Shown here piece by piece: positions 1-64,000 of a stretch of 64,000 nt of DNA (the stretch's first letter is position 1; each line of letters starts with the position of its first letter). The translations under genes and the position numbers were made by a program. The DNA is taken from NCBI GenBank assembly GCA_022774865.1, contig JALFLH010000013.1, positions 1 through 64,000 on the forward strand. The letters are read 5' to 3'. This stretch comes from Clostridiales bacterium. Its GTDB lineage: Bacteria > Bacillota > Clostridia > Oscillospirales > Oscillospiraceae. The notes under the pieces were generated by a model. That model did not search any database. It was not told where the DNA came from and saw only the letters and a list, made by a program, of their open reading frames with translations.

Positions 1-807
1 ATTCCCGGCGGCGCTGACCACATACAGCCAATCGCCGGTGTAGTAGCCATAGCAGCGGACGATGGTGCCGTTGGGCATCGTTTCAATCAGACGCTTGCCA
101 GCGCTCGCGCCGCTGCGGAGGTTGAGCGTGCCGTCGGAGGAATTCACCCGGTATTTGCCCTTTTTCGCCGTGCTGAAGCTCTTTGCGCCGTCGAGCTTCA
201 CCGGGGCAGGATTTTCAGCCGGTTCCTCCTTGGCGGGCGGCTCCACCGTGCCGGATTCCAGCAGCTTCTCCACGTCCGCCCGAAAGGTGTCCATGCTCTT
301 GCCGTGCTTGGGGAACCAGTGCATCACATCGGCGTGGATGGAGGCAATGCCGCGCGTGTGCCCCTCGCTGTGGCAGATGATGTCATTCTCAGTCAAGCCG
401 TACAGCTTGCACAGATAAGCGCACAGCTCCACAGCCTCCTTGTAGACGGCAGCGAAATAGGCAGGGTCTTTCAGTCCATCTTCGCAGATTTCGAAACCAA
501 TGTGTGTACCATTTGCAGAACCACCAGCATGCCATCCGAAATGATCCCACGGGAGGGTCTGGTATGTAGCAATGGTGCCGTCGGCCAGCTTGCCAATGAA
601 ACCATGCACACAGACCTGACGATCCATAGCCTGGTTCCAGTGGTTGCCATACCGGTTCTTCCCCAGCAGGCCGTCATCCGGGGCAACGTAGCGGTTCAGC
701 CACGGATTGTTCGCCCCTGTGCTGTGAACCATGATGCCCTGTGGCTTCATCTTCCTGCCGGTTTTATAGCAGTCGTTTTCAGTGAAAATGAGTTTGTGCA
801 GATTCAA
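1..807 (-). CDS. N-acetylmuramoyl-L-alanine amidase (phage-type endolysin) with C-terminal SH3 domain, partial at window edge
   Basis: My own translation of the minus strand gives MNLHKLIFTENDCYKTGRKMKPQGIMVHSTGANNPWLNRYV...GWHAGGSANGTHIGFEICEDG...IICHSEGHTRGIASIHADVMHWFP, then an SH3-like GTLNLRSGASAGKRLIETMPNGT. TTG start at 807 with GAGGGAG upstream. Missing from the ORF track because it runs off the edge and starts with TTG. Confidence 0.85.
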   Translation of the reverse strand, partial: MNLHKLIFTENDCYKTGRKMKPQGIMVHSTGANNPWLNRYVAPDDGLLGKNRYGNHWNQAMDRQVCVHGFIGKLADGTIATYQTLPWDHFGWHAGGSANGTHIGFEICEDGLKDPAYFAAVYKEAVELCAYLCKLYGLTENDIICHSEGHTRGIASIHADVMHWFPKHGKSMDTFRADVEKLLESGTVEPPAKEEPAENPAPVKLDGAKSFSTAKKGKYRVNSSDGTLNLRSGASAGKRLIETMPNGTIVRCYGYYTGDWLYVVSAAGN

Positions 808-869
808 TTTTCTCCCTCTTTCTCAGCCTTTTCTGAATACCGTCAGCACGCGCATCCATTTCCGATATT

Positions 870-1067
870 TCAGCTCAGTCTCAGGTTTATTGGATTCGTT
901 TCGAACCACTTGTCCCAGAAGCTGTCGGGCAGCTTCACTTCCGGGACTTTGATTGTGGGAATCTTGACGCTGGGTGCCTTGATGGTGGGCGTGACGGCGT
1001 ATGCGGTGACCGCCATGCAAACGGCAATCAGAACAACCATCATAACAGCAAAAAACTTTCTCATCAT
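870..1067 (-). CDS. short secreted/membrane peptide with signal sequence, unknown function
   Basis: MMRKFFAVMMVVLIAVCMAVTAYA signal peptide followed by TP/KVP-rich sequence; lies between the tail protein and the amidase. Confidence 0.45.
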   Translation of the reverse strand: MMRKFFAVMMVVLIAVCMAVTAYAVTPTIKAPSVKIPTIKVPEVKLPDSFWDKWFETNPINLRLS

Positions 1068-1079
1068 GTTTCCTTCTCC

Positions 1080-2162
1080 TTATTCATAGCCTATGGCGAA
1101 CCAGGAATACGTATCACCCTCTTTGAATGCGTATGTACCGATCGTATCTTCCCAATTGAATGTTCCGCCTTCCACATTACAGGAATTGGAAGAAATTTTT
1201 GAGGCATATTGTTTCATATAGGTGCTATAGCTGCTGCACCCGGACACGGTTCCTTTTCCCAGAATGGGAACGAACGATGCCTCAGTCAGCCCCGTGCTGT
1301 TTACACTGGCTTTATCAATGATGATTGCAACGATTTCAGAAAGTCCTGTGTCAAAAGATGGTGTTGTTGTGCTGCCCGACTTTGATACCAGGCTTCCGCC
1401 CCCAGAACTTCCCTCATGGCTGCCGGTAACGCCAAAAATCGAAACACCGCTTCTAATATTACCGGGAATCAGGTTTGCATCGCCCTTGATCGTCTGCGCC
1501 CCGCTGAGATACTGACCGGCTGCAAGCGTCTGGTCGGCTGTACCGGGCGTGATGGTCTGGGCGGCTTTCAATGCGATGGAGCCTGTGATCTTCTGCCCGT
1601 TCGCATAAGCGGTTTTTCCGGACAGAATATCGCTTGCACCTGCGGTCGCATCGGATGTATCCAGCCCCGCGGCGCACTCATGCGTTCCGGTTACCTTCAG
1701 CCCGGCTGCTGAGGTAAAGGTCTTTCCGGAGGCAACATCCGCCGCTGCCGCATCCCCGAATTCGGCAGGGTCAACAACCTGCTCCAGCTCAGTTCCGGGA
1801 GAAACGATTTTCTTTCCATCCGCTTCCTCAATCTGCGAAGTAAAACCGATGTAAATTCCGTTCTTTCCGGGATCGGGCATATTCCCACTACTATCTGATA
1901 CAACGAGCACTTCTGCCAGGCTCGGGTCATATTTCACGATATTGGGAACCTCTTTAATAGACCCGACTATTCTTTCACCATTTACATAGGCGGTCTTTCC
2001 TTCGGCAATATCGTCCGCCGCAGCGGTCGCGTCGGAGGTATCGGTTCCGGTAGCGATATCCCTGATTTTCTGCGGCATCTGATCGAGCGTCAGCTTATCC
2101 GCGCTCCCGTCCATCTCCCGGATTGCGTCCGCGACCGCCGTCAGCTTATCAGTAAGCGCCAT
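1080..2162 (-). CDS. phage tail/fibre-like protein with internal repeats
   Basis: Repeated DTSDATA..A.DI..GKTAY.NG..I.GSI units, typical of phage tail appendage proteins in Firmicutes. Confidence 0.7.
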   Translation of the reverse strand: MALTDKLTAVADAIREMDGSADKLTLDQMPQKIRDIATGTDTSDATAAADDIAEGKTAYVNGERIVGSIKEVPNIVKYDPSLAEVLVVSDSSGNMPDPGKNGIYIGFTSQIEEADGKKIVSPGTELEQVVDPAEFGDAAAADVASGKTFTSAAGLKVTGTHECAAGLDTSDATAGASDILSGKTAYANGQKITGSIALKAAQTITPGTADQTLAAGQYLSGAQTIKGDANLIPGNIRSGVSIFGVTGSHEGSSGGGSLVSKSGSTTTPSFDTGLSEIVAIIIDKASVNSTGLTEASFVPILGKGTVSGCSSYSTYMKQYASKISSNSCNVEGGTFNWEDTIGTYAFKEGDTYSWFAIGYE

Positions 2163-2733
2163 TTTCGATCACCCCCAGCTTCGCGTCAATCAGTGCATTC
2201 ATATGGTCATCGGAGATACTGTCCGGCGCAGCCGTCTCAACCGCCTGAATTCTGCCCTGGTCATCCACCGCTTTTACCCGGAGATACGCTCCCACTTTCG
2301 CCGACTGAGGCTGTGGTACATAACACTTGATGTTGATATATTCCTGACTGTCCCCCTTGAAGGAAACCTGTGCCTGTACATTCAGCTCAATGGCAAAGGT
2401 GCTCAGTTCCGCATTGCCGCATAAAAGGCTGACCATCAGTCTGACGGTGCCTGATACCGTGCACACCTGGGGAGCGAGTCCAATGGTCAGCTCGTTGTCT
2501 TCAATTTTCCAAGCCTCTGTTCCATCCGGCATGGCGTCATAGGCGCCCCCGGTTCTGTCCGGCTTACTGTAACGGATCAGCGCATGGCAGCCATCCGGCG
2601 GCAGAAACGCCACGCCGTTTTCATACAGCCGGATGTTCAAATTCCGACTGTACTTGTCATCCTGCACGATGTCGATCCGGGGCGTGATGCCCCGCCTGAT
2701 CAGGTCCATGTTGACTTTGTGTGTGATTACCAT
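2149..2733 (-). CDS. BppU-family phage baseplate upper protein
   Basis: HKVNMDLIRRGITPRIDIVQDDKYSRNLNIRLYENGVAFLPPDGCHALIRYSKPDRTGG.YDAMPDG resembles BppU N-terminal domains. Overlaps the start of the tail gene. Confidence 0.75.
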   Translation of the reverse strand: MVITHKVNMDLIRRGITPRIDIVQDDKYSRNLNIRLYENGVAFLPPDGCHALIRYSKPDRTGGAYDAMPDGTEAWKIEDNELTIGLAPQVCTVSGTVRLMVSLLCGNAELSTFAIELNVQAQVSFKGDSQEYINIKCYVPQPQSAKVGAYLRVKAVDDQGRIQAVETAAPDSISDDHMNALIDAKLGVIENGAY

Positions 2734-2824
2734 TTATGCATTCCTCCTTCACCCGAAAGTTCAAAACAGTCTGGAGTTGTACACGATATGTCAACCGCCC
2801 GCTTGCAATGAAAGCAGAAAACGA

Positions 2825-2869
2825 AATCAAAAGAAAACCGCCGCAGATGGTGGCCTCCATCTGCGGCGG
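2825..2869 (-). terminator. intrinsic terminator of the glycosyltransferase gene
   Basis: 13-bp perfect stem CCGCCGCAGATGG/CCATCTGCGGCGG (2838-2850/2857-2869), followed on the minus strand by TTTTCTTTTG. Confidence 0.8.
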
Positions 2870-2924
2870 AAATCAATATGATGTGCGGCAGTCCTCTTTG
2901 ATGATGGTTCCACACATTGGACGG

Positions 2925-4259
2925 TTACTTTTTTTGCTGCAGGACATCTCGAATATGGGTCTGTATTTTTTGAGCCAGTTGGTTATACTGCTCCAATTCC
3001 CCGGGCTGGAGGGATGCCAGCCGGACGGACTCATAGTCCCGCCGGGCGGTTTCCAAATCCGCCAGCACAGACTTTGCCGTCTCGGGGAAGGAGATGTCCA
3101 TTCGCCTGACCTGCTCTTTTCCACACCGGATATCCGTGATCTTCACCAGGCCGCGGCCTGTCAGCTTTTGCAGGGAAAGGGAAAACGTACTCCGGGGCAG
3201 GTTCGCGAAATCCGCCGCCTCCCGGCGGGTAGGCTGGAAATTCAACTCCCAGAGAGCCAGCAAGAGCTTCGCATCGGAAAGCGTCAGGTCGTTTTTCAGA
3301 GCGGCTGTTTCCAGATAGCGGTCCAACAGCTTTCGCTCCCGGAAAGCGTCATACAGCGCGCCCGCGCCATCCAGCACATGGGGAGAGACCTGCATCCGTT
3401 CATCTCCCAGCTTCCGGGAATTGGGAAGCACCGCCGGCGGTACAGAGCCGTCACCGGCGGAATCCAGCAGGAAGCGGTAGACCTTCAGGCGGCTCTTTTC
3501 GTATTCATCCTCGTCCAGAACCGTTTTGAAAAACCGCTGGTAGTATTCAAAGACCATCCGCTTCATTTTCACGGTCTGGCTGATGGACAGATTCTGGGAA
3601 GCCAGAGATCCCTTGGTCTTGACATAATAATAGATGGGAATCTGAATGGCGCGGAAGGTTTCCGCATAACGGATGTACTCCAGGTTGAACATGAAGTCCT
3701 CACACCAGCTGATCTCGGGATTCATCCGCAGATGGTGCGCCTCCACGATCGAACGCCGGTAGAGCTTGTTCCACAGAACGCCGTAGTAGAAGTCGGCTGG
3801 ATTTTTCATCATGTGAGCGGCGAAATTCTCGCGGGTCATCATGCCGTCATCATCAATATCGCCTTTTTGGGAGACCCGCTCCCCCACGACCCGGTAAAAG
3901 TCGGAGATGACCATGTCGCACGGAGTGCTTTCCATTGCGCGTACCAGAGAACTGGTGGCATCAGATGTGATCCAGTCATCGCTGTCCAGGAACTGAAGAT
4001 AGGTGCCCTTGGCCCGGTTCAGCGCCAGGTTCCGGCTCGCGGAGACGCCGGTATTCTCTTTGTGAAAGACCTGAACGCGGCTGTCCTTGGCTGCATATGC
4101 ATCACAGATGGCGCCGGAATTGTCCGTGCTTCCGTCATCGACCAGCAGCAGTTCAAAATCGCAATATTCCTGATTCAGAATACTGTCTATACAGCGGCCG
4201 ATGGTGCGCTCTGCGTTATAGACCGGGACGATGATACTGACGGTGGGACTCATAAACAT
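2925..4259 (-). CDS. GT2 family glycosyltransferase with C-terminal MarR-like winged-helix domain
   Basis: N-terminal SIIVPVYNAERTIGRCIDSILNQEYCDFELLLVDDGSTDNSG...FLDSDDW (GT-A). C-terminal LSDAKLLLALWELNFQPTRREAADFANLPRSTFSLSLQKLTGRGLVKITDIRCGKEQVRRMDISFPETAKSVLADLE (MarR-like wHTH). Confidence 0.8.
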   Translation of the reverse strand: MFMSPTVSIIVPVYNAERTIGRCIDSILNQEYCDFELLLVDDGSTDNSGAICDAYAAKDSRVQVFHKENTGVSASRNLALNRAKGTYLQFLDSDDWITSDATSSLVRAMESTPCDMVISDFYRVVGERVSQKGDIDDDGMMTRENFAAHMMKNPADFYYGVLWNKLYRRSIVEAHHLRMNPEISWCEDFMFNLEYIRYAETFRAIQIPIYYYVKTKGSLASQNLSISQTVKMKRMVFEYYQRFFKTVLDEDEYEKSRLKVYRFLLDSAGDGSVPPAVLPNSRKLGDERMQVSPHVLDGAGALYDAFRERKLLDRYLETAALKNDLTLSDAKLLLALWELNFQPTRREAADFANLPRSTFSLSLQKLTGRGLVKITDIRCGKEQVRRMDISFPETAKSVLADLETARRDYESVRLASLQPGELEQYNQLAQKIQTHIRDVLQQKK

Positions 4260-4477
4260 ACTCCTTTTGGGGAAATCTTTCTTTTATTCTAACATAGACG
4301 AAAGCGCAGAGCAAGATGCGGGGGATAAACCCGGTTCCTTTTTCCCCAACGGAAGACAGGCGCTGCGGAGCTTTCCATACCGGGTCGCTCCGAGTTGAGA
4401 AAACCGGGAAAACGGAGGAATATTGAAAGACCCGATGCGATGAAAGCGTACCGGGTTTGTTTTCGTGGAAGGCTGCA

Positions 4478-5125
4478 TTACACCATTTTCTCCTGCTTGA
4501 CCTTATGATCGATCACATGGCGGCTGGCCAGCTCCGCGCGTATGTCCTCCACCGAAATCCCCATCTGAACCATCAGCACCAGAACATGGTAAGCAAGATC
4601 GGCAATTTCATAGACGGTCTCGGCTCTGTCACCGGCTTTCCCGGCAATGATGACCTCCGTGCTTTCTTCGCCCACCTTCTTGAGAATCTTGTCGATGCCT
4701 TTCTGGAACAGATAAGTGGTGTAGGAGCCTTCCGGGAGTTCCGCCTTGCGGCCCAGCAGCAGCGCGTACAACCCCTCCAGTGAGAAGGGTTCCTCATCCT
4801 CCGGTTCCAGCACGGGGTTGGTAAAGCAGGAATCCGTCCCCAGATGGCAGGCGGGGCCGTCCTTCTTTACCCGCACCACCAGCGCGTCATAGTCGCAGTC
4901 GGCGGTGATGGACAGAATGTGCTGATAGTTGCCGCTGGTCTCCCCCTTCAGCCACAGGGTCTGCCGGGATCGGCTGTAAAAGCAGGTCAGCTTTTTCTCC
5001 ATGGAGATGGCCAGACTCTCCCGGTTCATATAGGCCAGCGTCAGTACCTTGCCGGTTTCCCCGTCCACCACAATGGCAGGGATCAGGCCCTTTTCGTCAA
5101 ATTTCAAGCTCTCGATATCCAGCAT
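4478..5125 (-). CDS. hisIE: bifunctional phosphoribosyl-AMP cyclohydrolase/phosphoribosyl-ATP pyrophosphatase
   Basis: [26 protein letters not shown]...[18 protein letters not shown] plus HisE domain [15 protein letters not shown]; last gene of the his cluster. Confidence 0.95.
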
Positions 5126-5128
5126 ATC

Positions 5129-5887
5129 TCATAACCTCACCAAAATATTGTTTTCCCGCAGCGTCCGTTTCAGTTCCGGGATGCGCACCTGCCCGAAGTG
5201 GAAAATGGAGGCCGCCAGCCCCGCGTCCACCTTGGGCAAAGTCTGAAAAAGGGTTACAAAGTCCGCCTCGCAGCCCGCGCCGCCGGAGGCGATCACCGGC
5301 ACATCCACCGCGCTGCTGACCGCATCCAGCATGGGCAGATCGAAGCCGCCCTTCACGCCGTCGGTATCAATGGAATTGAGCACCACTTCCCCGGCGCCGT
5401 TCGCCACACACCGTTTAATCCAGCCGATGGCCTCCATACCGGTGTCCTCCCGGCCGCCCTTGGCAAAAACCCGGAACTGGCCGTCCACCCGTTTCACGTC
5501 CGCCGACAGCACCACGCACTGGTCGCCATAGCGCTTGGCCGCCGCCGGAATCAGCGACGGGTTCCGGATGGCCCCGGAATTGACGCTGACCTTGTCCGCG
5601 CCGCACTTCAAAACCCGGTCAAAATCCTCCAGCGTATTGATGCCGCCGCCCACGGTCAGCGGGATAAAAATCGTCCGCGCCACCTCTGTCAGGATGTCCG
5701 TAAACAACCTGCGCCCCTCGGCGGAGGCGGTGATGTCATAGAACACCAGCTCGTCCGCGCCGTTGTCGCTGTAGTATTTCCCCAGCTCCACGGGCGAGGA
5801 CACATCCCGCAGCCCCTGAAAATTCGTACCCTTGACCACCCGGCCGTTTCGCACGTCCAGGCAGGGGATAATCCGTTTTGTAATCAT
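5129..5887 (-). CDS. hisF: imidazole glycerol phosphate synthase subunit HisF
   Basis: MITKRIIPCLDVRNGRVVKGTNFQGLRDV.SPVELG.YYSDNGADELVFYDITAS. Confidence 0.97.
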   Translation of the reverse strand: MITKRIIPCLDVRNGRVVKGTNFQGLRDVSSPVELGKYYSDNGADELVFYDITASAEGRRLFTDILTEVARTIFIPLTVGGGINTLEDFDRVLKCGADKVSVNSGAIRNPSLIPAAAKRYGDQCVVLSADVKRVDGQFRVFAKGGREDTGMEAIGWIKRCVANGAGEVVLNSIDTDGVKGGFDLPMLDAVSSAVDVPVIASGGAGCEADFVTLFQTLPKVDAGLAASIFHFGQVRIPELKRTLRENNILVRL

Positions 5888-6597
5888 TTGGCCACCTCGA
5901 TTGCCCGGCGCAGGTCAATCGCGCCGGTGTAATAGGCCTTGCCCACGATGGCGCCGTGGATTCCCATGGCCGCCAGGGCCCGCACATCCGCCAGCGAGGA
6001 TACACCCCCGGAGGCAATCAGCTCGATGCCGAAGGCTTCTGTCAGTCTCCGGTACAATTCCAGATTGGCTCCCCCCATGGCGCCGTCCCGGGAGATATCC
6101 GTGCAGATGACCGTGGCCACACCAAGCCGCTCCATCCGGGCGAAAAACGCCTCCGCCGTCACGCCGGACTGCTCCGTCCAGCCCCGGATGGCTACAAAGC
6201 CGTCCTTCAAATCCACGCCCACGGCGATTTTACTGCCGTAGCGTTCCAGTGCCTGTTCCAGAAACGCCTGATCCGTCACAGCGGCGGTGCCCAGAATCAC
6301 CCGCTGCACCCCGGCGGACAGAAAATTGGCCGCCGTTTCCAGATTGCGGATGCCGCCGCCCGCCTCCACGAAGCCGCCAAAGGCGGCAATCAGGCGGCGA
6401 ATTACATTCTGATTGGCTGGCACGCCCTTTTTTGCTCCTTCCAGATCCACCAGATGCAGATGATCCGCCCCGGCTTCCCGGAACGCCCGCGCCACCTCCT
6501 CGGGATTGTCGCTGTAGACCGTCATTTGGGCATAGTCGCCCTGATACAGCCGAACGGCTTTCCCCGCGTACAAATCGATGGCAGGATAGATGATCAT
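5884..6597 (-). CDS. hisA: phosphoribosylformimino-5-aminoimidazole carboxamide ribotide isomerase
   Basis: MIIYPAIDLYAGKAVRLYQGDYAQMTVYSDNPEEVA; start trimmed from the longer ORF 6840..5884. Confidence 0.96.
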   Translation of the reverse strand: MIIYPAIDLYAGKAVRLYQGDYAQMTVYSDNPEEVARAFREAGADHLHLVDLEGAKKGVPANQNVIRRLIAAFGGFVEAGGGIRNLETAANFLSAGVQRVILGTAAVTDQAFLEQALERYGSKIAVGVDLKDGFVAIRGWTEQSGVTAEAFFARMERLGVATVICTDISRDGAMGGANLELYRRLTEAFGIELIASGGVSSLADVRALAAMGIHGAIVGKAYYTGAIDLRRAIEVAK

Positions 6598-6602
6598 ATT
6601 CG

Positions 6603-7223
6603 TCACACTCCCTTCCATTCCGCAAATGCGCGCAGAATTGCAAGTCCCACCGGGCCGCTCTTTTCGGGGTGGAACTGACAGCCGAAAATGTTGCCCTGCT
6701 CCACCGCGGCGGTGATGGGGATGCCGTATTCCGCAGTCGCCGCCAGGGATTCCCCGCAGTCCGCCGCGAAATAGGAGTGGACGAAATAGACGAAATCCCC
6801 CTCGGCGGTGTCGGCAAGCAGGCGGCTGTCCGGCCTGCACCGATGCAGCCCGTTCCAGCCCATATGGGGAATCTTCAGTCCCCGGGGCAGATAATCCGCC
6901 ATGGGAACCACCCGGCCCCTCAGTAAGCCAAGGCCCTCATGCTCGCCGTATTCATAACCCTTCTCAAACAGGAGCTGCATACCAAGGCAGATGCCCAGCA
7001 GCGGCACCCCCTTCGCCGCCCGGTCGCGGACGAAATGATCCAGCCCCGTTGCACGCAACTTGTCCGCCGCGTCGCCGAAAGCGCCCACTCCGGGCAGCAC
7101 CAGCCTGTCGGCCTGGGTGAGTGCTGCCGGGTCGCCGGAGACGAAGGTCTCCGCGCCGATGGCCTCAAAGGAGGATTTCAGGGAAAACAGGTTCCCGACT
7201 CCGTAATCAATGATCCCGGTCAT
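6603..7223 (-). CDS. hisH: imidazole glycerol phosphate synthase glutamine amidotransferase HisH
   Basis: MTGIIDYGVGNLFSLKSSFEAIG...LGICLGMQLLF...GCQFHPEKSG. Confidence 0.97.
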   Translation of the reverse strand: MTGIIDYGVGNLFSLKSSFEAIGAETFVSGDPAALTQADRLVLPGVGAFGDAADKLRATGLDHFVRDRAAKGVPLLGICLGMQLLFEKGYEYGEHEGLGLLRGRVVPMADYLPRGLKIPHMGWNGLHRCRPDSRLLADTAEGDFVYFVHSYFAADCGESLAATAEYGIPITAAVEQGNIFGCQFHPEKSGPVGLAILRAFAEWKGV

Positions 7224-7810
7224 TCCAGAACCCCCTTGGTGGAGGGTACCGCGTCCGGTGCCGACGCATCCATGGCCACCGCCGCCCGCAGCGCCCGCGC
7301 CACGGATTTATAAGCGCCCTCCGCAATGTGGTGGGAATTGGTGCCCGCCAATTTGCGGATGTGCAGGCTCATGGGGCAGCTTCGGACAAAGGCAAGGAAG
7401 AATTCCTCCACCAGCTCGGTGTCAAAGGCGCCAATTTTTTCCGTGGGGATCTCCAGTTGATATCCCAGGGAACTTCTCCCGGAGATATCCACCGCAGTCA
7501 GAATCAGCGCCTCATCCATGGGCAGCAGGAAGCTGCCGTAGCGGGTGATCCCCCGCCTGTCTCCCAGCGCCTGACTGAACGCCTTGCCCAGGCAGATCCC
7601 GATGTCCTCCACCGAGTGGTGGTCATCCACATCCGTGTCCCCGCGGCAGGTCACGGTCAGGTCGAACCGGCCATGGGCGGCGAACAGCGTCAGCATATGA
7701 TTCAGGAAGCCGCAGCCCGTCGCAATCTGGCTTTTCCCGGTGCCATCCAGATTCAGTGTCAGAGAAATGTCCGTCTCCAGCGTGGTTCGCTTGATTTGTG
7801 CCGTTCTCAT
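7220..7810 (-). CDS. hisB: imidazoleglycerol-phosphate dehydratase
   Basis: RTTLETDISLTLNLDGTGKSQIATGCGFLNHMLTLFAAHG...DDHHSVEDIGI. Confidence 0.97.
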   Translation of the reverse strand: MRTAQIKRTTLETDISLTLNLDGTGKSQIATGCGFLNHMLTLFAAHGRFDLTVTCRGDTDVDDHHSVEDIGICLGKAFSQALGDRRGITRYGSFLLPMDEALILTAVDISGRSSLGYQLEIPTEKIGAFDTELVEEFFLAFVRSCPMSLHIRKLAGTNSHHIAEGAYKSVARALRAAVAMDASAPDAVPSTKGVLE

Positions 7811-8874
7811 AGGTTCCCTCCTGTCAGAATTGTCTGAATGGTCTGCACCAGCAGTTCCATTTGCTCCGCCGTGCCGATGGTGATGCGGTTGAAGTCCTGA
7901 ATCCGGGGCTTGCTGAAATGGCGCACCAGAATGCCCCGCTTTTTCAGTTCCAGATAGAGTGTCTCCCCGCCGATCCTGCCGGACTTGGCAAAGAGGAAAT
8001 TGGCGCTGCTGGGAAGCACGGTAAAGCCCAACGCTTCCAGGCGCTTAGCCGTCCACTGGCGGACGGCAATAATCTCGGCGCATTTTTCCTGATAGTAGGC
8101 TTCCGCGTCCACCGTCATCTCACCCAGCTTCATGGTCAGGCGGTTGATGTTGTAAGGATTGGTGGAAAATTTGAGCTTCTCCAGGTCCTCGATCAGGCCG
8201 GCGGCGCCAATGGCGTAGCCCAGGCGGGCGCCCGCCATGCATCGGGATTTGGAATAGGTGCGAACCACCAGAAGATTGTCATAGTCCGCGATCAGCGGGT
8301 AGCAGCTCTGCCCGCCGAAGTCCACATACGCCTCGTCGATGAGCACCACGGAATCCGGGTTGGATTTCAGGATTTCCTCGATCTGTCCCACGGGAATGGT
8401 CATGCCCGTGGGGGCGTTCGGATTGGCAATGACCACCAGCCGATCCACGCCGCAGTAGTCCCGGTAGTCCAGGGAAAAATCCTCCTTCAGCGGCGCTTCC
8501 GCATAGGGCACCTGATGGAGCCGGGCAAACACCGGGTAAAACCCGTAGGTGATATCCGGAAAAACAGCGCCCTTTTCTCCCGAAAACGCCATAAACGCAA
8601 AGTTCAGAATATCATCCGATCCGTTGGAAAGGAAGATGTTCTCAACTTTCACCCCGTACAGCGCCGCCAGCTTCTCTTTCAGTGGCCGGCCCGTGGGATC
8701 AGAGTAAAGCCGAAGCTGTTCCACGTCCTGTTTTTGCAGCGCCGCCACCACGGCGGGTGCGGGCGGAAAGGGGGATTCATTGGTATTCAGTTTGAGATAG
8801 GCCATATCCCGGGGCTGCTCACCGGGAACATAGGCCTCCATTGCCTGGTACGCTTCTTTGAGATACCGGCTCAT
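7807..8874 (-). CDS. hisC: histidinol-phosphate aminotransferase
   Basis: LNTNESPFPPAP...LSNGSDDILNFAF...PNAPTGMTIP...VRTYSKSRCMAGARLGYAIG. Confidence 0.95.
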   Translation of the reverse strand: MSRYLKEAYQAMEAYVPGEQPRDMAYLKLNTNESPFPPAPAVVAALQKQDVEQLRLYSDPTGRPLKEKLAALYGVKVENIFLSNGSDDILNFAFMAFSGEKGAVFPDITYGFYPVFARLHQVPYAEAPLKEDFSLDYRDYCGVDRLVVIANPNAPTGMTIPVGQIEEILKSNPDSVVLIDEAYVDFGGQSCYPLIADYDNLLVVRTYSKSRCMAGARLGYAIGAAGLIEDLEKLKFSTNPYNINRLTMKLGEMTVDAEAYYQEKCAEIIAVRQWTAKRLEALGFTVLPSSANFLFAKSGRIGGETLYLELKKRGILVRHFSKPRIQDFNRITIGTAEQMELLVQTIQTILTGGNL

Positions 8875-8902
8875 AACATCAGCTCCTTTGCCAGCCGGGC
8901 AG

Positions 8903-10180
8903 TCACGCCTTCTCCCCGCGGATGCGGGCGCTGCGGGCGTGCGCCTCCAGTCCCTCCTGACGGGCGAAATACGCGACCTGCGCCGAAACTGCGTCCAGCG
9001 CGTCTGCCGTGTAATAGGTAAACTGGCTTTTTTTCACGAAATCGTCCACGGACAATGGACTGGAAAAACGGGCCGTGCCGCTGGTGGGCAGCGTGTGGTT
9101 GGGGCCGGCGAAATAGTCGCCCAGCGCCTCGGGACAGCTCCTCCCCATGAAAATGGAACCGGCATTGCGGATTCCATTCAGGTAGTCAAAGGGATTGTCC
9201 ACCATCAGCTCCAGATGCTCCGGGGCAATCTCGTTGGCGATGGCGATGACCACCTTCAGATCGTCCGCCACGATGATCTTGCCGTTATGCTCAATGGACG
9301 CGCGGGCAATTTCCGCCCGGGGAAGCAGCGGAATCTGAACCTCCAGCTCCCGCTGCACCGCCTCGGCCAGAGACGCGCTGTCCGTCACCAGCACCGCGCT
9401 GGCCATTTTGTCGTGCTCCGCCTGGCTCAGCATATCCGCCGCCACATGGACGGGGTTGCTTTTTCCGTCCGCCACAATGAGGATCTCGCTGGGGCCGGCG
9501 ATCATGTCGATGGCCACCTGACCGAATACCTGCTTCTTCGCTTCGGCCACATAGGCGTTCCCCGGGCCAACGATCTTATCCACCTTGGGCACGCTTTCCG
9601 TGCCGTAGGCCAACGCGGCCACCGCCTGCGCGCCGCCCAGCTTGAAAATCCGGGTCACGCCCGCGATTTTGGCCGCCGCCAGAATGGCGGGTTTGATTTT
9701 TCCGTCCCGGCCCGGCGGCGTCACCATGACGATCTGCTCACAGCCCGCGATTTTGGCGGGGATTGTATCCATCAGCACCGTGGAAGGGTAGGCCGCCGTG
9801 CCGCCGGGGACATACACGCCCACCTTTTCAATGGGTGTGACCTTTTGCCCCAGAATCACCCCCGGCCCGCCGTTCATTACGAAGCTGCCGCGAATCTGCT
9901 TTTCATGGAAAGCCCGGATGTTCCGGGCCGCTTGCTCCAGAATCTCCAGAAACGCCGGCTCCAGCGTGCCGAAAGCTTCGTCGATCTCCTCCTCCGTCAC
10001 CGCCAGCGATGGCAGTGACGCGCCGTCACACCGGTATGTATAATCATAAAGCGCCCGGTCGCCCTCTGCCCGGACGGTGCGGATGATCTCCGCCACCGCG
10101 TCCGATACCTGGTTCTGGGGAATCTCTCTGGCAAAAATCTCGCTGGACGGCAGCTTGTCATAGTCCAGAATCCGAATCAT
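8903..10180 (-). CDS. hisD: histidinol dehydrogenase
   Basis: VGVYVPGGTAAYPSTVLM...GPGNAYVAEAKKQVFGQVAIDMIAGPSEILI. Confidence 0.97.
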   Translation of the reverse strand: MIRILDYDKLPSSEIFAREIPQNQVSDAVAEIIRTVRAEGDRALYDYTYRCDGASLPSLAVTEEEIDEAFGTLEPAFLEILEQAARNIRAFHEKQIRGSFVMNGGPGVILGQKVTPIEKVGVYVPGGTAAYPSTVLMDTIPAKIAGCEQIVMVTPPGRDGKIKPAILAAAKIAGVTRIFKLGGAQAVAALAYGTESVPKVDKIVGPGNAYVAEAKKQVFGQVAIDMIAGPSEILIVADGKSNPVHVAADMLSQAEHDKMASAVLVTDSASLAEAVQRELEVQIPLLPRAEIARASIEHNGKIIVADDLKVVIAIANEIAPEHLELMVDNPFDYLNGIRNAGSIFMGRSCPEALGDYFAGPNHTLPTSGTARFSSPLSVDDFVKKSQFTYYTADALDAVSAQVAYFARQEGLEAHARSARIRGEKA

Positions 10181-10812
10181 ACTTTGTTCACCTGCTCCTC
10201 CAGACCCTGCCGGATGGCACGGATCCGATTCAATTTGAATTTGTAGCTTGCCACGTTGGAAATCAGTCGGGCGCTGATGGGGACGATGGTCTCCAGTACT
10301 TCCAGGTCGTTCTCCCGCAGGGTGGTACCGGTCTCCACAATGTCCACGATCACATCGGACAGGCCCAGAATCGGGGCAATCTCGATGGAACCGTTCAGAT
10401 GGATGATGTCAATATCCCGGCATTTTCCGGCGTAAAACGCCCGGGCAATGTTGGGAAACTTGGTGGCGACCCGCAGGGTATCGCCCACCGGCTCCCGGAA
10501 ATGCTTCGGGGCAGCCACGGCCATACGGCATTTCCCCATGCCCAGATCCAGCAGCTCATACACATCCGGGCTGTATTCCAGCAGAATATCCTTTCCCACA
10601 ATGCCGATATCCGCCGCGCCCCGCTCCACATAGATGGCCACATCCGACGGCTTCGCCCAGAAATAGCGTACGCCCGCAGCTTCATTTTCAAAAATCAGCT
10701 TCCGGTTCGGCTGCTCCAATGTGGGGCAGGGATAACCCGCAGCCTTCAGAAGGGCGTAGGCTTTTTCTCCCAGGCGGCCCTTGGGAAGGGCGATATTAAC
10801 CATTTCCGTCAT
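10177..10812 (-). CDS. hisG: ATP phosphoribosyltransferase (short form, HisZ-dependent)
   Basis: NIALPKGRLGEKAYALLKAAGY...WAKPSDVAIYVERGAADIGIVGKDILLE; 211 aa. Confidence 0.96.
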   Translation of the reverse strand: MTEMVNIALPKGRLGEKAYALLKAAGYPCPTLEQPNRKLIFENEAAGVRYFWAKPSDVAIYVERGAADIGIVGKDILLEYSPDVYELLDLGMGKCRMAVAAPKHFREPVGDTLRVATKFPNIARAFYAGKCRDIDIIHLNGSIEIAPILGLSDVIVDIVETGTTLRENDLEVLETIVPISARLISNVASYKFKLNRIRAIRQGLEEQVNKV

Positions 10813-11902
10813 CGCGTTTCCCTCCCCTGATTTCCACCACCCGGCTCCAGGAACGGTTTTGAGGCAGACTGGTGGTCACCAGCACCGTTCCGCGTTCGGC
10901 CGCTTCCTCCGCGGCCGCGGTCAACTGCGCCGGATCTGCTGTGCCATCATGGAGGATCACGGTGTCCACGTCAAAATTCTCCGCGGCTCCGTCCTGCCGC
11001 TCCAGCAGATCCAGATACAGGGCGAAGCCGATGGCGCGGCTGGCGCGCCCCATCTTCCGCATCAGCTTGTCATACTGCCCACCGGAGAGAATACCCGTTG
11101 GAATTCCGGCCAGATAGCCCTTGAACACCACGCCGCTGTAATACTTCATATCATTGCCCACGGAGAAATCAACCCGTACCGTCCCGGCAAATCCGTTTTC
11201 CGCCAGCAGGACGCACAGCGATTCCAATTCCGCCAGTGCCTGCAGGGCGGCGTCCGAGTTCAGCGCCGGCTTCAGCCGCTCCAGAACTTCTTCCGCCCGA
11301 CCGCTCAGCTCCACCAGAAGCAGCAGCTTTTCCACAGCGGCTTCGTCCAGACCGGCGCAGGCCTCCCGCAGTTCATGGGCGTTTTTCTGTCGCAGACAGC
11401 GCAGAACCCGCTCCCGTTCCGTCACACCACACTCGTCCAGAACGGCGGCGATCAGACCCATGTGGGACAGGTCCAGAACGAATTCCCCGCCCAGGAGCGC
11501 CAGGCTTCTGGCGGCCAGCAGCACCACCTCGGCAATTTCATAATCACCCAGATCGCCCACGCATTCCAGTCCCGCCTGCATAATCTCCCTGATGTCCCGG
11601 CTGGCGCTGTCCGCCCGGTACACATTTTCATTGTAATACAGCTTCTGTACCGCGCCCGGCCTGTCCGGAGAATTCTTGATGATCGACAGCGTCACGTCCG
11701 GCTTCAGCGCCAGCAGCTTTCCATTCCGGTCGGCAAAGGTAATAATCTGGTCGGACACCAGAAAGTCTTTGTTGCGCACATAGAGGTCATATTCCTCAAA
11801 GCGGCTCATTTTGTACGGGAGATAGCCATACCGGCGGTATCGCTCCCGCAGCGCAAAAACAGCCTGCTCATCCTTTTTGAGATAAGGTATCGTCTGTATC
11901 AC
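10796..11902 (-). CDS. hisZ: ATP phosphoribosyltransferase regulatory subunit
   Basis: Class II HisRS-like: GYLPYKMSRFEEYDLYVRNKDFLVSDQIITFADRNGKLLALKPDVTLSI; adjacent to short HisG. Confidence 0.92.
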   Translation of the reverse strand: MIQTIPYLKKDEQAVFALRERYRRYGYLPYKMSRFEEYDLYVRNKDFLVSDQIITFADRNGKLLALKPDVTLSIIKNSPDRPGAVQKLYYNENVYRADSASRDIREIMQAGLECVGDLGDYEIAEVVLLAARSLALLGGEFVLDLSHMGLIAAVLDECGVTERERVLRCLRQKNAHELREACAGLDEAAVEKLLLLVELSGRAEEVLERLKPALNSDAALQALAELESLCVLLAENGFAGTVRVDFSVGNDMKYYSGVVFKGYLAGIPTGILSGGQYDKLMRKMGRASRAIGFALYLDLLERQDGAAENFDVDTVILHDGTADPAQLTAAAEEAAERGTVLVTTSLPQNRSWSRVVEIRGGKRDDGNG

Positions 11903-12197
11903 CTGGTAGTTTCCCCGCTTTCTTCATTCGTTCCAGAACCGTTCGGTAGCCGCTCCCGTATTGCAGGCACTTGTTGACCCGGCAGATGGTTGCCGAACTG
12001 ACGCCGGTATCCTCATAGACCTCGTTGTAGTTTTTTCCCGCATCCAGCTGACAGGCTACCTGAAACCGCTGCGCCATGGCCTGTTGTTCCTTAATGGTGC
12101 AGATATCCTCAAAAAAGGCGTAACACTCTTCCACACTTTGCAGCGAGAGGATTGCTTCAAAGAGAATGTCTGTCTCCATGCTTCGCATTTGATTCAT
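11868..12197 (-). CDS. YerC/YecD family TrpR-related transcriptional regulator
   Basis: ILSLQSVEECYAFFEDICTIKEQQAMAQRFQVACQLDAGKNYNEVYEDTGVSSATICRVNKCLQYGSGY; AAAGGAG RBS before ATG at 12197. Confidence 0.9.
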   Translation of the reverse strand: MNQMRSMETDILFEAILSLQSVEECYAFFEDICTIKEQQAMAQRFQVACQLDAGKNYNEVYEDTGVSSATICRVNKCLQYGSGYRTVLERMKKAGKLPGDTDDTLSQKG

Positions 12198-12362
12198 TCG
12201 GAAGCTCCTTTCCATAATCTGGTGGAATTTTATCACTTTATCGTGTTAAAGTCAAGTTACTTTTTCTCTGCGTGTTCTTTGGCTACCCCCTATATCGCAT
12301 TCTTGTCCTTCTTTCCAAAAAAAAATGCTGTTGAACGGTGCCGGTTTTGTCGAATCTCAAAA

Positions 12363-12441
12363 TTGACATTGCTCCCATGTTTTCTTATAATATGGTCATC
12401 ACAAAGGCGTGAGGATGCAGGTCATCCCCACGCCCTTTTTT
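12363..12441 (+). promoter_or_regulatory. consensus sigmaA promoter followed directly by an intrinsic terminator-like hairpin
   Basis: TTGACA (12363-12368), 17-nt spacer, TATAAT (12386-12391); then GGCGTG-A-GGATG-caggt-CATCC-C-CACGCC (12406-12434) and TTTTTT (12436-12441). Confidence 0.6.
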
Positions 12442-12925
12442 GGTGCTGTGTTTTTGCTCAGACAACACTCGTTTTTGTACGAAAAACGGAACACACATTC
12501 ATATATACGGTATCCTATGCATATTATTCACGATTTTGTCCGTTTATTTTGCAATTTCGCCAAAAAATCATGCATTTCTGTTCAGATTTTTTGTGTGACT
12601 GGATGAAATCTCATACTTTACATTCTCTTTAGAACGTGGTAAACTACACATAATATTATGAAATAAGTGTTGGGAATCAAGGTTTTTCCCCTGAAGCCGC
12701 AAACTGTGACCCGGTTTTTTCATTTCTGCCGTTTGCCCCTGCCAACGCATTCCCCATCCGCCGTTGGAACGGGATGAAATTCTCCCCCTGCACGAGTTTC
12801 ATTTTTGAGTTTGCAAATATTCGCCCCCCAATATTCTGTTTCCTATAATTTGGCATCCGCCATTTTATAGAACCGGCTTGTTGCAGGCCGGTTCGCGTAT
12901 ATCGAATATGAAAGGAATGATCACT

Positions 12926-14932
12926 ATGAAAGCAACAAAAAGACTGCTTGCCATGCTTCTGGCCGTGACCATGATTCTGGCGCTGGCCGCGTGCGGCAAG
13001 ACGCCCGCCACCGACAGCACCTCGGGTGCAGCCGTTCCCGGCGCCACGGGAGATGATGCGAATCCTGTCACGGAAAACGCCGTCTACCGGACGCTGTACG
13101 CCTCCGAGGTCACAACGCTGAACTATCTGATCACCGGTCAGACCAACGAGCTGTCCATTGCAGCCAACGTGGTGGACTGTCTGGTGGAGTATGACGCCTA
13201 CGGCAACGTCAAGGAAGCTCTGGCCGAAAGCTGGGAGCAGAACGAGGACGCGACCGTCTGGACGTTCAAGATCCGTCAGGGTGTGATGTGGGTTGACAAG
13301 GACGGCAACGAGGTTGCCCCCGTCACCGCCAACGACTGGGTTTCCTCCGCCCGCTACGCCTGCGATGCCGTCAATGCTTCTGATACCTTCTACACCATGA
13401 GCGGCGTGATCGCCGGCGCCGACGCCTACTACGAGTGGACCGCCTACCAGATGGCGCTGGCCACCGCTGTGGACGGCACGGATGAAAACGGCAACCCCGT
13501 CAAGCTCATCACCAACGAGGATGGCGAGCAGGAGATTCTGGAAGAGGTTCCTGAAGCCTCCGCGGAGGACATCGGCGTCAAAGCTCTGGATGACTACACG
13601 CTGGAGTTCACGCTGGAAACCTCCCGTCCCTACTTCCTGTCCATGGTTTCTTTCGGCCCCTATATGCCCGTATACGGTCCCTTCCTGGAGGAGTGCGGCG
13701 ACAAGTTCGGCACCAGCAATGAATACCTGCTCTACTGCGGCGCGTTCATTCTGTCCACCTATCAGCCCCAGCAGCAGCGGATTCTGACCAAGAACCCCTC
13801 CTACTGGGATAAGGATAACGTGTTCCTCGATGCCGTTCAGGCCACCTACAACGCTGAGGCTTCCTCCATTGCCGTCACCATGTATCAGCAAGGTGACGTT
13901 GACCAGGCTGACATCTCCTCCAACCTGCTGTCCGCCATGATGGCCGATCCCGCCACCGCCAGTCTGATTCATCCCACCCGTTCCGATACCTCCTTTTCTT
14001 ATTGGTATCTGTTCAATTTCGATCCCAACTTCGACGCGGAATTTGAGCCTGAGAACTGGAAGATCGCCGTCAACAACGAGAACTTCCGCCAGTCCGTCGT
14101 CCACGCTTTCAACCGGATGCCCGCTCTGGCCACCAACGACCGCGTTGACCCCGCGTCTCTGAAGAGCAACACCATCACCCCCGCCGGCTTTGCTTCCGCC
14201 TCCAAGGACTTTGCCTATTACGGTGAGCTGGCCGCCTACACTGAGGGCGACAACTTTGACGAAGCTCTGGCACAGGACTACAAGGCAAAAGCCGTTGCGG
14301 AACTGACCGCCGCCGGCGCTACCTTCCCCATCAAGATGCTGATGTGCTACAACCCCACCAGCTCCAACTGGGCTGAGGAGTGCCAGGTTGTGGAGCAGAC
14401 CATTGAAAATGTGCTCGGCACCGACTATGTGGACATCATCATTCAGGCCGGCCCCGAAACCGGCTTTCTGGGCGCCATCCGCCGCACCGGCAACTATGCC
14501 TTCATGAAGTGCAACTGGGGCGCGGACTACGCCGATCCCGAGACCTGGACCGATCCGTTCACCTACTACGAGAACGGCAACCAGTCCTCCTACAGCTTCA
14601 TCTATAAGAGTGAAGATCCCGAGACCCAGGCTCTGTATGCCGAGTATATGGAGCTGGTTGACAAGGCCAAGGCCATCACCGATGACATGGAAGCCCGCTA
14701 TGAGGCTTTCGCCGCCGCCGAGGCTTTCCTGCTGGATCACGCCTTTGCCGTCCCCTTCTCCATCAGCAGCCGCAGCTATCAGATGTGCAATCTGAACGTC
14801 TTTGAAGGCCAGTACGCCTCCTTCGGTCTGGCCAGCCAGCGTTACAAGGGTCAGCACCTCTATGATACCTCCATGAGTCTGGAGCAGTATCAGGCCGCTT
14901 ATGCCGATTGGCAGGCCAAGCTGGCCGGCTGA
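12926..14932 (+). CDS. peptide ABC transporter substrate-binding lipoprotein (OppA/DppE family)
   Basis: MKATKRLLAMLLAVTMILALAACGKT lipobox; SBP family 5 features. Confidence 0.92.
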   Translation: MKATKRLLAMLLAVTMILALAACGKTPATDSTSGAAVPGATGDDANPVTENAVYRTLYASEVTTLNYLITGQTNELSIAANVVDCLVEYDAYGNVKEALAESWEQNEDATVWTFKIRQGVMWVDKDGNEVAPVTANDWVSSARYACDAVNASDTFYTMSGVIAGADAYYEWTAYQMALATAVDGTDENGNPVKLITNEDGEQEILEEVPEASAEDIGVKALDDYTLEFTLETSRPYFLSMVSFGPYMPVYGPFLEECGDKFGTSNEYLLYCGAFILSTYQPQQQRILTKNPSYWDKDNVFLDAVQATYNAEASSIAVTMYQQGDVDQADISSNLLSAMMADPATASLIHPTRSDTSFSYWYLFNFDPNFDAEFEPENWKIAVNNENFRQSVVHAFNRMPALATNDRVDPASLKSNTITPAGFASASKDFAYYGELAAYTEGDNFDEALAQDYKAKAVAELTAAGATFPIKMLMCYNPTSSNWAEECQVVEQTIENVLGTDYVDIIIQAGPETGFLGAIRRTGNYAFMKCNWGADYADPETWTDPFTYYENGNQSSYSFIYKSEDPETQALYAEYMELVDKAKAITDDMEARYEAFAAAEAFLLDHAFAVPFSISSRSYQMCNLNVFEGQYASFGLASQRYKGQHLYDTSMSLEQYQAAYADWQAKLAG

Positions 14933-14961
14933 CCGCTGCGCTGCCGTACAAGTGAAACCCG

Positions 14962-14991
14962 GAGAGAAGTCCCCGTTTGGGGACTTCTCTC
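14962..14991 (+). other. intergenic hairpin between substrate-binding protein and permease genes
   Basis: 13-bp perfect stem GAGAGAAGTCCCC-gttt-GGGGACTTCTCTC without a U tract. Confidence 0.7.
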
Positions 14992-15149
14992 AATCCGCAA
15001 GTTGGGCACACCCGCTTCAAGAAAATGCTTCCCTTTTTCGGCAAAATGGAGTATAATAAGATTTTCGAAGTCTTTACCAGTGTCCCTTACCGTCAAGAGA
15101 TAGTGGTATCGGTTTTGAACCACGCAATACGCAGGAGGCCTGTTCAATT

Positions 15150-16118
15150 ATGGCAAAATACATCACCAAGCGCGTTCTGCGCTCTCTGATTACCATGTTC
15201 ATCATCATCACCGTTCTGTTTGCCCTGCTGCGGCTGATGCCCGTTGAGGGCTATTTTGAGAACTACGACAAAATGAACGCGACCCAGGTGCAGGTAAAGC
15301 TGACCGCGCTGGGTCTGACCGACCCGCTTCCCAAGCAGCTTCTGAATTTCTATAAGCAGCTTCTTCACGGCGATCTGGGTGAATCCAACGTCTACCGCAA
15401 GGGTGTTGCCATCACGCAGATCATCACCGAAAAAATCCCGATTTCCCTGAAGCTGGGGCTGGTTTCGCTGGCACTTTCGCTGGCGCTGGGGCTTCCGCTG
15501 GGCATCATCATGGCGCGCAGCACCCGCACCCGCTTCAAAATCGGAGACCGGCTGGGCACGGTGTTTATCGTGCTGATTCAGGCCATGCCCTCCGCTGTTT
15601 ATCACATTCTGATTCAGTTCGCCGGTTCTCAGACCTATATCGGCAAGGAGATTCTTGGCTTGCCCATGCTGTTTGACGCGGCCAATCTGAAAAGCTACAT
15701 TCTTCCCGTGATTTCCCTTTCCATCGGCAACATCGCCTATTATGCCATGTGGCTGCGCCGGTATATGGTGGACGAGGCCAACAAGGATTATATCCGTCTG
15801 GCCCGCGCCAAGGGCGTCCCCAACGGCGCCATCTCCCGCAAGCATATCTTCCGCAATGCTTTTGTGCCGCTGGTTCAGTACATTCCCAACTCCATTCTGT
15901 TTACTCTGATGGGCTCTCTGTATGTGGAGTCCCTGTATTCCGTTCCCGGTATGGGCGGCCTGCTGGTCACCGCCATCAAGCGGCAGGATAATACGCTGGT
16001 TCAGGCGCTGGTTCTGATTTACGCGGTCATCTCGATTCTGGGACTTCTGCTGGGCGACATTCTCATGGGCATTGTCGATCCACGCATCAGCTTTGCCAAG
16101 AAGGAGGGAGCCCGCTGA
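15150..16118 (+). CDS. peptide ABC transporter permease (OppB/DppB family)
   Basis: MAKYITKRVLRSLITMFIIITVLFALLRLMP...DYIRLARAKGVPNGAISRKHIFRNAFVP. Confidence 0.93.
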   Translation: MAKYITKRVLRSLITMFIIITVLFALLRLMPVEGYFENYDKMNATQVQVKLTALGLTDPLPKQLLNFYKQLLHGDLGESNVYRKGVAITQIITEKIPISLKLGLVSLALSLALGLPLGIIMARSTRTRFKIGDRLGTVFIVLIQAMPSAVYHILIQFAGSQTYIGKEILGLPMLFDAANLKSYILPVISLSIGNIAYYAMWLRRYMVDEANKDYIRLARAKGVPNGAISRKHIFRNAFVPLVQYIPNSILFTLMGSLYVESLYSVPGMGGLLVTAIKRQDNTLVQALVLIYAVISILGLLLGDILMGIVDPRISFAKKEGAR

Positions 16119-17149
16119 TGAAACACCTTGGTTTTCACACTCTTCGTGATCGGAAAACGGACGTGCTGTCCGATAAGCTCTCCCAGCAGCTCAAATCGGA
16201 GCTGAATCCCGCGCTGAGCGACGAAGAACTGTTTTCCTTTGCCGATTTCAACGCCGACCGCGCCGAGCGCGGCGGTTATTCCGGCTATTCCTACTGGGGC
16301 TCCACCCTGCGGGCCTTTTTTCAGAACAAGGTCGCTGTCTTCTTTTTGATCGTCATGCTTTCCGTGCTTACCTTCACGCTGATTCAGCCCTATCTGCCCG
16401 GTCAGAAGGACCCGCTGCTGATTCACAACGACCAGTGGGGGCTTCCCCTGAACAATGTGGCACCCTGCGGGGAATTCTGGTTCGGCACCAATGCCATCGG
16501 ACAGGATCTGTGGGCGCGCATCTGGGCGGGCACCCGTACGTCGCTCTTTATCGGCTTCACCGTGGCCATGGTGGAAGCCGTAGTGGGCATTCTGGTCGGC
16601 GTTCTGTGGGGCTATGTCCGCAAGCTGGACTTCTTCTTCACGGAGCTTTACAACGTGCTTGACAACATTCCCCAGACGCTGCTGCTGATTTTGATTTCCT
16701 ATGTGATGAAGCCCGGCGTTTCCACCATCATTTTTGCCCTCTGCCTGACGGGCTGGCTGGGCATGGCGCGGTTCATCCGGAATCAGATCATCATCATCCG
16801 GGATCGGGACTACAATCTGGCGTCCCGCTGCCTGGGCGTCCCCACCTGGCGCATCATCGTCAAAAACCTGCTGCCCTATCTGGTGTCCGTCATCACCATG
16901 CGTATGGCGCTGGCCATTCCCTCCGCCATTGGCAACGAGGTATTCGTCACCTACATCGGCATCGGCCTGCCGGTGGACACCCCCTCTCTGGGCAACCTGA
17001 TTCAGACCGGCCGTTCCCTGATGACCGTAGCCTCCCTGCGCTATCAGCTCTTCTTCCCCGTTCTGGTTCTTGTGCTCATCACCACCTCCTTCTATCTCAT
17101 CGGCAACGCGTTCGCGGATGCCGCCGATCCCAAGAACCATGTGAAGTAA
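16118..17149 (+). CDS. peptide ABC transporter permease (OppC/DppC family)
   Basis: FGTNAIGQDLWARIWAGTRTSLFIGFTVAMVE... ; TM-rich; ATG overlaps preceding stop. Confidence 0.93.
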   Translation: MKHLGFHTLRDRKTDVLSDKLSQQLKSELNPALSDEELFSFADFNADRAERGGYSGYSYWGSTLRAFFQNKVAVFFLIVMLSVLTFTLIQPYLPGQKDPLLIHNDQWGLPLNNVAPCGEFWFGTNAIGQDLWARIWAGTRTSLFIGFTVAMVEAVVGILVGVLWGYVRKLDFFFTELYNVLDNIPQTLLLILISYVMKPGVSTIIFALCLTGWLGMARFIRNQIIIIRDRDYNLASRCLGVPTWRIIVKNLLPYLVSVITMRMALAIPSAIGNEVFVTYIGIGLPVDTPSLGNLIQTGRSLMTVASLRYQLFFPVLVLVLITTSFYLIGNAFADAADPKNHVK

Positions 17150-17170
17150 TTCCCCACCGCCTTTTAAGGA

Positions 17171-18232
17171 GTGATTCATATCAATCCCACAGAGAACAAA
17201 GTCATTCTCTCCATTCAGAACCTGAATGTGAAATTTACCCTCCGGGGTCAGGTGCTCAGCGCCATCCGGGGCGTATCTCTTGATGTCCATCAGGGCGAAA
17301 GCATCGCAATTGTGGGCGAATCCGGTTCCGGCAAGTCTGTATTTGTCAAATGCGCCATGGGTCTGCTGGATGCCAATGGGTATATTGAAAGCGGCTCCAT
17401 TCTCTACAACGGGATGGATCTGGCAACGTTCAAAACCGACAGGGACTGGCTGAAAATCCGCGGGCATGAAATCGCCATGGTTTTTCAGGACCCCATGACC
17501 TCGCTGAATCCGCTGAAAACCATCGGGCAGCAGATCCGGGAAGCCGTGGAGCTTCATCAGGGTCTGCATGGCGAGGCCGCTTATAATGCCGTTCTGGAAG
17601 TGCTTACCGATGTGGGCATCAGCGAGCCGAAGCGCCGCTACAAGCAGTATCCCCACGAATTCTCCGGTGGAATGCGGCAGCGCGTGGTGATTGCCATTGC
17701 GCTGGCCTGCCGTCCCAAGATCCTCATCTGTGATGAGCCGACGACGGCTCTGGATGTAACCATCCAGGCGCAGATTCTGGAACTGATCAAGGCCATGCAG
17801 AAGAAATACAACCTGACCACCATTTATATCACCCATGATCTGGGCGTGGTGGCCAATGTGGCCGACCGGATCGCCGTCATGTATGCCGGTGATATTGTGG
17901 AAATTGGCACCTGCGACGAGGTATTCTACGATCCCAAGCATCCCTACACCTGGGCGTTGTTGTCTTCCCTGCCCCAACTGGGCGTGAAAAACGAACCGCT
18001 GTATTCCATTCAGGGCACGCCGCCGAACCTGTTTCAGGAAATCAAGGGCGACGCATTCGCCCCCCGCAATCCCAAGGCACTGACAATTGACTATTTGCAG
18101 CGTCCGCCCTTTTTTGAAATTACACCCACGCATAAAGCACGCACATGGCTGCTGGACCCCCGGGCGCCCAAGGTGGAACCGCCGGAGCACGTTCGCGCGC
18201 TGCGGGAGAAGGGAGTGAACCGCAATGGCTGA
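17171..18232 (+). CDS. peptide ABC transporter ATPase (OppD/DppD family)
   Basis: Walker [13 protein letters not shown]-like EFSGGMRQR, Walker [13 protein letters not shown]. Start codon approximate. Confidence 0.93.
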
Positions 18233-19160
18233 TCAACGCAAAAAAATGCTGGAAATTCAGGATCTGACCGTTCAGTTCGGTTCCCGGCTCCATCCCTTTA
18301 CCGCCGTGGATCATGTATCCTTTGATATTTATCAGGGTGAAACCTTCGGTCTGGTCGGTGAGTCCGGTTCCGGCAAAACCACCATCGGCCGCGCCGTCAT
18401 CCGCATCCATCCCACTGCGGGAGGCAACATCATCTTTGACGGTCAGAAGATCAACGGCCGTATCTCCCGGTCGCTGGACCGGCAGATTACCCAGCGGATT
18501 CAGATGATTTTTCAGGACCCCATGTCCTCTCTGAACGAGCGCGCCAAGGTTGACTATATCGTCAGCGAAGGACTGATGTCCGGACACCACCACCTCACGG
18601 AGGCCCAGCGGCGGGAAAAGGTTGCCAAGGCGCTGTCCGACGTGGGTCTTTTGCCCGAGTTCGCCAGCCGGTTTCCCCATGAGTTCTCCGGCGGCCAGCG
18701 GCAGCGCATCGGCATTGCCCGGGCGCTGATTATGGAGCCGGACTTCATCATCGCCGACGAGCCGATCTCCGCGCTGGATGTGTCCATCCGCGCGCAGGTG
18801 CTGAACCTTCTGTCCTCCCTTCAGAAGGAACGGGGTCTGACCTATCTGTTCATTGCCCATGACCTTTCCGTGGTTCGCTTCATCTGCGACCGGATTGCCG
18901 TCATTCACAAGGGACAGATTGTGGAGCTGGCCGAAAGCGAGGAGCTGTTCGCCCATCCGCTGCACCCCTATACTCAGGCGCTGCTATCCGCCATTCCCCT
19001 GCCCGATCCCATTGCCGAGCGGCAGAAAAAGCTGCTCGTCTATGACCCCGCCTGCCACCATTACAGCCAAACCAACCAACCAAGCTGGCAGGAAATTCTG
19101 CCCGGCCACTTTATTCTGGCCAGTCAGGAAGAGCTGGACGCATACAAAAAGCAGCTTTAA
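18225..19160 (+). CDS. peptide ABC transporter ATPase (OppF/DppF family)
   Basis: [42 protein letters not shown]. Confidence 0.93.
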
Positions 19161-19166
19161 CATTCT

Positions 19167-19192
19167 CAGAGCACAGGTTTTCCTGTGCTCTG
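19167..19192 (+). other. intergenic hairpin after the second ATPase gene
   Basis: 11-bp perfect stem CAGAGCACAGG-tttt-CCTGTGCTCTG; no long U tract. Confidence 0.6.
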
Positions 19193-19223
19193 TCTGTAAT
19201 CAGATCAAAACGAGGTGTTTTCC

Positions 19224-20144
19224 ATGGTCATTCCCCAGCCTTTATCCCCCGGCGCCCGGGTCGCGCTGGTGGCGCCCGCCTCCGCCGTTCCGGAGGCAAA
19301 GCTTCAGCCCGCGCTGGACTTCGTCCGCAGTCTGGGTATGCAGCCCGTCACATACCCCTCCTGTTATGACGCAAACCGGGACGGCTATCTGGCCGCGCCG
19401 GACGCCCGGCGGGCCGCGGATATCAATGATGCCTTTTCCGATGATTCCATTGACGGAATCTGGTGTATCCGCGGCGGCTACGGCTCCCACCGGATTCTCC
19501 CCCTGCTGGATGCGGATGCCATCCGCCGCCATCCCAAGTGGTTCGGGGGCTATTCCGATGTGACGGCGCTGCACATCTTTCTGAACCAGGTCTGCGGTCT
19601 GGAAAGCTACCACTGCACCATGCCCTCCACGGAGCCAGAACCAAATGATTATACAATGGGCTATCTCAAGAAGGCTCTCTTCGGCGGTTTGTCCGGCCGC
19701 TTTCAGAATCCGGACGGCGAACCCATCGCCACGCTGGTTCCGGGAACAGCCAGCGGCGTTCTGTGCGGCGGCAACCTGTCGCTGATCGCCGCGTCTCTGG
19801 GCACCCCATGGGAGATTGATACCCGGGGCAGGATTCTGTTTCTGGAGGACATCGGAGAGAAAACCTACCGGCTGGATGCCATGCTGACCCAGCTTCGCAA
19901 CGCGGGCAAGCTGGATGGCTGCGCCGGCATTGTGCTGGGCGCGTGGGTCGACTGTGTGCCCGAGCTTCCCGAACGGACGCTGGAACTGACCGAAATCTTC
20001 CGGCAGCTCATCGTCCCGACGGGCAAGCCTGCCGTCATGAACCTGGCCTGCGGCCACTGCGCCACCACCATGGCGCTGCCCTTGGGCAGAATGTGCACGC
20101 TGGATGCCGGGCAGGGCATCCTCACACTGGCAAAGGGGGACTGA
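19224..20144 (+). CDS. S66 family LD-carboxypeptidase (LdcA/YkfA-like)
   Basis: VIPQPLSPGARVALVAPASAVPE...GIWCIRGGYGSHRILPLLD...GGYSDVTALH. Confidence 0.92.
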   Translation: MVIPQPLSPGARVALVAPASAVPEAKLQPALDFVRSLGMQPVTYPSCYDANRDGYLAAPDARRAADINDAFSDDSIDGIWCIRGGYGSHRILPLLDADAIRRHPKWFGGYSDVTALHIFLNQVCGLESYHCTMPSTEPEPNDYTMGYLKKALFGGLSGRFQNPDGEPIATLVPGTASGVLCGGNLSLIAASLGTPWEIDTRGRILFLEDIGEKTYRLDAMLTQLRNAGKLDGCAGIVLGAWVDCVPELPERTLELTEIFRQLIVPTGKPAVMNLACGHCATTMALPLGRMCTLDAGQGILTLAKGD

Positions 20145-20149
20145 GCCGC

Positions 20150-20959
20150 ATGGAATCCGGCAATCTGGAGCAGCTTCTCCGGCAGACAATGGACGCTTTC
20201 CCCGCCAAATCCGCGCTTTATGCCGTTGACCTCACCACCGGGCAGCCCATCGCCGCCATTCGGCAGGACACCCGGGTGGTTTCCGCCTCCACCATCAAGG
20301 TCATGATTCTCTGCTGTGCCCTGCAGAAGGTAATGGACGGCAGACTTTCTCTGGAGCAGACCGTTCCCATCTCCGATGCGGACTACTGCGAAGATACGGA
20401 AGTTTTTGAACCGGGCTACCGGCAATACGACGCCACGCTGTGGGAGCTGCTGTACTGGATGATTGTATCCAGCGACAACACCGCCACCAATGCCCTGCTC
20501 ACGCTGCTGGGGTTCGATCCCATCAACCGTTACTGCGCGGAGCTGGGGCTGACCCAATCCTGCGTCCAACGGAAAATGCTGGACTTCGCGGCTGTGGAGG
20601 CTGGCCGCAACAACTACACCTCCCCCGCCGATCTGTACCGGATTTTCGGGCTGCTGTACCATGGCAAAATTCTGACACAGCCTCTGCGGGACGTGGCCTT
20701 TGATTTTCTCGGCCGCAGCCGCAGCTTTGACGGCCTGCAGCGCTACATCCCCGATCCGGTGCCCGTACTGCATAAGCCCGGTGGGCTGGATCATCTGAAT
20801 CATGACGCGGGAATCTTCCTGCTGGAAGGCAGACCCTACTATCTGGGCATATTCACCTGGGACGGCCCGGCGCTGGATGGCCAGCCCCAGCAGCTCCGGC
20901 TCATCGGCCGGCTGTCCCGGATGGTTTTTGACTACAGGAAGGGAGGTCTTACTCCATGA
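20150..20959 (+). CDS. class A beta-lactamase-fold serine hydrolase, no signal peptide
   Basis: SASTIKV (SxxK), SSDNTATN (SDN), and HKPGG where KTG is expected; begins MESGNLEQLLRQTMDAFPAKSALYAVD with no signal sequence. Confidence 0.85.
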   Translation: MESGNLEQLLRQTMDAFPAKSALYAVDLTTGQPIAAIRQDTRVVSASTIKVMILCCALQKVMDGRLSLEQTVPISDADYCEDTEVFEPGYRQYDATLWELLYWMIVSSDNTATNALLTLLGFDPINRYCAELGLTQSCVQRKMLDFAAVEAGRNNYTSPADLYRIFGLLYHGKILTQPLRDVAFDFLGRSRSFDGLQRYIPDPVPVLHKPGGLDHLNHDAGIFLLEGRPYYLGIFTWDGPALDGQPQQLRLIGRLSRMVFDYRKGGLTP

Positions 20960-21774
20960 AGGCCATTGTAAACACCGCCGTCTGTCCCATGTACGGCGCG
21001 CCCACCCGGGAAAGCGCTCTGACGGACGAGGTTCTCTACGGCATGGTGGTGGATATTCTGGAATCCCCCGCGCCGGGCTGGTACCGTGTCCGCACCCATT
21101 ACCGTTACGAGGGCCTGGTGTCCGCTCAGGATCTGATTGTTGACGGTGAAGCCGCCGCGGCATGGGAGAAGCTGCCGAAACAAGTTGTGCGGAACAAAAA
21201 TTTCTGCGATGTGCTTTCCGTGCCCAAGGTTCAGGGCTGGCACCTGGCCGCACTGACCCGGGGCTGCGTCGTCTCCCCGGTGGGTCAGCCGGAACAGGGC
21301 TGGCAGCGGGTGCTGCTTGCCGACGGGCGAACGGGTTACGTGCAGTCCTCCATTCTGGACACATACCACATATCGCCCCTGTCCGGGGATGAAACCAGAC
21401 TGCGGCAGGCGCTTGTGGATGCCGCCCTGCTCTACCGGGGCACCCACTACCGCTGGGGCGGAAAATCCCCCATGGGCATCGACTGCTCCGGTCTGGTGTC
21501 CATGGCCTATATGCTCTGCGGCATTCTGATCTACCGGGACGCGGATATCCGGGAAGGCTTCCCCATCCACGAAATCGCGCTGGACGACCTGAAGCCGGGT
21601 GATCTGTTGTTCTTCCCGGGTCATGTGGCCATGTATATGGGTGGAGGACGGTACTGCCACTCCACCGGCCGCAGCGGTGACGACGGCTTCACCATCAACA
21701 GCCTCGACCCCGCCGCGCCTGATTACCGGGCCGATCTGCCCGGCATGATTACCCACGTAGGCTCCTATTTCTGA
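20956..21774 (+). CDS. NlpC/P60 family endopeptidase with SH3 domains (YkfC-like), no signal peptide
   Basis: YRGTHYRWGGKSPMGIDCSGLVSMAYM...GDLLFFPGHVAMYMGGGRYCHSTG. Confidence 0.9.
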   Translation: MKAIVNTAVCPMYGAPTRESALTDEVLYGMVVDILESPAPGWYRVRTHYRYEGLVSAQDLIVDGEAAAAWEKLPKQVVRNKNFCDVLSVPKVQGWHLAALTRGCVVSPVGQPEQGWQRVLLADGRTGYVQSSILDTYHISPLSGDETRLRQALVDAALLYRGTHYRWGGKSPMGIDCSGLVSMAYMLCGILIYRDADIREGFPIHEIALDDLKPGDLLFFPGHVAMYMGGGRYCHSTGRSGDDGFTINSLDPAAPDYRADLPGMITHVGSYF

Positions 21775-21792
21775 TTGAAAGGAAGGATTGAT

Positions 21793-22602
21793 ATGAAAAT
21801 TTTCCTGAGTGCCGATATGGAAGGTACCTGCGGCATTGTCTCCTGGCCGGAGACAGAACGTTCCACCCCCTTTGATTACACCCCCGCCCAAAAGCAGATG
21901 ACCCGTGAAGTCGCCGCAGCCTGCCGCGGCGCGCTGGCCGCGGGTGCCGATGAAATTCTGGTGAAGGATGCCCACGATTCCGCCCGGAATCTGGACCCCG
22001 CCGGCCTGCCCCGGGAAATCCGCATGAACCGCTCCTGGTCCGGCGACCCGCTGTCCATGATGAGCGGGCTGGACAGGGAATCTTTCGGCGCGGTGTTTTT
22101 CACCGGCTACCACGCCTGGGCGGGCTGCCCGGGCAATCCCCTGAGCCACACCATGAATCTGCGCAACGACCACGTCACATTGAACGGCGAACGGTGCAGC
22201 GAATTTCTGATCAACGCCTACACGGCGGGCTACTACGGCGTTCCCGTGGCCCTGCTCACCGGCGACAAGGCGCTGTGCGACTTTGCCAAGGCCCTGATTC
22301 CCGCCATCACCACCGTCCCGGTCAACGAGGGGCGGGGCGGCAGCGTCACCTCGCTGCATCCGGACGAGGCGGTCGCGCGTATTGAGGCGGCAGCCAAAGA
22401 GGCCGTTTCCAAAGCGGATCAGTGTCAGGTTCCCATGCCGGATCACTTCCACATGGAGATTGATTTCACCCGGCATCACGTGGCCTATTCCAAGAGCTTT
22501 TATCCCGGCGCGGTGCTGAAGGACGGCAAGATCGTCTGCTTCGACTCCGACGACTGGTACGAGATGCTGCGCTTCTGCCACTTTGTGCTCAGCGATGGCT
22601 GA
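21793..22602 (+). CDS. M55 family D-aminopeptidase (DppA-like)
   Basis: MKIFLSADMEGTCGIVSWPET...VKDAHDSARNLDP...FFTGYHAWAG...SHTMN. Confidence 0.93.
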   Translation: MKIFLSADMEGTCGIVSWPETERSTPFDYTPAQKQMTREVAAACRGALAAGADEILVKDAHDSARNLDPAGLPREIRMNRSWSGDPLSMMSGLDRESFGAVFFTGYHAWAGCPGNPLSHTMNLRNDHVTLNGERCSEFLINAYTAGYYGVPVALLTGDKALCDFAKALIPAITTVPVNEGRGGSVTSLHPDEAVARIEAAAKEAVSKADQCQVPMPDHFHMEIDFTRHHVAYSKSFYPGAVLKDGKIVCFDSDDWYEMLRFCHFVLSDG

Positions 22603-22621
22603 TTTTTTCCCCCCACGATGA

Positions 22622-22659
22622 AATCCGGAGGCTGCAAACCGCCTCCGGATTCTTTTTTT
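22622..22659 (+). terminator. intrinsic terminator of the opp/muropeptide operon
   Basis: AATCCGGAGGC/GCCTCCGGATT stem followed by CTTTTTTT. Confidence 0.85.
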
Positions 22660-22736
22660 CGACGGGAAGAAAGAATTTTACTGACAAACCGTCTTTTTTA
22701 TGGTATATTATGGGCATTATTTTGGGAGGTGCCGCT

Positions 22737-23321
22737 ATGAATTTCCTTGAAGAACGAATACGCAAAGACGGAATTGTCAAACCCGGTCATATTTTGAAGG
22801 TGGACAGTTTTCTGAACCACCAGATGGATATCGCCCTGCTGGACGAGATCGGCCGGGAATTCAAACGCAGATTCTCCGATGTCCCGGTTACCAAGGTGCT
22901 CACCATTGAGGCCTCCGGCATCGCCATCGCCTATCCGGTGGCCCGGGAATTCGGCGTGCCCATGGTTTTCGCCAAAAAATCCAAGAGCATCAACATCGAA
23001 GGCGAGATGTATGTGGCCGAGGTGGAATCCTTCACCCATAAGAATAAGAATCAGGTGATTGTGTCAAAAAAGTTCCTCAGTCCCGACGACCATGTTCTGA
23101 TTATTGACGATTTCCTCGCCAACGGCTGTGCGCTGCAGGGTCTGATTTCCATCACCGAGTCCGCCGGCGCTACGGTGGAGGGTCTGGGTATCGCCGTGGA
23201 GAAGGGCTTTCAGATCGGTGGAAAGATCATCCGTAATCTGGGCTACCGGCTGGAATCTCTGGCCATCGTGGACGCCATGGACCCGGAAACCGGAGCCATT
23301 ACATTCCGGGAACAGCCGTGA
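22737..23321 (+). CDS. xpt: xanthine phosphoribosyltransferase
   Basis: MNFLEERIRKDGIVKPGHILKVDSFLNHQMD...VLIIDDFLANGCALQGL; GGGAGGT RBS. Confidence 0.95.
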   Translation: MNFLEERIRKDGIVKPGHILKVDSFLNHQMDIALLDEIGREFKRRFSDVPVTKVLTIEASGIAIAYPVAREFGVPMVFAKKSKSINIEGEMYVAEVESFTHKNKNQVIVSKKFLSPDDHVLIIDDFLANGCALQGLISITESAGATVEGLGIAVEKGFQIGGKIIRNLGYRLESLAIVDAMDPETGAITFREQP

Positions 23322-23330
23322 GGAGGCGTC

Positions 23331-24368
23331 ATGAATAAGCAGTTCTTATACACCCTGCTGGACGAAATGTCCGTTTCCGGGCATGAAATCGGCCTTCAGA
23401 AAAAGATTATCCGGGAAATGACGCCCTGCTGCGACAAAATCCTCACCGACTATACCGGCAATGTGATCTGCGTTCTGAATCCCGACGCGTCCTTCAAAGT
23501 CCTGCTGGCCGGTCATGTGGATGAAATCGGCCTGATTGTCACCCAGATCCGCGACGACGGTCTGATCCGGGTGGGGAAAGCCGGAGGCATCTACCCCAGC
23601 GTCTATCCCGGCCATCAGGTGGCGGTTCACGGCTATGCCCAGACCGTCTATGGCGCGGTTGTCCATTCCCGGGACACCGAGAAATCCGACCTGAAGGTCA
23701 GCGGTCTGCTGGTGGACATCGGCGCGAAAAACGCCGCCGACGCCCGCAAATACATCCGGGAGGGCGATCCCATTCACCTGAACACCTACCATCAGGAAAT
23801 GCTGAACGGCCATCTCAGCGCCCGGGCAATTGATGACCGGGCAGGGGTGTTCATCGTGCTGGAGGCGCTGAAACGCGCTCGGGAGAGAGGCTGCGCCATC
23901 GGCGTCTACGCGGCCGCCACCGTGGGTGAGGAAACCACCAAGCGGGGCGCCCACTGGGCCGGAAGCGCGGTACGGCCCGATGTGGCCATCGCCGTGGATG
24001 TGACCTACGCCCAGGATTATCCCGGCACCGATTCCGGAGATTCCGGACAGGTAACGCTGGGTCATGGCCCGGTGTTGTGCAACAGCTCCATCGGCAACCG
24101 GAAGGTCAACGAGATTCTCATGGAGTGCGCCGCCAAACGGAACATCCCATGGCAGATCGAATCGTACATGGGCAGCACCTACACCGATGCGGACAGACTC
24201 CATTTTGCTGGAAACGGCATCGTGACGGCGCTGGTGTCCCTGCCCCTGCGGTATATGCACTGCCCCAGCGAGGTCTGCCGTCTGGATGACATTGAGAACA
24301 CCATCGAACTGCTGACCGAATTTCTGCTCCGCGTCAACGGGCAGACCGACTTCGACCCCTTTCACTGA
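23331..24368 (+). CDS. M42 family aminopeptidase
   Basis: LLAGHVDEIGLIVTQI...LSARAIDDRAGVFIVLEAL...ATVGEETTKRGA. Confidence 0.93.
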   Translation: MNKQFLYTLLDEMSVSGHEIGLQKKIIREMTPCCDKILTDYTGNVICVLNPDASFKVLLAGHVDEIGLIVTQIRDDGLIRVGKAGGIYPSVYPGHQVAVHGYAQTVYGAVVHSRDTEKSDLKVSGLLVDIGAKNAADARKYIREGDPIHLNTYHQEMLNGHLSARAIDDRAGVFIVLEALKRARERGCAIGVYAAATVGEETTKRGAHWAGSAVRPDVAIAVDVTYAQDYPGTDSGDSGQVTLGHGPVLCNSSIGNRKVNEILMECAAKRNIPWQIESYMGSTYTDADRLHFAGNGIVTALVSLPLRYMHCPSEVCRLDDIENTIELLTEFLLRVNGQTDFDPFH

Positions 24369-24376
24369 CCGCTGCA

Positions 24377-24410
24377 CAGCCCGGCTCCGGCCGGGCTGTT
24401 TGTCTGTTTT
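24377..24410 (+). terminator. intrinsic terminator after M42 gene
   Basis: CAGCCCGGC-tcc-g-GCCGGGCTG then TTTGTCTGTTTT. Confidence 0.75.
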
Positions 24411-24537
24411 GTTCAGTCTATCCTCCAATTCCGGTATCCGGTTGTGCTGATCTCCAAAAATGGAAGAAAACGCAGATTGCACTTGCATCTGCGCACAATT
24501 GTTGTTACAATACGGACAACTGAATAAACTGTGTGAC

Positions 24538-24700
24538 GCTTACAGGAAATTGCAGATGCAGCCGAAGGAGTAACGCTCTCAGGTGTCCGGGTTCCGGATG
24601 GGGACTGTAAGCCGACAGAACTTTGGAGAAACCCATTGAGTTGGGTGCCGAAGGTGCAAAGCGTGAACGCGCTAATCTCTCAGGCAAAAGGACAAAGCTG
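24538..24700 (+). promoter_or_regulatory. tandem glycine riboswitch
   Basis: Aptamer 1: GCTTACAG/CTGTAAGC P1 with GCCGAAGGAGTAA...CTCTCAGG. Aptamer 2: GGAGA...GTGCCGAAGGTGCAAA...AATCTCTCAGGCAAAAGGACAAAG. Upstream of AGCS symporter. Confidence 0.93.
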
Positions 24701-24727
24701 ATTTTTCGGAAAAGATTTGTTTTTTGA

Positions 24728-24762
24728 GCGGATTGTGTGATTTCACGCAATCCGCATTTTTT
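24728..24762 (+). terminator. terminator of the glycine riboswitch expression platform
   Basis: GCGGATTG-tGTGatttCACg-CAATCCGC followed by ATTTTTT, between the riboswitch and the symporter start. Confidence 0.8.
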
Positions 24763-24787
24763 GAATCAAAACGGGGAGGAAATTCAA

Positions 24788-26305
24788 ATGTTTTTCGAAA
24801 AACTGGCTGAAATCAACGGGGTCATCAATGATTTTGTCTGGGTCAAAATCGGTCTGGTGCTGCTCATCGGCACCGGCATTCTCATGACCTGCTGCACGAA
24901 ATTCTTCCAGCTTTCCCATATCCGCCACTGGTGGAAGCAGACCATCGGTTCTCTGTTCACCAAGGACAGCGCCACCACCAAAAAAACCGATAAAAAGACC
25001 ATTTCCCAGTTTCAGGCGCTGTGCACCGCTCTGGCCGCCACCATCGGCACGGGCAACATCGCAGGTGTTTCCGCCGCCATCGTCATCGGCGGCCCCGGCG
25101 CGGTGTTCTGGATGTGGATTGCGGCCTTCTTCGGCATGATGACCAACTTCTCCGAAAATGTGCTGGGCATCTATTTCCGCCGCCGCAACCGGGACGGGGA
25201 ATGGTCCGGCGGCCCCATGTACTATCTGAAGGACGGCCTCGGCCGCTACAGGCACTGCGGTAAAATCGGCAGCGTTCTGGGCGCGCTGTTCGCCGTATTT
25301 GCGATTTTCGCCTCCTTCGGCATCGGCAATATGGGTCAGATCAATAAAATCACCCTGAATCTCCAGTCCGCTTTCTTCAAGAATGTGTCTCTGGGCACGG
25401 TGGGCGGCATCAACGTGGTGAATCTTCTCATCGGCGTGGCGCTGATGATCGTAGCCGGTCTGATTATCATCGGCGGCCTGCAGCGGATTGCGGCTTTTGC
25501 CGAGCGGATTGTCCCGTTTATGGCGGTCGTCTACTGCATTGGCTGTATCTTCCTTTTCTTTAAGCACATTGGCTCCGTGGGCGCGATCTTCGCCTCCATT
25601 TTCCGCTTTGCTTTCGGCATCAAGGCCGTGGCCGGCGGCGCGGCCGGCGTGATGATCAGTCAGGTGATTACCCAAGGCTGCAAGCGCGGTGTATTTTCCA
25701 ACGAGGCCGGACTTGGTTCCTCCGTGATGGTGCACTCCTCCTCCAATGTGAAGGAGCCGGTGATGCAGGGAATGTGGGGCATTTTTGAGGTGTTTTTCGA
25801 CACCTTCGTGGTGTGCACCATGACCGCCATTGTGGTGCTGTCCTCCGGCTTCATCAATCTGGAAACCGGACTGGCTGTGGAGGGTGTCAGCGATGCCACG
25901 CTGGTGTCGCAGGCATTTGGCAGTGCGTTCGGCCCGCTGGGTGAAATCTTTGTCGCCATCGCCATGCTTCTCTTCGCCTTTACCACGGTTCTGGGCTGGT
26001 CGCAGTACGGAACCAAGGCAGTTGAGTATCTCTTCGGTCACAAGGGTGTCCGGATCTACAAGGTTATCTTTGTGGTGATGATCATCTCCGGTGCGGTCAT
26101 GACTTCCTCTCTGGCGTGGGATATCTCCGACACCTTCAACGGCCTGATGATGATTCCCAACCTGATCGGCGTTATCGCCCTGTTCCCGCTTGTGACAAAA
26201 ATTACAAATAATTATGTCAACCGCAAGATTCGGGGCGGGGATGAGGAGCCGGTTCTTTCCTACGATCCCGCCATACAGGATGAACTCAAAGCCACGCTGG
26301 ATTGA
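24788..26305 (+). CDS. sodium:alanine/glycine symporter (AGCS family)
   Basis: ALCTALAATIGTGNIAGVSAAIVIGGPGAVFWMWIAAFFGMMTNFSENVLGIYFR...GPMYYL. Confidence 0.95.
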   Translation: MFFEKLAEINGVINDFVWVKIGLVLLIGTGILMTCCTKFFQLSHIRHWWKQTIGSLFTKDSATTKKTDKKTISQFQALCTALAATIGTGNIAGVSAAIVIGGPGAVFWMWIAAFFGMMTNFSENVLGIYFRRRNRDGEWSGGPMYYLKDGLGRYRHCGKIGSVLGALFAVFAIFASFGIGNMGQINKITLNLQSAFFKNVSLGTVGGINVVNLLIGVALMIVAGLIIIGGLQRIAAFAERIVPFMAVVYCIGCIFLFFKHIGSVGAIFASIFRFAFGIKAVAGGAAGVMISQVITQGCKRGVFSNEAGLGSSVMVHSSSNVKEPVMQGMWGIFEVFFDTFVVCTMTAIVVLSSGFINLETGLAVEGVSDATLVSQAFGSAFGPLGEIFVAIAMLLFAFTTVLGWSQYGTKAVEYLFGHKGVRIYKVIFVVMIISGAVMTSSLAWDISDTFNGLMMIPNLIGVIALFPLVTKITNNYVNRKIRGGDEEPVLSYDPAIQDELKATLD

Positions 26306-26322
26306 TTCCGCCCTTCCTGCAG

Positions 26323-26349
26323 AAAACGCCCGGAACCGGGCGTTTTTTG
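26323..26349 (+). terminator. intrinsic terminator after AGCS gene
   Basis: AAAACGCCCGG-aa-CCGGGCGTTTT then TTG. Confidence 0.85.
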
Positions 26350-26362
26350 TATCTATCCACCG

Positions 26363-26391
26363 TTGCAATCGGTTTTGCAGAATGCTATAAT
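26363..26391 (+). promoter_or_regulatory. sigmaA promoter for the microprotein-proBAC unit
   Basis: TTGCAA (26363-26368), 17-nt spacer, TATAAT (26386-26391). Confidence 0.7.
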
Positions 26392-26417
26392 GCAAAGAAA
26401 AAGAAAGAAGACATCCC

Positions 26418-26498
26418 ATGTACGGACTTGGAACCATTGTCAACGCCCTCGCCATTGTATTCGCTGTTCTTTTCGCGTTTCTTCCCCTGAAAATCTGA
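26418..26498 (+). CDS. 26-aa hydrophobic membrane microprotein resembling the N terminus of DUF554
   Basis: ATG...TGA encodes MYGLGTIVNALAIVFAVLFAFLPLKI; purine-rich AAAGAAAGAAGA upstream; just after a good promoter and before proB. Confidence 0.5.
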   Translation: MYGLGTIVNALAIVFAVLFAFLPLKI

Positions 26499-26517
26499 CA
26501 CAGAGAGGAATTCCATC

Positions 26518-27294
26518 ATGCGCATTGTAATCAAAATCGGCACCAGCACGCTGGCGCATCCCACAGGGCACCTGAACATCCGGCTGACCGAGCAGCTCTG
26601 CAAGGTCATCAGTGATATCAAAAACGCCGGACACGCGGTCATTCTGGTGTCCTCCGGCGCCATCGGCATGGGCGTTGGCAAGCTGGGGCTGCTCAGCCGT
26701 CCCGGCGACATCCCCACCAAGCAGGCCGCCGCCGCCGTGGGGCAGTGCGAGCTGATGTACACCTATGATAAGCTCTTCAGCCAGTACAACCACACCGTCG
26801 CCCAGCTTCTGATCACCGGTGCGGACGTGGCGAACGAAACCCGGCACGATAATTTCAGGAATACCCTGAACCGGCTGCTGGAGCTGGGTGTCATCCCGAT
26901 CATCAACGAAAATGACACGGTGGCCACTGACGAAATTGTCATCGGCGACAACGACACGCTGGCGGCCATTGTGTCCAAAAGTGTAGGTGCCAAGCTGCTG
27001 GTGCTTCTGTCCGACATCGACGGCCTGTACACCGCCGATCCGCATCGGGACCCCAACGCCAAGCTGATTTCCAGCATCAGTGAAATCACCGAGGAAATCC
27101 GCCGCCTCGGCGGCGGCAGTGCTTCCTCCCAGGGCACCGGCGGTATGGCCACCAAGCTTCACGCCGCTCAGATGTGTATGGACTGCGGTTGCCGTCTGGT
27201 CATTACGAACGGAAGGCGGCCGGAAGCGCTGTATGACATTCTGGACGGAAAATCCGTCGGCACGACGTTTCAAAGGAGGCAGCCCCATGACTGA
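26518..27294 (+). CDS. proB: glutamate 5-kinase
   Basis: [20 protein letters not shown]...[16 protein letters not shown]...[15 protein letters not shown]. Confidence 0.96.
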
Positions 27295-28525
27295 AATGCT
27301 GAAACAGGCAAAGGCCGCAAAGGCCGAAGTATCCATTCTGACCACCGGGCAGAAAAACCACGCGCTGGAGGCCATGGCCGATGCGCTGCTGGATCATCAG
27401 ACGCAGATTCTCGCGGCGAACGCCGCCGATCTGGAAGCGGCTGCCGGTTCCGTCTCTCCGGTGATGCTGGACCGGCTGATGCTCAATCCCGCCCGGCTGG
27501 CAGGGATGGCACAGGGCATCCGGGATGTGGCGAAGCTGCCAGATCCGGTGGGGCTTCTGCTGGATACGCATACCCGCCCGGACGGTCTGGAAATTCAGAA
27601 GATATCCGTTCCCATGGGCGTGATCGCGATTATTTACGAAAGCCGCCCCAACGTAACCAGCGACGCGGCGGCGCTGTGTCTGAAAAGCGGAAACGTGTGT
27701 ATTCTGCGCGGCGGTAAGGAAGCGTTCCGCTCCGCCGCCGCCATTGTGGACGCCCTGCGGGAAGGGCTGCGGGATGCGGGCGTGACGGAAAACGCCGTCA
27801 ATCTGGTCACGGATACCAGCCGGGCCAGCGCCACGGCGCTGATGACCGCCAGTGGATATGTGGATTTGCTGATTCCCCGGGGCGGCGCGGGTCTGATCAA
27901 CGCCTGTGTCCGGAACGCCACCGTTCCCTGCATTGCCACCGGCACCGGCATCTGCCATGTCTACGTGGAACGGAGTGCCGATCAGGAGATGGCCCTGAAC
28001 ATCATCGAAAATGCCAAAACCAGCCGTCCCAGCGTGTGCAACGCCGAGGAGGTTCTGCTGGTAGACAAGGCCATTGCGGCGGAGTTTCTGCCCAAGCTGT
28101 ACAACCGTCTGGTGGTTAACCGGCAGAAGCCCGTGGAACTGCGGCTGGACACCTTCGCGCAGGCCATTATTCCCGGCACACCCGCCGGAGAAAAGGACTT
28201 TGATACGGAGTTTTTGGACTACATTCTGGCTGTCAAATGTGTGGAAAACGTGCAGGAGGCCATTGCCCACATTGCGGCCCACTCCACCGGCCACAGCGAG
28301 GCCATTGTCAGCCGGGACCCGGCAACCCAAAAGGCCTTCGCCGCCGGGGTGGACAGCGCGGCGGTCTACATCAACGCCTCCACCCGGTTCACCGACGGCG
28401 GTGAATTCGGCCTCGGCTGTGAAATGGGCATCTCCACCCAGAAACTCCACGCCCGGGGGCCCATGGGTCTGCGGGAACTGACCAGCTACAAATACGTCAT
28501 CACCGGCAACGGTCACATCCGGTAA
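27287..28525 (+). CDS. proA: glutamate-5-semialdehyde dehydrogenase
   Basis: [29 protein letters not shown]...[14 protein letters not shown]...[28 protein letters not shown]. Confidence 0.97.
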
Positions 28526-28538
28526 GGAGGAAGCGGAT

Positions 28539-29312
28539 ATGAAATACGGATTTCTGGGCTGCGGGAATATGGGCAGTGCCATTGCCCGGGCCATTTCCAA
28601 AAAAACGTCGGATTTCGCCGTCACCGACCGCAGCGGCAGGGCAAAGGCTCTCGGCTTTTCCTATACCACGCCGGAGGACATTGCCGCCCACGCGGAACGG
28701 ATTTTTCTGGCGGTGAAGCCTCAGATGATGGCAAGTGCTTTGGAACCCCTGCGCCCCATTCTGGCGGCGCGGAAGCCGGTGCTGATTACCATGGCGGCAG
28801 GACTGACCATGGAAAAAATCGAAGCACTCGCCGGGGTGCAGCTTCCCATCATCCGCATCATGCCCAATACGCCCGTGGCCGTGGGCAAGGGCATGACGCT
28901 GTATTGTGCCAACGAGCGGGTGGATGCCGAAACACTGGCGGATTTTCTGGGCGACATGGAATGCGCCGGCATTCTCGACCCAGTGGAGGAGCGGCTTTTT
29001 GACGCGGCGGGCACCGTCTCCGGCTGCGGTCCGGCCTACGTATATCTGTTCATTGAAGCCATGGCCGACGGGGCGGTGGCCTGCGGTGTTCCCCGGAAGC
29101 AGGCCGTGGAATACGCCGCCGCCACCCTGGCGGGCGCGGCGGAAATGGTGCTGCAGACCGGCCAGCACCCCGGCGCGCTGAAGGACGCCGTCTGCTCCCC
29201 CGGCGGCAGCACCATCGCGGGTGTCAAGGCTCTGGAAGATTGCGGCTTCCGTGGCGCGGTCATGGACTGCGTCATGGCCGCTGCCAAGCGGAACCGGGAA
29301 TTGGGAAAATAA
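28539..29312 (+). CDS. proC: pyrroline-5-carboxylate reductase
   Basis: MKYGFLGCGNMGSAIARAI...IIRIMPNTPVAVGKGMTLYC...AVCSPGGSTIAGVKALE. Confidence 0.96.
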   Translation: MKYGFLGCGNMGSAIARAISKKTSDFAVTDRSGRAKALGFSYTTPEDIAAHAERIFLAVKPQMMASALEPLRPILAARKPVLITMAAGLTMEKIEALAGVQLPIIRIMPNTPVAVGKGMTLYCANERVDAETLADFLGDMECAGILDPVEERLFDAAGTVSGCGPAYVYLFIEAMADGAVACGVPRKQAVEYAAATLAGAAEMVLQTGQHPGALKDAVCSPGGSTIAGVKALEDCGFRGAVMDCVMAAAKRNRELGK

Positions 29313-29348
29313 TGCCCATCGAATGGGTCAATCCGGCAAATACAGGCG

Positions 29349-29382
29349 AAAAAACACCGCAGCGCATTTTGCGTCTGCGGTG
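29349..29382 (-). terminator. intrinsic terminator of the DUF1538/P-II operon
   Basis: CACCGCAG-(CGCaTTTTGCG)-CTGCGGTG stem with a six-U tail on the minus strand. Confidence 0.75.
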
Positions 29383-29388
29383 ATTCTC

Positions 29389-29727
29389 TTACTCCGGGTG
29401 TTTCTCCGGCTCATGCGTCGCCAGACCGGCCACATCGGATACGGGCAGGGAAAAGGCGATGCCTTTGGCTTTTCCGGCCATGCCCATCCGCTGATAGATC
29501 GCGTTCAGCACGCCGTCCCGGATGGATTTTTCCACCACCATCATCAGAATCTCCTTCTCTGTATGCAGCGTGATGCCGAAAAACGCCGCGGCCTCCTGAT
29601 TGGCCACACCCCGGGCATTCAGAATCGTGCCGCCCCGGGCGCCCTGCTCCCGGGCAATGTCCATTACGTCCTCGGCAAAGCCCGCGTCCACAATGGCAAA
29701 AATCACCTCATGATCGTTGGTTACCAT
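29389..29727 (-). CDS. P-II-like protein
   Basis: VIFAIVDAGFAEDVMDIAREQGARGGTILNARG...TLHTEKEILMMVVEKS; P-II-like ferredoxin-fold sequence. Confidence 0.75.
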   Translation of the reverse strand: MVTNDHEVIFAIVDAGFAEDVMDIAREQGARGGTILNARGVANQEAAAFFGITLHTEKEILMMVVEKSIRDGVLNAIYQRMGMAGKAKGIAFSLPVSDVAGLATHEPEKHPE

Positions 29728-29729
29728 GG

Positions 29730-30098
29730 TTATTTCCCCCTCTCCAAGCGGTTGTTACTCATAAACCGGTACAGATTCACGCCGATGATGCTGCTCAGCG
29801 GCACCGCAAAGGCTACCCCCTTGCCGTTGCGCACGGTATGGAATTTTTCCTCCAGCGTATTCAGAATCGGGCTGACCTGATCCTCCCGCGCCACACTCAG
29901 AATCACGGCCTTGGCGTTGTTCAGTCCCAGCAGCTCGATGATCTCGGAACTGGCTGTGCCCTTGCCAGCCATCACCAACTGGCAGTTGACCTGAAACTGG
30001 CTGATCACATCCAGATAAAAATCACCCTTGGGACGATCCACCACGGTGAAAATCAGCTTCAGCTTCTTAATCGCGGAATCATTTACTGTGTTGTCCAA
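29730..30098 (-). CDS. second P-II-like protein (TTG start)
   Basis: KLIFTVVDRPKGDFYLDVISQFQVNCQLVMAGKGTASSEIIELLGL...GKGVAFAVPLSSIIG; GGAGGGA RBS before TTG at 30098. Confidence 0.7.
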   Translation of the reverse strand: MDNTVNDSAIKKLKLIFTVVDRPKGDFYLDVISQFQVNCQLVMAGKGTASSEIIELLGLNNAKAVILSVAREDQVSPILNTLEEKFHTVRNGKGVAFAVPLSSIIGVNLYRFMSNNRLERGK

Positions 30099-30111
30099 TC
30101 GCCGTCCCTCC

Positions 30112-31641
30112 TCACATAAAGTTGATGATCTGCTGGTCGTCCGCATCCAGAATGCGCTTCATGGCGCGCCGTTCGGCAATCCGTTCGGACACGATTGCCC
30201 GGAAGCCCAGAAGCTGAATGGTGATCAGCGGCGCCATGGCCACCAGCGCCACCACGCCGAAGGCATCCCGCAGCACCGCCTCCCCACCCTGCAGCGTCAT
30301 GCAAGCGCCGACGGCAAAGGGCAGGATGAATCCTGAGGTCATGGGGCCGCTGGCCGTTCCGCCGGAGTCAAAGGCGATGGCCGTGTAGACAGGCGGCACA
30401 AACAGCGACAGCGCCAGAGAAAGGAAATAGCCGGGAATCAGATAATAGACCAGACTGAAATCAAAAATGATTCGGAGCATGGACAGGGCGATGGCTCCGC
30501 CCACGCCGATACACAGCCCCAGCAGCATGGATTTTTTTGTAATATATCCGCCGGTCACATCCTCCACCTGCCCGGTCAGCACATGAATGGCCGGCTCCGC
30601 CAGCACCACCAGCATTCCCACGGCCAGTCCGAATATGGTGAGAAAGCCCTCATTCCATCCGGCCAGTTCCCGTCCCAGCTTGAATCCGATGGGCATAAAA
30701 CCCACGTTCACGCCGGTAAGAAACACCACCAGACCCAGATATGTAAACAGCACGCCCACGGCGATCCGTTGGAGCCGTTTGCGGGGCAGCTTCAGAAACG
30801 CGAACTGGCAGATCAGAAAAAACAGCACGATCAGTCCCAGCGCGATGGCCACCTCCCGCGCCGTATGGACAGCGGTATGGACAAATCCCTCCCAGATGTG
30901 GGCGTCTGCCGCATAATCCGGCACCTGATAGGTCAACGTCCGATCCGAGAAAATACCCAGAAGCAGCACCGCGGCCACCGGGCCGATGGAGCACAGCGCC
31001 ACCAGACCGAAGCTGTTCTCCTGACTTTTCCGGTCGCCCAAAACCCCGGAGATACCCACGCCCAATGCCATAATGAACGGGACTGTGATTGGGCCGGTGG
31101 TGACGCCGCCGGAATCAAAAGCCAGCGGCAGCAACGCCAGATTGTCATTCACCGCAAGCAGCAGTGCCAGGGCAAACAGCAGCATATAAAACAGCATGAG
31201 AAGCTGGGAAAGGGGTTTTCGAAACACGATTTTCAGAACGGCGGTAAGCAGAAACAGTCCCACACCGATGCCCACGGTGTAAACCAGCACCGTGCCGTTC
31301 ATCACCGCGCTCACCTGATTTGCCAGCACCTGCAGATCCGGCTCCGCAATGGTAATCAGCATCCCCAGCACAAAACAGACCGCAAGCAGAAGCCCCAGCT
31401 TTCGCTGCCTGGAAAGTCCCGCGCCCACATGGGTGCCCATGGGTGTCATGGCCAGATCCGCGCCCAGATTGAACATACCGATCCCCAGCACCAGCGCTGC
31501 CGCGCCGATGGTAAAGCTCCCCAGCTCCGCCCCGGAGAAATTGAACAGTGGGGTCAGCGCCAGAAGATAAACAATCGCCGTAACCGGAAGCGCCGAAACC
31601 AGCGCCTCCCTGATTTTTGCCCAAAGCGCGTTCAAATTCAT
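30112..31641 (-). CDS. DUF1538 family integral membrane protein (two internal repeats)
   Basis: Two related halves: GIGMFNLGADLAMTPMGTHVGAGLSRQRK...ITIAEPDLQVLANQV...ALAFDSGGVTTGPITVPFIMALGVG and VNVGFMPIGFKLGRELAG...VVLAEPAIHVLTGQVEDVTGGYI...AIAFDSGGTASGPMTSGFILPFAVG. Confidence 0.85.
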   Translation of the reverse strand: MNLNALWAKIREALVSALPVTAIVYLLALTPLFNFSGAELGSFTIGAAALVLGIGMFNLGADLAMTPMGTHVGAGLSRQRKLGLLLAVCFVLGMLITIAEPDLQVLANQVSAVMNGTVLVYTVGIGVGLFLLTAVLKIVFRKPLSQLLMLFYMLLFALALLLAVNDNLALLPLAFDSGGVTTGPITVPFIMALGVGISGVLGDRKSQENSFGLVALCSIGPVAAVLLLGIFSDRTLTYQVPDYAADAHIWEGFVHTAVHTAREVAIALGLIVLFFLICQFAFLKLPRKRLQRIAVGVLFTYLGLVVFLTGVNVGFMPIGFKLGRELAGWNEGFLTIFGLAVGMLVVLAEPAIHVLTGQVEDVTGGYITKKSMLLGLCIGVGGAIALSMLRIIFDFSLVYYLIPGYFLSLALSLFVPPVYTAIAFDSGGTASGPMTSGFILPFAVGACMTLQGGEAVLRDAFGVVALVAMAPLITIQLLGFRAIVSERIAERRAMKRILDADDQQIINFM

Positions 31642-31723
31642 CACCTTTCCCATTTCATTTCTTTCAAATCAATCATACCAGAAAAATCCGTTTCTGCATA
31701 GAACAAAAACGGATTTTCAAGGT

Positions 31724-32245
31724 CTATTCTGTTTTTTCCAATTTATCCGTTCCGATGTTCTGCTCCAGTGCGGCGCTGCCCTGTGAAATCCGTCTGCGCA
31801 CCGATTCTTCGGAAATATCCAGGATTTTCGCAATTTCTGCTGTATTCAGGTTTTCCGCGTAGTATAAAACCATCACATCCCGGCAGTCAGGATTGAGGGC
31901 GCATACCGCGTCCCAGAGGGAGCTGCCCGGCTCCCGCTCGGTGTCCTCCGGATGGAGCTGCGCCATCTGGCGGCATTCCTGCAGGAGAATCTTCAGAATC
32001 CACGGCTTCACCGGCTCCAGCAGCCCCAGCTCTCCAATCTTCCCGCGTGCGCTGTGCAGCGCATTCCGGATTGCCCACTCGGTATCCGGCGAGTATCCCA
32101 AGATGCTGACCGCAACCGCGTACAGATCGTTTTTCAAAGCCGCCGCCCGGCGGCAGAACCGTTTTTCCTTTATCCCGTCAAACATGCCCGTCCTCCATGG
32201 AACCCCGTTTTCGAACTTATGTAAACCATGTATCAAGCATATCAC
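31724..32245 (-). CDS. ECF-like RNA polymerase sigma factor
   Basis: LWDAVCALNPDCRDVMVLYYAENLNTAEIAKILDISEESVRRRISQGSAALEQNI (region 4 HTH). Start uncertain. Confidence 0.75.
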   Translation of the reverse strand: MICLIHGLHKFENGVPWRTGMFDGIKEKRFCRRAAALKNDLYAVAVSILGYSPDTEWAIRNALHSARGKIGELGLLEPVKPWILKILLQECRQMAQLHPEDTEREPGSSLWDAVCALNPDCRDVMVLYYAENLNTAEIAKILDISEESVRRRISQGSAALEQNIGTDKLEKTE

Positions 32246-32371
32246 AGGGCGCGTTCAGGTACAAGTCCCGCCGGATTAAGTTTTCTTTAATTTTCCCCCG
32301 TTGCAAAAAAGCGCTGTTCCGATTATAATGAATGGGTGTTTTCAGATCTTTTTCATCAAAGGGGCTTTCCT

Positions 32372-33097
32372 ATGAAACTGCTGATTATTCGCCACGGCGA
32401 CCCGGATTACACCATTGATTCCCTGACCGAAACCGGCTGGACGGAAGCCCGGCTGCTGTCCGCGCGCCTTTCCCGACTGGATGTAAAGTCGTTTTACTGC
32501 TCCCCGCTGGGTCGCGCCCGGGACACCGCGGCTCCCACGCTGGCTGCCATGCACCGGGAGGCTGAAATTCTCCCCTGGCTGCGGGAATTTGCCCCAAAGG
32601 TGCAAAAACCCGATGGGCACGGCTACGTTGCATGGGACTGGCTGCCTCAGGACTGGACAGCGCGGGATTATTTTTATGATAAGGACCGCTGGATGGAAGC
32701 CCCGGAGTTTCAGACGGCGGGAGTACCCGACGAATACCGCTGGGTCACCGGGGAACTGGACGCGCTGCTTGCCCGCCACGGCTATGTCCGGGACGGAAGT
32801 CTCTACCGGGCGGCGCGGCCCAATGAGGACACCCTTGTGTTCTTCTGCCATTTCGGGCTGGAATGCGTGCTGCTGAGCCGCCTGCTGAACATCAGCCCCA
32901 TGCCGCTGTGGCACGGCACCTGCGCAGCCCCCACCGCCGTCACCACATTGGTCACCGAGGAACGGCGGCCGGGCTTCGCCAGTTTCCGCATGGGCTCGTT
33001 CGGTGACATTTCCCATCTGTACGCCGCCGGAAGAGAGCCGTCCTTTTCCGCCCGGTTCTGCGAAACCTACAGCCGCATGGATCAGCGCCACGACTGA
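32372..33097 (+). CDS. histidine phosphatase family protein
   Basis: MKLLIIRHGDPDYTIDSLTETGWTEARLLSARLSRLDVKSFYCSPLGRARDTA. Confidence 0.92.
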   Translation: MKLLIIRHGDPDYTIDSLTETGWTEARLLSARLSRLDVKSFYCSPLGRARDTAAPTLAAMHREAEILPWLREFAPKVQKPDGHGYVAWDWLPQDWTARDYFYDKDRWMEAPEFQTAGVPDEYRWVTGELDALLARHGYVRDGSLYRAARPNEDTLVFFCHFGLECVLLSRLLNISPMPLWHGTCAAPTAVTTLVTEERRPGFASFRMGSFGDISHLYAAGREPSFSARFCETYSRMDQRHD

Positions 33098-33105
33098 CAA
33101 AATTC

Positions 33106-33133
33106 GAGCCGTCCCGTTTGGGACGGCTCTTTT
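33106..33133 (+). terminator. intrinsic terminator (convergent genes)
   Basis: GAGCCGTCCC-gttt-GGGACGGCTC then TTTT. Confidence 0.85.
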
Positions 33134-33136
33134 GAT

Positions 33137-34300
33137 TTACTTGATTACCCGCACCCGGAGCACGCCGTTGATCTTTTTCAGATCTTCCACCACCTCGGTG
33201 GAGGCTGGCTGGTCAACGTCCAGCATGGTGTAGGCGAATTCGCCCTTGGAAGCGTTCTGCAGTCCCGCGATGTTGATATTGTCCCCTGCGATGACAGACG
33301 TAAACTGGCCCAGAGAATTGGGGATGTTCTTATGCAGAATGGCAATCCGTCCGGCGGTGGTACAGACGCCCATGTCCAGATTGGGATAGTTGACGGAATT
33401 GACGATGTTGCCGTTTTCCAGATAGTTCATCACCTGACGGACGGCCATCCTGGCGCAGTTGTCCTCCGATTCCTCGGTGGACGCGCCCAGATGGGGAATG
33501 GCAATCACGCCATCCAGATTGGCGGTTTTGTCATTGGGAAAATCGGTCACATAGCGGTGAACCTTACCGGAGGCCAGCGCCTGTTCCAGCGCGTCGTCGT
33601 CCACCAGGAGATCCCGGGCGAAATTCAGCAGAATCACGCCGTCCTTCATTTGGGAAAGGGCTTCGGCGTTGATCATTTTCCTGGTGGAATCCATCAGCGG
33701 GACATGGATGGAGATGATGTCGCACTTTTCATAGATTTCCTCCCGGGTTTTCACCCGGACAACGCCGCTGTCCAGATGCCAGGCAGCGTCAATGGAAATA
33801 AAGGGATCACAGCCGTAGACCTTCATCCCCAGCTTCATGGCCGCATTGGCCAGCGGGCCGCCGATGGCGCCCAGACCGATGACGCCCAGGCTCTTGTGGG
33901 CGATCTCATGTCCGGCAAATTTGCTCTTGCCCTTTTCCACCTTCTTGGCCACGTCGCCCTCACCCCGGATGGACTTGACCCACTCGATGCCGCCGACGAT
34001 ATCCCGGCAGCCCAGCAGCATTCCGCACAGCGCCAGCTCCATGACGCCGTTGGCATTGGCGCCGGGGGTATTGAACACCACCACGCCCTGCTCGGCGCAC
34101 TTGGCCAGGGGAATGTTATTGACGCCCGCGCCCGCCCGGGCGACAGCCAGCAGCTTCTCCGGCAAGGCAAGATCGTGCATGGCAGTGCTGCGCACCAGCA
34201 CCGCTTCCGCCTCGTCCAGATTTTCCGTGGACGCATAATCCTCCGTCCAGAGAGCCGTTCCCTTGGGGGAGATGTTATTCAGATATTTCACATGATACAT
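33137..34300 (-). CDS. serA: D-3-phosphoglycerate dehydrogenase
   Basis: AVARAGAGVNNIPLAKCAEQGVVVFNTPGANANGV...LGVIGLGAIGGPLANAAMKLGM; C-terminal ACT-like. Confidence 0.9.
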   Translation of the reverse strand: MYHVKYLNNISPKGTALWTEDYASTENLDEAEAVLVRSTAMHDLALPEKLLAVARAGAGVNNIPLAKCAEQGVVVFNTPGANANGVMELALCGMLLGCRDIVGGIEWVKSIRGEGDVAKKVEKGKSKFAGHEIAHKSLGVIGLGAIGGPLANAAMKLGMKVYGCDPFISIDAAWHLDSGVVRVKTREEIYEKCDIISIHVPLMDSTRKMINAEALSQMKDGVILLNFARDLLVDDDALEQALASGKVHRYVTDFPNDKTANLDGVIAIPHLGASTEESEDNCARMAVRQVMNYLENGNIVNSVNYPNLDMGVCTTAGRIAILHKNIPNSLGQFTSVIAGDNINIAGLQNASKGEFAYTMLDVDQPASTEVVEDLKKINGVLRVRVIK

Positions 34301-34316
34301 GGTATCTGTCGTCTCC

Positions 34317-35399
34317 TTAACCGTTGTTTTTCTCAAATTCCGCCATAAATGCCACCAGCTTTTCCACGCCTTCGATGGGCATGGCGTTGTAGATGCTGGC
34401 GCGCATACCGCCCACGGTGCGGTGGCCTTTCAGATTCACGAAGCCCGCCGCCTCCGCTTCCCTGACAAACCCGGCATCCAGCTCCTTGTCGCCGGTGACG
34501 AAGGGAACATTCATGAGAGAACGATCCTTCTTCACCACGGTTCCGTGGAACAGCTTGCTTTCATCCAGAAAATCATACAGAATTTTCGCCTTCTGCTCAT
34601 TGTACTGCTTCATGGCCTCCAAACCGCCCCGGGCCTTCAGCCACTGGAACACCTTGCCGCAGATATAGATGCCGTAGGCGGGAGGCGTATTGTACAGAGA
34701 GCCGTTATCGGCGTGGATTTTGTATTGCAGCATGGTGGGGGTGCCGGGCAGCACATCCTCGGTAATCAGGTCATCGCGGATGATGACAATGACCACACCG
34801 GCGGGGCCGATGTTCTTCTGAACGCCGCCGTAGATCATGCCGTACCGGCTCACATCCACCGGCTCGGACAGGAAGCAGGAGGACACGTCCGCCACCAGGG
34901 GCTTGCCCTTCGTATTGGGCAGCTCATGGAACTTGGTGCCGTAGATGGTGTTGTTTTCGCAGATGTAAACATAGTCCGCATTCTCGCTGATGGGCAGATC
35001 GGAACAGTCGGGAATGTAGGTAAAGGTCTTGTCGGCGGAAGACGCCACGGCGTTTGCCTTGCCGTACTTCTGCGCTTCCTGCCATGCTTTCTTTGCCCAC
35101 TGGCCGGTGATGATATAGTCGGCAACCCGGTTTTTCATCAGGTTCATGGGAATCATGGCGAACTGCTGGGAAGCGCCGCCCTGTAAAAACAGGACCTTGT
35201 AGTTGTCGGGAATCCCCATCAGCTCCCGCAAATCGCTTTCGGCTGTCTCAATAATCTCCTGAAAAGGACGGGATCGATGGCTCATCTCCATCACGGACAT
35301 TCCGGTGCCCCTGTAGTCCAGCATTTCCGCTGCGGCTTCCCGCAGCACCTCTTCCGGCAATACAGCCGGGCCGGCGGAGAAGTTGAATACTCTTGCCAT
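34317..35399 (-). CDS. serC: phosphoserine aminotransferase
   Basis: MARVFNFSAGPAVLPEEVLREAAAEMLDYRGTGMSVMEMSHRS. Confidence 0.96.
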   Translation of the reverse strand: MARVFNFSAGPAVLPEEVLREAAAEMLDYRGTGMSVMEMSHRSRPFQEIIETAESDLRELMGIPDNYKVLFLQGGASQQFAMIPMNLMKNRVADYIITGQWAKKAWQEAQKYGKANAVASSADKTFTYIPDCSDLPISENADYVYICENNTIYGTKFHELPNTKGKPLVADVSSCFLSEPVDVSRYGMIYGGVQKNIGPAGVVIVIIRDDLITEDVLPGTPTMLQYKIHADNGSLYNTPPAYGIYICGKVFQWLKARGGLEAMKQYNEQKAKILYDFLDESKLFHGTVVKKDRSLMNVPFVTGDKELDAGFVREAEAAGFVNLKGHRTVGGMRASIYNAMPIEGVEKLVAFMAEFEKNNG

Positions 35400-35796
35400 T
35401 ATGTTTCCCTCCAAATAAACTGACGAATTTTCCGGGCTTCACTTTGATCAAACCGCCCGGCGTGCGCGCATTTGCACCAGTCTTTTTTTCATGGACAAAT
35501 GTGTTTTCAATATATACTATCATGATTTTACGCCAAAAACAACTGTCGTTCTTCCAGAATCTTGCCGGTTTTTCCCCCGTTTTCTGGGCAATCTGTCAAA
35601 TTCTCAGTGATATGGCATCCCGGTTTTCCGATGGACTGCCAATTATACTATGCCACCGCCGTGCGGAATTTCACCCGGCAGGCGGGCATTGAATAAATAT
35701 TCTTCTTTTTGTTCCTTTTTTGTTAATTTTGCCTAATTTCGCCGTAAAGCCAGTCCGCTTTTTCATCTTCGTGCCCATCTCCGCAACGGAATCAGC

Positions 35797-35825
35797 TTGA
35801 CATCTTTCATATATTTCGGTATAAT
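35797..35825 (+). promoter_or_regulatory. perfect consensus sigmaA promoter of the three-gene xdh operon
   Basis: TTGACA (35797-35802), 17-nt spacer, TATAAT (35820-35825), 66 nt before the CDS. Confidence 0.8.
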
Positions 35826-35891
35826 TTTTCTGGAAATCGTTGTTGTCCCGTGAGATGTTATGTCAGGAGCATTTAAGGAAGGAGCTTCCCC

Positions 35892-38186
35892 ATGAAAAAG
35901 TATACCGGAAAAAGTGTTCTGCGTGTGGATGCCTATGACAAGGCCACCGGACGGGCCAAATACGTGGATGATCTGTGCCCCAAAGATGCGCTGATTATGA
36001 AAATCTGCCATTCCACCATTGGTCACGGCTACGTGAAATCCATCGACACCGCTGAAGCTGAGGCGGTTCCGGGTGTCATCAAAATCTTAACCTGCTTTGA
36101 CGTTCCCGATATTCAGTTCCCCACGCCCGGCCATCCCTGGTCCACCGACCCCCACCATCAGGACCCCGCTGACCGCAAGCTGCTCAACCGCCACGTCCGC
36201 TACTACGGCGACGATGTGGCCGTGGTGATTGCGGAAAACGAAATTGCCGCCAATCAGGCAGTCCGGCTGGTGAAAATTGATTATGACCCGCTGCCCGTGG
36301 CGCTGGATGTGCAGGAGGCAATGGACCCTTCCCTGCCGCCCATTCACGGGGAATGCCCCGGCAACGTCATCAAGCATACGGACAGCCGCAAGGGTAATTA
36401 CGAGCAGGCCATTCAGGAGCCGGGCCTCATCAAGGTCGAAGGCTGGTACGACACCCCCACCGTGCAGCACTGCCACATTGAAAACCACGGCTGCTACGCC
36501 TATGAGGAAAATGGCCGGATCGTTGTCGTTTCCTCCACCCAGATTCCCCACATCGTCCGCCGTATCTGCGGGCAGGCGCTGGGTCTGCCCTGGGGCAGAA
36601 TCCGGGTCATCAAGCCCTACATCGGCGGCGGCTTCGGCAACAAGCAGGATGCCCTGTATGAGCCACTGACCGCCTGGTGCACCACCCAGGTGGGGGGCCG
36701 CCCGGTCAAATTCGAATGCACCCGGGAGGAAACCTTCGTCTCCAACCGTGTGCGCCACGCCATCCGCACCCATCTGATCTCCTATGTCCGGCCCGACGGC
36801 CGGATCGTGGCCCGGAAGGCAGAGCTGTTCTCCAACAACGGTGCTTACGCTTCTCACGCCCATTCCGTGTGCGCCAAGGCGCTTGGCTCCCTTCCCCAGC
36901 TTTACCCCTGCGACAATTTTGAGGGTGATGCCTACACCGTCTACACCAACCGCCCCGCCGCCGGCGCCATGCGCGGCTACGGTATGCCCCAGGCCACCTT
37001 CGCCATGGAGAGCCACACCGACGATATCTGCAAGGCGCTGCATCTGGACCCCATCGAATACCGCCGGAAATACCTGATGCCCGTGGGCTATGTGGACGGC
37101 TTTTCCAAAAACGAGTTATATGCCGACAGCTTCAACCAGTGTCTGGATGAGGCCATCCGGGCGACAAACTACTACGAAAAATACGCGGCCTACCAAAACC
37201 AGACCGGCTCCGTCCGCAAGGGCATCGGCGTTTCCGTGTTCTGGTACAACACTGCCGTGTGGCCCATCTCTCTGGAGTCCTCCTCCTGCCGGATGGTGGT
37301 CAACCAGGACGGCTCCATCCAGTTTCAGACCGGCGAAACCGAAATCGGCCAGGGCTGCGATACCGCCTACTCCCAGATGGTGGCCGACGCCGTGGGCGTC
37401 CCGCTGAACATGGTGCACGCCGTCTCCACCCAGGATACCGACGTGACCCCCTACGGCACCGGCGCCTACGCCTCCCGCCAGACCTATGTTGGTTCCTTCT
37501 GCATCACCAAAACCGCCAACGCCCTGCGGGAAAAGATTCTGAAGCAAGCTCACGAATACACCCGGATGCCCATTGAGATCCTCGATCTGGTGGACGGAGA
37601 CATTGTGCGGATCACCGACGGCCGGAAGCTCATGACGCTGGGGGAGCTGGCCACCGAATGCCTGTATTCTCTGGAGCACTCCGAGCATCTGACGGCGGAG
37701 GAAACCGCCCAGGTCAAGTCCAACGCCTACTCCTTCGGCTGCTGCATCGCCGAGGTGGAAGTGGATATTCCCATGTGCAAGACCAGGCTGACAAATATCA
37801 TCAACGTCCACGACTGCGGCAATCTGGTCAACCCCGCTCTGGCAGAGGCACAGGTGCACGGCGGTATGTCCATGGGCATCGGCTACGCTCTGTCCGAGCA
37901 GCTCCTGTTCGACCCCAAAACCGGCAAGCCCCTGAACAACAACCTGCTGGATTACAAGCTGTCCACCTTCCTGGATCACCCCCATCTGGAAGCCCGCTTC
38001 GTGCAGAATCCGGAACCCACCTCCCCCATGGGTGTCAAGGCGCTGGGCGAACCGCCGGTCTGCCCTGTTGCCTCCGCCATCCGCAACGCCATCCGCAACG
38101 CCACCGGCGTTTCCATCAATTGCTGCCCCATCACACCCCATGTACTGTACCGGGAATTCAAGCAGGCCGGACTGATCGAAGAGTAA
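35892..38186 (+). CDS. xanthine dehydrogenase family molybdopterin-binding subunit
   Basis: TGRAKYVDDLCPKDALIMKICHSTIGHGYVKSIDTAEAEAVPGV...GGGFGNKQDALYEPL...AGAMRGYGMPQATFAME...TGETEIGQGCDTAYSQM. Confidence 0.92.
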   Translation: MKKYTGKSVLRVDAYDKATGRAKYVDDLCPKDALIMKICHSTIGHGYVKSIDTAEAEAVPGVIKILTCFDVPDIQFPTPGHPWSTDPHHQDPADRKLLNRHVRYYGDDVAVVIAENEIAANQAVRLVKIDYDPLPVALDVQEAMDPSLPPIHGECPGNVIKHTDSRKGNYEQAIQEPGLIKVEGWYDTPTVQHCHIENHGCYAYEENGRIVVVSSTQIPHIVRRICGQALGLPWGRIRVIKPYIGGGFGNKQDALYEPLTAWCTTQVGGRPVKFECTREETFVSNRVRHAIRTHLISYVRPDGRIVARKAELFSNNGAYASHAHSVCAKALGSLPQLYPCDNFEGDAYTVYTNRPAAGAMRGYGMPQATFAMESHTDDICKALHLDPIEYRRKYLMPVGYVDGFSKNELYADSFNQCLDEAIRATNYYEKYAAYQNQTGSVRKGIGVSVFWYNTAVWPISLESSSCRMVVNQDGSIQFQTGETEIGQGCDTAYSQMVADAVGVPLNMVHAVSTQDTDVTPYGTGAYASRQTYVGSFCITKTANALREKILKQAHEYTRMPIEILDLVDGDIVRITDGRKLMTLGELATECLYSLEHSEHLTAEETAQVKSNAYSFGCCIAEVEVDIPMCKTRLTNIINVHDCGNLVNPALAEAQVHGGMSMGIGYALSEQLLFDPKTGKPLNNNLLDYKLSTFLDHPHLEARFVQNPEPTSPMGVKALGEPPVCPVASAIRNAIRNATGVSINCCPITPHVLYREFKQAGLIEE

Positions 38187-38200
38187 GGAGTTGACGACCT

Positions 38201-39082
38201 ATGTATGATATCGATGTACTTTATCAGGCAAAAAGCGTGCAGGACGCGGTCAAACTTCGTCTGGCCCATCCTGAAGCGGACATCATCGCCGGCGGCTCCG
38301 ATGTGCTGGTGCAGATGCGCGAGGGCAAACGAGCCGGAAAATCCCTGATTTCCATTCAGACGCTGGATGAGATCCGTGGCGTGAAGCTGGAGGACGACGG
38401 CACCATCCGCATCGGCTCTCTGACCAGCTTCTCCCATATCACCCGGGACCCCATCATCCAGAAATACATCAACGTTCTGGGGGAAGCGGTTGACCAGGTG
38501 GGCGGTCCCCAGATCCGCAACATCGGCACCATTGGCGGCAACACCTGCAACGGCGTTACCTCCGCCGATTCCGCCTCCACTCTGTTCGCCTGGGACGCCA
38601 TCGTGGAGCTGACCGGCCCCGACGGCATCCGCCGCCTGCCCATCAGCGAATTTTACATCCGGGCGGGTAAGGTTGATATCCGGGAGGGTGAAATTCAAAC
38701 CGCCATTCTGATTCCAAAAGAAAGCTACGAGGATACCTGCGGCCACTACATCAAGTATGCCATGCGAAACGCCATGGACATCGCCACCCTGGGCACCTCC
38801 GTGAACGTCCGGCTGTCCGCGGATAAAAAGACCGTGCTCCGGGCAAGAGTCGCCTTCGGTGTCGCCGGTCCCATCCCGCTGCGCGCCGTGACCGCCGAGT
38901 CGCTGGCCGCCGGGCAGCCCGTCTCCATGGAGCTGGCCGAACGTTTCGCGCAGGCCGTCAAGGCGGACATTCACCCCCGGGATTCCTGGCGGGCAGCCAA
39001 GGACTTCCGGATGCACATTGCCGTGGAAAGCGCCAAGCGGGCCTTTATTGAGTCCGTGAAGCTGTGTGGAGGTGCGCTGTAA
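38201..39082 (+). CDS. xanthine dehydrogenase FAD-binding subunit
   Basis: VKLRLAHPEADIIAGGSDVLVQMREG...GGPQIRNIGTIGGNTCNGVTSADSAS. Confidence 0.93.
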   Translation: MYDIDVLYQAKSVQDAVKLRLAHPEADIIAGGSDVLVQMREGKRAGKSLISIQTLDEIRGVKLEDDGTIRIGSLTSFSHITRDPIIQKYINVLGEAVDQVGGPQIRNIGTIGGNTCNGVTSADSASTLFAWDAIVELTGPDGIRRLPISEFYIRAGKVDIREGEIQTAILIPKESYEDTCGHYIKYAMRNAMDIATLGTSVNVRLSADKKTVLRARVAFGVAGPIPLRAVTAESLAAGQPVSMELAERFAQAVKADIHPRDSWRAAKDFRMHIAVESAKRAFIESVKLCGGAL

Positions 39083-39600
39083 TGGAAAAGCATATCACCC
39101 AATATCAAACCGTTCACTTCAACCTCAACGGGAAGGATGTGGAAAAAAACGTCGACGTCCGGGCATCTCTGACCGATATGCTCCGCAACGACTTCTCCCT
39201 GCACTCTGTCAAAAAGGGCTGTGAGGTGGGCGAGTGCGGCGCCTGCAACGTGATCATCGACGGGGAAACCTTCAACTCCTGCATCTATCTGGCCGTCTGG
39301 GCCGAGGGCAAGCACGTCCGCACCCTGGAAAGTCTCACCGGCCCCAACGGCGAATTGTCCGACATTCAGCAGGCCTTTGTCGAGGAAGCGGCCATTCAGT
39401 GCGGCTTCTGCACGCCGGGCTTCATCATGACCGCCGTGGAGATTCTGGAAAGCGGCAAGGACTACACCGACGACGAGCTGCGCAAGCTGCTGTCCGGCCA
39501 TCTGTGCCGCTGCACGGGCTATGAAAACATCCTCCGTGCCGTCAAAAGCGCCATCCGCAAAACCCAGGCCCGCCGCCGGGAAGCAGCGCAGGAACCGTAA
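39082..39600 (+). CDS. xanthine dehydrogenase 2Fe-2S subunit
   Basis: KGCEVGECGACNVIIDG...IQCGFCTPGFIMTAVEIL...LLSGHLCRCTGYENI; ATG overlaps upstream TAA by one nt. Confidence 0.95.
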   Translation: MEKHITQYQTVHFNLNGKDVEKNVDVRASLTDMLRNDFSLHSVKKGCEVGECGACNVIIDGETFNSCIYLAVWAEGKHVRTLESLTGPNGELSDIQQAFVEEAAIQCGFCTPGFIMTAVEILESGKDYTDDELRKLLSGHLCRCTGYENILRAVKSAIRKTQARRREAAQEP

Positions 39601-39612
39601 ACGCCTTGTTTT

Positions 39613-39646
39613 CTGGGAGCCGCGCGTCCGGCTCCCAGGTTTTTCT
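39613..39646 (+). terminator. intrinsic terminator of the xdh operon
   Basis: CTGGGAGCC-gcgcgtcc-GGCTCCCAG then GTTTTTCTT. Confidence 0.85.
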
Positions 39647-39674
39647 TGATTTACCCCACCGGATATGGTACAAT
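39646..39674 (+). promoter_or_regulatory. promoter of the riboswitch-guanine deaminase unit
   Basis: TTGATT (39646-39651), 17-nt spacer, TACAAT (39669-39674). Confidence 0.6.
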
Positions 39675-39690
39675 CCGAATACAGACAAAT

Positions 39691-39760
39691 ATGCTCATAT
39701 AAGTACGCTGTGAATGGTGCGTATGTTTCTACGGGCCGCCGAAAGGCTCGCTATGAGTAT
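39691..39760 (+). promoter_or_regulatory. purine (guanine-class) riboswitch aptamer
   Basis: P1 ATGCTCAT/ATGAGTAT; P2 GTACGC/GCGTAT; J2/3 GTTTCTAC; P3 GGGCC-GCCGAAA-GGCTC; J3/1 CTAT with C at the specificity position by alignment to the classic xpt aptamer; L2 GG and L3 CC can form the kissing pairs. Confidence 0.88.
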
Positions 39761-39802
39761 CTGAGCCCAGCCTTTCCGTGGGAGCAGATACTCTTTTTCT
39801 TT
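39755..39802 (+). terminator. terminator of the purine riboswitch expression platform, overlapping P1
   Basis: GAGTATCTG (39755-39763)/CAGATACTC (39785-39793) with inner CCCA/TGGG, then TTTTTCTTTT; 5' arm shares GAGTAT with P1. Confidence 0.85.
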
Positions 39803-39839
39803 TCCCGGAAGGACTCCATCTGAAAGAGGTGCTTATGTT

Positions 39840-41108
39840 ATGAAAACAACCATTCTCAAAGGAACCGTCGTCTCCGCTCCCGCGCTGGGTAAACTGGACA
39901 TCACCGAAAACGGCTATCTGGTGGCTGTGGACGGCATCATTCAGGGCGTGTATGAGACACTGCCGCCTCAATTTGCCGGTTGCGCCGTGGAGGACTGCGG
40001 CAGCGATCTGATTTTGCAGTCCTTCGCCGATATGCACCTGCACGCGCCCCAGTATCCCATGCTGGGCATGGGCATGGATCTGCCGCTGCTCAAATGGCTG
40101 GATACCTACACCTTCCCCACCGAGGCAAAATTTGCCGACACCGGCCTTGCCCGGCAGGTCTACCGCCAGTTGGCGGCGGAGCTTGCCAAAAACGGAACAA
40201 CCCGGGTGTGTATGTTCTCGTCGCTGCACCGGGAGGCGACCCTGATCCTCATGGAAGAGCTGGAAAGCGCCGGCATCACAGGCTACGTGGGCAAGGTCAA
40301 CATGGATCGCAATGGCGGCGTGAACCTGCAGGAAACCACCGAAGAATCCATCTGGGAAACCCGCCGATGGCTGGACGAATGCGGGGATTTTCCTCACATC
40401 AAGCCCATCATCACCCCCCGGTTCACCCCCTCGTGCACCGACGAGCTCATGAAAGCGCTGGGTGAAATTGCCGGAGCGCAGAACCTCCCCATTCAGTCCC
40501 ACCTGTCCGAGAACACCGGCGAGATTGCCTGGGTTTCCGAGCTGCACCCCGAATGCGCCCAATATTGGGAAACCTACGCGAAATACGGTCTGTGGAACAG
40601 CCGAACCCTGATGGCGCACTGCGTCTGGTCGGACGAGCGGGAGCGCCGCGCCATCCGCGACGCGGGTGTCTGGGTTGTCCACTGCGCCGACTCCAACCAG
40701 AATATCCTCTCCGGCGTGGCGCCCATCTGGGTCATGCTGAACGAGGGGGTTCGGGTCACGCTGGGCAGCGATATTGCGGGCGGCGACCATCTTTCCATGT
40801 TTGATGTGGCCGCCGCCTCCATCCGGGCATCCAAGGCGCGTTCCATTCTGGACAACTGGCAGACCGATTTTCTGACCGTGGCCGAGGGCTGGTATCTGGC
40901 CACCTCCGCCGGAGCGGAATTCTTCGGAGAGAAGCCGGGCTTCGCCCCCGGCAATCCCCTCCACGCCATCGTCCTGCGGGATGACGCGCTGCCCGCTGTC
41001 CGGAAACTGACCGCCCGGGAGCGGTTTGAGCGGTGTGTCTACCGCCGGCAGGAAGGGGCTCTCCGCGCCGTCTGGAGCGCCGGCCGGAAAATCTACGCCG
41101 CTGAATAA
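39840..41108 (+). CDS. guaD: guanine deaminase
   Basis: QSFADMHLHAPQYPMLGMGMDLPLLKWLDTYTFPTEAKF...HLSENTGEIAWV...LMAHCVWSDE...LGSDIAGGDHLSM. Confidence 0.93.
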   Translation: MKTTILKGTVVSAPALGKLDITENGYLVAVDGIIQGVYETLPPQFAGCAVEDCGSDLILQSFADMHLHAPQYPMLGMGMDLPLLKWLDTYTFPTEAKFADTGLARQVYRQLAAELAKNGTTRVCMFSSLHREATLILMEELESAGITGYVGKVNMDRNGGVNLQETTEESIWETRRWLDECGDFPHIKPIITPRFTPSCTDELMKALGEIAGAQNLPIQSHLSENTGEIAWVSELHPECAQYWETYAKYGLWNSRTLMAHCVWSDERERRAIRDAGVWVVHCADSNQNILSGVAPIWVMLNEGVRVTLGSDIAGGDHLSMFDVAAASIRASKARSILDNWQTDFLTVAEGWYLATSAGAEFFGEKPGFAPGNPLHAIVLRDDALPAVRKLTARERFERCVYRRQEGALRAVWSAGRKIYAAE

Positions 41109-41144
41109 ACGTTTGGAGCCTGCGGCACACGCCGCAGGCTCCAT

Positions 41145-42056
41145 TTATTCCGATTCCTGCTCCGCAGCATAATGCTGCACCACGAATTCCATAAACTCCC
41201 GGAGGCGGCGATCCCCCGCCCGCTCCGCCCGGTAGACCAGAAACAGCCTGCGGGTATTGGCCCATTCTGGCAGCTCGAATGCCAGCAGGCGCTTTTCCAG
41301 CAGAAAATTCCGCGCTGCCCGGGCCGAGACAATGGAGATGCCCAGGCCACCGGCCACCAGATTCTTGATGGCCTCCGGGTCGTTGATCCGGGCGCAGACC
41401 TGAAGCCGCTCCTCCGGAATACCCGCCCGCTCCAGAAACCGGTCCACGCTCTTTTTACTGCCGCTGCCCTTCTCCCGGAGAATTACCGGCTCCTGCAGCA
41501 GAATATCCACCGGAGAAGCCGCCCGCGCCTGCAGCTCCAGAAAATGGGCGGTCACCGGGGTAATCAACACCATCCGGTCCCGGCAGAAGCTGCGGCAGAC
41601 CAGATTTTCCTGCTGGCAGGGCATTCCGGTCAGCCCCACATCGAACACCCCGTCCGTCAAGCCGTCAATCACGCCCTGACTGTCGCTCTGGTGTATGACA
41701 AAAAACGTATTGGGGTGAAGCCTGCCGAACGCGGGCAGGATCTCCGGCAGCACATAGGCGGAAGGAATTGTGGACGCGCCCAGATGGATGATCCGTTTGG
41801 CGCCGCCTGCGCTTTCCTGAAGCATCCGGTCCCGGAGCTGCAGAATGCTGACCGCATCGTCGTAGACCTTTTTGCCCGCGGCTGTGACCTCAATGCTTTT
41901 GGTGGTGCGCAGAATCAGGCGTGTATTCAGTTCCTCCTCCAGCGTCCGGATATGGGTGCTGACCGTGGGCTGGGAAATGTACAGTTCCTCTGCCGCCCGG
42001 GTGAAGCTGCCCAGCCGCACCACCGCCGCGAAGGATTCCAACTGCTTAATTTCCAT
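41145..42056 (-). CDS. LysR family regulator linked to selenium metabolism genes
   Basis: MEIKQLESFAAVVRLGSFTRAAEELYISQPTVSTHIRTLEEELNTRLILRTTKSIEVTAAGK; overlaps cysteine desulfurase 3' end. Confidence 0.9.
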   Translation of the reverse strand: MEIKQLESFAAVVRLGSFTRAAEELYISQPTVSTHIRTLEEELNTRLILRTTKSIEVTAAGKKVYDDAVSILQLRDRMLQESAGGAKRIIHLGASTIPSAYVLPEILPAFGRLHPNTFFVIHQSDSQGVIDGLTDGVFDVGLTGMPCQQENLVCRSFCRDRMVLITPVTAHFLELQARAASPVDILLQEPVILREKGSGSKKSVDRFLERAGIPEERLQVCARINDPEAIKNLVAGGLGISIVSARAARNFLLEKRLLAFELPEWANTRRLFLVYRAERAGDRRLREFMEFVVQHYAAEQESE

Positions 42057-43209
42057 GGCAGATCTCCTTCAGGGCATCCAGCGTTTTCTCCACCTGAGAC
42101 TGGGTATTCCACCAGCCGAAGGAAAACCGGATGGTGCCCGTGGGATAGGTGCCCAGCGTCCGGTGTGCCGCCGGGGCACAGTGCAGCCCGACCCGGGTCT
42201 GGATGCCGTAAACCGTGTCCAGTTCGAATGCCGCCTGCGACAGTTCTACGGCCAGCGTCTGGATGCTGACCACCCCGGTGCGGTTTTCGCAGTCCTTTTT
42301 CCCCACAATTCGCAAAAGTCCCTCCCGTTCCAGCCCTTTCAATTCCGCCAGAAACTGGGCGGTCAGTTCCAGCTCGTGTGCCCGTATCCGGTTGATGCCG
42401 GTTTCCTCCAGCCATTCCAGTCCCGCCTTCAGCCCCAGAATGCCGGGCAGATTCATGGTTCCCGGTTCGAAGCGGTCGGGCATAAAGGGCGGGATTTCCT
42501 CCGTGTGGCTGACCGATCCGGTGCCGCCGGAAAGCAGTGGCTCCAGCAGCGGCACCATGTCCTCCCGGAGCACGAAACCGCCCGTCCCCTGGGGGCCCAG
42601 CAGTCCCTTGTGCCCCGTAAAGGCCAGCGCGTCAATGTGCATCCGCTCCATATCAATCGGCCAGACACCCGCTGTCTGAGCGCAGTCCACCAGGAATTTC
42701 AGCCCGTGGGCTTGGGCAAATTCCCCCACCGCATCAACTGGCAGCAGCGTGCCGCAGACGTTGCTGGCATGGAGCATGGCGATCAGCTTTGTGTTTGGCT
42801 TCACCATGCGCTCCATCGCGGTCAGATCCAGCTCCCCGGTTTCGCTGCAGGGAATCCGGTCAAAGCTGACGCCCTTCGCTTCAAGCTGGCGCAGCGGCCG
42901 CATCATGGCGTTGTGCTCCATGGACGAAACCAGCACATGATCGCCCGGCTTCAGATAGCCCTTGAGAATCACGTTCAGGCTCTCCGTCACGTTTTTGGTA
43001 AACACCACATTTCTGCAGTCGCCGCCGTGAAACAGCGCTGCCAGCTTCTGCCGGGTGTCAAACACCGCTTCCTCCACATCATAGGCGCTTTCATAGCAGC
43101 CCCGGTTGATGTTGCTCCCGGCAGTCGTCATATATTCGTAGACACTGCGGGCAACCCTGTCTGGTTTGGGAAAGGTGGTGCTGGCATTGTCCAGATAGAT
43201 TCGGTCCAT
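42046..43209 (-). CDS. class V aminotransferase / cysteine desulfurase family protein
   Basis: MDRIYLDNASTTFPKPDRVARSVYEYM...VFTKNVTESLNVILKGYLKPGDHVLVSSMEHNAMMRPL...ALAFTGHKGLLGPQGTGGFVL. Confidence 0.92.
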   Translation of the reverse strand: MDRIYLDNASTTFPKPDRVARSVYEYMTTAGSNINRGCYESAYDVEEAVFDTRQKLAALFHGGDCRNVVFTKNVTESLNVILKGYLKPGDHVLVSSMEHNAMMRPLRQLEAKGVSFDRIPCSETGELDLTAMERMVKPNTKLIAMLHASNVCGTLLPVDAVGEFAQAHGLKFLVDCAQTAGVWPIDMERMHIDALAFTGHKGLLGPQGTGGFVLREDMVPLLEPLLSGGTGSVSHTEEIPPFMPDRFEPGTMNLPGILGLKAGLEWLEETGINRIRAHELELTAQFLAELKGLEREGLLRIVGKKDCENRTGVVSIQTLAVELSQAAFELDTVYGIQTRVGLHCAPAAHRTLGTYPTGTIRFSFGWWNTQSQVEKTLDALKEICHGN

Positions 43210-43355
43210 ATCCCCGCCTCCTTTTCCCCGATCATAGCACAGATTTATTAAAAATACAAATAATTTTATCTGGATCATCAATAAATACTATTTCCGTTCC
43301 AATTCCGTCCGTGATATACTGAAATAGATCCAAAAAACAGATGGAGGTAGATTGG

Positions 43356-44471
43356 ATGAAACTGAAAAACGAAAAACTTGCCATCATTCTGGCCGGTCTG
43401 GCCATCGGAGTCATTGCCGTGCTGCTGGTGCTGTTCGGCAATCCCACCAATATGGGCTTCTGCATTGCCTGCTTCCTGCGGGACACCGCCGGCGGTCTGA
43501 AGCTGCACACCGCCGCCGTCGTCCAGTACGTCCGGCCCGAAATTATCGGTCTGGTTCTGGGTAGCTTCCTGATGGCCTGCCTGAAAAAGGAATGGGCGCC
43601 CAAGGGCGGCTCCGCGCCTCTGACCCGGTTTATTCTGGGCTTTTTCGTCATGGTAGGCTGTCTGGCATTTCTGGGCTGTCCCTTCCGCATGATTCTCCGG
43701 CTGGCGGGCGGCGATCTGAACGCCCTGTTTGGCCTGCTGGGCTTTGTGGGCGGCATTCTGGCCGGTGTGTTCTTCCTGAACAAGGGCTATTCCCTGAAGC
43801 GTACTTACAGGCAGCCCAGACTGGAGGGCATGGCGTTTCCCATCGTTCAGGTGGTCATTCTGGTCATTCTGGTCTTTTTCTCCTCCCTGCTGGCATTCTC
43901 CGAGTCCGGCCCCGGCTCCAAGCATGCCCCCGTTCTCATCTCTCTGGCAGCCGGTTTGATTGTGGGCGCGCTGGCGCAGCGCACCCGTCTGTGCATGGTG
44001 GGCGGCATCCGGGACGCGGTGCTGTTCCGGGAAAGCAAGCTGCTGCTGGGCTTCATCGCCATCTTTGTGGCGGCGCTGGCCGGCAACCTGATTCTCAACG
44101 CCGCCACCGATACCACCTTCTTCAAGCTGGGCTTTGAGAGCCAGCCAATCTCCCACAGCGCTCAGCTCTGGAACGTGCTGGGCATGGCGCTGGCCGGCTT
44201 CGGCTGCACCCTGCTGGGCGGCTGTCCCCTGCGTCAGCTCATTCTGGCAGGCGAGGGCAACACCGACTCCGCCATCGCCGTGCTGGGTCTGATCGCCGGC
44301 GCGGCCTTCAGCCACAACTTTGGTCTGGCCGGCGCCGCTGACTCCGTGGTGGACGGCGTGTACAAGGTTGGCGGCCCCGGAGCGAACGGCAAGGTCGCAG
44401 TCATCGCGGGTCTGGTAATCGTCACCGTGATTGCCTGCGTCAACACCTTTGGCAAAAAGGAGGAAGTGTAA
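43356..44471 (+). CDS. yedE: YedE family putative selenium transporter
   Basis: NPTNMGFCIACFLRDTAGGLKLHTAAVVQYVRPEIIGLVLGSF...LGCPFRMILRLAGGDLNALFGLLGFVGGILAG. Confidence 0.92.
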   Translation: MKLKNEKLAIILAGLAIGVIAVLLVLFGNPTNMGFCIACFLRDTAGGLKLHTAAVVQYVRPEIIGLVLGSFLMACLKKEWAPKGGSAPLTRFILGFFVMVGCLAFLGCPFRMILRLAGGDLNALFGLLGFVGGILAGVFFLNKGYSLKRTYRQPRLEGMAFPIVQVVILVILVFFSSLLAFSESGPGSKHAPVLISLAAGLIVGALAQRTRLCMVGGIRDAVLFRESKLLLGFIAIFVAALAGNLILNAATDTTFFKLGFESQPISHSAQLWNVLGMALAGFGCTLLGGCPLRQLILAGEGNTDSAIAVLGLIAGAAFSHNFGLAGAADSVVDGVYKVGGPGANGKVAVIAGLVIVTVIACVNTFGKKEEV

Positions 44472-44678
44472 ATGAAGCATCTGGACGCGAGAGGGCTTTC
44501 CTGCCCCGAACCCGTGGTCATGATCCGCAAGGCCATGATGAGCGGTGAAAGGGCGTACGAAATCGTGGTGGATAACGTCACCTCCAAGGAGAACGTCACC
44601 CGCTACGCCGAGCATCAGGGCTATACCGTTTCCGTCTGTCAATCCGGAAGCGAATTCACCCTGCAGATTCAGAAATAA
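44472..44678 (+). CDS. TusA/SirA-like protein (YedF-type, single domain)
   Basis: MKHLDARGLSCPEPVVMIRKAMMSGERAYEIVVDNVTSKENVTRYAEHQGYTV; 68 aa, CPxP motif; ATG abuts yedE stop. Confidence 0.92.
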   Translation: MKHLDARGLSCPEPVVMIRKAMMSGERAYEIVVDNVTSKENVTRYAEHQGYTVSVCQSGSEFTLQIQK

Positions 44679-44690
44679 GGAACACCGGTC

Positions 44691-44936
44691 ATGACCTGTA
44701 TTGCCACTTTTTTCTCCCATTTTGGAGCCATTCGCTTCAAAAAGCTCTGCCAGAATCGGCTCTGGCCTGCCGTTGTGATGCCGGTGCCCCGGAACTTAAG
44801 CAGTAGCTGCGGCACCTGTGTCCGCTATGAGGGAGATGCGCTCTGCCCCGCGGCGGAGATCCCGGAGGAAGTGGAGCAGATCGTGGAAATCACCGATCAG
44901 GGCTATGTCTGCCGCTACCGGGCATCGGACAGCTAG
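44691..44936 (+). CDS. DUF3343 family protein
   Basis: ATFFSHFGAIRFKKLCQNRLWPAVVMPVPRNLSSSCGTCVRYEGD; placed between YedF-like and SelD. Confidence 0.85.
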   Translation: MTCIATFFSHFGAIRFKKLCQNRLWPAVVMPVPRNLSSSCGTCVRYEGDALCPAAEIPEEVEQIVEITDQGYVCRYRASDS

Positions 44937-44946
44937 GAGGAACACC

Positions 44947-45984
44947 ATGGAAACCCAAGTGAAACTGACCAAGCTGGCCAAGTGCGCCGGCTGCGGCGCG
45001 AAGGTTGGCGCCGGGACGCTGGTGCATATGCTGGAGGGCTTCAAAACCCACACCGACCCCCGGTTGATCGTGGGCTACGACAAGTCGGATGACGCCAGCG
45101 TCTATGTCATCGACCGGGACACCGCACTGGTGCAGACCACGGATTTCTTTCCCCCCATTGTGGACGATCCCTATCTCTACGGACAGATTGCCGCCGCCAA
45201 CGCCCTGAGCGATGTATACGCCATGGGCGGCCAGCCCAAGCTGGCGCTGAACATTCTGTGCATTTCCGAAGCCATGGACGGCGCTGCCGTGCAGGAGATT
45301 CTCCGGGGCGGCTACGACAAGGCCTATGAGGCGGGCGCCATCATCACCGGCGGCCACACCATCCACGGTGCGGAACCGATCTACGGTCTGGCCGTCTCGG
45401 GCTTTGTCCGGCCGGATAAGGTGCTGACCAATTCCGGCGCCCAGCCGGGGGACGCGCTGATTCTGACCAAGCCCCTGGGCATCGGCATTCTGACCACCGC
45501 CGCCAAGGCGGGAATGGTGGAAAAGCCCGTGCTGGATCGGATCTACGCCCAGATGGCCACGCTGAACAAAACCGCCCGGGACATTATGGTTCAGTACCCA
45601 GCTCATAGCTGCACGGATGTCACCGGGTTCTCCCTGCTGGGTCACAGCTATGAGATGGCGCAGGGCAGCGGCGTGACGCTGCACATCGACGCGGCGCGGG
45701 TGCCCTATCATTCCGAGGCCTATGAATTGGCTGAAATGGGCTTCATCCCCGCCGGTGCCTACCGCAACCGGGAATACGCCGGAGCCGGTGTAAAAGTTGT
45801 CGGCGATGTGACCCGTGCCGCTCAGGATATCCTTTATGATCCCCAGACCAGCGGCGGTCTGCTGATCGCCATGCCCCAAAAGGACGCGGAAGCGTGCCTT
45901 GCCGAAATGCGGAACGCAATTCCCGCCGCTGCCATTATCGGCCATGTCACCGAGCCGCTGGACGCGGCGATCTATCTCACCTGA
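44947..45984 (+). CDS. selD: selenophosphate synthetase (Cys form)
   Basis: METQVKLTKLAKCAGCGAKVGAGTL...VQTTDFFPPIVDDPYLYGQIAAANALSDVYAMGG...DVTGFSLLGHSYEMA...DPQTSGGLLIAM. Confidence 0.96.
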   Translation: METQVKLTKLAKCAGCGAKVGAGTLVHMLEGFKTHTDPRLIVGYDKSDDASVYVIDRDTALVQTTDFFPPIVDDPYLYGQIAAANALSDVYAMGGQPKLALNILCISEAMDGAAVQEILRGGYDKAYEAGAIITGGHTIHGAEPIYGLAVSGFVRPDKVLTNSGAQPGDALILTKPLGIGILTTAAKAGMVEKPVLDRIYAQMATLNKTARDIMVQYPAHSCTDVTGFSLLGHSYEMAQGSGVTLHIDAARVPYHSEAYELAEMGFIPAGAYRNREYAGAGVKVVGDVTRAAQDILYDPQTSGGLLIAMPQKDAEACLAEMRNAIPAAAIIGHVTEPLDAAIYLT

Positions 45985-46017
45985 CAAGCACCGACCGCAC
46001 CGGCTGACAAAGCAGCA

Positions 46018-46050
46018 GCCCCCTGATGTCGTTTCCCGACATCAGGGGGC
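46018..46050 (+). terminator. bidirectional hairpin terminator between selD and ridA
   Basis: 14-bp stem GCCCCCTGATGTCG-tttcc-CGACATCAGGGGGC. Confidence 0.75.
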
Positions 46051-46110
46051 ATTCATTTTCCGATCCGGTTTTCCCGGATATCGTCACATTCCACCCATTA
46101 TCCGTGGGTT

Positions 46111-46491
46111 TTATTTCACCGCCACGCACTCGATTTCCACCAGTGCGTTCTTCGGCAGGGCGGCAACCTGAAAGGCGGCGCGGGCGGGGAAGGGGGCGGT
46201 GAAGAACTCGGCATAGACCGCGTTCATGGCGGCAAAGTCGGCAATGTCCGCAAGCAGAACGGTGGTCTTGACCACGTCCGTCATGGAATAGCCGGCCCCG
46301 GCCAGAATGCTTCGGATGTTGGTCAGGCTCTGGCGGGTCTGGGCAGCGATGTCCGCTCCGGCGAAAGCACCGGTGGCGGGGTCAATGGGAAGCTGGCCGG
46401 AGACATAGATGGTGTTTCCTGCCTGAATGGCCTGCGAGTAGGGGCCGATGGCGGCGGGGGCGTTTTCGGTGTGAATCGCGGTATTGCTCAT
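46111..46491 (-). CDS. RidA family protein
   Basis: [35 protein letters not shown]...[26 protein letters not shown]. Confidence 0.94.
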
Positions 46492-46514
46492 AGTAAAAAC
46501 TCCTTTTCATAAAA

Positions 46515-47873
46515 TCAGGTTTTTGTTTTGACAAACTGGCCGGCGATGGCGCCGGTGGGTTCTCCGTTCTCCGCGGCCAGAACGCCGTTCACATAGACGT
46601 ATTTAACTTGTCCGGCGGCCCGGAAGCCCTCGTAGGGAGTATAGTCCACATTCTGGTGCTGGTTTCCGGCAGAAATTGTCCAGGTTTGATTGGGATTCCA
46701 GACCGTGACATCCGCGTCGGAGCCGGGCAGCAGCGCGCCCTTCCGGGGGTACAGGTGGAACAGCTTCGCCACATTCTCACTCATGAGACGGGACAGTTCC
46801 ACATAGGAAAGGGTATCCCGGAAGCTGGTGAGCATGAGCGTGGGGCGGTGCTCCACGCCGGGGCCGCCGTTGGGAATCCGGGTGAAATCATCCCGGCCAA
46901 GGGTTTTCTGCCCGTGAAAGTTGAAACTGCAATGGTCGGTGGCAATGGTGTTGATCTCTCCGTTTACAACCGCTTCCCGCAGCGCCTGCACATCGGACGC
47001 CTTGCGCAGAGGCGGACTCATGACGTACTTGGCGCCCTCGAAATCGGGCAGGCCGTACACGCTGTCCTCCAGCAGCAGATACTGGGGGCAGGTCTCGGCG
47101 TACACGGTCTGGCCGCGCTGCCGGGCTCTGCGCACTTCCTCCAGACCCAGTTCACTGGACAGGTGCACCACATGGACGGGCGCGTCCGCCAGTCTGCCAA
47201 GCCAGCACAGCCGGTCGATGGCTTCGGCCTCCACCTCTGCGGGGCGGCTGACGGGGTGCGCCGCCGGGCCGGTGTTGCCTTTGGCCAGCTCCAGCTTTTG
47301 CAGCGCGTTGACCACTGGGCCATTTTCACAGTGGACACCGATGATGCCGCCGATGGGCTTCAGGCTTTTCAGAATATCCAGCAGCTCGGCGTCGCTGACC
47401 CGCAGGTTGTCATAGGCGAAATAGGCCTTGAAGGAGGTGACGCCTGCCTCCCGCATGAGGGGAAGCTCGGCCTTTGTCCGGTCGTTCCAGTCGGTGATGG
47501 CCATATGGAACGCGTAGTTACAACTGGAGACTCCCTCCGCCATGCCTTTCCAGACATCCAGCGCGTGCATCAGGGTGCCGCCCTTATCCTGGGTAGCGAA
47601 GTCAATGATGGTGGTGGTGCCGCCGCAGACCGCCGCCCGGGTGCCGGTTTCAAAGTTGTCGGCGGTGTTGGTGACGCCGTTGTTCAGATCCAGATGGGTG
47701 TGTCCGTCAATAAAGCCGGGAAACACGATGCACCCGCCCACATCCACAGCCGTATCTCCGCTGCCGGCGGGGATATGCGCCGCAATCCGGGCGATTTTGC
47801 CGTCCTCCATGGCCAGATCCCCCCGGAACAGGCCGTTGGGTGTGACCAGAGTACCATTTTTCAGAATCGTCAT
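46515..47873 (-). CDS. dihydropyrimidinase/hydantoinase family amidohydrolase
   Basis: GCIVFPGFIDGHTHLDLNNGVTNTADNFETGTRAAVCGGTTTIIDFA...IATDHCSFNFHGQKT; orthologous position to E. coli hyuA. Confidence 0.92.
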   Translation of the reverse strand: MTILKNGTLVTPNGLFRGDLAMEDGKIARIAAHIPAGSGDTAVDVGGCIVFPGFIDGHTHLDLNNGVTNTADNFETGTRAAVCGGTTTIIDFATQDKGGTLMHALDVWKGMAEGVSSCNYAFHMAITDWNDRTKAELPLMREAGVTSFKAYFAYDNLRVSDAELLDILKSLKPIGGIIGVHCENGPVVNALQKLELAKGNTGPAAHPVSRPAEVEAEAIDRLCWLGRLADAPVHVVHLSSELGLEEVRRARQRGQTVYAETCPQYLLLEDSVYGLPDFEGAKYVMSPPLRKASDVQALREAVVNGEINTIATDHCSFNFHGQKTLGRDDFTRIPNGGPGVEHRPTLMLTSFRDTLSYVELSRLMSENVAKLFHLYPRKGALLPGSDADVTVWNPNQTWTISAGNQHQNVDYTPYEGFRAAGQVKYVYVNGVLAAENGEPTGAIAGQFVKTKT

Positions 47874-47936
47874 CGGGAATACCGCCTTTCTGATAATCAG
47901 TCCGCCCACCGGAAGGGGTGCGTGGGCTGATGGAAA

Positions 47937-48878
47937 TTACATATGAATTGAAGTACCGGTTCTGCCGGCAATGCCGTCCTTGGCCTTGTCCAGCAGGGTA
48001 ATCAGCGCCGTACGTCCGGGCGCGGACTGGGCAAATTCCACCGCGGCCTGCACCTTGGGCAGCATGGAGCCGGGGGCGAACTCACCCGCGTCGATGTACT
48101 TCTGCGCCTGCGCGGGCGTCAGATCGGACAGCCACTCCACCTCCGGCGTTCCGAAGTGGATGGCAACCTTCTCCACGGCGGTCAGAATAATCAGGCAATC
48201 CGCGTTGAGCTGCTTGGCCAGCACGCAGGAGGCGAAGTCCTTGTCGATGACGGCGGCCGCGCCCTTCAGGTGATGACCCTCGGTGCGGAATACGGGAATA
48301 CCGCCGCCGCCGCAGGCGATGACCACATGGTCGGACTCCACCAGAGAACGGATGGTGTCCAGCTCCACGATGCTCACGGGACGGGGCGAGGCCACGACCC
48401 GGCGGTAGCCCCGGCCGGCGTCCTCCACCACGGTATAGTCCCGCTCCCGCACCAGCGCGTCGGCTTCTTCCTTGCACATAAACGCGCCGATGGGCTTGGT
48501 GGGGTGATGGAACGCGGGATCTGCCGGGTCCACCTCCACCTGCGTCAGGACGGTGGACACGCCTTTGTTCAGCCCGCGGTCCAGCATTTCCTCCCGCAGG
48601 GCGTTCTGCAGGTCGTAGCCGATGTAGCCCTGACTCATGGCCACGCAGACGGACAGGGGACAGGGAATATATTTTTCGGGATTGGAACGGGTCAGCTCCG
48701 TCATGGCATTCTGAATCATACCAACCTGGGGGCCGTTGCCATGGGCAATTACAACCTCATGGCCTTCTTCAATCAAATCAACGATGGCTTTGGCGGTGTG
48801 CTTCACGGCCTGCATCTGCTCCGGCAGATTGCTGCCCAGCGCGTTACCGCCCAGCGCGATCACAATACGCTTACCCAT
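47937..48878 (-). CDS. arcC: carbamate kinase
   Basis: MGKRIVIALGGNALGSN...VIAHGNGPQVGMIQNAM...RRVVASPRPVSIVE...VIACGGGGIPV. Confidence 0.96.
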   Translation of the reverse strand: MGKRIVIALGGNALGSNLPEQMQAVKHTAKAIVDLIEEGHEVVIAHGNGPQVGMIQNAMTELTRSNPEKYIPCPLSVCVAMSQGYIGYDLQNALREEMLDRGLNKGVSTVLTQVEVDPADPAFHHPTKPIGAFMCKEEADALVRERDYTVVEDAGRGYRRVVASPRPVSIVELDTIRSLVESDHVVIACGGGGIPVFRTEGHHLKGAAAVIDKDFASCVLAKQLNADCLIILTAVEKVAIHFGTPEVEWLSDLTPAQAQKYIDAGEFAPGSMLPKVQAAVEFAQSAPGRTALITLLDKAKDGIAGRTGTSIHM

Positions 48879-48975
48879 TTTTACACCTCATATTATAGTC
48901 AGTCGGGATGAAAATAGCAATAGCCCGCACACAGCAACCTGCGGCGTGTACGGGCCATTTCGCCATTAAGCGGGA

Positions 48976-50175
48976 TTACTTCTGAAACCAGCGGGGCGTG
49001 CCGCGCTCTTCCAGCGCTTTCAGGGTCGCCTGGGGATTCTTGACCTTGGCCAGCAGGATCATGGCGGCGATGATGTACGGCTTGAAGGAGGCTTCCTTGT
49101 ACAGCGGGTCGCGGTAACGGTCAAATACGGAGGCTTCCACTTCGCCATCCACGCAGGAAACGCCGTTGATGTCGGCGGGCAGGCAGTGCAGATACAGCGC
49201 CTTGCCATTCTTGGTGGTGGCCATCAGCTCCTCGGTGCAGCACCAGTCCTTGTGCTCGGCGTTCTGCGCCAGCAGTTCCTTCTCCAGTGCCTTGATGCCG
49301 GCGGTGTCGCCCTCGGCGTACAGGTTGGTGCGCTTCTCCATGGCGGCGAAGGGCGCCCAGGACTTGGGGTAGACGATATCGGCGTCCTTGAAGGCCTCGG
49401 CCATGGAATTGACCTTGGTGAAGCTGCCGCCGGAAGCGGCCGCGTTCTTCTTTGCCACTTCCTCAACCTCGGGCATGACCTCGTAGCCATCGGGGTGTGC
49501 CAGAACCACGTCCATGCCGAAGCGGGTCATCAGGCCGATGACACCCTGGGGAACGGACAGGGGCTTGCCATAGGAGGGAGAGTAAGCCCAGGTCATGGCA
49601 ATCTTCTTGCCCTTCAGGTTTTCCACGCCGCCGAACTCGTGGATGATGTGCAGCATATCGGCCATGCACTGGGTGGGATGGTCGATGTCGCACTGCAGGT
49701 TCACCAGCGTGGGCTTCTGCTCCAGTACGCCGTCCCGGTTGCCCGCAGTAACGGCATCCATGAACTGATGCATATAGGCGTTGCCCTTGCCGATGTACAT
49801 ATCGTCCCGGATGCCGATCACATCAGCCATGAAGGAGACCATGTTGGCGGTTTCCCGGACGGTTTCGCCATGGGCGATCTGGCTTTTGCCCTCGTCCAGA
49901 TCCTGCACTTCCAGACCCAGCAGATTGCAGGCGGAGGCGAAGGAGAAGCGGGTACGGGTGGAGTTGTCCCGGAACAGGGAGATGCCCAGACCGGACTCGA
50001 AAATCTTGGTGGAGATGTTGTGCTCACGCATATAGCGCAGGGCGTCGGCCACGGTGAAGACGGCTTCCAGCTCGTCGTCGGTCTTTTCCCAGGTCAGGAA
50101 AAAGTCGCCGTTGTACATATCCTTGAAATTCAGGGCGTTCAGCTTGTCAATATAGGTCTGCAAAGTCTTATCCAT
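48976..50175 (-). CDS. ygeW: knotted carbamoyltransferase YgeW
   Basis: FRDNSTRTRFSFASACNLLGLEVQDLDEGKSQIAHGETVRETANMVSFMADVIGIRDD...LHCLPAD. Confidence 0.94.
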   Translation of the reverse strand: MDKTLQTYIDKLNALNFKDMYNGDFFLTWEKTDDELEAVFTVADALRYMREHNISTKIFESGLGISLFRDNSTRTRFSFASACNLLGLEVQDLDEGKSQIAHGETVRETANMVSFMADVIGIRDDMYIGKGNAYMHQFMDAVTAGNRDGVLEQKPTLVNLQCDIDHPTQCMADMLHIIHEFGGVENLKGKKIAMTWAYSPSYGKPLSVPQGVIGLMTRFGMDVVLAHPDGYEVMPEVEEVAKKNAAASGGSFTKVNSMAEAFKDADIVYPKSWAPFAAMEKRTNLYAEGDTAGIKALEKELLAQNAEHKDWCCTEELMATTKNGKALYLHCLPADINGVSCVDGEVEASVFDRYRDPLYKEASFKPYIIAAMILLAKVKNPQATLKALEERGTPRWFQK

Positions 50176-50205
50176 GATTGAATCTCTCCTTTGTTTGAAT
50201 ATCTG

Positions 50206-51618
50206 TTACAGAATATCGTTGTTGGTCTTGCCGGCGCGGAACTCGTATACGTCCACCTTCTTGCTCTCATCGTACAGGTTGACGGCGGCCACATAGAGGG
50301 CGGCGCAGGTCACCAGATCCTGCTTCCAGGTGATTTCGTTGGGAGCGTGTGCCTGGCTCTCGGCGCCGGGGCCGAAGCCCACGCAGGGAATGCCGTAGCG
50401 GCCCTGAATCGCAACGCCGTTGGTAGAGAAGGTCCACTTGTCGGTCAGGGGACGGCCCACCCGATTGGAACGGGCAATCTCGTCGTTGGGGGAGATGCGC
50501 TCGTCGCCAAAGAGTGCCTTGTGGGCATCCTCCAGCGCCTTGACGTGGGCAGACTCCTTCTTGTTGATCCAGGTGGGGAAGTAGCACTCGGTCTCGTAGA
50601 CCTCGCCGGTCCAGGAGGGACGGTCGTACATATACATGGACACCTTCACATCATCGCCGTACTTCTTCACGCTAGGCAGATCCCGGATCTCCTGCAGGCA
50701 GGAATCCCAGGTCTCGCCGGCAGTCATGCGGCGGTCAACGGAGATGGAGCAGGAGTCTGCCACTGCGCAGCGGGAGGGAGAGGTGTAGAAAATCTGGCTG
50801 GTGGTGCAGGTGCCCCGGCCCAGGAAGCGGGCGTCCTCATAGTGGTCGGGATTGTATTTGGGGTCGAGCATTTTCACCAGGCCCTTGATTTCGGTGCCTT
50901 CTTCGGCGTCGTTCTCGTTCAGCGCCCGGATGTCCTGCAGAATGTCGGCCATTTTGTAGATGGCGTTGTCGCCCCGGTCGGGCGCGGAGCCATGACAGGA
51001 AACACCCTTCACGTCCACCCGGATTTCCATACGGCCCCGGTGACCCCGGTAGATGCCGCCGTCGGTAGGCTCGGTGGAGATGACGAATTCCACCTGCTCC
51101 TTCCTGATGCCCTTGGCGGGGAAATACCTGTTGACGATGTACTGCCAGCACATCCCGTCGCAGTCCTCTTCCTGCACGGAGCCGACCACCATGATCCGGT
51201 AGCCGGCGGGAATCAGGCCCAGATCCTTCATGATCTTGGCGCCGTAGGTGGCGGAAGCCATGCCGCCCTCCTGGTCGGAGCCGCCCCGGCCGTAGATAAC
51301 CTCGTCGGTCTCGTAGCCCTGATAGGGATCGGCCGTCCAGTTGGCGATGTTGCCGATGCCCACGGTATCGATGTGGGAGTCGATGGCAATGATCTTATCG
51401 CCCTGACCCATCCAGCCGATCACATTGCCCAGACCGTCCACCTCGACTTCGTCAAAGCCCAGCTTTTCCATTTCGGCCTTGATGCAGGCCACAACTTCCT
51501 TTTCCTCGCAGCTTTCGCTGGGGTGGGAGATCATTTCCCGCAGGAAGCGGGTCATGTCGGCCTTGTAGCCCTCGGCGGCTGCCTTGATTTGCTCATAATT
51601 CAGATTCTGATTGACCAT
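50206..51618 (-). CDS. ygeY: YgeY family selenium metabolism-linked M20 hydrolase
   Basis: [62 protein letters not shown]...[17 protein letters not shown]. Confidence 0.92.
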
Positions 51619-51670
51619 GGATCATATCCTCCTTGAACATGGTGATTATCGTTTCGCGTTTGCGCGTGGT

Positions 51671-52885
51671 TTACACGGTGGCGTACTCGCCGCCCCAGAC
51701 AATCTTCTTGTACTTGTCGGGGTCGGTATCTCCCTCGGTGGAGAACAACAGAACCTTGCTGTTTTCGTTCAGTTCCAGGGCATTTTTCAGCTCCGCATAG
51801 TCGGGATCGGTCATGATGGTCGCAATCAGACCCATGCCAACGGCGCCGGACTCGCCGGAGATGACGGCGGGATCGCCCTTGATGGGGGCGGCCAGCATCC
51901 GCATACCCTTGGCTGCCACCCAGTCGGGACAGGCGCAGAAGGCGGTGACATGGTTGCGCAGAATATCCCAGCAGACGATGTTGGGCTCGCCGCAGGCAAG
52001 ACCGGCCATGATGGTCTGCAGATCGCCGCCCACGGTGCGGTAGTTGCCGTCCCCGGCCACCGCGCCGGCATACAGGCAGGCGGCAATGTCGGCCTCGGCA
52101 ATGACGATCTTCGGGGGATTATCCCGATACTTGTTGACGATGTAGGCGGTGATGGCGCCGGCCATACAGCCCACGCCCGCCTGCAAAATCACCACATCGG
52201 GACGCTCCACGCCATAGTCCTCCAGTTGCTCCAAGGCCTCGCAGCCCATGGTGCCGTAGCCCTGCATGATCCAACTGGGAATCTCGGTGTAGCCCTCCCA
52301 GGCGGTGTCCTGCACGATGACGCCGTGCGGGGTTTCGGCGGCCTCGGCGGCGGCCATCCGGACGCAGTCGTCATAATTGACATCCTCAATGGTGACCTTG
52401 GCGCCCTCCTTGGCAATGTTGTCAAAGCGGGTCTTGGTGCTGCCCTTTGGCATATGGACGACAGCCTTCTGGCCCAGCTTGTTGGCGGCCCAGGCCACGC
52501 CCCGGCCATGGTTGCCGTCGGTGGCGGTGAAGAAAGTGGCCTGACCGAAATCCTTTTTCAGATCATCGCTGGTCAGGTAATCGTATGTCATTTCGGATAC
52601 ATCCCGTCCAAGCTGACCGGCGATGTATTTTGCCATGGCGAAGGAGCCGCCCAGAACCTTGAAGGCATTCAGGCCGAAGCGGTAGCTTTCGTCCTTGACG
52701 CACAGCGTGTCCAAGCCCAGGTAGGCGGCCATGCGATCCAGCTTGGCCAGTGGCGTAACGGCGTATTGCGGAAAGCTCCTGTGGAATGCCCGCGCCTTGG
52801 CGACGTTTTCCAGGGACATGATGCCCAATTCCCTGTCCTCGCTGCGCGGAAGGGTATTCAGTTTCCATTTGATTTTGGGTTCCAT
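51671..52885 (-). CDS. ygeX: diaminopropionate ammonia-lyase
   Basis: SFPQYAVTPLAKLDRMAAYLGLDTLCVKDESYRFGLNAFKVLGGSFAMAKYIA...ATDGNHGRGVAWAA; AGGAGG RBS before ATG at 52885. Confidence 0.95.
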   Translation of the reverse strand: MEPKIKWKLNTLPRSEDRELGIMSLENVAKARAFHRSFPQYAVTPLAKLDRMAAYLGLDTLCVKDESYRFGLNAFKVLGGSFAMAKYIAGQLGRDVSEMTYDYLTSDDLKKDFGQATFFTATDGNHGRGVAWAANKLGQKAVVHMPKGSTKTRFDNIAKEGAKVTIEDVNYDDCVRMAAAEAAETPHGVIVQDTAWEGYTEIPSWIMQGYGTMGCEALEQLEDYGVERPDVVILQAGVGCMAGAITAYIVNKYRDNPPKIVIAEADIAACLYAGAVAGDGNYRTVGGDLQTIMAGLACGEPNIVCWDILRNHVTAFCACPDWVAAKGMRMLAAPIKGDPAVISGESGAVGMGLIATIMTDPDYAELKNALELNENSKVLLFSTEGDTDPDKYKKIVWGGEYATV

Positions 52886-52935
52886 CGCGGCATAACCTCC
52901 TGAAGAAATCACTTGTTGCTAAAAAAAAGGATGAA

Positions 52936-52989
52936 GCAAAACTTTTTGTTTGGTCATCCTTATCATACCACGCCATGTCAGTTTGTCAA
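52936..52989 (-). promoter_or_regulatory. ygeX promoter with overlapping palindromic operator-like element
   Basis: Minus strand TTGACA (52989-52984), 16-nt spacer, TATGAT (52967-52962), then CCAAACAAAAAGTTTTGC (52953-52936) spanning the predicted start site. Confidence 0.7.
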
Positions 52990-53163
52990 GCCTTTTTCAT
53001 CGTTTATTTTGGAGAAAAAAGACAGGAAAATTTGTTGAATTTACAGTAATATTTCAGATAATAGGCTAAAATCCGCCCCACGTGGAGAAACGCGGTCCGG
53101 ATGTCCCTCCCCGCCGGAACAAGCCTTCCCGGTGAGGCAGGCCTGCCGGAAAAATCCGCAAAT

Positions 53164-53180
53164 CCAAACAAAAAGTTTGG
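53164..53180. promoter_or_regulatory. palindromic element matching the one at the ygeX start site
   Basis: CCAAAC-AAAAA-GTTTGG perfect 6-5-6 inverted repeat; 15-nt identity to the element at 52939-52953. Confidence 0.55.
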
Positions 53181-53196
53181 TTGTTTTTCAGGAAGA

Positions 53197-53221
53197 ATCC
53201 CGGCAGCGGCGCTGCCGGGAT
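53197..53221 (-). terminator. hairpin after the polyferredoxin gene
   Basis: TCCCGGCAGC/GCTGCCGGGA stem immediately after the TGA at 53228; weak U tract TTCTTCC. Confidence 0.6.
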
Positions 53222-53227
53222 TGGGCT

Positions 53228-53722
53228 TCAATATTTGCCGGTCAGGACGCCGCGGGTGTCGATCAGCGCGCCCCGGGGGCAGTTCACGGCGCACATCCCG
53301 CAGCTCAGGCATTTGCCCTCCTCAATGACGGCCACATTGTTCTCCACATGGATGGCGTTGGCAGAGCAGATCTTTTCACACATCCCGCAGCCGATGCAGC
53401 TCACCTCGCACACAGCCCGGGCATCCCTGCCCTTATCCCGGTTGGAGCATTTGACTACGATGTAATTGGCACATTCGTGGATATGAATCAGATTCTGGGG
53501 GCAGTAGGAGACGCATTTCCCGCAGGCGATACACTTGGCCTCGTCCACCTCCGCGATGCCCAGATCGTTGATGCGGATGGCTCCGAACCGGCAGGCCAGC
53601 ACACATTGCTCGCAGCCGATGCAGCCGTATACACATTTGGTGTCCACGGTTTTACTTGCCCTGCAGCCGCCGTTGCAGGCCACAACCGCCGCGCGGTAAG
53701 GGAATTTCTTTTTGATTGGCAT
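53228..53722 (-). CDS. multi-4Fe-4S polyferredoxin (RnfB-like N terminus)
   Basis: RAAVVACNGGCRASK...CIGCEQCVLACRFGAI...CIACGKCVSYCPQNLI...CIGCGMCEKICSANAI...CLSCGMCAVNCPRGAL. Confidence 0.9.
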   Translation of the reverse strand: MPIKKKFPYRAAVVACNGGCRASKTVDTKCVYGCIGCEQCVLACRFGAIRINDLGIAEVDEAKCIACGKCVSYCPQNLIHIHECANYIVVKCSNRDKGRDARAVCEVSCIGCGMCEKICSANAIHVENNVAVIEEGKCLSCGMCAVNCPRGALIDTRGVLTGKY

Positions 53723-53739
53723 ACGTTCATTCCCCCTTC

Positions 53740-56322
53740 TTATTTCCGGTACGGTGTCCCGCTGATGGGCAGACTGTACCGCCGCTGTCCGTCGTACTGG
53801 TAGTAGGCCTCCGTAATGGCGGGCGCCGTGGGAATACTGGTAATTTCGCCGATGCCGATGGCGCCGCCGGCCACGTTCAACCCCGGCTTGTCCACCACAA
53901 TGGCTTTGATTTCCGGAATTTCGTGGGCGCGGAACAGACCCAGAGCGCCGTACTTCCCGGTGGGTTTGCAGTTTTCATCCAGCGGATAGTCCTCCCGCAG
54001 GGCAAAGCCCATGCTCATGACCACGCCGCCCTCAATCTGTCCCTCGCAGGACAGGGGGTTCACGGCTTTGCCCACATCATGGGCGGCAACCATTTGTTCT
54101 ACCTTTCCGGTCTTTTTGTCCAGAATGCACATCTGGGTGGCATAGCCGTAGGCCACATGGGATACGGGGTTGGGCACATTGGCGCCCAGCGGATCGGTTT
54201 TCGCCAGATACTCCCCATAGAATTCCCGGCCAACCAGATCGGCAAGGGCAACGCCATCCGTATAGGCCTCCATGAACTTCCGGCAGGCACGGATGCAGGC
54301 CTCACCGGTAATCAGGGTCTGGCGGGAGCCGGAGGTAGTGCCGGAATCCGGGGCAATCCAGGTGTTGGAGCGCTCGTAGACAATGTCCGCCCGGCTCAGA
54401 CCGGTGTACTCCACCACATTCTGAACCAGCACAGTGCCCAGACCCTGTCCAATGCAGGAAGCGCCGGAGTAGATGTGCAGCTTGCCGTCCGGCTCCACGA
54501 TCAGCTTGACCCGGCCGGTGTCGGGAATGCCCACGCCCACGCCGGCGTTCTTCATGGCGCAGGCCAGTCCAACGGGTTTCCCCGCAGCAACAGCCGCGTC
54601 ATAATAGGGCTTGACAGCCTCCAGCGTCTCCACCAGGCCGGTGGAATCGTCCACAATCTGGCCGTTGGGCAGCACACCCCAGGGCCGGATGGCGTTGCGG
54701 CAGCGGATCTCCCAGGGGGAGATCCCGATTTTTTCTGCCATCATATTCAGCAGCGTTTCGGTGGCGAAGCAGGTCTGGGTCACGCCGAAGCCCCGGAACG
54801 CGCCGGCGGGGGGATTATTGGTGTAGTAGGCAGTGCCTTCAATCTCGAAATTCTCGTAGGCGTAGGGCCCGGCGGCATGGGTGCAGGCCCGCTCCAGCAC
54901 GGGGCCGCCCAGAGAGGCATATGCGCCGGTATCAGAGGCGACTTTGGCCTTGACACCCAGAATTTTGCCGTCATGGTCACAGCCCATGGTGAAGTCCATG
55001 ACAAAATGGTGGCGCTTGGGATGCACCAGCAGGGACTCCGCCCGGGTCAGATTCATCTTTACGGGGCGGTGAGTGTGGTAGACGGCCAGAGCAGCCAGAT
55101 GCTGGACGGTCATGTCCTCCTTGCCGCCAAACCCGCCGCCAACCAGTGCGTTCTGTACCTTGATCTTTTTCGTGCCCAGCAGCAACTGGCACTCGTGGAG
55201 GGTCTGGTGGGCGGACTGGTCGGTGGAGTAGATGAAAATATCGCCGTCATCATCCAGAAACGCGGTAGCAGCCTCCGGTTCCAGAAACGCGTGCTCCGTC
55301 CAGGGCGTTTCGAAATGGGCGCTGATCACATGGGGCGCGCCGGCAATGGCTCCAGAGGCATCGCCCCGGGATACGTGCTTATAGGCCTGAACATTGCTGG
55401 CCTCCTCGTCAAAAACCAGCGGCGCGCCGGGGGCGGCGGCCTCCTCGATGCTGTGGACGGCGGGCAGTACCTCATAGTCCACCCTGATGAGCTTTTTCGC
55501 CTTCTCCACGGTGGCCATATCCTCTGCTATCACCAGGGCGATGGCGTCGCCCAGATAGTGGGTCAAACCGCCCACGGGAATCAGAGTGTACTGGTCGTGC
55601 TTCAGGTGGCCGATTTTGTTCTGGCCGGGAATGTCGTCGGCGGTCAGCACGGCCACCACGCCGGGCAGCGCTCTGGCCTTGGAGGTGTCGATGGCCAGCA
55701 CCCGGGCGCGGGGATATTTGCTTCGCAGCGCCCCGGCGTAGGTGGTATGCTCGGGATAGTAGTCGTCTGGATATTTGCCGTAGCCCAGCACCTTTTCCTC
55801 CACGTCCAGCCGGTGAACCCGGGAGCCGACCTTCCAGTCGGTGGCGGATGCCTCGGGAATCCGGCCCTCCCGCCAGATTTGAGCCGCCAGCTTCACGGCA
55901 GCGATGATCTTCACATAGCCGGTGCAGCGGCAGTAATTGTTGCGCAGGGCATATTTGATCTCGGCCTCCGTCGGGTCGGGGTTTTTGTCCAGAAGCGCCT
56001 TGGTGCACATGACCATACCGGGGATACAGAAACCGCACTGGACGGCGCCCGCCTCGCCATAGGCAAAGGTGTAGACCTTGGCCTCCCATTCGGAAAGGCC
56101 CTCCACGGTGAGGATATTTTTTCCCGCAAGCCGATCGGTGGTGGGGACGCAGGCCTTGACGGTCTCACCGTCGATGATGACCGTGCAGGCGCCGCAGGCT
56201 CCCTGACTGCATCCGTCCTTGACGGAGGTCAGGCGCAGGTCATCCCGCAGATAGCGCAGCAGCGACTTCTTTTCGGTGACGGTATGGGTGACGCCGTTTA
56301 CGGTAAAGGTGTACGCACTCAT
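53740..56322 (-). CDS. selenium-dependent-type xanthine dehydrogenase (fused 2Fe-2S and molybdopterin domains)
   Basis: KDGCSQGACGACTVIIDGETVKAC...VQCGFCIPGMVMCTKALL...NNYCRCTGYVKII, then Mo domain GGGFGGKEDMTVQHLAAL...GAFRGFGVTQTCFATETLLNMMAE; adjacent to ygfK/ssnA. Confidence 0.9.
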   Translation of the reverse strand: MSAYTFTVNGVTHTVTEKKSLLRYLRDDLRLTSVKDGCSQGACGACTVIIDGETVKACVPTTDRLAGKNILTVEGLSEWEAKVYTFAYGEAGAVQCGFCIPGMVMCTKALLDKNPDPTEAEIKYALRNNYCRCTGYVKIIAAVKLAAQIWREGRIPEASATDWKVGSRVHRLDVEEKVLGYGKYPDDYYPEHTTYAGALRSKYPRARVLAIDTSKARALPGVVAVLTADDIPGQNKIGHLKHDQYTLIPVGGLTHYLGDAIALVIAEDMATVEKAKKLIRVDYEVLPAVHSIEEAAAPGAPLVFDEEASNVQAYKHVSRGDASGAIAGAPHVISAHFETPWTEHAFLEPEAATAFLDDDGDIFIYSTDQSAHQTLHECQLLLGTKKIKVQNALVGGGFGGKEDMTVQHLAALAVYHTHRPVKMNLTRAESLLVHPKRHHFVMDFTMGCDHDGKILGVKAKVASDTGAYASLGGPVLERACTHAAGPYAYENFEIEGTAYYTNNPPAGAFRGFGVTQTCFATETLLNMMAEKIGISPWEIRCRNAIRPWGVLPNGQIVDDSTGLVETLEAVKPYYDAAVAAGKPVGLACAMKNAGVGVGIPDTGRVKLIVEPDGKLHIYSGASCIGQGLGTVLVQNVVEYTGLSRADIVYERSNTWIAPDSGTTSGSRQTLITGEACIRACRKFMEAYTDGVALADLVGREFYGEYLAKTDPLGANVPNPVSHVAYGYATQMCILDKKTGKVEQMVAAHDVGKAVNPLSCEGQIEGGVVMSMGFALREDYPLDENCKPTGKYGALGLFRAHEIPEIKAIVVDKPGLNVAGGAIGIGEITSIPTAPAITEAYYQYDGQRRYSLPISGTPYRK

Positions 56323-56383
56323 AGCGGTGTCCTTTCTGATTATGGGGTTGGGGCGGGGGATCTTCCCCCGCCCGGAAAGCAGT

Positions 56384-59374
56384 TTATTTCAGCAGATACG
56401 CATAATCGCGTTCAACGGTGAGGATCAGCTTCCGCAGATCCTCATAAAGGCCGCAGTCAGCGTCATGGGGATCATATTCTTTGACCATGGTGCCCAAGCG
56501 AACCAGAACACGGCCGTTTTCCAGGGGCAGGTAGCCGGCGTTTTCAGAATTCTCAAAGTCCCACTTGGTCCAGAACAGGGTAAACTTGTCCCGGTAGGGG
56601 CGGGAATCATAGGGGCAGAACACGGCGCAGTTGCCGCACTCGTTGCACATACCGTCCATGTGCAGGATCTGACGCTGGCGCTTGCCGGGAACCCGGATGG
56701 CCACGTTAGCCCGGTTGGGGCAGACGGTGGTGCAGGTCTCGCAGACCGTAGCGCAGCCAAGGCAGCGGGAGTCGGTACAGGTGTCGCAATCGGAGCACAG
56801 CTCGCCCCGCTTGCTCACAACCTTCTGGTAATCGGGGCGGATATTGGCATCAGCGAATTTGTCGAAGGAAATTCCGGCGATTGCAGCGGCAGCCTTGGCC
56901 GCGTCGGCAATACCCTCCACCACGGTGGCGGGGCCACGGCGGGCGTCGCCGATGGCGTAGACGTGGGCGGCGGTGGTGCGGTTGTTTTCGTCCACCACGG
57001 GGGTGCCCTTCCGGGTCAGCGCGGCTCCGATCTGCTCATACAGCCCGGTGTCCACCTTCTCGCCCACGGCGGTGATCACGGTGGTGGCGGGCAGCTCGAT
57101 CTTCTTGCCGGTGTCCGCCACGGAGCGGCGGCCGGAGGCATCGGGGGCACCCAGCTCCATAACGGCGCAGGTCAGCACGCCGTTCTTCACGCCGACGGGC
57201 GCCAGCAGTTCCATAAATTCCACCCCGTCCTCCAGAGCCAGCGCCAATTCCTCTTCATCGGCGGGCATATACCGCTTGGTGCGGCGGTAGACCAGACGGA
57301 CATTGGGCACACCCAGCCGCTTGGCGGCTCGGGCGGCATCCATGGCGGTGTTGCCGCCGCCGATGATCACCACGTCGCTGCCGAGATTCAGGGTTTCGGG
57401 AGCGTTCTTGGCCGCCTGCAGGAAGCGGATCACATTCATGGCTTCGCCGTATTCCAGATGGGCGTCGCCCGCCTTCCACGCGCCCACGGCGATGATTACA
57501 TCGGTGTAGCCCTGAACCAGCAGATCGGTGACGGAGGCCACTTCGGTATTCAGCCGGAACTTGGCGCCGTAGGCTTTGCACAGCGCCACATCCTTGTCGA
57601 TGGCCTGGGAAGAGATCCGGAATTCAGGGATTACGTGCCGGACAATACCGCCCAGAGCGCCGGTGCGCTCGAAAACGGTCACATCCACGCCGGCGCGGGA
57701 CAGGAAGGAAGCGGCCGCCAGACCGGCGGGGCCACCGCCGATGACGGCGACCTTCTTGCCGGATACCGGCGCGGCAGGTTTCAGCGTGGCAATCACCGCG
57801 TCAAAAGCGCCCTTGGCTGCGGTCAGCTTGGCGTCACGGATTTTGACGGATTCCTCATAGTAATTGCGCATACATTTGTCGGCGCAGTGATGGGGGCAGA
57901 TGGTGCCGGTGATGAAGGGCAGGGCGTTCCGCTCCAGAATGATGCGCAGCGCGTCCTCCAGACGGCCTTCGCCCACGGCGGCGAGATACCCGGGGATGTC
58001 CTGCTCAATGGGACAGCCGCTGCGGCAGGGCGCGCCGAAGCAGTCAATCAGGGGAACTTCCTTACCGTTGTGGCGGACGGGCAGAGGCTTAATGGGCTTG
58101 CGGTACAGCTTGTCGGATGCAACGCCCTCGTCCAGCGCGATCACCGCATCCACGTTCACACCGGAGAAGCGCTGATCACCGCAGTCGCCCAGCACCTGAT
58201 AGATCTGGGTCATACGCTCATATCCGCCGGGCTTCAGGATGGTGGTGGCCATGGTGATGGGCCAGATACCGGCCTCAAACAGTGCCCTGATATTCCGGGC
58301 CTCCGCGCCGCCGGAGTAGGAAATGCGCATCTTGCCCCCGAACTGCTCGGAGATTTTCCGGGCAAGGGAGATGGTCAGGGGATACAGCGCCCGGCCGGAC
58401 ATATACATCTCGCTGCTGGGCAGTTCCCCGGCCGCCACGTCCACGGGGAAGGTATTGGTCAGCTTCAGGCCGAATTCCAGACCTTCCCTGGCGCACAGAG
58501 CCATCAGGCGCTCAAACATGGGAACGGCGTCAGCCCACTGCAGATCCTCCACAAAATGGTGGTCATCGAACACAATGTAGTCAAAGCCCAGGCTGTCCAG
58601 CCGCTTGCGGGCATAGTCGTAGCCCAGCAGGGTGGGATTGCACTTGATAAAGGTGTTCAGGTGCTTCTCGGTAATCAGGTAGGTGGCAATGCGCTCGATC
58701 TCGTCGGGCGGGCAGCCGTGCAGGGTGGACTCGGTGATGGAGCCGGACACCCGGGCGGGGATGCTTTCGACGAACCCGGCGTCCACGTGCCGGAATTTGT
58801 CCAGATTGGCCAGCGTCCAGTCCCTGCACTCCGCCCAGACAGCGGTGCCGGCGGCGTTTTTCATATCCTCGATATATTTGTCGATTTTGGGGGATTTGAT
58901 ACCGTCCAGGGAATATCCCACGGACATATTGAACACAAACCCATCGGGATCGCCCATGCCGAATTCCTTCGCCATCAGGTGGCAGGCCCACCAGGCCTTC
59001 ACATACTCGTCAAAGGCCTCGGGAACGGTCAGCTCGGTGGACCACTCACAGTTGTAGCACTCGTCCCCGGCGGTGATGCAGGGTTTGCTGACGCAGGCGC
59101 TCAGCTCCGGTCCATCCATCACCTGAACGGTCTTGAGTTCGAAGAAGCGGGAGCCGGCGGCATAGGCCGCGATGATATTCTGCGCCAACTGGGCGTTGGG
59201 GCCGGCGGCGGGGCCGTAGGGCGTTTCAATCTTCTCGTCGAAGATGGGCAGCGCCTTACCGGTGGTATGGTGTACCTGCTTTGCTACACCGAAAACGCTT
59301 CCCTGTGTCCGGTTTTCGGTCAGAATCCAATTCATCAGCTGACCGAAGGGAATGGGTCTCATAATATCTGCCAT
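56384..59374 (-). CDS. ygfK: YgfK family (putative selenate reductase) FAD/Fe-S oxidoreductase
   Basis: MADIMRPIPFGQLMNWILTENRTQGSVFGV...PCRSGCPIEQDIPGYLAAVGEGRLEDAL...AVIGGGPAGLAAASFLSRAGVDVTVFER...; terminal 4Fe-4S MCNECGNCAVFCPY. Confidence 0.94.
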   Translation of the reverse strand: MADIMRPIPFGQLMNWILTENRTQGSVFGVAKQVHHTTGKALPIFDEKIETPYGPAAGPNAQLAQNIIAAYAAGSRFFELKTVQVMDGPELSACVSKPCITAGDECYNCEWSTELTVPEAFDEYVKAWWACHLMAKEFGMGDPDGFVFNMSVGYSLDGIKSPKIDKYIEDMKNAAGTAVWAECRDWTLANLDKFRHVDAGFVESIPARVSGSITESTLHGCPPDEIERIATYLITEKHLNTFIKCNPTLLGYDYARKRLDSLGFDYIVFDDHHFVEDLQWADAVPMFERLMALCAREGLEFGLKLTNTFPVDVAAGELPSSEMYMSGRALYPLTISLARKISEQFGGKMRISYSGGAEARNIRALFEAGIWPITMATTILKPGGYERMTQIYQVLGDCGDQRFSGVNVDAVIALDEGVASDKLYRKPIKPLPVRHNGKEVPLIDCFGAPCRSGCPIEQDIPGYLAAVGEGRLEDALRIILERNALPFITGTICPHHCADKCMRNYYEESVKIRDAKLTAAKGAFDAVIATLKPAAPVSGKKVAVIGGGPAGLAAASFLSRAGVDVTVFERTGALGGIVRHVIPEFRISSQAIDKDVALCKAYGAKFRLNTEVASVTDLLVQGYTDVIIAVGAWKAGDAHLEYGEAMNVIRFLQAAKNAPETLNLGSDVVIIGGGNTAMDAARAAKRLGVPNVRLVYRRTKRYMPADEEELALALEDGVEFMELLAPVGVKNGVLTCAVMELGAPDASGRRSVADTGKKIELPATTVITAVGEKVDTGLYEQIGAALTRKGTPVVDENNRTTAAHVYAIGDARRGPATVVEGIADAAKAAAAIAGISFDKFADANIRPDYQKVVSKRGELCSDCDTCTDSRCLGCATVCETCTTVCPNRANVAIRVPGKRQRQILHMDGMCNECGNCAVFCPYDSRPYRDKFTLFWTKWDFENSENAGYLPLENGRVLVRLGTMVKEYDPHDADCGLYEDLRKLILTVERDYAYLLK

Positions 59375-59395
59375 GATCGATTTCCTCCAAATTCC

Positions 59396-60739
59396 TTAGT
59401 ATACCCGGTGGTTCAGCTCGCCCCAGAGCTTCCTGCTCTGCTCCAGAACCCAGGCGTTGATGGCGTCCTCATCGATGCTGACGAATTCCCGGTCTTTATA
59501 GAGCACCTTACCGTTGATGATGGTGGTGCGGCAATTCCTGCCCATCATACCGAAGAGCATATGGCCGTCGATATTTTCCGCGGACAGCGGGGTAAAGGGC
59601 TTGTAGTCCATGACGATCACGTCGGCGGCAGCGCCGGGCTTCAGCACGCCCAGGGGCTTGCGGCAGTATTTGGCCATCATTCTGGCGTTATTCTGGAAGA
59701 GCATGGTGGTGCCCTCGCACCAGCCCACGTTGGGCAGACCCGCGTTGTGGCGCTGGATGGTCAGAAAAACCTTCAGGCTTTCCAGCATATCGTGGGTGTA
59801 GGCGTCGGTGCCCATGCACACATGAATTCCCTTCGCCATCATCTTCAGCACGGGGGCGCAGCCCACAGCGTTGCCCATGTTGGATTCCGGATTGTTGACC
59901 ACCATGGTGCCGGTCTCTTTCACGATGTCCAGTTCCTTGTCGGTCAGGTGGATGCAGTGACCCAGCATGGTTTTCTCACCCAGAATGCCGCCGATGCGCT
60001 GCAGGCGCTCGATGGGCAGACAGTGGTGCTGATTGAGGGAATCATACACGTCGTTTAATCCCTCGGCCACGTGGATATGGAATCCGGTGAGGCCGTTGTT
60101 GGCCTCCACCATTTTTTCAAAGGTCTTGTCGGAGATGGTGAACAGGGCATGGCCGCCGAACATGGCGGTGATCATGTCGTCCTGCTGCTGCGCGGCCCAT
60201 CTGGAGAATTCCACATTCTCCTGAATGGCCTGTTCACATTTTTCCATGCCGTCCCGCTCGGACACCTCGTAGCACAGGTTCGCCCGGATACCCAGCTCCT
60301 GACACACATCCTTGATGGCAAACAGGGAACCGGGAATTTCGCGGAAGCTGGCGTGGTGATCCACGATGGTGGTCACACCGTCGCGGATACAGTCGAGAAT
60401 GGTGGCGTAGGCGCAGGCACGGGTGCCGTCCAGGGTCAGATGGCGGTCAATGTTCCACCAGGTTCCGTCCAGCACCTCCAGAAAATTGGTGGGATTGTTG
60501 CCCTCGATGGCAAGGCCACGGGCCAGTCCCGAATAGATGTGGGTGTGGGCGTTGATGAGACCGGGCATAATCAGCCCGCCTCTGGCGTCCACATATTCGG
60601 CGTTGGGGTATTTTGCCCGCAGCGCGGCCTGTGTACCGACCTCACGAATGGCTTCCCCATCAATTACGACCGCGCCATCCTCCAGATAGGGCATTGCCGG
60701 GTCCCGGGTGAAGAGTTTTCCGTTTCCTACCAGCAGCAT
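59396..60739 (-). CDS. ssnA: SsnA family aminohydrolase
   Basis: DARGGLIMPGLINAHTHIYSGLARGLAIEGNNPTNFLEVLDGTWWNIDRHLTLDGTRACAYATILDCIRDGVTTIVDHHAS. Confidence 0.94.
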   Translation of the reverse strand: MLLVGNGKLFTRDPAMPYLEDGAVVIDGEAIREVGTQAALRAKYPNAEYVDARGGLIMPGLINAHTHIYSGLARGLAIEGNNPTNFLEVLDGTWWNIDRHLTLDGTRACAYATILDCIRDGVTTIVDHHASFREIPGSLFAIKDVCQELGIRANLCYEVSERDGMEKCEQAIQENVEFSRWAAQQQDDMITAMFGGHALFTISDKTFEKMVEANNGLTGFHIHVAEGLNDVYDSLNQHHCLPIERLQRIGGILGEKTMLGHCIHLTDKELDIVKETGTMVVNNPESNMGNAVGCAPVLKMMAKGIHVCMGTDAYTHDMLESLKVFLTIQRHNAGLPNVGWCEGTTMLFQNNARMMAKYCRKPLGVLKPGAAADVIVMDYKPFTPLSAENIDGHMLFGMMGRNCRTTIINGKVLYKDREFVSIDEDAINAWVLEQSRKLWGELNHRVY

Positions 60740-60816
60740 AAGAATTGCCTCCTTTGGTTGAAAATAATATTCTCAGCCGGCCCGTGCGCGAAGCACTTCG
60801 TTGCAGCCCGCAGCTT

Positions 60817-60833
60817 TAACAAATATTTTGTTA
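60817..60833. promoter_or_regulatory. palindromic operator candidate between ssnA and the YheO-like gene
   Basis: TAACAAA-tat-TTTGTTA perfect 7-3-7 inverted repeat. Confidence 0.6.
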
Positions 60834-60850
60834 TTCTATCAGAATTTTTG

Positions 60851-60878
60851 TTGATATTTCCGTCTTTCATGATATAAT
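60851..60878 (+). promoter_or_regulatory. promoter of the YheO-like regulator gene
   Basis: TTGATA (60851-60856), 16-nt spacer, TATAAT (60873-60878). Confidence 0.65.
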
Positions 60879-60916
60879 GAACGCAGTATGCAGATAACCG
60901 AAAGGGGTTCCCGCCA

Positions 60917-61561
60917 ATGAAAGAAAATGAAATCAGTTTCTGCGCCCAGCTTGCCAAAGCCATCGCCCGTCAGTTCGGCCCCAATTGTGAGGTTGTGGTA
61001 CATGATCTGTGCGGAGCGGAGCCGGAGCATTCCATCGTGGCTATCGAAAACGGCCATATTTCCGGCCGCCGGGTGGGCGACGGGCCGTCCCACGTGGTAT
61101 GGGAAGCGCTCAAAGCAGATCCGGGCAAGCTGGAGGATCGGCTGGCCTATCTGACCCGAACCGAGGACGGTAAAATTCTGAAATCCAGCACGGTGTTTCT
61201 GCGCGACGCGGACGGGAATGTGAACGGCGTATTTTCCATTAACTATGACATCACCATGATGAAGGCCATGGAGGATCAGCTTCGGGCATTCACGGAAACC
61301 GAAACCAGCGGCGCGGAACCGGAGACCATCACCCACAATGTCAATGACCTGCTGGACGAGCTGATCCGGCAGAGCGCCAGGCTGGTGGGAAAGCCTGTTG
61401 CGCTGATGAACAAGGACGATAAAATCAAGGCCATCCGCTTTCTCAATGACAGCGGCGCGTTTCTGATTACCAAGTCCGGCCTGCGGGTGTGCAATTTCTT
61501 TGGAATCTCCAAGTACACGCTCTACAGCTATTTGGATGAAGCCAAGGGCGAGAAGGAATAA
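60917..61561 (+). CDS. YheO/DauR-type PAS and HTH transcriptional regulator
   Basis: PNCEVVVHDLCGAEPEHSIVAIENGHISGRRVGDGPS...VNGVFSINYDIT...DKIKAIRFLNDSGAFLITKSGLRVCNFFGISKYTLYSYLDEAK. Confidence 0.9.
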   Translation: MKENEISFCAQLAKAIARQFGPNCEVVVHDLCGAEPEHSIVAIENGHISGRRVGDGPSHVVWEALKADPGKLEDRLAYLTRTEDGKILKSSTVFLRDADGNVNGVFSINYDITMMKAMEDQLRAFTETETSGAEPETITHNVNDLLDELIRQSARLVGKPVALMNKDDKIKAIRFLNDSGAFLITKSGLRVCNFFGISKYTLYSYLDEAKGEKE

Positions 61562-61568
61562 CCGGGTG

Positions 61569-61603
61569 GGGCAGCCTGATGGAAGCATCGGGCTGCCGTT
61601 TTC
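61569..61603 (+). terminator. intrinsic terminator after the YheO-like gene
   Basis: GCAGCC-tGATG-gaag-CATC-g-GGCTGC then CGTTTTCTG. Confidence 0.6.
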
Positions 61604-61763
61604 TGCGGCAGCTATGAATTTCTAACAAAAATTTTTTCCACCTAACAAAAGTATAGCATTCATTTGACAAAAATTCAAGGAGAAATCCATGCCAATCCGC
61701 CAATAATCCGATGAAGAAATTAGGCAGAATTGCTAATGGTTTTCTATGCTGGAGGAAATTGAA

Positions 61764-63347
61764 ATGCTGGACTATCTGATTCGGAACGCGCGGATTGTGG
61801 ACGGAAGCGGAAAGCCGTCTTATCCGGCGGACGTGGGCATCAAGGGCGACAAAATAGAACAGGTCGGAAATCTGGCCGGCGCGGCCGCGCACCGGGTAAT
61901 CGATGCCGGGGGACGTTATTTGACCCCCGGTTTTCTGGACGTGCACCGCCATGGCGAGGCTGCGGCGTTCCGCCCGGACTACGGCAGGGCGGAGCTGGCG
62001 CAGGGGCTTACCGCTGTGGTCAACGGCAACTGCGGCCTGTCCCTGGCTCCGGTACTGGGGCCGTTCCGGCAGGATATTCTGGACTATCTGGCCCCCGTGG
62101 TTGGAAGAATGCCGGACGAATCCGGGTTTTCAACCGTGGCGGAATATACGCGGCAGCTTTCCCATACCCGGCAACGGATTCACAATGGTCTGCTGGTTGG
62201 CATGGGGACGGTGCGGGGCTGCGCCGCCGGGTTCCGGGCTGGTGCCCTGACGGAGGACGAATACCGCTTCGTCCACCGGCTTCTGGAGCAGTCCCTCGCC
62301 GACGGGGCGCTGGGCGTCAGTCTGGGACTGGGGTATGCCCCGGAATGCTTTTACGATACGCCGGGACTGATCAAAGCACTGGAGCCGCTGCGCTGTTCCG
62401 GGCGGATCATCACCGTCCATATGCGGCAGGAGGGCGACGGGGTCGTTCAGGCCCTGGAAGAAATGCTGGCCGTCGCCCGCGCACTGAAAACGCCGGTGCA
62501 AATCAGTCACCTCAAAGCCATCGGCAGGCGCAACTGGAACCGCTGCGTACCCCAGATGATCCGGCTGCTGCGCCGCGCCCGGGAGGAGGGCGTGGATGTG
62601 ACCTGCGACGTGTATCCCTATCCGGCTGGCTCCACCCAGTTGATTCACGTGCTCCCGCCGGAGTTTCAGGCCGGGGGCATGGAGGCGCTGACCGCCGCTC
62701 TTCGGGAGCCGTCCAGCCGGGAAGCTATGAAGCTGCGGATGCAGACCGGGACGGACTTCGAGAATATCTCTCTGCTGGCAGGCTTTGAGAATATTCAGGC
62801 AACCTCGCTGCGAAGCCCGGGAAACCAGCTCTTTGAAGGGAAAAACATTCTGGAAATCGCCGAAATGCAGGGGAAAGATCCCTATGACGCGCTCTTTGAT
62901 CTTTTGGCGGACGAGCACTGCGCCGCCTCCATGATTGACCGGATCACAAGCGAGGATGACATCGACCGGATTCTGAAAGAGCCCTATTCCTGTGTAATCT
63001 CCGACGCCACCTATCCGGAAAACGGCCTGATGCATCCCAGGGTATACGGCAACGTCCCCCGGCTGCTGGAACAATATGTGGCAGCGCGGCATCTGCTGTC
63101 CGTTGAGGAAGCGGTGCGCAAAATCACGGCGCTTCCCGCCGAACGGTTCGGCCTGACAGCCAAGGGACGCATCGCGGCGGGAATGGACGCGGACCTGTGC
63201 CTGTTTGACTTGCATAACATCCATCAGACCGGTACCTGGCAGCAGCCGGATCAGCTTGCGGCGGGAATGGACGCGGTATTTGTCATGGGAAAGCCCGCGC
63301 TGGAGGACGGGCGGTTTACCGGCCATTTCGGCGGCCGCTGCCTGTAG
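61764..63347 (+). CDS. N-acyl-D-amino-acid deacylase / D-aminoacylase family amidohydrolase
   Basis: MLDYLIRNARIVDGSGKPSYPADVGIKGDKIEQVG...RYLTPGFLDVHRHGEAAAFRPDYGRAELAQGLTAVVNGNCGLSLAPV...GRIAAGMDADLCLFD; GGAGGAAA RBS. Confidence 0.88.
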   Translation: MLDYLIRNARIVDGSGKPSYPADVGIKGDKIEQVGNLAGAAAHRVIDAGGRYLTPGFLDVHRHGEAAAFRPDYGRAELAQGLTAVVNGNCGLSLAPVLGPFRQDILDYLAPVVGRMPDESGFSTVAEYTRQLSHTRQRIHNGLLVGMGTVRGCAAGFRAGALTEDEYRFVHRLLEQSLADGALGVSLGLGYAPECFYDTPGLIKALEPLRCSGRIITVHMRQEGDGVVQALEEMLAVARALKTPVQISHLKAIGRRNWNRCVPQMIRLLRRAREEGVDVTCDVYPYPAGSTQLIHVLPPEFQAGGMEALTAALREPSSREAMKLRMQTGTDFENISLLAGFENIQATSLRSPGNQLFEGKNILEIAEMQGKDPYDALFDLLADEHCAASMIDRITSEDDIDRILKEPYSCVISDATYPENGLMHPRVYGNVPRLLEQYVAARHLLSVEEAVRKITALPAERFGLTAKGRIAAGMDADLCLFDLHNIHQTGTWQQPDQLAAGMDAVFVMGKPALEDGRFTGHFGGRCL

Positions 63348-63458
63348 GGCAGCAAAAGAGGAGCGGCACCGCTGACACGGCGCCGCTCCGGGAAAACAGC
63401 CTGATTCGAATTGAGAAACCATCCCATCCCCTGCCGATCCGCATGGCTTCCCCGCGGT

Positions 63459-64000
63459 TTATTCCACGAAGAACGCCGCGGCAACGGCGCCGGGGCCTGC
63501 GTGCACGCCCACCGTGCTGCCCACCACCGTTGAGGGAAATGTCCGTCCGCCCCAGTAGTCCACGCTCTCGGCGATGTACTTCTGAAGCAGCTCGTCGCTG
63601 CAGCCGGTATAGCCCAGCATCACAGGCTTGCTGAAATCAACCTTGCCCAACTTGTCGATTTCCTGATTCATCACGGCGTTGGCCTGCTTGTTGCCCCGCG
63701 CCTTGTTGATCATTTTCAGTTCGCCGCCCGCTACGCTGATTACCGGCTTGATGGACAGCAGGCCGCCGGCAAAGGCAACGGTTTTGGAAATTCTGCCGCC
63801 CTTGCGCAGGTATTCCAGCGTATCCACCACGGCCACCAGATACACCTTGCTGCGAAGCTTCGTCAGCTCCGCGGCAATCCGGCCGGCCTCCATCCCCTGA
63901 TCCGCCAGCTTCAACGCATATTCCACCAGAATACCCGCACCGATCGCCACATTTTCGCTGTCCACCACGAAAATCTTTCCGGGGTAGTCCTCCGCCGCAA
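63459..64000 (-). CDS. DegV family protein, partial at window edge
   Basis: VVDSENVAIGAGILVEYALKLADQGMEAGRIAAEL...YLVAVVDTLEYLRKGGRISKTVAFAGGLLSIKPVISVAGGEL...MLGYTGCSDELLQKY; reading frame continues to the edge. Confidence 0.88.
   Translation of the reverse strand, partial: AAEDYPGKIFVVDSENVAIGAGILVEYALKLADQGMEAGRIAAELTKLRSKVYLVAVVDTLEYLRKGGRISKTVAFAGGLLSIKPVISVAGGELKMINKARGNKQANAVMNQEIDKLGKVDFSKPVMLGYTGCSDELLQKYIAESVDYWGGRTFPSTVVGSTVGVHAGPGAVAAAFFVE

Follow-up and report, generated by a model that had tools for sequence, protein, structure and literature searches.

A guanine-class aptamer upstream of a guanine deaminase gene, predicted to act as a transcriptional ON switch

Analysis of a 64,000-nucleotide stretch of Clostridiales DNA (hereafter the window) revealed a guanine-I aptamer at 39691-39760 on the + strand, which we predict with high confidence to be a transcriptional ON switch for the guanine deaminase gene, guaD, that follows it. 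Guanine riboswitches are the textbook OFF system. The aptamer itself is typical of its family, and what is new is the expression platform, the polarity and the target. The ligand, the direction of control and the kinetics described below are predictions from the sequence.

The guaD locus and its aptamer

The regulated gene, guaD (39840-41108, + strand), encodes 422 amino acids and is by homology a guanine deaminase gene, the target named in the first-pass annotation. TIGR02967 was the best of 20 families for the protein, with a score of 300 bits that is below the 375-bit cut-off of that model, and a Pfam Amidohydro_1 match was also found. Comparison with guanine deaminases in the PDB gave E-values of 1e-65 and similar over most of their length, the best match being 2i9u (E 1e-93).

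The neighbouring xdhABC genes encode XdhA, XdhB and XdhC, each of which exceeded its NCBIfam equivalog cut-off. An intrinsic terminator (39612-39644, + strand), with an 11-pair stem at 39612-39639 followed by TTTTT, closes the upstream xdhABC operon and separates it from the guaD unit, so that guaD should have its own transcript; with this terminator in between, a guaD transcript arising mainly by read-through of xdhABC was disfavoured. A putative sigma-70-type promoter, TTGATT and TACAAT spaced by 17 nucleotides with an extended -10 TG, is present at 39646-39674 (+ strand), ahead of the aptamer as had been annotated. It was the single match in the promoter search, for which 0.2 matches were expected by chance, and the position of its -10 element places the expected transcription start near 39681. 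A ribosome-binding site, AGAGGTG (39825-39831, + strand), was read from the sequence 8 bases 5′ of the ATG at 39840.

Some kilobases 3′ of guaD are genes for homologues of HyuA, a carbamate kinase, YgeW, YgeY, YgeX, YgfK and SsnA, and the same cluster includes a selenium-dependent xanthine dehydrogenase (XDH) homologue; YqeA was also named in the set. The gene set near guaD is that of the reductive uric-acid pathway as described in PMC12507026. Elsewhere in the window, a glycine riboswitch aptamer (RF00504, 61.1 bits) at 24613-24705 (+ strand) lies immediately 5′ of a sodium:alanine symporter gene (24737-26305). The ssnA RNA motif (RF03031, 42.1 bits) was located at 60779-60808 (- strand), within the leader of ssnA (59396-60739, - strand), which encodes the amidohydrolase of the uric-acid cluster; RF03031 is an orphan motif that here adjoins a purine-catabolic gene.

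A covariance search, which the first-pass annotation had proposed as a check, matched RF00167 (Rfam Purine) to 39675-39773 of the window (+ strand) at 41.7 bits, where the curated gathering score is 37; the E-value was 0.0018 over 64 kb and 2e-5 over a 701-base stretch. A genome-wide search found this to be the sole RF00167 aptamer in the assembly. The predicted fold (-23.2 kcal/mol) is a three-stem junction in which P1, P2 and P3 all pair. Covariance alignment and reading of the sequence gave P1 nine pairs (39691-39699/39752-39760); the eight first annotated (39691-39698/39753-39760) fit apart from the end pairs and are only part of this helix. P2 (39703-39708/39719-39724) closes L2 (39709-39718), which is one base longer than usual and has 8 nt between the non-pairing U39709 and U39718, in line with the loop of about 8 nt noted before. 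The GG at 39716-39717 in L2 is complementary to the CC at 39739-39740 in L3, a predicted contact. J2/3 (39725-39732) is GTTTCTAC, 8 nt in length and without insertion. P3 (39733-39737/39745-39749) lacks one pair that the nearest relatives have, and C53 (39732) and G73 could add one pair to it; the 2-nt J3/1 (39750-39751) consists of G73 and C74. Ligand affinity may be lower because of the short P3 and the long L2.

The pocket bases U22 (39700), U47 (39726), U51 (39730) and C74 (39751) are those of the guanine-I class which, together with the RF00167 match, upholds the original assignment of the aptamer as purine/guanine class. The adenine class was ruled out by C74, where that class needs U74. 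Xanthine-II was ruled out as U51 is kept, J2/3 is 8 nt and J3/1 is 2 nt, with no U51G or insertions, and guanine-II as J2/3 has no one-base insertion. The aptamer shares with the Bacillus subtilis xpt-pbuX type (guanine-I, RF00167) the three-stem junction, the J2/3 sequence, the loop GG and CC, C74 and the other pocket bases, but differs in G73, the short P3 and the longer L2. The xpt-pbuX type is also an OFF switch whereas the platform here is predicted to be ON, and guanine-I targets are genes of synthesis, salvage or uptake whereas the target here is a catabolic deaminase.

Terminator overlap and direction of control

The guaD leader contains an intrinsic terminator at 39755-39803 (+ strand). 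Its stem (39755-39763/39785-39793) has nine perfect pairs (-20.4 kcal/mol), with an inner 4-bp hairpin at 39766-39769/39779-39782, and is followed by TTTTTCTTTT, the U-run occupying 39794-39803. Bases 39755-39760 are common to the terminator 5′ arm and the P1 3′ strand. That the terminator reuses six P1 bases had been recognised from the outset, and the six shared bases stand; the P1 3′ strand to which they belong, however, has nine bases and not eight. Because its 5′ arm reuses P1 3′ bases, the terminator and the aptamer are mutually exclusive, as was first suggested, and 59 related leaders retain this layout, with covariation. Such exclusion results in an ON design.

In folds of the growing transcript from 39681, the full P1 was present between lengths 39759 and 39775, and the terminator appeared from 39791 onwards. 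The full-length optimum (-40.2 kcal/mol) had nine terminator pairs, and enforcing P1 (-34.1 kcal/mol) cost about 6 kcal/mol. In the proposed mechanism, the three-way junction would fold first as RNA polymerase leaves the promoter. With no ligand, the terminator 3′ arm would displace the P1 5′ strand from the P1 3′ strand and transcription would end at the U-run. Guanine binding would instead hold P1 together, block the terminator and allow guaD to be transcribed. Guanine would induce its own converting enzyme, and the xanthine produced could be used by the neighbouring purine-catabolic genes.

OFF control, by which plentiful guanine would lower expression, is what most studied guanine riboswitches exert (PMC9295807, PMC11477304), including all four of C. 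difficile (PMC11477304), and guanine-I riboswitches were described as reducing expression, with ON control predicted only for variant pockets (PMC9295807). For the guaD leader this polarity is extremely unlikely, as the leader contains a single terminator, which involves P1 and would be blocked by a ligand-stabilised P1, and the other aptamers surveyed usually have a terminator farther downstream that does not overlap P1. OFF polarity was rejected since the sole leader terminator shares P1; this sharing and its conservation in relatives support the ON polarity that had been predicted.

The terminator 5′ arm is built from the P1 3′ strand, as expected of a pbuE-type ON switch. In the B. subtilis pbuE adenine switch, the terminator likewise incorporates aptamer sequence, and bound ligand protects the aptamer from strand exchange with it (ligand-gated strand exchange; PMC7707468). 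Unlike pbuE, where J3/1 and P3 are invaded, the guaD leader has C74 and a terminator that shares only P1; its outermost pair (39755-39793) is below the junction, three pairs from it, and strand exchange need not extend through J3/1 and P3. Guanine-II and xanthine-II (Paenibacillus and others; PMC9295807) share the scaffold and are likewise predicted to be ON switches, and xanthine-II is linked to purine-degradation genes (PMC9295807), but they have J2/3 insertions, and xanthine-II additionally U51G and a J3/1 insertion, none of which is present here. The 2′-dG-III riboswitch upstream of nucleoside hydrolase (PMC9295807) is similarly a predicted ON switch inducing a catabolic enzyme that acts on the ligand, but has other junction sequences and another ligand. 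The open literature searched yielded neither an ON switch with a canonical guanine pocket nor a report of guanine deaminase under a guanine riboswitch; this absence is weak evidence, since subscription papers and supplements were outside the search.

Distribution and covariation of the leader

In a survey of the family, 201 genomes were searched, of which 56 carried a purine aptamer and 62 encoded a guaD homologue. When the two lists were combined by position and sequence, 21 aptamers were linked to guaD, counting that of G029, in which guaD starts ~1.7 kb downstream behind another reading frame. No aptamer was found ahead of the close guaD homologues of G071 and G194. A P1-anchored terminator scan with shuffles was adopted because automatic whole-leader folds gave spurious long overlaps in distant or OFF leaders. 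All 12 close guaD leaders scored between 16.0 and 44.5, and 11 of these exceeded the 99th percentile of the shuffles (16.5). Among purine aptamers with other targets, 1/40 exceeded it, upstream of a MATE-like transporter gene; these 40 targets, named by recognising protein starts, include BMP-family lipoproteins and xpt-like and permease-like genes.

The distant guaD leaders (~40-45% protein identity) have another arrangement, in which the P1 3′ strand is in an inner hairpin and the outer terminator arm is derived from P3/L3; in seven of nine leaders this arm begins 18-22 bases 5′ of the P1 3′ strand. Two leaders depart from this: G078b, which is the first of a tandem pair of aptamers, and G074, in whose leader no U-run was found. 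These distant leaders resemble pbuE more than the leader in the window does. Both terminator designs, P1 overlap and P3/L3 invasion, would imply ON control. The P3/L3 layout was also present in a genome from another family (L213), on the minus strand at 1035 and 2571, where the ON-type aptamers precede guaD and a second, nearby amidohydrolase gene.

Several other loci were recorded during these searches. At L014 (G174), a U74 adenine-type aptamer (1501-1598) is upstream of an adenine-deaminase-like gene and has a layout related to the P3/L3 one, its 27-pair terminator overlapping both P3 and P1. Elsewhere in this genome, C74 aptamers are found ahead of guaD and of a xanthine-dehydrogenase-like gene; sensor base 74 there agrees with the substrate of the enzyme. 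At L126 (Bacilli), the P1 3′ strand seems, judged by eye, to cover the ribosome-binding site. A purine aptamer with G73 and a terminator reaching into P3/L3 is upstream of a MATE-like transporter gene at L038 (G013), possibly providing guanine-induced efflux. Purine aptamers at L030, L046, L055 and L059 are upstream of FAD-dependent oxidoreductase-like genes with no obvious purine role.

A scan of a GTDB-based collection revealed 80 guaD loci, with an aptamer found in 45 by pattern search and four more added by eye. The P1/terminator overlap was present in 59 leaders, which include the 12 from the family survey and, with a single mismatch, L109; a few genomes are in both sets, and 44 of the 59 leaders were distinct over the positions used. 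Within these 44, the terminator stem was paired in 97.2% of cells, a percentage favoured by the 3′ arm having been located by its pairing next to the U-run, and six of the nine pairs were changed on both sides. Terminator covariation was 0.612, whereas shuffles gave 0.366 and slid partners no more than 0.237, although such counts are inflated by the relatedness of the sequences. P1 pairs were found in 88% of cells of the same alignment, the outermost pair often being lost.

Two deer-gut genomes, L092 and L102, encode a guaD 74% identical to the one studied here, and L092 also shares the xdhABC synteny. Their leaders retain a similar terminator with no recognisable aptamer; that of L092 was not recognised by Rfam as a purine aptamer, and a search for further relatives of it gave nothing useful. 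The 225 bases 5′ of guaD in these genomes may represent either a decayed or a diverged sensor. They bring up the possibility that the aptamer in the window has itself decayed ahead of a fixed attenuator, with termination working and sensing lost, which would also fit an RF00167 match just 4.7 bits above cut-off and the irregular P3 and L2. We regard such decay as very unlikely, given that the core is intact (J1/2, J2/3, C74 and the GG/CC loop bases), that P1, P2 and P3 all pair and that the loss of the P3 pair removed one base from each strand (G000 compared with G156).

Ligand, position 73 and biological meaning

Guanine is the likely ligand of the predicted ON switch, as U22, U47, U51 and C74 are all guanine-class. 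The J3/1 of the aptamer has G73 (39750), where most guanine riboswitches have A, a substitution already noticed in the first-pass annotation, which had left the choice between guanine, xanthine and another oxidised purine open. That caution now carries less weight: the pocket bases are guanine-class and the xanthine-II and guanine-II changes are absent. Nucleotide 73 was A in 4/21 guaD-linked aptamers compared with 37/40 of the others (Fisher p 1e-8, which overstates the case as related genomes are not independent). Among the 45 aptamers from named genomes it was G in 29, U in 8 and A in 8.

The same switch could respond to another physiological ligand (hypoxanthine, xanthine, 8-oxoguanine or a broad oxopurine pool); G73 would then be a change of specificity. 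The departure from A in 17/21 guaD-linked aptamers and 3/40 others is consistent with this, guanine-class pockets discriminate against hypoxanthine and xanthine only about 10-fold, and an 8-oxoguanine-sensing variant of the guanine-I class exists (PMC9295807). Nevertheless, there is no change at U22, U47, U51 or C74, and neither U51G nor the junction insertions that mark xanthine-II occur. Relatives that have the same gene vary at nucleotide 73 (G, U, C or A), a pattern that suggests relaxed constraint and not a new pocket. Another ligand is accordingly improbable in our judgement, and the simplest reading of the sequences is a relaxed constraint on base 73 with guanine still the ligand. More tentatively, it is conceivable that in Oscillospiraceae and some neighbours guanine-class aptamers gave rise to a group of ON switches through which guaD is induced by its substrate, with at least two terminator designs and with base 73 released, tuning affinity or widening the response to the oxopurine pool.

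If true, a conserved set of switches with a canonical pocket, reversed polarity and a catabolic target would mean that switch logic follows the role of the gene and not the aptamer. These leaders would provide natural guanine ON parts for engineering, and the relatives a natural set for probing the role of base 73. For gut biology, the prediction is that, in bacteria with uric-acid-degradation genes, guanine would induce the entry step of purine breakdown.
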